Shown here: positions 1-37,516 of the stretch, one piece after another | Layout: each line of letters begins with the position of its first letter | Numbering within the stretch: position 1 is the stretch's first letter | Assembly: GCF_900009145.1 (NCBI RefSeq) | Contig: NZ_LN889802.1 | Span: 268,123-305,638 of the forward strand | Direction: 5' to 3' | Origin: Planktothrix tepida PCC 9214 | GTDB lineage: Bacteria; Cyanobacteriota; Cyanobacteriia; Cyanobacteriales; Microcoleaceae | DNA length: 37,516 bases | Made by a program: the position numbers and the translations under genes | Notes under the pieces: model-generated | What the model saw: only the letters and a program-made list of their open reading frames with translations | Databases searched by the model: none | What the model was told of the DNA's origin: nothing

Positions 1-154
1 AACACTACAATTTACTATAGTCTTATTGAAAATAATTGTCAACTTATAGTTACATTTTTTAAAATATTGAGTAAAAATTTGGGTTTATAGCTTTGTCGTT
101 ATAGGATGTCACTATGGAGCAAAAAATATACTTAGTCTAACTTTTAGGTTTTAA

Positions 155-173
155 GTGGGCTGTATAGTCCCAC
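155..173 (+). promoter_or_regulatory. Small hairpin in the ilvN leader
   Basis: GTGGG at 155-159 can pair with CCCAC at 169-173 around a 9-base loop, ending 16 bases before the ilvN start codon. It could affect ribosome access, but a 5-bp stem is weak evidence. No clear -35/-10 pair was found in the AT-rich stretch 1-154. Confidence 0.25.
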
Positions 174-189
174 GTTAACTTGTAGAAAC

Positions 190-720
190 ATGAAACACAC
201 CCTATCTGTTCTAGTAGAAGATGAAGCCGGAGTCCTGACGCGAATTGCAGGTTTGTTTGCGCGTCGAGGTTTCAATATTGAGAGTTTAGCCGTAGGCCCT
301 GCTGAACAATCTGGTATTTCTCGAATTACAATGGTTGTTCCAGGAGATGACCACATTATTGAACAGTTGACTAAACAACTCTACAAACTGATCAATGTTC
401 TCAAAGTGCAGGATATTACCGAGGTTCCCTGCGTGGAACGAGAGTTGATGCTATTAAAGGTCAATTACAATAGCAGCACTACTCGCTCAGAAATTATTGA
501 GTTAGCCCAAATTTTCCGAGCGCGGGTTGTTGATATTGGCGATGACTCCCTGACCATCGAAGTCGTCGGCGACCCTGGAAAAATGGTAGCCATTGTCCAA
601 GTCTTAAGCCGCTTTGGTATTCGGGAAATTGCTCGCACGGGTAAAATTGTCTTGGTGCGGGAGTCGGGCGTGAATACCGAATTCCTCAAAACTCAAGCTC
701 CTGTTGAAGCTCGGTTCTAG
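190..720 (+). CDS. ilvN: Acetolactate synthase small (regulatory) subunit
   Basis: This is the regulatory subunit of acetohydroxyacid synthase, the first common enzyme of valine, leucine and isoleucine synthesis. It binds the catalytic IlvB subunit in the cytoplasm and gives valine feedback control. The 176-residue length is normal for bacteria. The N-terminal ACT domain (about residues 3-77) begins [16 protein letters not shown] and continues with the family's [13 protein letters not shown] stretch; a second ACT-like domain fills the C-terminal half ([19 protein letters not shown]). It appears to be a single-gene unit, closed by a strong hairpin at 764-790. The family call is secure. ilvH is an alternative symbol for the same family. 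Confidence 0.95.
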
Positions 721-763
721 GACTTCCCGGTTTCTGAAAACCAGAGATGAGGACTGTCCACTT

Positions 764-790
764 CCCCCCTTCAGCATAAAGTTAGGGGGG
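764..790 (+). terminator. Probable terminator after ilvN
   Basis: CCCCCCT at 764-770 pairs perfectly with AGGGGGG at 784-790 around a 13-base loop, and a T-rich stretch follows (about 797-808). Position and shape fit intrinsic termination of ilvN. Confidence 0.6.
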
Positions 791-904
791 GATATGATTT
801 TCCTTTTTAAAGAAATGTTGATTTTTAAGTCATTATTCCAGAAAATCCGTTAGAATAGATCAAGGTGAGTGTTCACGCAGTGTCGAGGCTGATCAGTTAA
901 AGTT

Positions 905-1360
905 ATGAACATTAACGTCATGAATGAAGAAGATTGTTCAGCCGTTTATAACGCGCTGATAGAGATGTTAAATTCTATAAAATTGGGGTGGGTAACAGAA
1001 CAAGTCGCCGATGTTATTAGCGCGGGAAAAACCACTGAAGAGATTGTATCCGGTCGAAAATCTCCTGATTTAAAATTAAGTTATTATACCCCCCAAGAAC
1101 AATTGTTACTGTTGATTTATGCGATTGAAAAATCGGTGATTCATACCGGAGAAATTGAAGGTGAAATCATGGATATTTTTAGCCATGAAGCGACAACTTC
1201 TGATTTAAAACCCGAATTAAGGTTTACCTCATCGGTGGATGGAAAAGGGAAACTGTTTAAATATAATATTGAATCCGTTAATAGCCGAAAACAAAAAATT
1301 CAAGAATTACAAAAATTATTGGGACAATTACGTCAGGAGATTGGAAGCGATGTCAATTAA
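905..1360 (+). CDS. Unknown small helical protein, first gene of a two-gene operon
   Basis: I do not recognise this 151-residue protein. It looks soluble and mostly helical: there is no signal peptide or membrane segment, and the C-terminal third is rich in K, Q, E and L (about residues 120-145), suggesting a coiled-coil or helical tail. A second ATG at 920 is an alternative start. The last 11 bases overlap the start of the next gene, so the two are probably translationally coupled and work together. Its partner has a nuclease-like pattern, so this could be an accessory or partner subunit, but that is inference. Confidence 0.7.
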   Translation: MNINVMNEEDCSAVYNALIEMLNSIKLGWVTEQVADVISAGKTTEEIVSGRKSPDLKLSYYTPQEQLLLLIYAIEKSVIHTGEIEGEIMDIFSHEATTSDLKPELRFTSSVDGKGKLFKYNIESVNSRKQKIQELQKLLGQLRQEIGSDVN

Positions 1361-2021
1361 TACAGCCTTACTCGAAAATATCAATCAACAGTTAAAACAA
1401 AGTTTAAATCCTGATCTCAAAACGGCTAAAGATCTGAACGATTGGTTTAAATTTTACATTTTCAATATTATTGTGAAAGCAGCCCGGAATGAAGGAGCTT
1501 TTGTTTATTATAAAGATGTTTTGAAACGAAATCCTGAAACCTTAGTATTTCGTAGACGGGCTGGACAAATTTATGATCTCACCCAACCTTATACCCATGC
1601 TGTGATTGAATTTGAACAAAAACCTCCGTTAGAAATTCATGTCGGAGTTAAAATTCATGGTCGGTTAAGGGTGTTGTATGATTGTGATGTTTGTGTTCTT
1701 TATAAAATGGAAGCCGATAGTTGTCGCACTAATAAACGAGAACCTCGCGCCTCTCGAATTTTTCTCGCCATCGATTGTCAACATTATGCCTCGGAATTGC
1801 GCCTAGAATTTGCTCAAGCTTTTATTGCCTTTTCTTCAGAATTAAGAGTAGCTGGGGATTGTTATTTTGTATCTAATAGTGCGTCTAATCCCGTGGCAAA
1901 ACTGTTAGCCAGTCGGAAACGTAAATGGGAATATGATATTGTTCCCAGCCAAACCAATAATGTTAATCGGTTGATGTACGAATTTCAGACCAAATTCAAA
2001 GATTTTAAAGCTAGAAATTAA
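1350..2021 (+). CDS. Unknown protein with a possible degenerate PD-(D/E)XK nuclease-like core
   Basis: This 223-residue protein has no recognised family. The ATG at 1350 is chosen because AGGAG lies at 1335-1339 and it overlaps the upstream gene's end by 11 bases; the frame stays open further upstream to 1239. The middle (about residues 95-160) shows EIHVGV, then LYDCDVCVLYK, then RIFLAIDCQHYASELRLEFAQAF. The spacing resembles restriction-like nucleases with an acidic residue followed by an E-C-K strand, but here the last motif reads D-C-Q, so the catalytic lysine would be replaced. It may be an inactive or divergent nuclease fold, or something unrelated. It is expressed with the preceding gene. 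Confidence 0.7.
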   Translation: MSINTALLENINQQLKQSLNPDLKTAKDLNDWFKFYIFNIIVKAARNEGAFVYYKDVLKRNPETLVFRRRAGQIYDLTQPYTHAVIEFEQKPPLEIHVGVKIHGRLRVLYDCDVCVLYKMEADSCRTNKREPRASRIFLAIDCQHYASELRLEFAQAFIAFSSELRVAGDCYFVSNSASNPVAKLLASRKRKWEYDIVPSQTNNVNRLMYEFQTKFKDFKARN

Positions 2022-2227
2022 TCCTTTAAAGATGAACTCAGGGACATTTCGCTCCCGGATGATCCAGGTAGAAAACGTTGATCTTAAGCAATTTTTACCT
2101 TGATCCAAGGTCAGCAGAGGAGAGAGGATTATTAACTGTCCCCCTAATCTGCAACAATAGTAACATCCCCACTCGGAAGGGTTGAGGGACTGTTGTGTTT
2201 TTTTATTCAACTCAAAATATTTGGGAT

Positions 2228-2674
2228 ATGAAACGTTATCGTTCACTTCTGGCTTGTATTTTAGCCCTAGTTACAACATTTGTCGTCGGTTGTAGTTCTC
2301 CGAAAGTGGAAATTCCTAAAACCTACACGGAAATTCAAATTCAACAGATCCAAAAACATAACACTGATATTTTAGCCCTGCGCGATCGCTTTACCACCGA
2401 ACTTCCTCGGTATATTAGCGCTCGGAATTGGGTACAAGTGGACACCTTTGTGCATGGGCCATTAGGTTCATTGTTGCAAGAAATGAATTATATTACTAAA
2501 AATTTGTTGCCCGATGCCCAACCGAAAGCCCGCAAACTGTCGAGAGAAGTGTTTGAACACTTAGTTGAAGTGACCAAAGCAGCAGAAAATCGTGACCCGG
2601 TAAAAGCTGCGTCAGGATATGAAGAAGCACTCAAAGATTTAGATTCATTTTTGAGTTTAGTTCCTCAAGCTTAA
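2228..2674 (+). CDS. psbQ: Photosystem II lipoprotein CyanoQ (PsbQ-like)
   Basis: CyanoQ is a lumenal lipoprotein on the oxygen-evolving side of photosystem II that stabilises assembled complexes. The 148-residue product begins MKRYRS, has a hydrophobic segment (about residues 7-20) and a lipobox ending VVGC with the lipid-modified Cys at 22. The mature part is predicted to be all helical, as expected for a four-helix PsbQ bundle; RDRF, WVQVDTFVHGPLG and the SFLSLVP end resemble cyanobacterial PsbQ. An ATG 33 bases upstream (2195) is in frame, but starting at 2228 gives a proper signal peptide. It stands alone, converging on argB. Confidence 0.85.
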   Translation: MKRYRSLLACILALVTTFVVGCSSPKVEIPKTYTEIQIQQIQKHNTDILALRDRFTTELPRYISARNWVQVDTFVHGPLGSLLQEMNYITKNLLPDAQPKARKLSREVFEHLVEVTKAAENRDPVKAASGYEEALKDLDSFLSLVPQA

Positions 2675-2708
2675 GGAACATTCGTTGAATCTGGAATAAA
2701 TTTGAGAC

Positions 2709-2746
2709 AATAGAGGCGTGAAATATCACGTCTCTATTCGATTTTT
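2709..2746. terminator. Strong hairpin between convergent psbQ and argB
   Basis: A 13-bp stem (2709-2721 with 2726-2738, one G-T pair) closes on a four-base loop and is followed by T5 at 2742-2746. It ends psbQ transcription and can also serve argB from the other strand. Confidence 0.8.
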
Positions 2747-3638
2747 AAAGCATAAATTCCGAAGCAACAATCATTGTTCCTATCCCGGCATCCGTGAACA
2801 CTTCTTGTAATAACGCATGGGGAACACGACCATCTAAAATATGAGCCGCCCGGACTCCTTGGGCTAAACTTCTGACACAACAAGTCACTTTAGGAATCAT
2901 GCCACCCGAAACAATCCCTTGGTCAATTAATTGTCGAGCTTCCTGAATATTAACTTGGGCAATTAAAGTATCAGGATTATGATAATCCTCTAAAATTCCA
3001 GCCGTATCCGTTAACAGAATTAACTTTTCAGCACCCAAAGCCGCCGCAATTTCCCCCGCAACCGTATCGGCATTCATATTATAAGCCTGTCCATTTTCAT
3101 CCGTTGCGACACTAGAAACAACAGGAATATAACCACTACTGACCAAAGATTCTAATAATTTAGTATTAACACTACTGACTTCTCCCACAAACCCAATATC
3201 AGCTTGACCTTGAGGACGAGCTTTAATTAAATTGGCATCTTTCCCGCATAACCCAACGGCTTCTCCTCCAGCTTGGTTAATCAGAGAAACAATTTCCTTA
3301 TTCACTCGACCCACTAACACCATTTCCACCACATCCATCGTTGCTGCATCCGTCACGCGCAACCCATTTTTAAATTGAGGTTCAATTCCCAGTTTTCCCA
3401 ACCAACTGTTAATTTCCGGGCCACCTCCATGAACCACCACCACTCGAATTCCGACAAAGGAAAGTAAGACAATATCTTGCATCACCTTATCTTTGAGGGT
3501 ACTGTCCTTCATCGCAGCCCCACCATATTTCACTACAATAGTACGATTGGAAAACTTTTGAATATAGGGGAGCGCTTCACTAAGGACTTTAGCGCGAATC
3601 GCCGTTTCGGTTTTGTCGAAGTCGCTATATTTAAGCAT
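2745..3638 (-). CDS. argB: Acetylglutamate kinase
   Basis: ArgB phosphorylates N-acetylglutamate with ATP, the second and controlled step of arginine synthesis. In cyanobacteria the enzyme is arginine-inhibited and is relieved by binding the nitrogen regulator PII. The 297-residue protein has the amino-acid kinase fold: the glycine-rich [10 protein letters not shown] loop that binds substrate phosphates, VVKYGGAAM near the N-terminus, [15 protein letters not shown], and the C-terminal GGMIPKV segment with its lysine. Length and motifs are complete. The gene converges on psbQ and lies downstream of mreBCD on the same strand, with about 80 bases between argB and mreD. Confidence 0.96.
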
Positions 3639-3716
3639 AGAAATTTCCTGAGCACGTTTAGAGACGGATTCATTAGGGTTTTGGTTAATTAGGTCAAGAT
3701 CTCACCGAACCCGCCC

Positions 3717-4256
3717 CTAAGATTTTAGTTGATTTGAGGGTTCCATAAATGCCCACCAACGACTAAGCGGCAAATAGATGACAGGAGCCCACAAACTGCT
3801 CAGAATGGCCGTTGACAGTGCCACCCGTTGTTGATGCAGCCACAGTTGTTCCAAATTAGAATAACCAAAGGCACTAAATTGTAAACCTCGAATCGTTTCT
3901 ACGATAACAGCCATGCCAAAAACAATCAAAGCAACAGAAATAAAATCCTCCTGAATTTTTTTGATAATCCGTCTGTAAATCACAACGGTTAAAACGGCAA
4001 CAGCAATAAAAGGAAGGATATGGGAAGGTTGAACGCGGGTTAATCCATCTAAAATTAATCCACAGCTTAAACCTCCAATAACGGCTTCGAGTAAAGTTCG
4101 TTTAATACTCCAAGCCACCAGCCAAATTAACACCCAGTTTGGAGTAATCCCAAACAATTCTAAGCCAGGGATACGAACCAAAGATAACCACATACAAACC
4201 ATTAAGGAAATAATGGTAACAGTCCAATTTAAAACTTGATTCGGTTTAAAAAACAT
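3717..4256 (-). CDS. mreD: Rod shape-determining protein MreD
   Basis: MreD is a polytopic inner-membrane protein of the elongasome, working with MreC and MreB in side-wall peptidoglycan synthesis and cell shape. The chosen start (MFFKPNQVLNWTV) gives 179 residues. The frame also opens at 4301, but those extra residues are polar and run up to a repeat array. Several hydrophobic segments are visible (roughly residues 12-30, 35-55, 70-90, 100-120 and 145-165). The family is poorly conserved in sequence, so the call leans on membrane topology plus position after mreB and mreC. A 266-base gap containing repeats separates it from mreC, which is unusual for this operon. Confidence 0.85.
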   Translation of the reverse strand: MFFKPNQVLNWTVTIISLMVCMWLSLVRIPGLELFGITPNWVLIWLVAWSIKRTLLEAVIGGLSCGLILDGLTRVQPSHILPFIAVAVLTVVIYRRIIKKIQEDFISVALIVFGMAVIVETIRGLQFSAFGYSNLEQLWLHQQRVALSTAILSSLWAPVIYLPLSRWWAFMEPSNQLKS

Positions 4257-4303
4257 GAATATAGCAATCCTATTTGAGTTGTATCCAAAATTTCGGTTCA
4301 AAA

Positions 4304-4341
4304 GGGAACAGGGAACAGGGAACAGGCAACAGGCAACAGGG
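4304..4341. repeat. Heptamer tandem repeat between mreC and mreD
   Basis: Three copies of GGGAACA (4304-4324) are followed by two of GGCAACA (4325-4338) and a final GGG. It is a short tandemly repeated repetitive (STRR) array of the type common between cyanobacterial genes. The remainder of the 4257-4522 gap is AT-rich with nothing clear. Confidence 0.85.
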
Positions 4342-4522
4342 ATAATACTTTTGGCTGTTTCATATCAGTTTTAAATTATTACAACCTCCGTCTCGAAGGC
4401 GCGGATTGCTATATTTAGGGAATTAATTCATTAAAAATCACTATTTTTTGAATGATACAGGAGTTTTAGGAATAAATTAACGTGAATAGCCCCAACCCTA
4501 GAATTTAATTTAAACGTTAAAT

Positions 4523-5341
4523 TTATTGTCCTGGGGGAATAGGTTGTACAGAAGGATTAAGAGTTTTATTCGATTCCGAAGAGTTTTTTTGATTAGGATA
4601 AATAATCACCCATTCTAAAGAAGAAATCGGCACAAAAAATTCAACAATCGCTTCAGGAGCAGGAGCTTTATTCATATCTAAAGAAACAACTTTTCCAATG
4701 GGTAAACCAGCGGGTACAAGCTGACTAAAAGCGGACGTTACAACCACATCTCCCACCTTAACATTGGGATCACTTTCAAAAAATTCCATCACGCCTTGCT
4801 CCGTCGCATTTCCCTTCAGAAATCCCATATTGCGACTGCGGCTTACTGTGACACCAATGCGACTCATCGGATCACTCAGAAGCATGACTGTGCTAGTATT
4901 AGGCGTGACACTGATAACTCGTCCGATTAATCCCCCAGGTGCCACAACTAAATCTTGATTTTGAATTCCTTGCCGACTCCCACGACCGATAATAATTTGT
5001 TTCCACCAGGAATCTGCACTGCGACCGATTACAGGAGAAACAATTCCTTTATCTTGTTTTTTAGAAGCCACATAATTTAAAAGTTCTTGAAACTTTTGAT
5101 TTTGGGTTTGTAATTCTTGAATTTGGGCTTCTAACTGATTAATTCGAGGATCAATTTGTCGAACAATTTTCTCTTGTTCTGTAACCGTTGATGTTGCTAA
5201 ATGAAAGGGACGAGTTAACCAATAATACATTTCATATAACGCCGCCCCTTGGGTTTGTCGGACTAACCAAGCCGCTAAAACAGCTAAACCCAGTAAAATC
5301 CATTGATTCCGACTCCGATTCCACCAACTCCGTGTTTCCAT
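4523..5341 (-). CDS. mreC: Rod shape-determining protein MreC
   Basis: MreC is a bitopic envelope protein that links the MreB cytoskeleton to peptidoglycan synthases. The 272-residue protein has a short basic N-terminus, one membrane segment (about residues 14-32), a coiled coil (about 55-90, rich in Q, E, L and I) and a periplasmic beta domain. That domain carries IGRGSRQGI, APGGLIGRV, STVMLLSDPMSRIGV and VVTSAFSQLVPAGLPIGKV, all characteristic of MreC. The tail (about residue 250 on) is polar and Ser/Pro/Asn-rich. It follows mreB by 76 bases on the same strand. Confidence 0.95.
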   Translation of the reverse strand: METRSWWNRSRNQWILLGLAVLAAWLVRQTQGAALYEMYYWLTRPFHLATSTVTEQEKIVRQIDPRINQLEAQIQELQTQNQKFQELLNYVASKKQDKGIVSPVIGRSADSWWKQIIIGRGSRQGIQNQDLVVAPGGLIGRVISVTPNTSTVMLLSDPMSRIGVTVSRSRNMGFLKGNATEQGVMEFFESDPNVKVGDVVVTSAFSQLVPAGLPIGKVVSLDMNKAPAPEAIVEFFVPISSLEWVIIYPNQKNSSESNKTLNPSVQPIPPGQ

Positions 5342-5417
5342 ACATCAGACCATTAAACGCTTAAAAAAATTGAGGATGGTAAAAATTTTCCATCCCCTAC
5401 TTCCCCAAGAATATCAC

Positions 5418-6461
5418 CTAGAGATTACGAGAACCTCCAGTAAATACCCGTTCTAGTTGTTTAAAGTTTTCTAACACCCGACCTGTTCCCAACACCACAC
5501 AACACAAAGGATCAGCGGCAATATGGGTAATAATTCCGGTTTCATGACTGATTAAGGTATCAATTCCCTTGAGTAAAGCTCCGCCCCCTGCCAACATAAT
5601 ACCCCGATCAATAATATCAGCTGCCAGTTCTGGGGGAGTCCGCTCTAAGGTTCGTTTAACCGCATCAATAATAATGGATAATGGCTCTGACATACTTTCC
5701 CGAACTTCCGGTGCTTTAATCGTCACGGTTCGGGGTAAACCCGATAATAAATGAATTCCCCGCACTTCCATGATCAATTCTTCATCCGCATAGGTGGGAT
5801 AGGCTGAACCCATCTTGACTTTGATCTCCTCAGCCGTTTGCTCTCCAATCACCAAGTTATGAACTTTTTTCATATACTGGATGATAGCATCGTTGAGTTC
5901 GTCTCCTGCCACCCGCACCGATTCACTCAAGACCGTTCCTTGTAAACTCAGAACCGCGACTTCGGTGGTTCCCCCCCCAATATCCACAATCATATTTCCC
6001 GTCGGTTCCGCAACGGGTAAACCTGCACCAATAGCAGCAGCTATGGGTTCTTCAATCAGTCGGACATCTCTGGCTCCGGCTTGGGACGCTGCTTCAATCA
6101 CTGCTCGCCGTTCTACTCCCGTTACTCCACTGGGAATACCAATCACAATTCGAGGAGCAATCAGGGTTTTTCCATCATGGACTCGCCGAATAAAATGTTT
6201 CAGCATTTGTTCAGCAACATCAAAATCCGCAATCACCCCATCTCGTAGAGGTCGCAGCGCAATTACATTTTCTGGCGTCCGACCCAACATTTTTTTGGCT
6301 TCTTCTCCAACAGCCAAGGGGATCTTTTCCTGTTGGTCAATGGCAACTACAGAGGGTTCTTGTAGTACAATCCCTTTACCCGATACATAAACCAGCGTAT
6401 TAGCGGTACCCAGGTCAATACCCATGTCCCGCGATAAAGAAAAACGACTAAAAAGACCCAC
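5418..6461 (-). CDS. mreB: Rod shape-determining actin homologue MreB
   Basis: MreB is the bacterial actin that forms membrane-bound filaments and guides elongation. The 347-residue length is typical. The ATP-binding actin core is visible: phosphate-1 loop DLGTANTLVYV (about residue 17), phosphate-2 IVDIGGGTTEVAVLS (about 164), the adenosine motif LAGGGALLKGID (about 291), and PSGVTGVERRAV. It is the first gene of mreB-mreC-mreD and is divergent from ssb. Its promoter must lie in 6462-6902, but I could not assign one. Confidence 0.97.
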   Translation of the reverse strand: MGLFSRFSLSRDMGIDLGTANTLVYVSGKGIVLQEPSVVAIDQQEKIPLAVGEEAKKMLGRTPENVIALRPLRDGVIADFDVAEQMLKHFIRRVHDGKTLIAPRIVIGIPSGVTGVERRAVIEAASQAGARDVRLIEEPIAAAIGAGLPVAEPTGNMIVDIGGGTTEVAVLSLQGTVLSESVRVAGDELNDAIIQYMKKVHNLVIGEQTAEEIKVKMGSAYPTYADEELIMEVRGIHLLSGLPRTVTIKAPEVRESMSEPLSIIIDAVKRTLERTPPELAADIIDRGIMLAGGGALLKGIDTLISHETGIITHIAADPLCCVVLGTGRVLENFKQLERVFTGGSRNL

Positions 6462-6902
6462 TATTATTTACGCCCCCAATATACGATTTTTTTTAACAAA
6501 GTCTGATAGAAGTTTGACAGATTCCCGCGTTAATCAGAATGTTAGACGAGGGATGCTAAAGTGGTTCTTTGCTGATTCGGAGTGTCCCCAAGAGCGAGTA
6601 ACCGATGTGAATTTTATTACGTTTTGGTGTTTGCGTCTAGTCATCCCGCTTCTAGCATGAATCAGCAAGAGCTATCCTTCTCTTAACTATAGCCATAGTT
6701 CGTTGGCTCAAAGACCGGATCAGGATTGATTCTCGGTTATGGAGACCAAGGGATAAGGGGATAAGGGGATGAGGGGATGAGGGTGAATCAATAGTTAATC
6801 ATCAACAACCCACGGTGAAATCGAATACAATACCATCAGGGTTGTTAATACCCGTACATCATTCGCAATCGTTAATTATTAGTCAATTATTAATTCAAAA
6901 TA
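6462..6902. other. Divergent mreB/ssb intergenic region with octamer repeat
   Basis: This 441-base gap carries the upstream regions of mreB (minus) and ssb (plus). A tandem octamer lies at 6750-6783: two copies of GGGATAAG, two of GGGATGAG, then GG. A plus-strand open frame at 6424-6660 overlaps the mreB start and looks like chance. No convincing promoter boxes or RNA gene were found. Confidence 0.6.
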
Positions 6903-9687
6903 ATGAGTCTAAATATCGTTACCTTGGTTGGTCGTGCTGGCAGAGATCCCGAAGTTAAATATTTTGGTGCGACCCGTTAAGCGTAAAAGTCATCAACCTT
7001 GATGGTGTAACGCTTGCAAGGAATTGTACAAACATACAAGACCTTGACAACTTAATTCCTGAGTGGGTGAGAATTATTAAGGAGTGTTACAGAAACATAA
7101 ATCTTAACAAAATCTTAATAATACAATTCCCATCGTCTAAATGCGAGACGAAGCAATGCCCCCACTGGGGAGACTGACCATCAAACTGGTGAAGCGGGGC
7201 ATAACGGAGGTAACTCTGAACCCAACAGGGAATCCCTTCTAGTGAGGTGAGTATGAGTAAGGAAAACTGAATCTGCGATTGAACCATCGTTATTGACAAC
7301 AGCCTACGTGGGTTATGGGCTGGGCCAAAAGGCAAGGATAAGGGCTAGGCAACTCGAAGTTTGACCTAGAGCATTCCCAAAGAAACCCGGTGGATAGCAG
7401 GACTCTAACCTCGCCGTAAAGCAGGAATTAGGAACGGGATAACTTCTCGGTAATCTCTCAGGAGGTCGAATACCTGAGTAGGCAGTCAAGCCGCATGATG
7501 CCAAGAAGCGAGATTGATTCAGAAGCCAACGCCTTTAGGAAAGCTAAAGGATATGCTGACGGAATCACGGTGATTTGGAGATAGAAAATCGAGTAAAGGT
7601 AAAAACGTCATGGACACGGCTATTAAACCGATGTATGAATGGGAAACAATAAACTGGGCAAAAGCCCAGAGATATGTTTTCAAGCTTCAAAAGAGAATCT
7701 ATCAAGCCTCTGAACGTGGTGATGTTAAGGCAGTTCGTAAGTTACAAAGGCTGTTGACTAATTCGTGGTACGCCAAAGCTTTGGCTGTCAGGAAAGTGAC
7801 CCAAGATAACAAGGGTAAAAATACTCCCGGCTTTGATGGGATAAAGCGTCTTCGCAATCCTCAGAAAATCAGGTTAGCCAAAGAGTTACACTTCAATGAC
7901 AAATCCGACCCCACTAAAAGGGTATGGATTCCAAAACCAGGCAAAGAGGAAAAAAGACCTCTTGGAATACCTACGATGACAGATAGAGCGAAACAAGCCC
8001 TAATGAAACTGGCACTTGAACCCGAATGGGAGGCTAAATTTGAGCCTAACTCTTATGGATTCAGACCAGGACGGTCAGCACATGACGCAATAGCGGCAAT
8101 ATACAATGGCATCGTTCAAAAACCGAAATATGTTCTTGATGCCGATATTGAAAAATGTTTTGACCAAATTAACCATGAGAAACTACTCGAAAAGTTGAAC
8201 ACCTCACCCACTTTTAGACGGCAAATTAAAGCATGGCTAAAATCTGGGGCAATGGCAGGCGAAAAATTATTTCCAACCCATGAAGAAACTCCCCAAGGAG
8301 GCGATATAACGCCATTATTGGCAAATATAGCTTTACACGGGATGGAAAACGCCTTAGAAGGTAAATTCAAACGAAGAGTCAGCAAAACTAAACAAAAGCG
8401 GGATATAAGCTTTGTTAGATATGCCGATGATTTTGTAATCATGGATGAAGATTTAGATGTAATCCTCGAAGCAAAATCAGTAATCAAAGAATGGTTAAAA
8501 GAAATGGGGCTAACTCTCAAAGAAAGCAAAACTAGAATCACTCACACTTTTGAAAAATACGAAGGTAAAGTGGGATTTGACTTTCTAGGTTTCAATATTC
8601 GGCAATACCCAGTTAGTGATAAACAAAGTGGGTCAATTGGTGGAACCGAATTAAAGAGAGGACATAAAACGCTCATCAAACCCAGTAAAGAAGCCATCCA
8701 AAGACATTTGGATAATATTGACGATTTACTAAGAAGGAATCGTAACTCAAGCCAAGAGCAAGTTATAAACGCCCTAAACCCGGTAATACGAGGATGGGCA
8801 GCTTACTACTCAACGGTAGCCAGTGCCAATACCTTCAGCAAAATCGACAGCATAATTTTTTCCAAACTAAGAGGATGGGCTAACAGCAGAAGTGGACGAG
8901 GACAGAATAAAACTGAAACCGTCTCAAAATACTGGGGAGTCAACAGAGGATTAGGCTGGATATTTATCACCCCCGATAACAAATATGTACTGGAAAAACA
9001 CCAGAACATGAAAATTCGTCGCCATATCAAAGTAAAAGACACAAAAAGTCCTTTTAACGGAGATTGGATATATTGGGGACAAAGATTAAGCCAACATCCA
9101 ATGCTAAGAAATATGGCATCCAAACTTCTTAAAAAACAAGAAGGAAAATGTAACCACTGTAATCTGAGATTCATTAGTATTGACTTGCTTGAAATCCATC
9201 ATATTGACAGAAATCGAGCGAATAACAAAACGAAGAATCTTGAATTACTACATACGCACTGTCACGATATCAGACACGCGAATAAAGAGGTACTCTAACC
9301 AGCCAAGTCACTGAGGAGCCGTGTGAAGCGAAAGTTTCATGCACGGTTCTGAACGAGAGGTAGGAATGGCGACATCCCTATCGACTCTAATAGTCGGGCA
9401 AAGTCGTCTGTAAATTCACACTCGCTGTCAGACGTCGTAGTAGCAAAACCGATGAGCCGGATTGGTTCGATCTTGAACTGTGGAACAAAACCGCAGAAGT
9501 AGCGGCTAACTATGTCCGCAAGGGGACTTTAATTGGGATTAAAGGGGCATTAAAATTTGACCATTGGCAAGATCGCAATACCGGACTTCAGCGTTCTAAA
9601 CCCTTAATTTCGGTTGAAGACTTAGAGTTACTGAGTTCTAAACGGGATGAAGAAGGCGCACCTCGGAACACTTACGATGAGTTTTAA
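6903..9687 (+). CDS. ssb: Single-stranded DNA-binding protein, split by a group II intron
   Basis: Ssb coats single-stranded DNA in replication, recombination and repair. Exon 1 (6903-6966) encodes MSLNIVTLVGRAGRDPEVKYF plus one base; exon 2 (9392-9687) supplies the rest. Joining 6966 to 9392 restores a GAG codon and a continuous frame: 64 + 296 bases = 120 codons, giving 119 residues, the usual size of the short cyanobacterial Ssb. Exon 2 shows VVCKFTLAVRRRSSK, EPDWFDLELWNKTAEVAANY and LIGIKGALKFDHW, the OB-fold strands of the family. Without splicing, translation would read GATR and stop at 6979-6981, giving 25 residues. Functional Ssb therefore needs intron removal, unless the cell has another ssb. 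Confidence 0.93.
7610..9298 (+). CDS. Group II intron-encoded reverse transcriptase/maturase with HNH endonuclease
   Basis: This multifunctional protein helps its intron fold and splice, then drives retrohoming by nicking the target and reverse-transcribing the intron. The 562 residues contain, in order: an RT domain (about 60-330) with RPLGIPTMTDRAKQ, NSYGFRPGRSAHDA, the first catalytic Asp in DADIEKCFD (D178), TPQGGDITPLLANI and the catalytic YADD (271-274); a maturase/X domain (about 350-450) with NPVIRGWAAYY; and a C-terminal HNH nuclease (about 510-562) with C514/C517 and EIHHID (H530, H531). No frameshift or missing catalytic residue is seen, so it is probably active. It sits in intron domain IV and is translated from the unspliced transcript. 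Confidence 0.96.
   Translation: MDTAIKPMYEWETINWAKAQRYVFKLQKRIYQASERGDVKAVRKLQRLLTNSWYAKALAVRKVTQDNKGKNTPGFDGIKRLRNPQKIRLAKELHFNDKSDPTKRVWIPKPGKEEKRPLGIPTMTDRAKQALMKLALEPEWEAKFEPNSYGFRPGRSAHDAIAAIYNGIVQKPKYVLDADIEKCFDQINHEKLLEKLNTSPTFRRQIKAWLKSGAMAGEKLFPTHEETPQGGDITPLLANIALHGMENALEGKFKRRVSKTKQKRDISFVRYADDFVIMDEDLDVILEAKSVIKEWLKEMGLTLKESKTRITHTFEKYEGKVGFDFLGFNIRQYPVSDKQSGSIGGTELKRGHKTLIKPSKEAIQRHLDNIDDLLRRNRNSSQEQVINALNPVIRGWAAYYSTVASANTFSKIDSIIFSKLRGWANSRSGRGQNKTETVSKYWGVNRGLGWIFITPDNKYVLEKHQNMKIRRHIKVKDTKSPFNGDWIYWGQRLSQHPMLRNMASKLLKKQEGKCNHCNLRFISIDLLEIHHIDRNRANNKTKNLELLHTHCHDIRHANKEVL
9316..9349 (+). ncRNA. Group II intron domain V catalytic hairpin
   Basis: The 34-nt element opens GAGCCGTG and closes with CACGGTTC, forming the conserved hairpin with a GAAA tetraloop near its centre (9329-9333). 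The AGC catalytic triad is at 9317-9319. This is the most conserved part of a group II intron and supports an active ribozyme. Confidence 0.93.
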
Positions 9688-9699
9688 GACGAGAATATT

Positions 9700-10227
9700 G
9701 TGGCTCAAGAATCATTAGACATCATCCAAAGTCAATACCAAGCGGGTCAATTGGCGTTTGAACAGGGACGTTATCGAGACTCTGTTCAATATTTAGAACA
9801 AGCTCGTGAAGCTGTGGACTCTAATTCTCGTCTGGGTGGAGAAATCCAAATCTGGTTAGTGACAGCGTTAGAAGCCTCTGGTCATCGGTCGGAGGCTCTC
9901 GCCCTGTGCAAACAGTTGATTCGTCATCCGACCGTTGCGACCCGTCAACAGGCGCGTCGGTTACGAGAAGTGTTAGAAGCACCCAAACTCTATATTGACC
10001 CAGAGGGATTTGTGAAAATTCCTGATTTAAATCATCTCGATGAGAAGGAAGATTCGCGCTCCCAAGCTTATCCGGTAACATCAACTCAGTCTGTTTCTAA
10101 ATCCTCTCCTCCGGTGTTTGTGAGCAATATCGAGGGGGTAAAAACCCAAGACAATTACTTTTTGTGGGTGGCGTTAATCATGATGTTGCTCATCAGTGGT
10201 GGGTTATTTTGGCTAGGCTCCTTTTAA
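9700..10227 (+). CDS. TPR-type protein with a C-terminal membrane anchor
   Basis: This is a 176-codon frame (175 residues) starting at GTG 9700, only 12 bases after the ssb stop, so it is probably co-transcribed with ssb. Residues about 5-85 form tetratricopeptide-like helical pairs (YQAGQLAFEQGRYRDSVQYL, then IQIWLVTALEASGHRSEALA). Next comes a conserved-looking LYIDPEGFVKIPDL stretch, a Ser/Pro-rich linker, and one hydrophobic C-terminal segment (about 153-173, FLWVALIMMLLISGGLFWLG). It is likely a tail-anchored membrane protein with a cytoplasmic TPR domain for protein contacts. I know of no assigned function; similar proteins are common in cyanobacteria. Confidence 0.85.
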   Translation: MAQESLDIIQSQYQAGQLAFEQGRYRDSVQYLEQAREAVDSNSRLGGEIQIWLVTALEASGHRSEALALCKQLIRHPTVATRQQARRLREVLEAPKLYIDPEGFVKIPDLNHLDEKEDSRSQAYPVTSTQSVSKSSPPVFVSNIEGVKTQDNYFLWVALIMMLLISGGLFWLGSF

Positions 10228-10238
10228 CTTGAATATTC

Positions 10239-10410
10239 CCCCTGCTATAAACTTTGAGCAGGGGCATTCACTGTCATATTTTCGGCAACAAACCTGATAG
10301 ACTGAGTATTGATGTTAATCTGCCTGCTCCCAGTCTGAAGCGGGGTTTCCTGTTTGCCATTAATTTTTTGATTGCAGTTTCCGGTGGATACCGCAGGAGT
10401 ACCAACCGCG
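10239..10410 (-). mobile_element. Possible relic of an IS200/IS605-type right end with TnpB tail
   Basis: Read on the minus strand, an open frame of about 50 codons ends at a TAG (10245-10247) lying inside a hairpin: CCCCTGCT at 10239-10246 pairs with AGCAGGGG at 10257-10264. A stop codon running into a GC-rich subterminal hairpin is the layout of the tnpB/right end of IS605-group elements, and the polar tail (for example KINGKQETPLQTGSRQI) is compatible with a TnpB C-terminus. No TnpB catalytic region or transposase remains. This is an inference from layout; the hairpin could simply be the terminator of the gene ending at 10227. Confidence 0.25.
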
Positions 10411-10419
10411 GAGGTATAG

Positions 10420-11361
10420 ATGGAAGTTGAAATTCCCCAACTAGAAAGTGTTAAGCGCCAACTCATGAACCATCAGCGACCCAAAAAGCCCAAGATGTTG
10501 GTAGTTGACGATGAGCCAGATAATTTAGATCTGCTCTACCGTACATTTCGACGGAATTTTAATGTATTTAAGGCTGAAAGTGGCGTTCGAGCACTCGAAA
10601 TTTTGGAAGATGAAGGGGAAGTGGCGGTGATTATCTCCGACCAACGAATGCCCGAAATGAAAGGGACGGAGTTTCTCAGCAAAACAGTGCCTCAGTTCCC
10701 TAATACTGTGCGAATTATTCTAACCGGGTTTACCGATATTGAGGACTTGGTAGATGCAATTAATTCTGGCCAGGTCTACAAATACATTACTAAGCCTTGG
10801 GATCCCAATGAACTCAAAGCCGTTGTCGAACGCGCCGCAGAAACCTATGAGTTACTGAACCAACGCACCGCAGAACTTAATCGTGCTCAGGCTCAAACCC
10901 AACTGTTAGCAACGATTATGGAAGTCGCACAAGTCGCTACTAATCAAGAAAGTCTATTGACAACTATTGCTGAAGCGGTAGCCAAACAGTTCCAAGCGGA
11001 TGTTTGCATTTTACAATCCATTCAAGACAATCAACTGGCTCCGACAGTAGGTCATTATAGTGGTGCGGGTGTTGGGGAAAACTGGTTAGACCGTGATCCT
11101 ATCGTCCAAGAAGCCCTAACAACGCGAAGTGTACAGGCTTCTATTAATATTACGGCTGATGCCACCTTAGCAACTCTCCCTCACTACCAAAGTTCAGGAA
11201 TTCAAGCCCATATTAATGCTCCCATTCGCTATCGAGATCGTCAAATTGCTCTATTATCAATACAGTGGAAGCATCCTTGTCAGATGAGTCCCGATGATTT
11301 AACCACCATTTATTTAGTTGCCCAACAAATCGCCTTGGCTGTTATCAGCCTTGACCATTAA
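10420..11361 (+). CDS. Response regulator with REC and GAF domains
   Basis: The 313-residue cytoplasmic protein has no DNA-binding or enzymatic output domain that I can see. The receiver domain (about 24-145) has the acidic pair D30/D31 in VVDDEPDN, the phospho-acceptor D74 in IISDQRMP, T102 in ILTGF and K125 in YITKPW. A helical linker (about 138-165) follows, then a GAF domain (about 165-310), a fold that often binds small molecules or chromophores; no bilin-attachment Cys motif is obvious. It probably passes a phosphorylation signal by protein contacts. It lies 14 bases before menG, suggesting co-transcription, although a functional link is unknown. No sensor kinase is in the window. Confidence 0.9.
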   Translation: MEVEIPQLESVKRQLMNHQRPKKPKMLVVDDEPDNLDLLYRTFRRNFNVFKAESGVRALEILEDEGEVAVIISDQRMPEMKGTEFLSKTVPQFPNTVRIILTGFTDIEDLVDAINSGQVYKYITKPWDPNELKAVVERAAETYELLNQRTAELNRAQAQTQLLATIMEVAQVATNQESLLTTIAEAVAKQFQADVCILQSIQDNQLAPTVGHYSGAGVGENWLDRDPIVQEALTTRSVQASINITADATLATLPHYQSSGIQAHINAPIRYRDRQIALLSIQWKHPCQMSPDDLTTIYLVAQQIALAVISLDH

Positions 11362-11375
11362 TCCCCAAACTTAAA

Positions 11376-12083
11376 ATGATCAACGAACACAACCGCGTTC
11401 AAGACATCTTTAATCGCATCGCACCGGTCTATGATCAGTTAAATGACGGGTTAAGTTTGGGACAACATCGGATTTGGAAAAAAATGGCAGTGGGCTGGAG
11501 TGGTTCAAAATTAGGAGATACAGCCCTAGATTTATGTTGTGGAAGTGGAGATTTAGCCCTATTATTAGCCCAACAAGTGGGAGAAACGGGACAGGTATTT
11601 GGAGTGGATTTTTCTAATTGTCAATTAGAAATTGCTAAATATCGACCTCAACCCTTTACCATTCCATCGGCTGCGATCGCTTGGGTAGAAGCGGATGTCT
11701 TAGCTTTGCCCTTTGCCGATAATACCTTTGACTGTGCCACTATGGGGTATGGTTTGCGGAATGTTCCCGATATTCCTCGCAGTCTCCAAGAACTGTATCG
11801 AGTCCTTAAGCCTGGATCAACGGCGGCGATTTTGGATTTTCATCGTCCTTCGAGTTCCCTACTGCGTACCTTTCAACAATGGTATTTGGATCAAATTGTT
11901 GTTCCCGCCGCAGAACGATTAGGTTTTAAAGAAGAATACGCTTATATTAACCCTAGTTTAGATAAATTTCCCATGGGCAATGAACAAGTAATATTAGCCC
12001 AGGAAGCCGGATTTTCTCAAGCCACACATTACCCGATTGCAAGCGGTATGATGGGAGTATTAGTGATAACTAAACCCCATTAA
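11376..12083 (+). CDS. menG: 2-phytyl-1,4-naphthoquinone methyltransferase (UbiE/MenG family)
   Basis: In cyanobacteria this SAM-dependent enzyme makes the final methylation of phylloquinone, the photosystem I cofactor. The 235-residue protein begins with the UbiE/COQ5 signature NRVQDIFNRIAPVYDQLND. The SAM-binding motif I is LDLCCGSGDLA (about 51-61), followed by an acidic FGVDFS strand and the family's ATMGYGLRNVPDI (about 125). Length is complete. It follows the REC-GAF gene closely. The UbiE family also includes demethylmenaquinone and ubiquinone methyltransferases, so the substrate is assigned from the cyanobacterial setting. Confidence 0.92.
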   Translation: MINEHNRVQDIFNRIAPVYDQLNDGLSLGQHRIWKKMAVGWSGSKLGDTALDLCCGSGDLALLLAQQVGETGQVFGVDFSNCQLEIAKYRPQPFTIPSAAIAWVEADVLALPFADNTFDCATMGYGLRNVPDIPRSLQELYRVLKPGSTAAILDFHRPSSSLLRTFQQWYLDQIVVPAAERLGFKEEYAYINPSLDKFPMGNEQVILAQEAGFSQATHYPIASGMMGVLVITKPH

Positions 12084-12182
12084 GCAATTAGCAAAGCTGC
12101 TCTGTTCCCTTGATTGGATGGGTAAAAAAACTGATAGCGGTTAGCTAGGGTGAAGGCTCACTCATAGTTTTTTGCGATAAGA

Positions 12183-13415
12183 ATGGCTAATTTTTCTGAT
12201 CTGTGGGTTTTAATTACGCCCCCAATTGTGGGGGGAATTATTGGTTATTTTACCAATGATTTAGCGATTAAAATGTTATTTCGTCCGTACCGACCCCTAC
12301 AGGTTTATGGTCGAAGGGTTCCGTTTACTCCGGGTTTGATTCCTCGAAATCAAGACCGTTTAGCAAAACGGATTTCTGATACTATTATGGGGTCATTATT
12401 GACTCCAGAGGAGTTACAAAATTTAGCGCGTCGGTTGCTGGAAACCGAACGAATGCAAGCGGCTATTAATTGGTTTTTAAGATTGGCATTAGATCAAGTT
12501 AAATCTGATACAGAGCAAAAAACTGCTAAGATTTTATCAGGAATTTTACATGATTTTATTGGGGAGTCTTTACCTAGAATTTTAAGAGTTTTAGCCCGGA
12601 GAGATGATTTTTTGGCTCCTCAAATCAATCAAATTTTTGATCAAGTGTTATTAGAATTTCAACTTAGTGATAAACAATCAGAACAGTTATCAGAATGGAT
12701 TTTAGAGGTTGTGTTACCTCCAGAAGTCTTGCGACAAGCTTTAATTGATTTTCTCACAGATCGCAATATTTCAATTATTGATGAGGGATTCCGCGAACAA
12801 AGCAGTGGAACTTATTGGGTTGTTGCCAATTTATTAGGATTACGCAATAGTTTAACTCGGCTGCGAACTTTTTGTTTAGATGAAAAAGAAGAAACAAATC
12901 GACGACTAGCGGAATTAATTAAATCGTTAGGATTAGGAATAAGGCTGCAAGAATGGTTACAGAATATTACCTTGCAAAATTTACCTGTTTCTACCGTTAA
13001 ACAACTGCGAAAAACCCTACGAGATGCCGTTAAAGTTTATATTCAGGAACAAGGAATTGATGTCATGCAAGGGTTAAGCCAATCCATTGATTGGGATCAT
13101 CTTTCAACGTTGATTTTAAAACGATTACAAACCTCTCCTGTGATGAATACATCTTTAGAGTTAGTGAGTCAAGAATTAGCCTTACTTCTGGAACGATATT
13201 TAGAACAGGATTTAGAAAAAATTATGACTCAAGTGATTCCCATTCTCAATATTGAACAGGTGATTATTGATCGAGTTAACGGAACTTCCCCGGAAAATTT
13301 GGAAGCTGCTATTAACGGTATCGTTAAAAGTGAATTACAGGCGATTGTTAATTTAGGGGGAATTTTAGGCATTATTGTGGGGCTATTGCAGACGCTTTTG
13401 TTAATATTACGATAG
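12183..13415 (+). CDS. DUF445 family membrane protein
   Basis: This 410-residue protein belongs to DUF445 (YheB-like). The N-terminal signature is clear: a hydrophobic segment with [20 protein letters not shown], then FRPYRPL and [18 protein letters not shown]. The long middle (about 90-370) is helical and charged, and residues about 389-408 form a C-terminal membrane segment ([18 protein letters not shown]). N- and C-terminal membrane anchors with a large soluble helical part are typical of the family. The molecular function is not established. It lies about 100 bases after menG and 24 before the DUF3493 gene. Confidence 0.88.
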
Positions 13416-13439
13416 CGTTTATCTTTTCTAATTTTGTGA

Positions 13440-13721
13440 ATGAATATGACAACTCCTAAATCAAAACTCAGTCCTGAAATCTATGCGCGTCTGAAAGCAG
13501 AAGCAAAGGCTCCCTATCGGGGTTTGCGACAGTTTATTTATGTTGGTTTTGGGGCTTCCGGTTTAATTGGTGCGTTTGTGTTCTTGGCCCAACTATTAGC
13601 GGGGCGGAATATTGAATCTGCGTTACCGAACTTAGCCTTACAAGTGGGAGTGGTAGCTCTGATGGTGGGGTTGTTTCGTTGGGAACAACGGGCCAATCGC
13701 CGGATATCTGGCCCAAAGTAA
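13440..13721 (+). CDS. DUF3493 small membrane protein (low-PSII-accumulation type)
   Basis: The 93-residue protein carries the DUF3493 domain found in cyanobacteria and in the plastid photosystem II assembly factor LPA1/REP27. It has a conserved soluble start (LSPEIYARLKAEAKAPYRGL), two hydrophobic segments (about 31-51 and 62-80) separated by a short loop, and a basic end (FRWEQRANRR). A role in thylakoid or photosystem assembly is inferred from the plant family. Start codons at 13440 and 13446 are both possible. It probably shares a transcript with the DUF445 gene. Confidence 0.85.
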   Translation: MNMTTPKSKLSPEIYARLKAEAKAPYRGLRQFIYVGFGASGLIGAFVFLAQLLAGRNIESALPNLALQVGVVALMVGLFRWEQRANRRISGPK

Positions 13722-13834
13722 CATAACGACACATTTCTCAATCAACCAAAACAAGACGCAATCAAAAGAAAATAAAGAAAATATTACGAAATTAAGGTTT
13801 CGTCATAATCCCTGAGAAGATTAAGTTTAGTGAA

Positions 13835-13919
13835 TCAAATGGGGTCAGTTTTATAAAGACCCTAAAAGATAAATCCACTTTAATGCTTCAAATGGGGTCA
13901 GCTTTTATAAAGACCCTAA
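13835..13919. repeat. Two direct copies of a 31-32 bp palindrome-containing repeat
   Basis: Copies at 13835-13865 and 13888-13919, 53 bases apart, are identical except for one extra C. Each holds GGGTC and GACCC that can pair around an AT-rich loop. An AAATCCA motif also follows each copy at similar spacing. This looks like a small interspersed or duplicated intergenic repeat. Confidence 0.8.
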
Positions 13920-13953
13920 CCATAGGAAAATCCATTCATAAAAACCTAGAGGT

Positions 13954-13990
13954 CAGCTTCCAAGGTACGGAAGCTGGCTTTCTTGTTTTA
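13954..13990 (+). terminator. Hairpin plus T-rich tail before the beta-helix gene
   Basis: CAGCTTCC (13954-13961) pairs with GGAAGCTG (13969-13976) around a 7-base loop, followed by a T-rich tract to about 13990. It would stop plus-strand transcription from the DUF445/DUF3493 genes and also lies just past the 3' end of the convergent gene. Confidence 0.6.
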
Positions 13991-15067
13991 AAATTCCACT
14001 GCGCCGGAGATTTTGGATTGATCGATTTCATTCCCCACCACCGTAAGGGTGTAACCGCGTGTCGCATTATACACATCATAGCGACCATTACTCCGAATAA
14101 TATTTTGACCGGGACTGGTGGCTGTTCCTAAATCAGGTTGAGCTTGGGAGATCGCAACAACTCCATCTCGTTCATTATTTTCAATTAAATTATTGCGGAG
14201 GATGGGTTTGGCTTGGTGAGAAATCACAATTCCATCCCGATTTTCAATAATTTTATTTTCCGTAATGGCAGGGGTTGCTTCGTCATTAATCGAGATGCCA
14301 AACCCTGTATTTTGGAAAATATTATTGCGAATTTCTCCCCGTCCTGAACGAGCAATCGAAATTCCATTTCCAGCATTTTGAGTAAAGATATTACTGGTCA
14401 CTTTAGGGTTGCCTTCGGCACTAATAAAAACCCCATCTCGCTTGCTATTAATAAACGTACAGTTACTCACCGTAGGATTAGAAGATTCTATCCATAAAGC
14501 CGTTCCACGAGTATTCGGATTCGTTAAAGTTAACCCTAAAATTTGACTGTTTCCTTCCGTTCTAATGGTGGCATTTTGTCGAGCAAAAGTAGGACTAACA
14601 AAATTACCGCCGCCCATAATAACAGTATTTTGGCCATTGGTAGACACATCTCCTTGTAATGTGATTCCCTCTGGGAGAACGATGGGAAAACTCTCTCCGG
14701 TTTCTTGGCTATAGGTTCCGGGGTTAACTTGAATCACCGTACCCGGTTGGGCTTTTTGGACAGCATAGCTAATCGAACGATAGGGGCCAGCTTGACTTCC
14801 TGTGGAAGCACCGCTATCAATTCCACTGCTAGAATCAACATAAATCACGGAACCTTGGGCCAAATTTTGGGAAATTGAACGGGGATAGGGTGGAATCCTC
14901 TGGAGATTGGCCAAAACTGGAGTTTCTAAACTCGCTATTAGTCCGAGCCCCACCATTGTCGTCACCCAACCCCTGCTTTTGTAAAGCCTAGAGGGAATGG
15001 ATAAAGTCAATCGTTGTATCGGGTTAGGTTGATTGCACATATGGTATTGATGGGTTGTCCTGATCAA
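13988..15067 (-). CDS. Secreted right-handed parallel beta-helix protein (DUF1565-like)
   Basis: This 359-residue exported protein probably lies in the periplasm or outside the cell. A basic N-terminus is followed by a hydrophobic segment (about 36-50) and a plausible signal cleavage after PVLA (about residue 54). From about 75 to 355 it is a right-handed beta-helix: VIYVDSSSGIDSG and PYRSISYAVQKAQPGTVIQVNPGTY form the DUF1565 start, then short coils with Asn ladders (SNPTVSNCTF, GNPKVTSNIF, GRGEIRNNIF, ATPAITENKI, AKPILRNNLI). Such folds occur in polysaccharide lyases and surface proteins; I see no catalytic set, so no substrate is assigned. ATG at 15040 is an alternative start. Confidence 0.87.
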   Translation of the reverse strand: MIRTTHQYHMCNQPNPIQRLTLSIPSRLYKSRGWVTTMVGLGLIASLETPVLANLQRIPPYPRSISQNLAQGSVIYVDSSSGIDSGASTGSQAGPYRSISYAVQKAQPGTVIQVNPGTYSQETGESFPIVLPEGITLQGDVSTNGQNTVIMGGGNFVSPTFARQNATIRTEGNSQILGLTLTNPNTRGTALWIESSNPTVSNCTFINSKRDGVFISAEGNPKVTSNIFTQNAGNGISIARSGRGEIRNNIFQNTGFGISINDEATPAITENKIIENRDGIVISHQAKPILRNNLIENNERDGVVAISQAQPDLGTATSPGQNIIRSNGRYDVYNATRGYTLTVVGNEIDQSKISGAVEF

Positions 15068-15858
15068 GAGCGGATTTTCCTCCAGGGGGTTCCTGTCCCA
15101 GATTTGATTAGAACAATCGACCTTTGGGATGAATCGCGCTTGATTCTTTTAACTCCAAGCATTTTAGCCGATTCAGATCAATGGATTTTGTTTTTTCTAA
15201 GATTAAAGATAATTCTCTGGGAACATCTCAGCCGTGGGATAAGTCAATGAGGCTAGACTTTATCTTGCGTTCGTTTCGGCGGTAGTTTAGGGTTGTTGTC
15301 AAGAAGAGAGTTTTAAACGAAGCGATGTCAGGGATCATCAGCATTGAGAACTGGCGTTTCACGCTTGGGCAGTACAGGGATAGTTTTCACATCAAGCGAT
15401 CATTAATTTATGAGGGGTTTGTCCCCTAAAAGCAATGAAACAAAAGAGGTGAGATCATCGAATCGTTCTTTTCTGTCCATTTAGCCCTTAAACAAAAGTT
15501 TCTCAATCGCTTGCTATTTTCTTGACACTTCTGTTAAGCTGATACGATATTTTTTTATTCATTACTGAAGAAAGTTTAGCTTTACGATCAGGGTTTCCCC
15601 TAGGTGATGCTCAACTGTTTTTTGTATTGACAGAGATGCAGGTTGCACAACTGCCAGCGATGTCCTTTTTTCAGTTAGAATACACTGGATTGTTTATTCC
15701 TTTTAGGATAAACTAAACCTGGTGTTCATTACCAAACTGGAATCACTGGTCAGTTAAAGTTTAATCATCTCTAAGACTACCAGTAGCGAAGTTCCTATTG
15801 TAGAATCCCAGAAAAATCAAAATCCTAACAACATTAAGCTCACGTGAGGAGGACTTGA
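15068..15858. other. Long intergenic region upstream of an RTX gene
   Basis: This 791-base gap has no convincing gene; an open frame at 15014-15250 looks random. TTGACA at 15522-15527 followed by TACGAT at 15543-15548 is a weak promoter candidate with short spacing. The 3' end carries a very strong ribosome-binding site for the RTX gene, GAGGAGG at 15846-15852, six bases from its ATG. A long untranslated leader is therefore possible. Confidence 0.45.
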
Positions 15859-16803
15859 ATGTCTCAGATAGCAGGAACCAATCCATCAACAGTGGAAGTA
15901 CAGACTGGCTCTAACGGGTTAGTTACTCTAGTTGCGGCAACAGCTGGAGAAAACAACATAACAGGAACCGCTAATACCGTCCTGATTAAGGGTAACGCTC
16001 AAGGTGGCCCTCTCGTAGCTGGTGCAGCAAACCCTATTATCATTCAAGGTTTGGGTGGCAATGATTCGATTGTAGGTAGCAGTGGCAGCAGTACCAGCAG
16101 TGGCAACGATCAACTGTACGGTAACGAGGGACTTGACACCATCTATGGTTTAGGTGGAAATGATGTGATTGCCGGGGGTGCTGACAATGACCTGCTGTAC
16201 GGTGGAGATGGAAATGATAACATCTTTGGTGATCTAGGAGATGATAAGGTGTACGGTGGCGTTGGTAATGACCAGCTTGCGGGTGATGGTGCCCCAGAGC
16301 TACCCGGAGGAAATGACCTTATTGATGGTGGCGATGGCGATGACACCATCTGGGGTCAACAAGGCGATGACAGCCTTTATGGTGGAGTCGGAAACGACAC
16401 CATCTTTGGTGGCAAAGGAGACGATATTATTGCGGGTGGAGACGGTAATGATTTCATTACTGGAGACAAAGGCAATGATAACCTATCGGGTAATGCCGGA
16501 AGTGACACATTTGCCTTCACCCAAGTTGGTAGTGCGGATGCTGACGTAGTAGTTGATTTCACATCAGGAACTGACAAGATTGCCTTATCTACTACTGAGT
16601 TCGCATCTCTAGGTGTCAGTGTAGAAGCTGGTGAATTCCAAGTGATTGCTAACTTCAATACTGCTAACGTCGGTACTACGACTGGACTGATTTATGACTC
16701 CCAAAGTGGCAAGTTATACTTCGTCACGGGTGGTGCTGCTCAAGAAGTAGCTACATTTGTCAATAAACCTACTCTAACAGCCAGCGACTTTGAACTATTC
16801 TAA
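15859..16803 (+). CDS. RTX calcium-binding repeat protein, probably type I secreted
   Basis: The 314-residue acidic protein has no N-terminal signal peptide. After a Thr/Ala/Asn-rich start, residues about 64-215 are glycine/aspartate nonapeptides of the GGxGxDxUx type (GGDGNDNIFGDLGDDKVYGG, GGKGDDIIAGGDGNDFITG) that form a calcium-bound parallel beta-roll. The C-terminal segment (about 216-314) with GSDTFAF, DFTSGTDKIALS and LTASDFELF is the usual RTX C-terminal cap and secretion region for a type I (ABC) exporter, which is not encoded here. A strong GAGGAGG site and frequent GGT/AAC codons, unlike its AT-ending neighbours, suggest high expression, as for a surface or sheath protein. Confidence 0.92.
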   Translation: MSQIAGTNPSTVEVQTGSNGLVTLVAATAGENNITGTANTVLIKGNAQGGPLVAGAANPIIIQGLGGNDSIVGSSGSSTSSGNDQLYGNEGLDTIYGLGGNDVIAGGADNDLLYGGDGNDNIFGDLGDDKVYGGVGNDQLAGDGAPELPGGNDLIDGGDGDDTIWGQQGDDSLYGGVGNDTIFGGKGDDIIAGGDGNDFITGDKGNDNLSGNAGSDTFAFTQVGSADADVVVDFTSGTDKIALSTTEFASLGVSVEAGEFQVIANFNTANVGTTTGLIYDSQSGKLYFVTGGAAQEVATFVNKPTLTASDFELF

Positions 16804-16831
16804 GTCTGAACTTGCTATAATTTAGTTCTAG

Positions 16832-16857
16832 GGGGTAGCTAGTCTACCCCATTTTTT
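16832..16857 (+). terminator. Intrinsic terminator of the RTX gene
   Basis: GGGGTAG (16832-16838) pairs with CTACCCC (16844-16850) around a 5-base loop, followed by A and six Ts (16852-16857). It is a textbook rho-independent terminator 28 bases past the stop. Confidence 0.92.
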
Positions 16858-16872
16858 ATGGGCAGTAATGGC

Positions 16873-17097
16873 TTAATCTTCCGGCTTAGGAGGGACAGGA
16901 TCATATCCCCCTGGATGATAGGGATGACAGCGTAGAATGCGTTGCACTGCTAACCAACTGCCTTGAATTATTCCAAAGCGTTCGATGGCTTCAATGGCAT
17001 ATTGGGAACAAGTGGGGTGAAAGCGACAAACGGGAGGAAACAGGGGGGAAATTAAGAATCTGTAGCCTCGAATTAAGGTAATTAATAGAATTTTCAT
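16873..17097 (-). CDS. yidD: Membrane protein insertion efficiency factor YidD
   Basis: YidD is a small amphipathic membrane-associated protein that assists YidC-dependent insertion of membrane proteins. The start [14 protein letters not shown] (ATG at 17097) gives 74 residues. It contains the full family core: [24 protein letters not shown], three conserved Cys in the VCRFHPTCS and LRCHPY contexts, and HPGGYDPVP at the end. The frame opens up to 17178, but that extension overlaps truB and is not conserved-looking. It lies 13 bases downstream of truB, so it is probably co-transcribed; elsewhere yidD usually sits with rnpA/yidC. Confidence 0.93.
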
Positions 17098-17110
17098 ATC
17101 ATTAAATTTG

Positions 17111-18004
17111 TTAATTTTCAGCGAGAACAACTTGAGGAGCGAGGAGAACTTGATCGGAAGTTTCGATAAATTTTCCAATTCCTAAAAGTTGATTGTCTAA
17201 ATCATAAACACTCACGGGTTGAGGTTTTAAGGTTTCAGAATCTACAGCAATTGATTGTCCTTGACACCAACGTTTTGCAGATTCATCGGTGAGTGTAATA
17301 ATTGTTAAATGATTTAAAGCTAAGGTCGGAGATAGGGGAAAAAATGTTTGTTGTTGAACTTGGGTTTCTAGGGTTTCTAAAGTTAAACTATTTTCTAAAG
17401 AGAAACCACTGCTTTCTGTTCGGATAAGATGAGCTAAGGTTCCACCGCAATTCAGTATCGCTCCTAAATCTCTAGCAATAGAGCGAATATAAGTTCCTGA
17501 ACCACAGGCGATCACAATTTCTAACTCAGGAAATTCTCCCGGATACCAATTTAAAATTTTGAGATCAAAAATTTCAACTGTCCGACTTGGAACTTCAATA
17601 TTTTCTCCTTTTCTCGCTAAATCATATAATCGTTTTCCTTGAACATGAATGGCACTATAAAGCGGAGGAATCTGTTGAATTTTACCCTTAAATTGAGGAA
17701 GAATTTCTTGAATTTGTTGGAGTTGTAAATGGGGTACAGGTTGACTCGTTAATATTTCTCCTTCCAAGTCATCGGTTGTGGTGGTGACACCAAATCGAAT
17801 TCTAGCTTGATAGGCTTTTTGAGGCGGGAGAAATTGTAATAAACGAGTGGCTTTTCCCAGAGCAAGGGGTAACACTCCTGTTGCTGCTGGGTCGAGGGTT
17901 CCGGCGTGTCCGACTCGTTTTAATCGTAAGATTCGACGCACTCGCGCCACACAGTCATGGGAGGTTAAACCCGCAGATTTATTAAGGTTGAGAAACCCGT
18001 ACAT
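17111..18004 (-). CDS. truB: tRNA pseudouridine(55) synthase
   Basis: TruB converts U55 of the tRNA T-arm to pseudouridine and also acts as a tRNA-folding chaperone. The 297-residue protein begins [24 protein letters not shown] and has the catalytic motif [24 protein letters not shown] with nucleophile D38. Further family motifs are [22 protein letters not shown] and [13 protein letters not shown] (about 189-201). The C-terminal part resembles a short PUA-like domain (LLGIGKF near the end). It reads into yidD. Confidence 0.95.
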
Positions 18005-18065
18005 TATGGTATTGAATACTCTCTATGAAATCGTTATTTTATCCTATTATTTTCTCAAATTTTAG

Positions 18066-18920
18066 CTAAGAGAGAGATTTAAAATCTCCAGATGTTAAAT
18101 TTCCTGTAAAACCGGGAAGGAATGCTAAATAAGTGGGATTATTAACATTATCCGTGCGAATCAATACACCGTTAATGTCATTAACACTTCCCGTTTCAAT
18201 GACTAATTGACTATAGGTTAAGTCTGACGGCAGAAAAAAGAAGTCGTTATTATCATTATAATCGAAAATCACATCAACGAAAGCTGAATTAGCACTACCA
18301 GAATTAACAGAAATCAAAAATCCATCTTGTCCTTCACCGCCGACTAAAATATCTTGACCTCGATCTCCCGATAACAAATCATCTCTATTTCCCCCCAAGA
18401 TACAATCATCACCGGCTCCGCCATATAGGGTGTTATTATTATCATCAGTTCCGATCGAATCACTACCCGCTATCAAGAGGTCATTATCATTATTTCCTGA
18501 TAAAAAATCTTGTCCATTCCCTCCATATAAGGTATCACTACCTTTTCCTCCAAACAAGGTATCATTTCCTTCATTCCCTAAAATAGAATCCCGACTTTGA
18601 TTCCCATTAATATAATCATTTCCCGTTTCACCCTCAATCAAATCCTCTCCGTCATCACCAAAAATGGTATCCCCTCCCCCCCGACCATACAAACTATCAT
18701 CCCCTATATTGCCTCGAATAATATCAGCAGCAGCAGTTCCAGCTAGACTAGCTCCCAAGGTATCACTCACCTGGGGAATTTGATTTCCGGTCACGGTATC
18801 ATTTCCGGTCACGGTATCATTTCCATTATTACCCCCGGTTGTATCATTGGTTAAGGTGTCCCCAGGAAGGGTTTGGTCGTATAATAGGAAAATTAAGTTA
18901 GGATCAAATGCGGATGTCAT
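18066..18920 (-). CDS. Second RTX calcium-binding repeat protein
   Basis: This 284-residue acidic protein has no signal peptide. An Asn/Thr/Gly-rich start (about 20-45) includes two exact NDTVTG hexapeptides. RTX nonapeptides occupy about 60-195 (GNIGDDSLYGRGGGDTIFG, GNEGNDTLFGGKGSDTLYG, GGAGDDCILGG). The C-terminal segment (about 196-284; FVDVIFDYNDNNDFFFLPSDLTY, LTSGDFKSL) resembles the end of the RTX protein at 15859 and is the likely type I secretion region. Repeats are less regular than in that protein and codon use is AT-rich like its neighbours, so expression is probably lower. Its stop is 61 bases upstream of the truB start, on the same strand. Confidence 0.9.
   Translation of the reverse strand: MTSAFDPNLIFLLYDQTLPGDTLTNDTTGGNNGNDTVTGNDTVTGNQIPQVSDTLGASLAGTAAADIIRGNIGDDSLYGRGGGDTIFGDDGEDLIEGETGNDYINGNQSRDSILGNEGNDTLFGGKGSDTLYGGNGQDFLSGNNDNDLLIAGSDSIGTDDNNNTLYGGAGDDCILGGNRDDLLSGDRGQDILVGGEGQDGFLISVNSGSANSAFVDVIFDYNDNNDFFFLPSDLTYSQLVIETGSVNDINGVLIRTDNVNNPTYLAFLPGFTGNLTSGDFKSLS
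18784..18819. repeat. Perfect 18-bp tandem duplication inside the RTX gene
   Basis: Two identical adjacent 18-base units (18784-18801 and 18802-18819) encode the repeated NDTVTG. In-frame duplication by slippage would explain it. Confidence 0.9.
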
Positions 18921-19275
18921 AATCAGTTAAGCATTAAGTTTGTCTTAAATTTTACCAACTCTGAAGTAGCCTAACGACAACCAAACGGTTAGTTTTTCAG
19001 ATTTTTGCCTGTGCATTACTCAATTATATTAAAATCCAGCCTATTTGTTCTCCTCATTCCGAACCTTCGAGACTGCAAAATTCAACAACTGTCAATTGCC
19101 ATAATTCCGTAAACTCACTGATAGCAAGATAAGGGATAAGTCGAATATAATAGGATCAACCTTGAGACTCTAAATAAATTTACTGCAAAAATGCGGGATT
19201 GCCAATCACAAGCCCAAACCTTGCACTCTTTTGTACCCGGATTGACATCTCTAATTCTTTATCCAACGGATTATT
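18921..19275. other. Divergent intergenic region
   Basis: This 355-base gap lies between the minus-strand RTX gene and the plus-strand HD-domain gene and must contain both promoters. No clear -35/-10 pair, hairpin or RNA gene stands out. TTGACA at about 19240 lacks a good -10 partner. Confidence 0.4.
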
Positions 19276-20238
19276 ATGTTTAATGCCACAGCCATTCTAA
19301 TTGATGCCTTTGTTCAACAATTACAAGCCGGATATCGTCGTACTTATGGAGGGTTTAAACCAGACTACCCTGAGATTATTGCTTGGGCTGGAACAATGGC
19401 TTTAGAAAATATTGCCAATTGTGATGCTCTTTATCATAACGTCGAGCATACTATGTTAGTGACGTTAGTAGGACAAGAAATTTTACGCGGAAAACATATC
19501 CGAGAAGGCGGTGTTACACCTCAAGATTGGTTGCATTTTATTATTTCCTTGCTGTGTCATGATATTGGTTATGTCAAAGGCGTTTGTCGTCAGGATCAAG
19601 AATCAATTGGTTTATATGCAACTGGAATTGGAGATGGAATTGTTTCGATTTCTGTTGGAGCCACGTCAGCTAGTTTAACACCTTATCATGTTGATCGCGG
19701 AAAATTAGTCATTGATGAACGATTTGGCGGTCATAATTTAATCGATGCGGAACAAATTAAACGCAATATTGAATTAACTCGTTTTCCGGTTCCCGCCGAT
19801 GAAACCCACCAAGATCGACATAATTATTCAGGACTAGCAAGAGCCGCTGATTTGATTGGTCAACTCAGTGATCCGCGCTATTTGAAAAAAATTAGTTCCT
19901 TATTTTATGAATTTGAAGAAGTGGGAACGAACAAAGTTTTAGGGTATAAAACCCCTGGAGATTTACGCCGAAATTACGCTAAGTTTTACTGGAATGGCGT
20001 ATTTCCTTATATTCCGGCGGCTCTCAAATATTTAGAACTCACCCAAGAAGGAAAGCAAGTTGTAGCAAATCTCTATGCTAATGTCTTTCAAGTGGAAAAT
20101 GAATCTCGAATTTTACAAGGAATTAATCAATTTCCCACGGAAACGAATGGCGGAAGTCGAACAGATCAAAATAAAGACGGTGTTCTCAATGAGCAAAAAC
20201 CGTTAGTCTTTAGTGAATTAACGGAGTTAAATTTATAG
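19276..20238 (+). CDS. HD-domain metalloprotein (Npun_R2479-like)
   Basis: The 320-residue cytoplasmic protein has the HD-superfamily metal site: H54 and H58 in YHNVEHTMLV, the H95-D96 pair in LLCHDIGYVKGVC, and a late Asp (D192, in ARAADLIGQLSD). HD proteins are usually metal-dependent phosphohydrolases, often on nucleotides or cyclic dinucleotides. The extra Cys residues flanking HD (CHDIGYVKGVC) are a notable feature of this subgroup. The last ~40 residues are polar and probably disordered. The substrate is unknown. It is separated from ligA by about 108 bases. Confidence 0.85.
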   Translation: MFNATAILIDAFVQQLQAGYRRTYGGFKPDYPEIIAWAGTMALENIANCDALYHNVEHTMLVTLVGQEILRGKHIREGGVTPQDWLHFIISLLCHDIGYVKGVCRQDQESIGLYATGIGDGIVSISVGATSASLTPYHVDRGKLVIDERFGGHNLIDAEQIKRNIELTRFPVPADETHQDRHNYSGLARAADLIGQLSDPRYLKKISSLFYEFEEVGTNKVLGYKTPGDLRRNYAKFYWNGVFPYIPAALKYLELTQEGKQVVANLYANVFQVENESRILQGINQFPTETNGGSRTDQNKDGVLNEQKPLVFSELTELNL

Positions 20239-20292
20239 AGACTTAGGATGGTTTGAAAAAAGGGAAATTCAAAATTGAGAAAGGGAGGTTGA

Positions 20293-22386
<2,094 letters not shown>

Positions 22387-22449
22387 AGTTCAGTAACTGT
22401 GCTTAAGCAGCAATTAAATCATGAGAATAATCAATCCTAAGACAGATCA

Positions 22450-22473
22450 ATACAATCGATTTTATTGTATAAT
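22450..22473 (+). promoter_or_regulatory. Candidate promoter/operator of the DMT transporter
   Basis: A consensus -10 TATAAT lies at 22468-22473, 28 bases before the ATG; the -35 is poor. A perfect 7-bp inverted repeat, ATACAAT (22450-22456) and ATTGTAT (22464-22470), overlaps the -10, as a repressor site would. Both points are sequence observations; the regulator is unknown. Confidence 0.4.
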
Positions 22474-22500
22474 TAATATGAGCTTATTTAAATTTTTAAA

Positions 22501-23433
22501 ATGTCAATTCATTCAACATCAGGGCGTTGGCGGTTAGGATTAGGGTTAGCGCTATTAACAACATTTTTATGGGGAATTTTACCATTAGGATTAGCCATTA
22601 TTTTACAAGCTTTAGATGTTTATACCGTTACTTGGTTTCGATTTTTAATTGCTTTTATCCTGTTAGGAGGATATTTAGCAACTCGTCAACAACTTCCTGA
22701 TATCCAAAAGTGGCGTTTAATGCCTTGGGGATTATTAGCAATTGCTACAATATTTTTAGCTGCTAACTATGTACTATTTTTACAAGGGTTAGCTTTGACT
22801 TCCCCTACAAATGCAGAAGTTTTAATTCAACTGTCTCCTGTTTTAATGGGGTTAGGGGCGATTGTTTTTTTTAAAGAACGTTATACACGATTACAAGGGT
22901 TAGGTTTAGGAGTTCTGACATTAGGTTTTAGTTTATTTTTTAATGAACAATTACGAATTTTAGTTACGGCTTCTGATCAATATTTATGGGGAAGTTTTAT
23001 AATTGGAGTTGCAGCAATCTCATGGGCAATTTATGCCTTAGCTCAAAAACAATTATTACAACAACTTCCCTCTACTCATATTATGTGGTTTATTTATGGA
23101 AGCTGCACCATTTTATATTTACCCATTGCGACACCAACAGCTATTTTTACTCTCACCCCTTTTCAACTCTTAATTTTACTGTTTTGCGGACTCAATACAT
23201 TAATTGCTTACGGCGCTTTTGCCGAATCTTTAGAACATTGGGAAGCATCCAGAGTGAGTGCCGTTTTAGCCTTAGCCCCGATTATAACATTAATTGCTGT
23301 TGATCTGGTTGCCCTATTATTTCCCCTATTAATCGAACCCGAACATTTAACAAGTTTAGCAATTATAGGAGCAATTTTAGTTGTATTAGGTTCGATGATG
23401 ATTGCATTAGGAAGAAAAACTTGGGGTGCGTAA
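22501..23433 (+). CDS. EamA/DMT-superfamily transporter
   Basis: The 310-residue inner-membrane protein has about ten hydrophobic segments arranged as two EamA halves. The first half has LLTTFLWGILPLGLAIIL and TVTWFRFLIAFILLGGYL, with TSPTNAEVLIQLSPVLMGLGA in its conserved late segment. The second repeats the pattern with AISWAIYALAQKQLLQ and SRVSAVLALAPIITLIAV. EamA proteins export amino acids or other small metabolites by proton or metabolite exchange; sequence alone does not give the substrate. It is a single-gene unit with a possible operator just upstream. Confidence 0.9.
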   Translation: MSIHSTSGRWRLGLGLALLTTFLWGILPLGLAIILQALDVYTVTWFRFLIAFILLGGYLATRQQLPDIQKWRLMPWGLLAIATIFLAANYVLFLQGLALTSPTNAEVLIQLSPVLMGLGAIVFFKERYTRLQGLGLGVLTLGFSLFFNEQLRILVTASDQYLWGSFIIGVAAISWAIYALAQKQLLQQLPSTHIMWFIYGSCTILYLPIATPTAIFTLTPFQLLILLFCGLNTLIAYGAFAESLEHWEASRVSAVLALAPIITLIAVDLVALLFPLLIEPEHLTSLAIIGAILVVLGSMMIALGRKTWGA

Positions 23434-23477
23434 TTCTATTGAGAGTTTCAGAGTTTAAAGGTTAACCAACTGAATAA

Positions 23478-23840
23478 TTAATTAACGGATAATTGATAAC
23501 CTTTTAAGCTATCTAAAATCGGTAAAATTTGTTCTCCTTCAAATACTTCCAGTTCTTGCTTCGGTTTAAAGACTAATATTAATCGTTCCTGCGGATCAAT
23601 TAACCAACCTAATTGCGTTTGATGTTTTAAACAAAATAAAATATTATTAATCACACGGGTTGACTGTTGTTCTGGGGATAAGATTTCAATTGTCCAATCT
23701 GGGGCGATAGTCGCATCATTGGCAATTTCTCCTTGTTCATCTAAAGGTATATTTTGCCATTCAAAAATAACAATATTAGGAACAATTGTTGTGATCCTAA
23801 ACTGTTTTGTAGAATTGCGATCGCTTCTAAATACAAGGGT
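23478..23840 (-). pseudogene. Decayed Uma2 (DUF820) family nuclease-like gene
   Basis: Minus-strand reading from 23840 to the TAA at 23478 gives about 120 codons matching the C-terminal two thirds of a Uma2/DUF820 protein: IVPNIVIFEW, IAPDWTIEILSPEQQSTRVI, LGWLIDPQERLILVFKP and LPILDSL. The frame is blocked upstream by a TGA (23841-23843), there is no start codon at the right place, and the N-terminal third is missing. Text in another frame (about 23820-23860) looks like further broken remains. Uma2 proteins have a PD-(D/E)XK fold and are multicopy in cyanobacteria. This copy is almost surely non-functional. Confidence 0.8.
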
Positions 23841-23974
23841 TCAGTTTGGGTATTGTCGAAAATTCCAACCTAGACTTTGACAGGAAAGTCTCGCACCCGT
23901 ATATTTATTGTAGCGGTTTGAGATAACACAAGGCATCCTGGAAATAGGAAGAAACGCTTGTAGGAGAATGGATC

Positions 23975-24679
23975 ATGCAGTATAATATGGCTGAACTTCA
24001 AGCATCAAGAGCATCATATAATTTGATTGATGATTCTACTGCTCTCCCAAACCCTGAAGACGAAACCCAGACCGTGCTGGATTCTCAGGAGTTAATGTGG
24101 TTTCATAGCCAGTTTGAAGACTGTATGGAAATGTTCGCCGATATGGATACGGTGGCGGAATATTTAGGTCAGCATAGTGGCTGGTTTTGTCGGTGTGCGT
24201 TACCGATGAAAACAGAACCGTTAGGAAATAACGCTTATGATTTACTGATTGGCAGATTTGGAGCTTTTGGCTATCTGGTGGAAGCGCGAATTGGGTTAGA
24301 ATTAGTCCCACCGGATGCTGAGGGGGTTTATCGGATTCGGACAGTTCCCATACCCAATTATACGGCTCCCGGTTATGAGGTCGATTTTCAATCTACCATG
24401 ACTTTAGTGGAATTACCCCCAGCAGAATTTTGCGCTGAACGCGGCATTAAATTAAGTGAATGTCCTACCCAAATTACCGGAGCAAAATGGCACTTAGATT
24501 TAGCAGTCGGGGTACAATTTCCTAAGTTTATTCGTTCCAAATCTCAATCGTTAATTCAAAAAACTGGGGATACCTTATTAAAAAATATTGTTAAACAAGT
24601 TTCCCGTCGTCTCAGCGCCAAAACTCAACAAGATTTCCACAGCACGTTGGGAATTCCCTTCCCCAAACAACAGCGTTAA
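23975..24679 (+). CDS. DUF1997 family protein
   Basis: This 234-residue soluble protein of unknown function belongs to a family shared by cyanobacteria and plastid-bearing plants. The start is backed by AGGAG at 23962-23966, eight bases before ATG 23975. Family-like stretches include MEMFADMDTVAEYLGQHSGWF, CALPMKTEPLGNNAYDLLIGRFGAFGY, VPIPNYTAPGYEVDFQS and the C-terminal VQFPKFIRSKSQSLIQKTGD, which suggests an SRPBCC/START-like lipid- or ligand-binding fold. That fold is inference. It is followed by a strong hairpin and converges on the PLD gene. Confidence 0.85.
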   Translation: MQYNMAELQASRASYNLIDDSTALPNPEDETQTVLDSQELMWFHSQFEDCMEMFADMDTVAEYLGQHSGWFCRCALPMKTEPLGNNAYDLLIGRFGAFGYLVEARIGLELVPPDAEGVYRIRTVPIPNYTAPGYEVDFQSTMTLVELPPAEFCAERGIKLSECPTQITGAKWHLDLAVGVQFPKFIRSKSQSLIQKTGDTLLKNIVKQVSRRLSAKTQQDFHSTLGIPFPKQQR

Positions 24680-24699
24680 GAATTGATTTAAAAGATAGA

Positions 24700-24743
24700 A
24701 GAAACTAGGTTTTTCACCTGGGTCATTGATCAACCTAGTTTCT
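24700..24743. terminator. Bidirectional hairpin terminator
   Basis: A perfect 12-bp stem pairs 24700-24711 with 24732-24743 around a 20-base loop, between two convergent genes. A T-rich flank is present on the minus-strand side. It probably ends both transcripts. Confidence 0.7.
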
Positions 24744-24751
24744 AAGTTAGT

Positions 24752-26422
24752 TTACCAAGTAATGCGATCGCGGATTTTTTCTAATAATTTTGGCCCAACG
24801 CCGGACACCTGATCTAAATCTTCGAGGGAAGTAAAGGGTTTTTTCTGTCGAGCCGCTATAATATTTTGAGCTAATTTTGCACCGACTCCGGGTAAGGTTT
24901 CTAATTCCGCTTGGGTTGCTGTATTGAGATTAATTTTAATATCTGAAGACCCTGAATTTAAAGGTTTTACAGATTGATAAGAATTAGATGTTGTAACAAT
25001 AGAATCCCCACAGGCTTTTAAATCTTTTTCGACTTTTGTTAATAGCCAAGTGGGAATCCCTAAAGCTGAATTTTGATATAATCGTTCAAATTCTCGCTTA
25101 AAATGAGTAGCAACTGTTGTATTATTAATAATTATCAAAGTTTCATCATTTTGAGTATTGGCGGCTTCTGTCCAATTATGGGAACCTGTAATCACAATTT
25201 TATGATCAATAATTCCAAATTTATGATGTAAGCGATCGCTCGGAGGTAAATTCGGACTTCCTACCGTTGAAATGGGTTGTTTCCAAGGCTTATTTTCCGC
25301 TTCATAACGGCATTGATTAACTAAGGAAATTCCCATCATATCCAACCCTTCACTATAGGAACGATAGGCAAAGCTCGGATCAATTAAGCCTTGAATTAAG
25401 ACCTGATTTTGATGTTTTTTTTCTAAGGTATTGACAATTTTTTGATCTGAAAATACAAACAAAGCAAAATCAAAGGATTGTTGAGTTTTCTGTAATTCTT
25501 GTTGAATTAAACCATTGGTACTGTTTTGCCAAGGTTGTTTTTGAGAAGTCGGAGAAAATTGAACGGTTACAGGAGTATTCCCGACTAAAATTGTTTGATG
25601 ACCTCGAAAAGGTTTATTAATTCCAAATAAACTATCCTTTTTTTTCCCAACCCCATCCCCCCACATTAAATTAAACTCTTGAGTCATTAATTGGGCTAAT
25701 TTGGAACTTTCAATTTTTAATAAATTATTGGCATTTCCTTGACTTTCTAAGGTTTTAAAATCTCCATGAACATCACTGGTTGTCCAGTTAGCAGACGTAA
25801 TGATAACATTCTTTCCATCAACGACCATAAATTTATGGTGCATTAACCCTGTCCCTTTGGAGCCATCTTCCGTATCGTCAATCATCGGAATTCCAGCGTT
25901 TTCTAATAACATTAAAGCGTCTCGTTGCTGACTTTCCTCTGGGCCAACTTTTCCATCCTGATTAACATCTGCTAGTAAGATAAACTCCTGATATCGCTCC
26001 TGCTCTCGTTCAGGTAACTGCTGAATTTCGGTGGCTGTAAATTGACTCCAAGGACGGCGATAAGTATTTTCTACAATAACTCGTATCTTCACCCCAGCTT
26101 GGTGACGTTCCACTAACGCTTGAGCAATATTCGGTAAACGAAATTCTTGAACCGCGATATCAATTGTTGATGTTCCTTGATGAATTGTATCAATAATAAC
26201 TTGTTCTAAATTATCCCCAAACCGCAAAGATTGACGATAGGGTTCTGGATAAACAGAAGCTTCAGAATGATTAAAATAAACTTGAATTAAAGCATCTTGT
26301 TCTAAAGAATCTAAACGAGGTTTTAATACAGACTGGGAGGATGTTTTCACACAAGCACCCAGACCCCCAGCCCATAATAGTATTAACCCTAACCGCAGTG
26401 AAATTTGACGCAATTTATTCAC
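24752..26422 (-). CDS. Secreted lipoprotein with twin phospholipase D domains, EF-hand-like loop and ComEA-type HhH tail
   Basis: The 556-residue envelope protein has a hydrophobic signal with lipobox LGAC (lipid Cys at 24). Two PLD domains follow. HKD1 is at H196-K197-D202 (HHKFMVVDGKNVIITSANWT) and HKD2 at H400-K401-D406 (HHKFGIIDHKIVITGSHNWT). Inside the first, DVNQDGKVGPEE (152-163) is a calcium EF-hand-like loop. The last ~60 residues (INLNTATQAELETLPGVGAKL to the end) are a double helix-hairpin-helix as in ComEA, a DNA-binding fold. Together these suggest a membrane-tethered nuclease acting on extracellular DNA, for example in DNA uptake or nutrient release; phospholipase activity is the alternative. 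It appears monocistronic. Confidence 0.9.
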   Translation of the reverse strand: MNKLRQISLRLGLILLWAGGLGACVKTSSQSVLKPRLDSLEQDALIQVYFNHSEASVYPEPYRQSLRFGDNLEQVIIDTIHQGTSTIDIAVQEFRLPNIAQALVERHQAGVKIRVIVENTYRRPWSQFTATEIQQLPEREQERYQEFILLADVNQDGKVGPEESQQRDALMLLENAGIPMIDDTEDGSKGTGLMHHKFMVVDGKNVIITSANWTTSDVHGDFKTLESQGNANNLLKIESSKLAQLMTQEFNLMWGDGVGKKKDSLFGINKPFRGHQTILVGNTPVTVQFSPTSQKQPWQNSTNGLIQQELQKTQQSFDFALFVFSDQKIVNTLEKKHQNQVLIQGLIDPSFAYRSYSEGLDMMGISLVNQCRYEAENKPWKQPISTVGSPNLPPSDRLHHKFGIIDHKIVITGSHNWTEAANTQNDETLIIINNTTVATHFKREFERLYQNSALGIPTWLLTKVEKDLKACGDSIVTTSNSYQSVKPLNSGSSDIKINLNTATQAELETLPGVGAKLAQNIIAARQKKPFTSLEDLDQVSGVGPKLLEKIRDRITW

Positions 26423-26710
26423 CGATCAGCAACCATTAAATGGATTCTATTAACAGTTTGGCAGCAACAGGAGCGACAAACAAGGGATGGAACACAGTTC
26501 CCTGAAGGGATGAGGGAACTAGGAGTTGCTAACGGGTAACGGTTGACTTACTCCTGCCTCCTGATTCAGGTAATCTATTAATAGGGGGGAGATTAACTTA
26601 ATTTCTGCCAAGCTACCGAGTTAAAAGGATGTTTCACTTTTTAACGGTCTGTCGCTGTAAGCACTCGCTCAGGGCTTATCGGCGCGGGTAATAACCCTCA
26701 CTGCTGTATT

Positions 26711-27112
26711 ATGCCAAAACGAAAGAGGACATTTCCCTGTGGCCATAAAGGATATGGGAAACTTTGTCATCGTTGTAATCAACAAGAAGTGACACAGGAT
26801 TCCCAACATCAGGCTATTGAGGACAAACGAACTAAAAAACTAGAATGGGAAGCCTCCTTTGCTCAGGATATTATTGACCTGAGAGGCTTACCAGATTATG
26901 TCGTGATTAAAGCCAGGGCCATTATTGCTGGCTTAAATGACCAGAAAAGTTATCGAGACTTTGGGGGGAAGCGACTTCGCCATAATCGGTTTATTATCAG
27001 TATTCCCGTAACGCGGAATTATCGGATGCTTTGTCAAGATAGTGGTACTTTCCTCGTTCCCCAAAAAGTTCTTTCCCATGAAGATTACAACGTTTGTAAA
27101 CCGGGAGATTAA
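26711..27112 (+). CDS. Zinc-ribbon protein with a RelE/ParE-like C-terminal half
   Basis: This 133-residue basic protein starts with a small metal site CGHKGYGKLCHRC (C10, H12, C19, C22), as in a cyanobacterial zinc-binding DUF family. After a charged helix (about 30-50), the second half (about 50-125) looks like the RelE/ParE toxin fold: a helix with KARAIIAGLN, GGKRLRHNRFIISIPVTRNYRML strands, and a final SHEDYN segment resembling the end of RelE-type proteins. No antitoxin gene lies beside it. Toxin activity is only a guess; it may be a housekeeping RNA- or ribosome-binding protein. Confidence 0.75.
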   Translation: MPKRKRTFPCGHKGYGKLCHRCNQQEVTQDSQHQAIEDKRTKKLEWEASFAQDIIDLRGLPDYVVIKARAIIAGLNDQKSYRDFGGKRLRHNRFIISIPVTRNYRMLCQDSGTFLVPQKVLSHEDYNVCKPGD

Positions 27113-27182
27113 ATCGCTAAAATCCTAACCCGTTTATTTTTTTCCTTGATAACAAAACTTAACTTTTGATTGAGAAACATCC

Positions 27183-28361
27183 ATGCAAATTTATCTCGAC
27201 TATAGTGCAACCACTCCTCCCCATGCTGAAGTGATGACCCTGATGCAAAGGGTGATGGCTCAACAGTGGGGAAATCCTTCGAGTCTTCATGAGTGGGGTC
27301 AAAGAGCCGCAACGGTTTTAGAACGATCTCGAATACAAGTGGCTCATCTGATTAATGCTCCACCGGAATCGATTATTTTTACTTCCGGGGGAACTGAAGC
27401 GGACAATTTGGCGATTTTAGGGGTAGCCCGTCAATATGCTCAACCCCAACATTTGATTATTTCTACGGTGGAACATTCGGCTATTGCGGAACCGGTGCGA
27501 ATGCTGGAACAATGGGGATGGCAAGTCACCCGATTACCCGTAGACTGTCGCGGACGGATTCACCCCTTGGACTTACAAGCGGCCATTCAACCGAATACGG
27601 TGTTAGTGTCGGTTATTTATGGTCAAAGTGAAGTAGGAACACTGCAACCGATTGAAATCTTAGGTAAAATAGCCCATTCCCAGGGGATTTTATTCCATAC
27701 CGACGCGGTACAGGTAGCCGGACGTTTACCCCTGGATGTGCAGCAGTTACCCGTTGATTTATTATCCCTATCCAGTCATAAATTATATGGCCCCCAAGGA
27801 GCCGGGGCGTTATATGTTCGGGATACGGTAACGTTAACGCCGTTGTTAGCCGGAGGCGGACAGGAATTTCAATTGCGTTCAGGGACGCAGGGGGTTCCCA
27901 CCCTTGCGGGATTTGGGTTAGCCTGCGAATTAGCCGCCCAGGAAATGGCCACGGAAACCCCTCGGTTAATTCGGTTGCGCGATCGCTTATTTGACTTATT
28001 GGCTGATGTACCCTATTTATTACCCACAGGCGATCGCTTAAATCGTTTACCCCATCATGTCAGTTTCTCTGTTATTCCCCCAAAACACATTGACCCCGCC
28101 ACCCTAACCGGAAAAACCCTGGTTCGTCAACTGAATTTAGCCGGAATTGGCATTAGTGCAGGTTCGGCTTGTAGCAGTGGTAAACTCAGTCCCAGTCCGA
28201 TTTTATTAGCGATGGGATATGACGAAACTGTGGCTTTAGGGGGAATTCGGTTTACCTTGGGACGGGATACCACCGAAGCAGATATTGATTGGACAGCAAT
28301 GGTTCTGAAACAAGTCTTAGAACGCTTGATTCCCAATCAGTTGTTAGCCATGAGTGTTTAA
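27183..28361 (+). CDS. Cysteine desulfurase, IscS/NifS type
   Basis: This PLP enzyme takes sulfur from cysteine for iron-sulfur clusters and tRNA thiolation. The 392-residue protein begins MQIYLDYSATTPPHAEVM, the standard family opening. It has TSGGTEADNLAI, HSAIAEPVRMLE, the PLP lysine in LSSHKLYGPQGAGALYV (about 200) and the active-site Cys in SAGSACSSGKLSPS (about 326), the loop type of group I (NifS/IscS) enzymes. It lies alone, not beside iscU or suf genes, so the pathway it serves is open. The next gene (methyltransferase) begins 30 bases later on the same strand. Confidence 0.94.
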   Translation: MQIYLDYSATTPPHAEVMTLMQRVMAQQWGNPSSLHEWGQRAATVLERSRIQVAHLINAPPESIIFTSGGTEADNLAILGVARQYAQPQHLIISTVEHSAIAEPVRMLEQWGWQVTRLPVDCRGRIHPLDLQAAIQPNTVLVSVIYGQSEVGTLQPIEILGKIAHSQGILFHTDAVQVAGRLPLDVQQLPVDLLSLSSHKLYGPQGAGALYVRDTVTLTPLLAGGGQEFQLRSGTQGVPTLAGFGLACELAAQEMATETPRLIRLRDRLFDLLADVPYLLPTGDRLNRLPHHVSFSVIPPKHIDPATLTGKTLVRQLNLAGIGISAGSACSSGKLSPSPILLAMGYDETVALGGIRFTLGRDTTEADIDWTAMVLKQVLERLIPNQLLAMSV

Positions 28362-28391
28362 CTTAATCAGGTTGATAGAATTCTAAAGAGT

Positions 28392-29708
28392 ATGCTCAAC
28401 ACATTTGAACAACAGTTGCATTCCTATTCACAGATTGCAGAGCAAATTCCTGATAATCTGGAGTCTGGAAAGTTTATAACTGTTGAAAGAGTTCCCCCTC
28501 TAAAAGTCTATTCTTTAGGATTCCAACCTGCAAAATTTATCCCAGAGATTCCTCGTTGGTTTCTCAAAAAATACGCTGTTCCTGCTTGTACAATTCTTGA
28601 CCCATTTTGTGGCTCCGGTACAACTTTATTAGAAGCCATTCAACAAAATATTTCAGCCTACTGGTTAGACTATCACCCTCTCAGTCGTTTAATTTGCCAA
28701 GTTAAAACCACTGTATTTTCAACCCAGGAGATTTTAGAAGCAACAACCCAAATTATCGAAAAAGTATCTACCCAAAAGTTTGCACCCGCAACCATCAATT
28801 TTTCCAATAAAGATTTTTGGTTTCAGCAGCCTGTACAAGAAGGATTAGAACTTTTAAGAGAACAGATTCTATTAGCTGACTATAGCCTTCAACCTTTACT
28901 TTGGTTAGCATTTAGCTCAACCGTTAGAAAGACTTCAAATATGAATGATGGTATGATTTTGGCAGCCCGACGTTCCCATATTGAGAAAATCCCTATTCGT
29001 TCCCGTTCAGATGTATTTCAATATTTTCAACACTATGTTAAACAATCTATTGAAGCTTTTGGGGAATGGAACCCTTTCTTAAAAAACTTTACGGCTCAAA
29101 TTCAACAACTATCTTCTCAAGATGCTCGACAACTGCCAGAACCCTTAACAGTTGATGCAATTATTACTTCTCCACCCTATATTAATGCGATTGATTATGT
29201 TTGGGCTTCTAAGTTTGAACTGCATTGGTTAGGATTGGTAAATAGTAACCAGGAACGTTTAAATTTATACTCTCAAGAAATCGGAACTGAACGAATTCCC
29301 AAGCAGGAGTGTAAAGAATTAGGAAAAACGGGTTATTTGCATTTAGATCAGTTGATCGAAAATATCTATTTTGGTAAAAAATATCAAGCAACTTCGGGTC
29401 AAAATCAACTTAGATCCAGAGTTGTTTATAAATATTTTATGGATATGAAGTTACATTTTTTACAGAGTTTACAGGTATTAAAAAAAGGTGGGTATTACTG
29501 TTTTTCTGTAGGCGATGTTAGCAATATTTGTGGCGTGGAAATTCCTGTAGCATCTCTTTTGTCAGAAATTGCTTGTGACTTAGGCTTTAAGAAAATATTC
29601 AATTTCAACCTTCTTTTAAAAAATCGACGTTTGAATCTACCCAGAAACGTTAATTGGGCTGGAACTATTAAACATGATACTATTATTGTGCTGGAGAAAA
29701 TAAATTAA
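28392..29708 (+). CDS. Restriction-modification DNA methyltransferase (probable N4-cytosine or N6-adenine)
   Basis: The 438-residue SAM-dependent methyltransferase modifies exocyclic amino groups of DNA bases. Motif I, DPFCGSGTTLLEA, is at about 70-82 and binds SAM; the catalytic motif IV, TSPPYINAIDYV, is at 259-270. TSPPY is most often seen in N4-cytosine enzymes, but N6-adenine is possible. The large insert between the two motifs (about 180 residues) may hold target recognition. A further KKGGYYCFSVGDV strand lies near 370. The stop codon overlaps the next gene's ATG by one base, so it is coupled to the probable cognate nuclease and protects the host from it. Confidence 0.9.
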   Translation: MLNTFEQQLHSYSQIAEQIPDNLESGKFITVERVPPLKVYSLGFQPAKFIPEIPRWFLKKYAVPACTILDPFCGSGTTLLEAIQQNISAYWLDYHPLSRLICQVKTTVFSTQEILEATTQIIEKVSTQKFAPATINFSNKDFWFQQPVQEGLELLREQILLADYSLQPLLWLAFSSTVRKTSNMNDGMILAARRSHIEKIPIRSRSDVFQYFQHYVKQSIEAFGEWNPFLKNFTAQIQQLSSQDARQLPEPLTVDAIITSPPYINAIDYVWASKFELHWLGLVNSNQERLNLYSQEIGTERIPKQECKELGKTGYLHLDQLIENIYFGKKYQATSGQNQLRSRVVYKYFMDMKLHFLQSLQVLKKGGYYCFSVGDVSNICGVEIPVASLLSEIACDLGFKKIFNFNLLLKNRRLNLPRNVNWAGTIKHDTIIVLEKIN

Positions 29709-30280
29709 TGTCTAATTCCATTGATGATCGGCATCTTGAATCCATTTTACAGCAGTATAGTGTATCATTCAATGCAAAAAAATTTATAGAAGAATCCTTG
29801 GAAGAAGATGATTTAATGCTGGTTTTTGGTTTGACACAAGAAATCAAAGATCTCAATAAACAGTATTGGGGAAGAGAATTAGGCAAATGTTGGGAACGTC
29901 TTATTATTGAAGTTGGTAGACAAAGTTGTATAGACTTTTCTCCTGCCATTCGAGATGGAAAAGATGAATTATGTGATTTAGTCATTGGAACCGATGCTAT
30001 CGATGCAAAATATAGAATTGGATCAGGAGATTCAGGAACGTTAAAGAAGTTTAAGCAATACGCTGAACGATTAACGAATAGGGGGTACAAACCTGTTTTA
30101 CTGATTTTGCGAACTGATAGTTTACCTCAAGCTATCAATGCTTGTATTGTAGGGGGGTGGAGGGTGCTATCGGGACAAGATGCCTTTGACTATTTATCTG
30201 AAATCACAAATTTTGATTTACAAGCTTGGTTAAAAGCCCGAAGAGGGTTATACTCAAGATCAATTAATCAACAACAGTAA
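29708..30280 (+). CDS. Probable type II restriction endonuclease
   Basis: The 190-residue soluble protein is coupled to the methyltransferase gene through a TAATG overlap. It shows a PD-(D/E)XK active-site pattern: D90 in ELCDLVIG, then D99-A-K101 in IDAKYR, followed by IGSGDSGTLKKFKQYAERL, a helix expected after the catalytic strand, and KPVLLILRTDSLPQAI. The size suits a type II enzyme that cuts as a dimer. The IGSGDSGTLKKF stretch reminds me of the ApaLI-type group, but I cannot confirm that, so the recognition site is not assigned. No frameshift or missing residue is seen, so it is probably active. Confidence 0.8.
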   Translation: MSNSIDDRHLESILQQYSVSFNAKKFIEESLEEDDLMLVFGLTQEIKDLNKQYWGRELGKCWERLIIEVGRQSCIDFSPAIRDGKDELCDLVIGTDAIDAKYRIGSGDSGTLKKFKQYAERLTNRGYKPVLLILRTDSLPQAINACIVGGWRVLSGQDAFDYLSEITNFDLQAWLKARRGLYSRSINQQQ

Positions 30281-30314
30281 CTTAATCAAAGCCATTAATA
30301 ATCCTATCCCACCT

Positions 30315-31058
30315 ATGTCTCAACTACCTAACAGTTTAGAAGAAGCAATTGAACAAGCTAAACAAGCAACAAAAGCGGCATTAGCCGATGATTATAAATT
30401 AATTCAAGTTGAATTAGTGTTCCCTGAAATTGAACTACAAGCTCAATCTATCGCTCAAGAATTTATTCCGGCGATAGAAGAACCGAATCATCAATTAGTG
30501 GTATTGTTCCCCGATACCGGTGCCGCAGCCTTAGCTCGTCGGGACTGGGGAGAAACTTCTTTTCGGGTGACAGATTTAGGAACCTCCCGTTCTCCGGTTG
30601 AAACCCGATTAGAGCCAGAAGATCAACAGTTTTTAGTCGTCTCTCCCTCTGCGGTGGAAGTGGCGCAGGTGGAAAAATTGTACCAATTAGCCGGAGATCG
30701 CCCCGTAATTTTACTGAATCCAAAGCTTGAAGATCTTGCTATTATAGGAATAGGATATGCTGCTCGTCAGTTACGCGAACGGTTTATCAAGACTATTGAG
30801 TCTTGCTATTACCTCAAAGCCTTAGAAGGTGCTGCGCTCAGACGTTGTTATCCTTCAATGTGGGAAGTTTGGTTAGAAATTGATGGGCAGTACCAGTTGA
30901 TCACTGAGCAGCCGACAAAACCCGTCGGCGATGAACTGGATCTAATTCTGGCACAGGTGACTCAAGAAAGTGATGAGTCAGTGGCACAACCTGTCCAACG
31001 GCCCAAAAAAGGTGTTTTGTCTGGACTTCAGAATTTTATTCGCGCCTTAAGCCGATGA
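30315..31058 (+). CDS. DUF1995 family protein (LPA3-like)
   Basis: The 247-residue soluble protein belongs to DUF1995, shared by cyanobacteria and plastids; the plant member LPA3 helps insert the PSII subunit CP43. Visible family features are LPNSLEEAIEQAKQATKAAL at the N-terminus, VELVFPEIELQAQSIAQEF, VLFPDTGAAALARRDW and RCYPSMWEVWLE late in the protein. The C-terminal part is polar and ends in a basic, amphipathic stretch (LSGLQNFIRALSR). A role in photosystem assembly is inferred from plants. It follows the restriction gene by 34 bases but is probably unrelated to it. Confidence 0.85.
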   Translation: MSQLPNSLEEAIEQAKQATKAALADDYKLIQVELVFPEIELQAQSIAQEFIPAIEEPNHQLVVLFPDTGAAALARRDWGETSFRVTDLGTSRSPVETRLEPEDQQFLVVSPSAVEVAQVEKLYQLAGDRPVILLNPKLEDLAIIGIGYAARQLRERFIKTIESCYYLKALEGAALRRCYPSMWEVWLEIDGQYQLITEQPTKPVGDELDLILAQVTQESDESVAQPVQRPKKGVLSGLQNFIRALSR

Positions 31059-31104
31059 GTCCTGTTCCTACGAACACCCTCTAACGTGTGCAAGTGAATC
31101 AAAA

Positions 31105-31860
31105 ATGTTGACTCGACGCATTGTTATTGGTGACGTACATGGGCATTATGACGGGCTAATGACCCTTTTAGAGCGTATTGCTCCGGGTGCAAATGATCAA
31201 GTGTATTTTTTGGGGGATTTAATTGATCGTGGCCCCAAAAGTGCCCAGGTGGTCGAATTCGTCAAAAATAGCCCGTATCATTGTTTAAGGGGCAACCATG
31301 AACAATTGATGTTAAATGCTTTGCCGGAGGACGGAAAAAATCCTCAAGCTTGGCAAGCATGGTTGTATAGTGGCGGTATGACGACAATTACCAGTTATCA
31401 AGATTTAGGAATTATTCCTAGGGATCATGTGCACTGGATGGCTTCTTTACCTTTATATGTCGATTTAGGAGATGTTTGGCTGGTTCATGCGGGTGTTCAT
31501 CCCAAAATGTCCATTAAAGAACAAGATGAAGCGGAATTTTGTTGGATACGGCGAGAATTTCACAATATCCCTAAACCCTATTTTGCCAATAAATTAATTA
31601 TTATCGGTCATACCATTACGTTTACCTTTGATGGCATTGAACCCGGTAATTTAGTTCAAGGCCAAGGATGGTTAGGAATTGATACGGGGGTTTATCATGC
31701 CAGAAGTGGCTGGTTAACGGGATTGGATATTACGAATAAAAAAGTGTATCAGGTGAATGTTCTGCATAATAATCAAATTCGGATTTTACCCTTAAATCGG
31801 ATTGTTACCCATTTAAAACCGCCTTCTTTGTTGGCGCGATTAAGTTATGTTAGACCTTAA
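31105..31860 (+). CDS. PPP-family serine/threonine protein phosphatase
   Basis: The 251-residue metallophosphoesterase is cytoplasmic. The three PPP signatures are intact: GDVHGHYDGL (D10, H12), GDLIDRGPKS (D38, D41) and GNHE (N64, H65), followed by WLVHAGVHP and IIGHT, whose histidines complete the two-metal site. Small bacterial members dephosphorylate phosphoserine, threonine and sometimes tyrosine, and resemble cyanobacterial and phage-type PPP enzymes. The substrate is unknown. It ends one base before a heptamer repeat array. Confidence 0.92.
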   Translation: MLTRRIVIGDVHGHYDGLMTLLERIAPGANDQVYFLGDLIDRGPKSAQVVEFVKNSPYHCLRGNHEQLMLNALPEDGKNPQAWQAWLYSGGMTTITSYQDLGIIPRDHVHWMASLPLYVDLGDVWLVHAGVHPKMSIKEQDEAEFCWIRREFHNIPKPYFANKLIIIGHTITFTFDGIEPGNLVQGQGWLGIDTGVYHARSGWLTGLDITNKKVYQVNVLHNNQIRILPLNRIVTHLKPPSLLARLSYVRP

Positions 31861-31902
31861 ATCAGTTATCAGTTATCAGTTATCAGTTATCAGTTATCAG
31901 TT
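31861..31902. repeat. Six perfect ATCAGTT heptamers
   Basis: A 42-base array of six exact ATCAGTT units begins immediately after the phosphatase stop codon. The same unit, also six copies but inverted, occurs at 33760-33801. Confidence 0.95.
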
Positions 31903-31949
31903 TAAGATAGATTAAAATCCGTGAAATCCTCTTAAATCCGTGATCCCCA

Positions 31950-32786
31950 TTACCTCTGATATTGAACGATGCGATCGCTGTCTTCAGATACAGAATAAGC
32001 CTGAATAATCGCATATAAATCAACATCATTTTCTAATAAACAAGCATGACCACTATCGGGTAAAACCACCATTTGAGAATTCGGTAAGGTTTTAGTTAAA
32101 TATTGGGCTTCTAAAACAGAAGGTAATAATCGATCAGCACCACTCGCAATGACTAAAACAGGAATATCAATTTCTCGAAGATGGGCTTCATTCGGTTTAA
32201 ACGCTTGCAATAATTCTAATCGCCAAGCTGAAATTTGTTGAGGTAATGAATTCATAGCTGTTAATAAGGCTTGACGTTCCGATGTTTCAATGCGTCCTAA
32301 AGAAGCTAAAAATGGCAGTAAACCCATCACCGAACTCGGATAAAACCAATCAGGAAGCCATTGAGTTAAATAGGAACCCCATCTTAACCAAGGTCGTTGT
32401 TTAAAGGATGAAGCGGGATTAACTAAAATTAAACGGCTGAACCATTGAGGAGCTACAATAGCAACTAATAAAGCTAAACACCCCCCAAAGGATTCTCCAC
32501 ATAAATAAATCTCACGTTTAGGATTAGCTTTACGCTCTGCATCAATTAAATCAATGGTTTTTGAAGCTAAAGTTTCCCAGTCAGATTGATCAGTTTTAGG
32601 AATGGTTAAACACCGAATTTCAAACGCATCCATCAACCGGGGAATTTGAACACTGAATAGTTTCCCTGTCCCATCCATTCCCGGTAAAAACAAAAATAAC
32701 GGTAAATCGGGTTTAGGGGAAGTTGGTCGAAAAAAATGCAGGGTGTTTTCAGCGACTCTGGATGGTGTTAAGGAAGAAACAGTCAT
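31950..32786 (-). CDS. Alpha/beta hydrolase, phytyl ester synthase-like
   Basis: The 278-residue protein has an alpha/beta-hydrolase fold with a complete triad: S99 in LCGESFGG, D218 in ASGADRLLPS and H247 in LPDSGHACLLE. The opening LFLPGMDGTGKLF and the SGADRLLPS and GHACLLE contexts resemble the hydrolase half of plant phytyl ester synthases and cyanobacterial relatives that make fatty acid phytyl esters or triacylglycerol. The acyltransferase half of those proteins is absent here, so simple esterase or lipase activity is equally possible. It lies 87 bases downstream of fabD on the same strand, fitting a lipid role. Confidence 0.85.
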   Translation of the reverse strand: MTVSSLTPSRVAENTLHFFRPTSPKPDLPLFLFLPGMDGTGKLFSVQIPRLMDAFEIRCLTIPKTDQSDWETLASKTIDLIDAERKANPKREIYLCGESFGGCLALLVAIVAPQWFSRLILVNPASSFKQRPWLRWGSYLTQWLPDWFYPSSVMGLLPFLASLGRIETSERQALLTAMNSLPQQISAWRLELLQAFKPNEAHLREIDIPVLVIASGADRLLPSVLEAQYLTKTLPNSQMVVLPDSGHACLLENDVDLYAIIQAYSVSEDSDRIVQYQR

Positions 32787-32873
32787 AATTTAGGTGTCAG
32801 GGGTGTGGAGCGGGTTTTCCCCGCCCGCTAACAGTATGTTATTAGGTTTCAGTCAACTGTCAAAAGTCAACCA

Positions 32874-33734
32874 TTAACTTATATTTTGCAACACAATTTC
32901 AGGAAAAGTCCGCTTCATTAAACCCGTTAGAACGTTTCCGGGGCCAATTTCCACCACTTGTTGCACCTCTAATTCTGATAATTGTAAACAAATTTCTCGC
33001 CACCGGACAGAACCCGTCATTTGTTGAGTTAGGCGTTGTTTTAACAAACTTGCATCCGTTGTGGGGGTAGGGTCAACATTGGATAAGACGGGAACTTGTG
33101 CGTTGTTAAAGGGAATTTCATCTAAAATTCGTTGAAATTCTGTAGCTGCTTCCGCCATTAAAGGAGAGTGAAATGCACCGGAAACGTTTAATTTAACGGC
33201 TCGTTTGACTTTAATATTTGCTAACACTTGATCGACGGCTTCTGGGGTTCCTGAAATCACAACTTGTGCTGCACTATTATCATTAGCTAGAACAACATTG
33301 TCTGTTTTTTGAATTTGTTCTTGTAACTGTTCTGAGTTAAACCCAATTAACGCCGCCATTTGACCCCCATCGGCACTATCCATTAATTCAGCCCGACGTT
33401 TAACTAACGTTAAACCTGTTTCAAAATCAAAGACACCAGCAGCATATAAAGCTACATATTCTCCTAAACTATGACCCGCCACATAATCAGGAGATTGACC
33501 TTCCTGTTTTAAGCGATCCACCAGTAAAGTTTCAACCACATATAAGCAGGGTTGGGTATACAAAGTTTTAGAAATTTTATCTTCTGGATCACTACAAATT
33601 TCAGAAATAGACCACCCCAAAATATTTTCAGCTAATTCTAATTTCGTTTTAAGGTCAGATTGTTCAAATAAACCTGCTCCCATGCCAATTTTTTGCGAAC
33701 CCTGACCCGGAAAAATCCATGCTGTTTTTGTCAT
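32874..33734 (-). CDS. fabD: Malonyl-CoA:acyl carrier protein transacylase
   Basis: FabD loads malonate from CoA onto ACP for fatty-acid elongation. The ATG at 33734 gives 286 residues (MTKTAWIFPGQGSQ); an in-frame TTG two codons upstream is less likely. The acyl-transferase signature is complete: FPGQGSQKIGMG, the active-site S89 in GHSLGEYVAL, H189 in GAFHSPLM and VEIGPGNVL near the end. It lies downstream of fabH, separated by a heptamer array, as the third gene of plsX-fabH-fabD. Confidence 0.96.
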   Translation of the reverse strand: MTKTAWIFPGQGSQKIGMGAGLFEQSDLKTKLELAENILGWSISEICSDPEDKISKTLYTQPCLYVVETLLVDRLKQEGQSPDYVAGHSLGEYVALYAAGVFDFETGLTLVKRRAELMDSADGGQMAALIGFNSEQLQEQIQKTDNVVLANDNSAAQVVISGTPEAVDQVLANIKVKRAVKLNVSGAFHSPLMAEAATEFQRILDEIPFNNAQVPVLSNVDPTPTTDASLLKQRLTQQMTGSVRWREICLQLSELEVQQVVEIGPGNVLTGLMKRTFPEIVLQNIS

Positions 33735-33759
33735 TTTCAATAATTAACGGTTGACTCTT

Positions 33760-33801
33760 AACTGATAACTGATAACTGATAACTGATAACTGATAACTGA
33801 T
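33760..33801. repeat. Six perfect AACTGAT heptamers between fabH and fabD
   Basis: This 42-base array is the reverse complement of the one at 31861-31902, with the same copy number. Its last base is the first base (plus strand) of the fabH stop triplet, so it directly abuts fabH. Confidence 0.95.
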
Positions 33802-34793
33802 TATCTTCCCCATTCAAACACGGCAGCCCCCCAGGTTAATCCGGCTCCAAAACCAGATGTAACAATGCGATCGCCGAGTTTAATTTTTCCCTCTCGAACA
33901 GCTTCATCTAAAGCTAAAGGAATAGAAGCTGCCGAAGTATTACCATATTTTGCTAAATTACTAATGACTTTTTCTGAGGGAATATTTAACCGTTCTGCGA
34001 CAGCATCTAAGATACGTTGATTCGCTTGGTGTAGAATTAACCAATCGATTTGATCAACGGTTAAATTCGCTCTAAATAATGCTTTTTCGATAACTTCTGG
34101 AACTTTTTTCACCGCAAATCGATAGATTTCTTGACCATTCATCGTAATGGGATGATAGGTTCCTTGACCAATCGTAATTCCCGGTAATATTTCTTGCGGT
34201 TGGGGTTGATAGGATAAATTTAAAGATTGATTTTGTCGGCCATCACTTCTAATTTCAAATCCCAATAAATGCTCCTGTTCATCAGCCTGTAAAATCACGG
34301 CTCCCGCCCCATCACCGAATAAAATACAGGTTCTGCGATCTGACCAATCAACCCAACGGGATAGAACATCAGCACCAATGACAAGAACAGTTTGATAGAC
34401 CCCTGTGCGAATAAATTGGGCGGCGGTAACTAACCCAAACACAAACCCCGAACAAGCGGCGGTCATATCAAAGGCGACCGCTTTAGTTGCACCCAATTGA
34501 GCTTGAATTAAACTGGCACTCCCAAACAAATCATCAGCCGTTGATGTCGCTAAGATAATTAAATCAATGGCGGCTGGGTCAAGGTTCGCCATGGCGATCG
34601 CCTCTTGAGCCGCCGATGTTGCTAATGTACTTAACCCAGTATTGGGATCAGCTAATCGCCGATGCTGAATTCCCGTGCGAGAAGCAATCCATTCATCGGA
34701 CGTTTCGACCCGTTGAGACAGTCCGTGATTATCCAGTAAAACCGAGGGAGTAGCAGATCCGCAGCCCGTAATTGCAATGCCTGTTATTGTCAT
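33801..34793 (-). CDS. fabH: 3-oxoacyl-[acyl carrier protein] synthase III
   Basis: FabH condenses acetyl-CoA with malonyl-ACP to start fatty-acid synthesis. The start MTITGIAITGCGSATP (ATG at 34793) gives 330 residues, the normal length, with a GGGGGAAG ribosome site just upstream; the frame opens 8 codons earlier. The thiolase-fold triad is intact: C114 in TAACSGF, H255 in LILHQANQRI and N285 in YGNTSAAS. Family motifs DEWIASRTGIQHRR and GFGAGLTWGA are present. In most cyanobacteria plsX lies directly upstream; here an IscB unit separates them, so fabH may rely on read-through or its own promoter. Confidence 0.97.
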   Translation of the reverse strand: MTITGIAITGCGSATPSVLLDNHGLSQRVETSDEWIASRTGIQHRRLADPNTGLSTLATSAAQEAIAMANLDPAAIDLIILATSTADDLFGSASLIQAQLGATKAVAFDMTAACSGFVFGLVTAAQFIRTGVYQTVLVIGADVLSRWVDWSDRRTCILFGDGAGAVILQADEQEHLLGFEIRSDGRQNQSLNLSYQPQPQEILPGITIGQGTYHPITMNGQEIYRFAVKKVPEVIEKALFRANLTVDQIDWLILHQANQRILDAVAERLNIPSEKVISNLAKYGNTSAASIPLALDEAVREGKIKLGDRIVTSGFGAGLTWGAAVFEWGR

Positions 34794-34865
34794 CTGTCTT
34801 CCCCCTTGGAGACCCACACCATAGCTGTAATCAGCTTGGTATTGGGAGGAAAAGGGGGGCAGGGG

Positions 34866-36140
34866 CTATGTTGCATACAAATAACCATCTTTTCTGTGAA
34901 TAAGTGAACAATATTTGTGACTAATACCTTGTACAAGTGTTTTCTTTAAGGAAATATTGAAACTACCTGTTGTACGAACTGCCACACGACCAATATAAGT
35001 TCCCACTTTATGGCCAGAGGAAACAATTGCTTTCACAATATCTCCAGTTTGAAACCCTTTGACGAATTTCAACCTGGGAACATATCGAGATGGGAATCCA
35101 AACTTGTCCGTGCGACACATCTGCCTAGAACCGTGTCCTGTCGCCTTAATTAACAAGGGTTGAGAAGTCAATACCTGCAAAGAATTAACTTCTCCAACAC
35201 AGGCTGCATCTAGCCAATGAGTTTTTGGTAAATTTAACCGGGTTCGATTGAATTTTGTTAAACCACCACTACCCGTAGAAATAGGTAAGCCTGTTTCTTT
35301 AAGACGATTAAACAATGCCCATCGAGTTGAATTAACGGCTGTAGCATCTTTGAGAGGATGTTTAGCTTGAGATAAAATCTTCTTTAAAATGTCAGGTTTA
35401 TGGGTAAGAAATAACTCAATGCTTTGAGTTCCTTTCTGGGTATTGCATTTTTCACAGGCTAGGCATAGGTTAGAAATTCGATTACTTCCACCCTGAGATT
35501 TGGGATGAATATGCTCTATTTGTAAACGCACATTTTCAATACCACAGTAAGCACATTTTCTCTGCCATTTATTCAGTAAATATTCCCGAATTTCATAGCC
35601 CTTTAATTCCCCTTGTTGATATTCAATGCCTGAGATTTCAGGATTATCCAGTTGTTGTAAGTCAAATCTTACTAACTCTTGAACAATGGAACCGATGGGT
35701 GCGAGTCGGAGCAATTTATTCACCCAAGTTAGGGTTGTTTCTACTCGATGCTGTAAGCAGGGTGCTAACCAACCCTCTTGTCGGGTGCGATTTAAAAATC
35801 GAGCCTGACGATAGCGAGTATGGCGGTTTCTTCGAGAGCGACGCAATAAACGACGGGACTCCAAAGACGCTTTTATTGTTTGACCTCGATGGGTTAATTC
35901 AGCACCAAAAATAACTTGCTCATCTTGAACTAAAGCTATCCCCGTAGTTTGAGAACCTGGGTCTAATTTGAGAATAATTAATTGCGGAGTTGCGATTACC
36001 ACCTTTTTGAGAATAATCGTAAATGGATACCTTCTAAATACCGCAGCTTTACCCGCCGTTAACAACTTATGAGCCATTGACGGCTTGCATGGTGTTAGTG
36101 GTTTTTTATTGGTATCAAGGACGAAAACGAGATTAGACAT
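34866..36140 (-). CDS. iscB: IscB RNA-guided nuclease (RuvC/HNH, ancestor-type of Cas9)
   Basis: IscB proteins use an omegaRNA to guide double-strand DNA cutting and are found in IS200/IS605-like elements. Starting at ATG 36140 (GGAGAG site upstream) the protein has 424 residues, typical of IscB. In order: the PLMP domain (about 3-45; NKKPLTPCKPSMAHKLL, AAVFRRYPFTI); RuvC-I with D60 in LKLDPGSQTTGIAL; an arginine-rich bridge helix (96-120, SRRLLRRSRRNRHTRYRQAR); RuvC-II with E155 in VQELVRFD; an HNH domain (about 195-240) with CAYCG, H210 in IEHIHPKSQGGSNRISNL and a second CEKC pair; RuvC-III with H308/D311 in HWLDAACVG; and a C-terminal TAM-binding-like region (GHGSRQMCRTDKFGFPSR). Every expected catalytic residue is present. 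No tnpA lies nearby, so it is a stand-alone copy. Confidence 0.95.
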   Translation of the reverse strand: MSNLVFVLDTNKKPLTPCKPSMAHKLLTAGKAAVFRRYPFTIILKKVVIATPQLIILKLDPGSQTTGIALVQDEQVIFGAELTHRGQTIKASLESRRLLRRSRRNRHTRYRQARFLNRTRQEGWLAPCLQHRVETTLTWVNKLLRLAPIGSIVQELVRFDLQQLDNPEISGIEYQQGELKGYEIREYLLNKWQRKCAYCGIENVRLQIEHIHPKSQGGSNRISNLCLACEKCNTQKGTQSIELFLTHKPDILKKILSQAKHPLKDATAVNSTRWALFNRLKETGLPISTGSGGLTKFNRTRLNLPKTHWLDAACVGEVNSLQVLTSQPLLIKATGHGSRQMCRTDKFGFPSRYVPRLKFVKGFQTGDIVKAIVSSGHKVGTYIGRVAVRTTGSFNISLKKTLVQGISHKYCSLIHRKDGYLYAT

Positions 36141-36159
36141 TGTTGTGTCTCTCCACTGT

Positions 36160-36425
36160 TGTGTAATGTTAGCTTCGGCAATGTTGTAGGTTGGTACTTT
36201 CTCAATACACCTGCCTCCCAAATGGCTAATTAATATTGAGATTACAGAGCTTAGAACTAGCTACGCATTCTAAGGTGTGAACTTTAACGCTTCCCTACAA
36301 CGGAGGTATTTCTACCTGAGCCTGGTCAACTAGGGCTTTTACAAGCCCCCGCTATATTGGTACTCCGATTAGCGGTGGGTTATTGACTGAACCTCTGTTC
36401 TGTATCAAGAGCTTGAAGATGGCGA
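36160..36425 (-). ncRNA. omegaRNA (HEARO-type structured RNA) upstream of iscB
   Basis: IscB guide RNAs lie directly 5' of the gene; HEARO is the Rfam-type name for this motif. Read on the minus strand, a stem of TTGAC (36383-36387) with GTCAA (36325-36329) encloses two perfect hairpins: 36370-36375 with 36349-36354 (CCGCTA/TAGCGG) and 36343-36348 with 36333-36338 (GGGCTT/AAGCCC). A 5-bp hairpin at 36304-36317 and a 7-bp hairpin at 36250-36274 follow. This nested, GC-rich structure stands out from the AT-rich surroundings and has no open frame. The guide would be the minus-strand bases just 5' of the scaffold (about 36421-36445). Both ends are approximate. Confidence 0.8.
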
Positions 36426-36519
36426 GCAGTGATGAGAAAAAAGGTAAAAGGTAAACGTTAAAAACAAGAACATTTTGCCGTTTTACTTTTTACTTTAGTC
36501 TTCAGTCTTCCAGTGGGAA

Positions 36520-37516
36520 TTAACCACTGATGGCTTTTTCATCTGGTTCAAGGTGGTGTTGATATTGGGATTGAATGCGTTCTAGCACTTGGTTATCGAT
36601 GGCATCTTTTGCCAAACGAACCGCATTAGCAATTGTTGCTCCTTTCGAGGAACCGTGACTAATAATGCAAACCCCCGCCACCCCTAAGAGTAAAGCACCG
36701 CCATGTTCAACATGATCCACCCGTTGTTTAAACCGCATTAAACTGGGTTTGAGCAAACTTGTTCCTAATTTAGCTTGTAATCCAGAGGTTAATTCCTCCT
36801 TCAGCATTTGTAAAACTGCTTCTCCCACCCCTTCAGCAAATTTCAACAGTACATTCCCGACAAAGCCATCGCAGACAATGACATCAAATTTTCCCGATAG
36901 AACATCTCGCCCTTCAGCATTTCCACCAAAGGCAATCTCAGGATGATTTTCTAGGAGTTGATAGGTGCGAATTGCCAGATCATTACCTTTACAGGCTTCT
37001 TCACCAATATTCAGTAACCCCACTTGGGGTTGGGACGTTCCCAGGACATAACGACTGTAAATCGTTCCCATTACGGCAAACTGTTCTAAAAATTTGGGGC
37101 GACAATCGACATTCGCACCGACATCCAACACCAAAACCGGAGAGTCAGGCTTCATGGTGGGCAAAACAGCACCGATAGCAGGGCGATCAATACCGGGAAG
37201 ACGTCCTAAACGCAACAAAGCCGAAGCCATTGCTGCACCGGAATGACCCGCCGAGACGACAGCATCCGCTTTTTTTTGCTTAACTAAATTCATTGCCACG
37301 TTAATTGAAGCCTTGGGTTTGCGTTTCAATGCTCCCAAGGGTTCTTCGTGCATTTCGATCGTTCCCTCAGCAGGAATAATTTGGGGCAGGGGCAAATTGC
37401 TAGAGTGGTGTTTGAGGGCGGATTCAATTTGATCGGGATCACCAACCAAAAAGACGTCCACGTCCCATTTTTCCTGGGCCATGATTGCCCCTGCAACAAT
37501 TTCGGCCGGAGCATGA
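36520..37516 (-). CDS. plsX: Phosphate acyltransferase PlsX (5' end beyond window)
   Basis: PlsX turns acyl-ACP into acyl-phosphate, the donor for the first acylation of glycerol-3-phosphate in phospholipid synthesis. The frame is open to the right edge; codons before the internal ATG at 37482 read HAPAEIVAGAI, the usual PlsX N-terminus, so the true start lies outside. Visible signatures are DVFLVGDPDQIE, ADAVVSAGHSGAAMASALLRLGR, VLDVGANVDCRP, VGLLNIGEE, VIVCDGFVGNVLLKFAEG and GGALLLGVAGVCIISHGSS. It is a peripheral membrane enzyme and first gene of the plsX-fabH-fabD lipid cluster, now followed by the IscB unit instead of fabH. Confidence 0.96.
   Translation of the reverse strand, partial: HAPAEIVAGAIMAQEKWDVDVFLVGDPDQIESALKHHSSNLPLPQIIPAEGTIEMHEEPLGALKRKPKASINVAMNLVKQKKADAVVSAGHSGAAMASALLRLGRLPGIDRPAIGAVLPTMKPDSPVLVLDVGANVDCRPKFLEQFAVMGTIYSRYVLGTSQPQVGLLNIGEEACKGNDLAIRTYQLLENHPEIAFGGNAEGRDVLSGKFDVIVCDGFVGNVLLKFAEGVGEAVLQMLKEELTSGLQAKLGTSLLKPSLMRFKQRVDHVEHGGALLLGVAGVCIISHGSSKGATIANAVRLAKDAIDNQVLERIQSQYQHHLEPDEKAISG

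Follow-up and report, generated by a model that had tools for sequence, protein, structure and literature searches.

In the 37,516-nucleotide stretch of the Planktothrix tepida PCC 9214 genome analysed here (the window), an intact iscB gene lies within a HEARO/ISC-type IscB-omegaRNA element that has no transposase of its own and that, judging from the comparisons below, has probably spread laterally into the same site in a homing-like manner. The protein is ordinary, the element is complete, and the population pattern around it is informative; the siting of such elements at start codons and the natural trace of homing are the interesting parts of this locus. The element separates plsX from fabH without a transposase and without a target duplication (Table 1).

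Table 1. Features of the element-bearing locus and of a group II intron in the window.
Feature	Position	Strand	Basis and remarks
Whole element	34794..36387	minus	1594 bp; comparison with empty sites and end consensus of other elements; left end GTCAATAACCC at 36387, right end ...CTCCAAGGGGGAAGACAG at 34794
iscB	34866..36140	minus	424 aa, intact; NCBIfam guided_IscB
HEARO / omegaRNA scaffold	36163..36387	minus	Rfam RF02033, 124.2 bits against gathering 83, full model 1-211
Predicted guide, 16 nt	36388..36403	minus	old fabH 5' flank; compared with the G004 and G007 empty sites; putative guide role
Right end with Shine-Dalgarno-like AAGGGGG, 7 nt before ATG	34794..34813	minus	end consensus
ATGA, predicted TAM and fabH start codon	34790..34793	minus	empty-site and end comparison
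fabH, downstream gene	33801..34793	minus	TIGR00747, 378.9 bits; start codon abuts the element
plsX, upstream gene	36520..37482	minus	TIGR00182, 392.5 bits
Group II intron	7610..9391	plus	562-aa reverse transcriptase/maturase (RVT_1, RVT_N, GIIM); domain-5 match at 9314-9391

The gene had been described in a sequence-only reading as an undamaged IscB, and our analysis confirmed this description. The frame runs along the minus strand without a frameshift, the plus-strand reading of the same interval containing 32 stops, and the product matched the NCBIfam equivalog profile guided_IscB with 468.9 bits (cut-off 175, E 7e-141), which places it in that family, in addition to the Pfam domains RRXRR and HNH. 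RuvC I-III, the Arg-rich bridge helix, and the HNH residues were all complete, with D60, E155, H210, H308, and D311 at the positions originally assigned, CxxC pairs at 196/199 and 229/232, and GFPSR at 348-352. Among 29 aligned sequences, the catalytic and zinc-binding residues (D60, E155, H210, N224, C196, C199, C229, C232, H308, and D311) were invariant, revealing no catalytic loss. Structure prediction with AlphaFold gave a moderate-quality model (mean pLDDT 75, pTM 0.57), whose best ten PDB matches comprised nine IscB chains and one IsrB chain, with low query-normalised TM-scores (0.31-0.49 over the first eleven matches), and a sequence search placed TbaIscB, HfmIscB, and OgeuIscB among the best solved relatives. 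A scan of species genomes returned 99 close relatives, of which 80 were kept and 78 of those bore cyanobacterial titles; relatives at some level of identity were also present in 81 plasmid and 52 phage records. On these comparisons, IscB is ordinary in cyanobacteria, and nothing about the window protein is unusual.

The same reading had called the nuclease stand-alone, a view that we dropped when the Rfam search showed the HEARO RNA: because the gene lies within an element with an omegaRNA and defined ends, this IscB does not stand alone. The coordinates of the gene had been given correctly, but the reading had overlooked its minus-strand orientation, the accompanying omegaRNA, where the element ends, and its placement at the start of fabH. 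The omegaRNA is directly upstream of iscB, ending 22 nt before the start codon. The predicted guide, whose length we take from known IscB omegaRNAs, includes AGAGG, a ribosome-binding-like sequence of the old fabH leader. At the empty sites of G004 and G007, the guide flank continues directly into ATGACAATAAC (ATGACA) with no element or duplication, and the guide itself differs from these sites at 2 of 16 bases (G004) and 3 of 16 (G007), the TAM-adjacent base included.

The remaining HEARO elements of the genome provided a further view of these insertions. Four of the seven omegaRNA elements abut a frame of at least 60 codons, namely fabH, efp, tig, and a 172-aa frame without a family match (efp and tig were named by family matches, and the alignments to the EF-P models begin at residue 1 or 2). 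The others are located in the short leader of a frame that is presumably PsaM-like, upstream of a P-II gene (Pfam), and before a 14-codon frame. An intact IscB is confined to the window copy; elsewhere, the genome contains two longer remnants, besides a short piece riddled with stops. When the flanks of the orphan-omegaRNA insertions were joined, the efp empty site was found exactly in 4 genomes and with 1 mismatch in 2, and that of the psaM-like leader exactly in 5 genomes and with 1 mismatch in 3; these joined flanks in 6 and 8 other genomes confirm the element ends. A tig empty site was found in none of the 10 genomes within 3 mismatches. Exact insertion beside a short motif and without target duplication, in the manner of IS200/IS605-type elements, was seen at the psaM-like leader as well as at fabH and efp, and is unconfirmed at tig. 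Six HEARO omegaRNAs of this genome (L185, L186, L187, L188, L189, and L190) have no adjoining IscB, and their left ends read GTCAGCACCCC or GTCAGCAACCC, unlike that of the window element; they are possibly trans-acting or MITE-like copies.

Evidence of lateral spread came from comparing the window genome (G000) with nine other Planktothrix genomes, including G004, G007, G008, and G009, the last of which is a metagenome bin. The element was absent at fabH in eight of the nine, and G009 carried a copy at the same base (L128, C187:38429 onward) that retains the omegaRNA and an open frame and has suffered an in-frame loss of approximately 173 IscB codons, including RuvC-II and HNH; owing to this loss, the G009 copy is no active donor now. 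BLAST-based identities between the two elements were 98.7% for the RNA, 97.4 and 97.5% for the iscB parts, and 100% for the 72 bp leading to the junction, versus 93.4% for plsX, 89.7% for fabH, and 86.5% for fabD in the flanks. Likewise, dS between G000 and G009 was 0.083 and 0.102 for iscB, compared with 0.387 for fabH and 0.267 for plsX. G007, which is empty, is the closest genome to G000 at the fabH locus (dS 0.066 for fabH and 0.126 for plsX). Because the dS of iscB is far under that of fabH and plsX, and G007 is closer yet empty, the element seems to have reached the fabH site in one lineage after the G000 and G009 lineages parted. Thus, for one genome pair at fabH, the element in the shared site is younger than the DNA around it, as expected under homing. 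Together, the low dS, the G009 copy, and the empty site in G007 suggest a recent arrival from another Planktothrix lineage, in line with the earlier proposal that the gene was newly arrived. The dN of iscB was 0.003-0.010, indicating constraint until recently.

A homing mechanism could account for this pattern. The guide of an IscB RNA precedes its scaffold on the 5' side, so that sequence to the left of the element would supply it. At this locus that sequence is the old fabH leader, and with this leader in the guide position, IscB would target the empty fabH allele, using ATGA as the TAM. Cutting of an empty allele encountered by element-bearing DNA would promote copying of the element into it, and we infer that repair of the cleaved empty allele from the element-bearing copy explains the same-site transfer; the same cutting could guard against loss of the element after excision. 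No further target of guide plus TAM was found in the genome within 2 mismatches, which would make the element self-safe; three 2-mismatch matches were detected elsewhere in G004, G005, and G009. In three genomes (L202, L262, and L248), guides that are equal or one base apart stand beside two scaffold variants, suggesting that one element was replaced by another at a single site.

The main rival is ordinary homologous recombination, whereby a G009-like stretch was taken up and exchanged without the help of IscB, an explanation that we regard as unlikely but worth serious weight. Where G009 and G007 differ, G000 is G009-like at 6 of 6 sites in the 40 nt adjoining the left end of the element, compared with 19 of 72 sites at 116-1150 nt left (Fisher p 8e-4 for the left comparison, two sites like neither being left out) and 10 of 105 at 27-1000 nt right; the 26 nt immediately right of the element contain zero informative sites. 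The left-hand pattern is what a short co-conversion tract would leave, but three of these six sites represent changes unique to G007, and for two of the remaining three, the sequence of G008, compared by eye, suggests that G000 and G009 keep the ancestral state. A short patch also fits any gene conversion, and the G009-like sites beyond 116 nt left imply that plsX of G000 is itself mosaic, as recombination would predict. On the other hand, the tract does not appear to extend beyond 116 nt on the left side of the element or 27 nt on the right, and plain recombination would not single out pairs in which the element is more alike than its flanks. There were four such cases among eight same-site pairs, all between more distant genomes (element 96-99%, flanks 81-94%); the other four, between closer genomes, showed no marked gap (element 96-100%, alignable flanks 94-100%, the left flank being unalignable in two of them).

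Two independent transposase-driven insertions at the same ATGA, in G000 and in G009, appear improbable. By a rough estimate, each genome offers approximately 2000 start-codon ATGA sites, such that a coincidence is possible among dozens of elements; nevertheless, the same-site G009 copy shares 98-99% protein identity over its remaining part, versus 82, 79, and 70% for the three full-length G009 copies, and independent hits would have no need to involve the nearest copy. The intact catalytic residues and low dN would also suit a domesticated IscB, inherited vertically and serving a host function such as fabH control, which corresponds to the cellular role that the sequence-only reading had allowed. 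This role gained no support from our data, and we consider it highly improbable: the element is missing here in eight of the nine congeners, internally deleted in the ninth, and recently transferred, and its guide has no other target in its own genome.

Same-site, homing-like spread by a transposase-free element remains our preferred explanation, with slightly reduced confidence because G009 is a metagenome bin, and with moves to new ATGA sites attributed to a transposase that would be supplied in trans. The absence of a transposase noted earlier was upheld for the Y1 type, as all 19 Y1 matches of the genome fell outside the window; since no TnpA (Y1) of its own was found, the element can be called only non-autonomous. 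A Y1 partner within the same genome was considered and rejected, 16 of the 19 matches being identical copies of one TnpA/TnpB element with other ends, and no candidate transposase for moves to new sites was identified in this Y1 set. A search of 110 loci with three Y1 proteins of this genome detected a homologue at L097 and L106 only. At these two loci, the Y1 transposase homologue is near an IscB gene, making both candidate mobilising enzymes.

Across the ten Planktothrix genomes, HEARO insertions were enriched at start codons. There were 89 HEARO matches above the cut-off, of which 86 were studied (two at a contig end and one partial were omitted); nine had no junction, and the remaining 77 junctions were reduced to 70 unique ones when compared over the 14 bases that follow the junction, with at least one site (L229/L238, whose flanks differ) counted twice among the 70. 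With the element removed, a start-like codon was present at the junction RTGA in 42 of 70 cases, compared with 171 of 4167 RTGA sites in the same flanks (Fisher p ~4e-38) and 20 of 628 RTGA sites outside long frames (Fisher p ~2e-33); the other 28 junctions were not start-like. ATGA and GTGA accounted for 62 and 8 junctions, a split that is no independent measurement of the TAM because RTGA was required by the junction search. Start-like junctions comprised 12 of 15 in class 1, the end class of the window element, in which the right end is GTCTCCAAGGGGGAAGACAG or close to it and is followed by ATGA, and 30 of 55 in the other classes. From a wider set with junctions in 85 of 95 loci, only class 1 was used because some class-2 junctions were visibly misplaced (at a GTGAGG or ATGAGG immediately preceding the probable ATGA). 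In this set, 23 of 24 unique class-1 junctions opened at least 60 codons (approximately 5 of the 24 being Planktothrix copies present in the other set too), versus 612 of 2368 same-strand RTGA sites.

The right end of the fabH element could serve as a substitute ribosome-binding site from which fabH would be translated. Its predicted pairing with the anti-SD sequence was -10.3 kcal/mol, versus -7.0 for the native leader. Median pairing was -10.3 for class-1 right ends (n=35) and -3.3 for other classes (n=103); base-shuffled class-1 ends still averaged -7.7, and thus the class-1 pairing partly reflects plain G-richness. Because the other classes favour start codons without such an end, the siting itself does not depend on a replacement ribosome-binding site. 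Given that ATGA is often the start codon and that the right end is ribosome-binding-like, insertion would be tolerated even before essential genes.

The window element shares its RNA scaffold and ORF arrangement with HEARO elements (Rfam RF02033), to which the present analysis adds the start-codon statistics and the same-site transfer. The OgeuIscB, TbaIscB, and OrufIscB omegaRNA (OMEGA) systems have in common with the window IscB the domain order, the catalytic residues, and an upstream HEARO-type RNA, although OgeuIscB chains, at 495-496 aa, are longer than its 424 aa. The TAM of OgeuIscB is NWRRNA, and ATGACA of the fabH site would fit it. The start-codon siting may be partly known already, since the original HEARO description, by Weinberg in 2009, reportedly noted insertion at ATGA/GTGA. 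Our literature search, with Weinberg 2009, Altae-Tran 2021, Kapitonov 2016, and Meers 2023 outside its scope, listed no paper that describes IscB elements inserting at start codons. PMC13180657 contains "start codon" once and gives the TAM of OrufIscB as NTAAA, which differs from ATGA, the predicted TAM of the window element; IscB is not mentioned in the available part of a survey of IS elements in Planktothrix (PMC9366434). RF02033 matches were reported in 65% of the 5' regions of HEARO nucleases, whose 5' spacer was reprogrammed (PMC9755519, available part). According to the available part of PMC11870625, TnpB elements of the IS200/IS605 type, which act as a gene drive, take the guide from their own flank and attack the empty allele, as proposed here; the window element differs in its RuvC-HNH nuclease, its guide at the left end, and its lack of TnpA.

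More broadly, and only tentatively, these elements may be addressed to translation starts. The ATGA/GTGA TAM would be the start codon, the guide would match the leader that carries the ribosome-binding site in conserved housekeeping genes (fabH, efp, tig), a replacement for that site would come with the right end, and IscB would drive the homing of full and nuclease-less (orphan-omegaRNA) copies into these conserved sites across species. Such elements would resemble homing introns, which exploit essential genes. The natural role of IscB for its element has been argued mostly from laboratory assays. At the fabH locus, alleles that are empty, filled, or decayed occur in nature, together with a closely related genome lacking the element and a predicted guide with a known target, and the locus suggests why insertion before essential genes can be harmless: the target motif is the start codon, and the element end is ribosome-binding-like.
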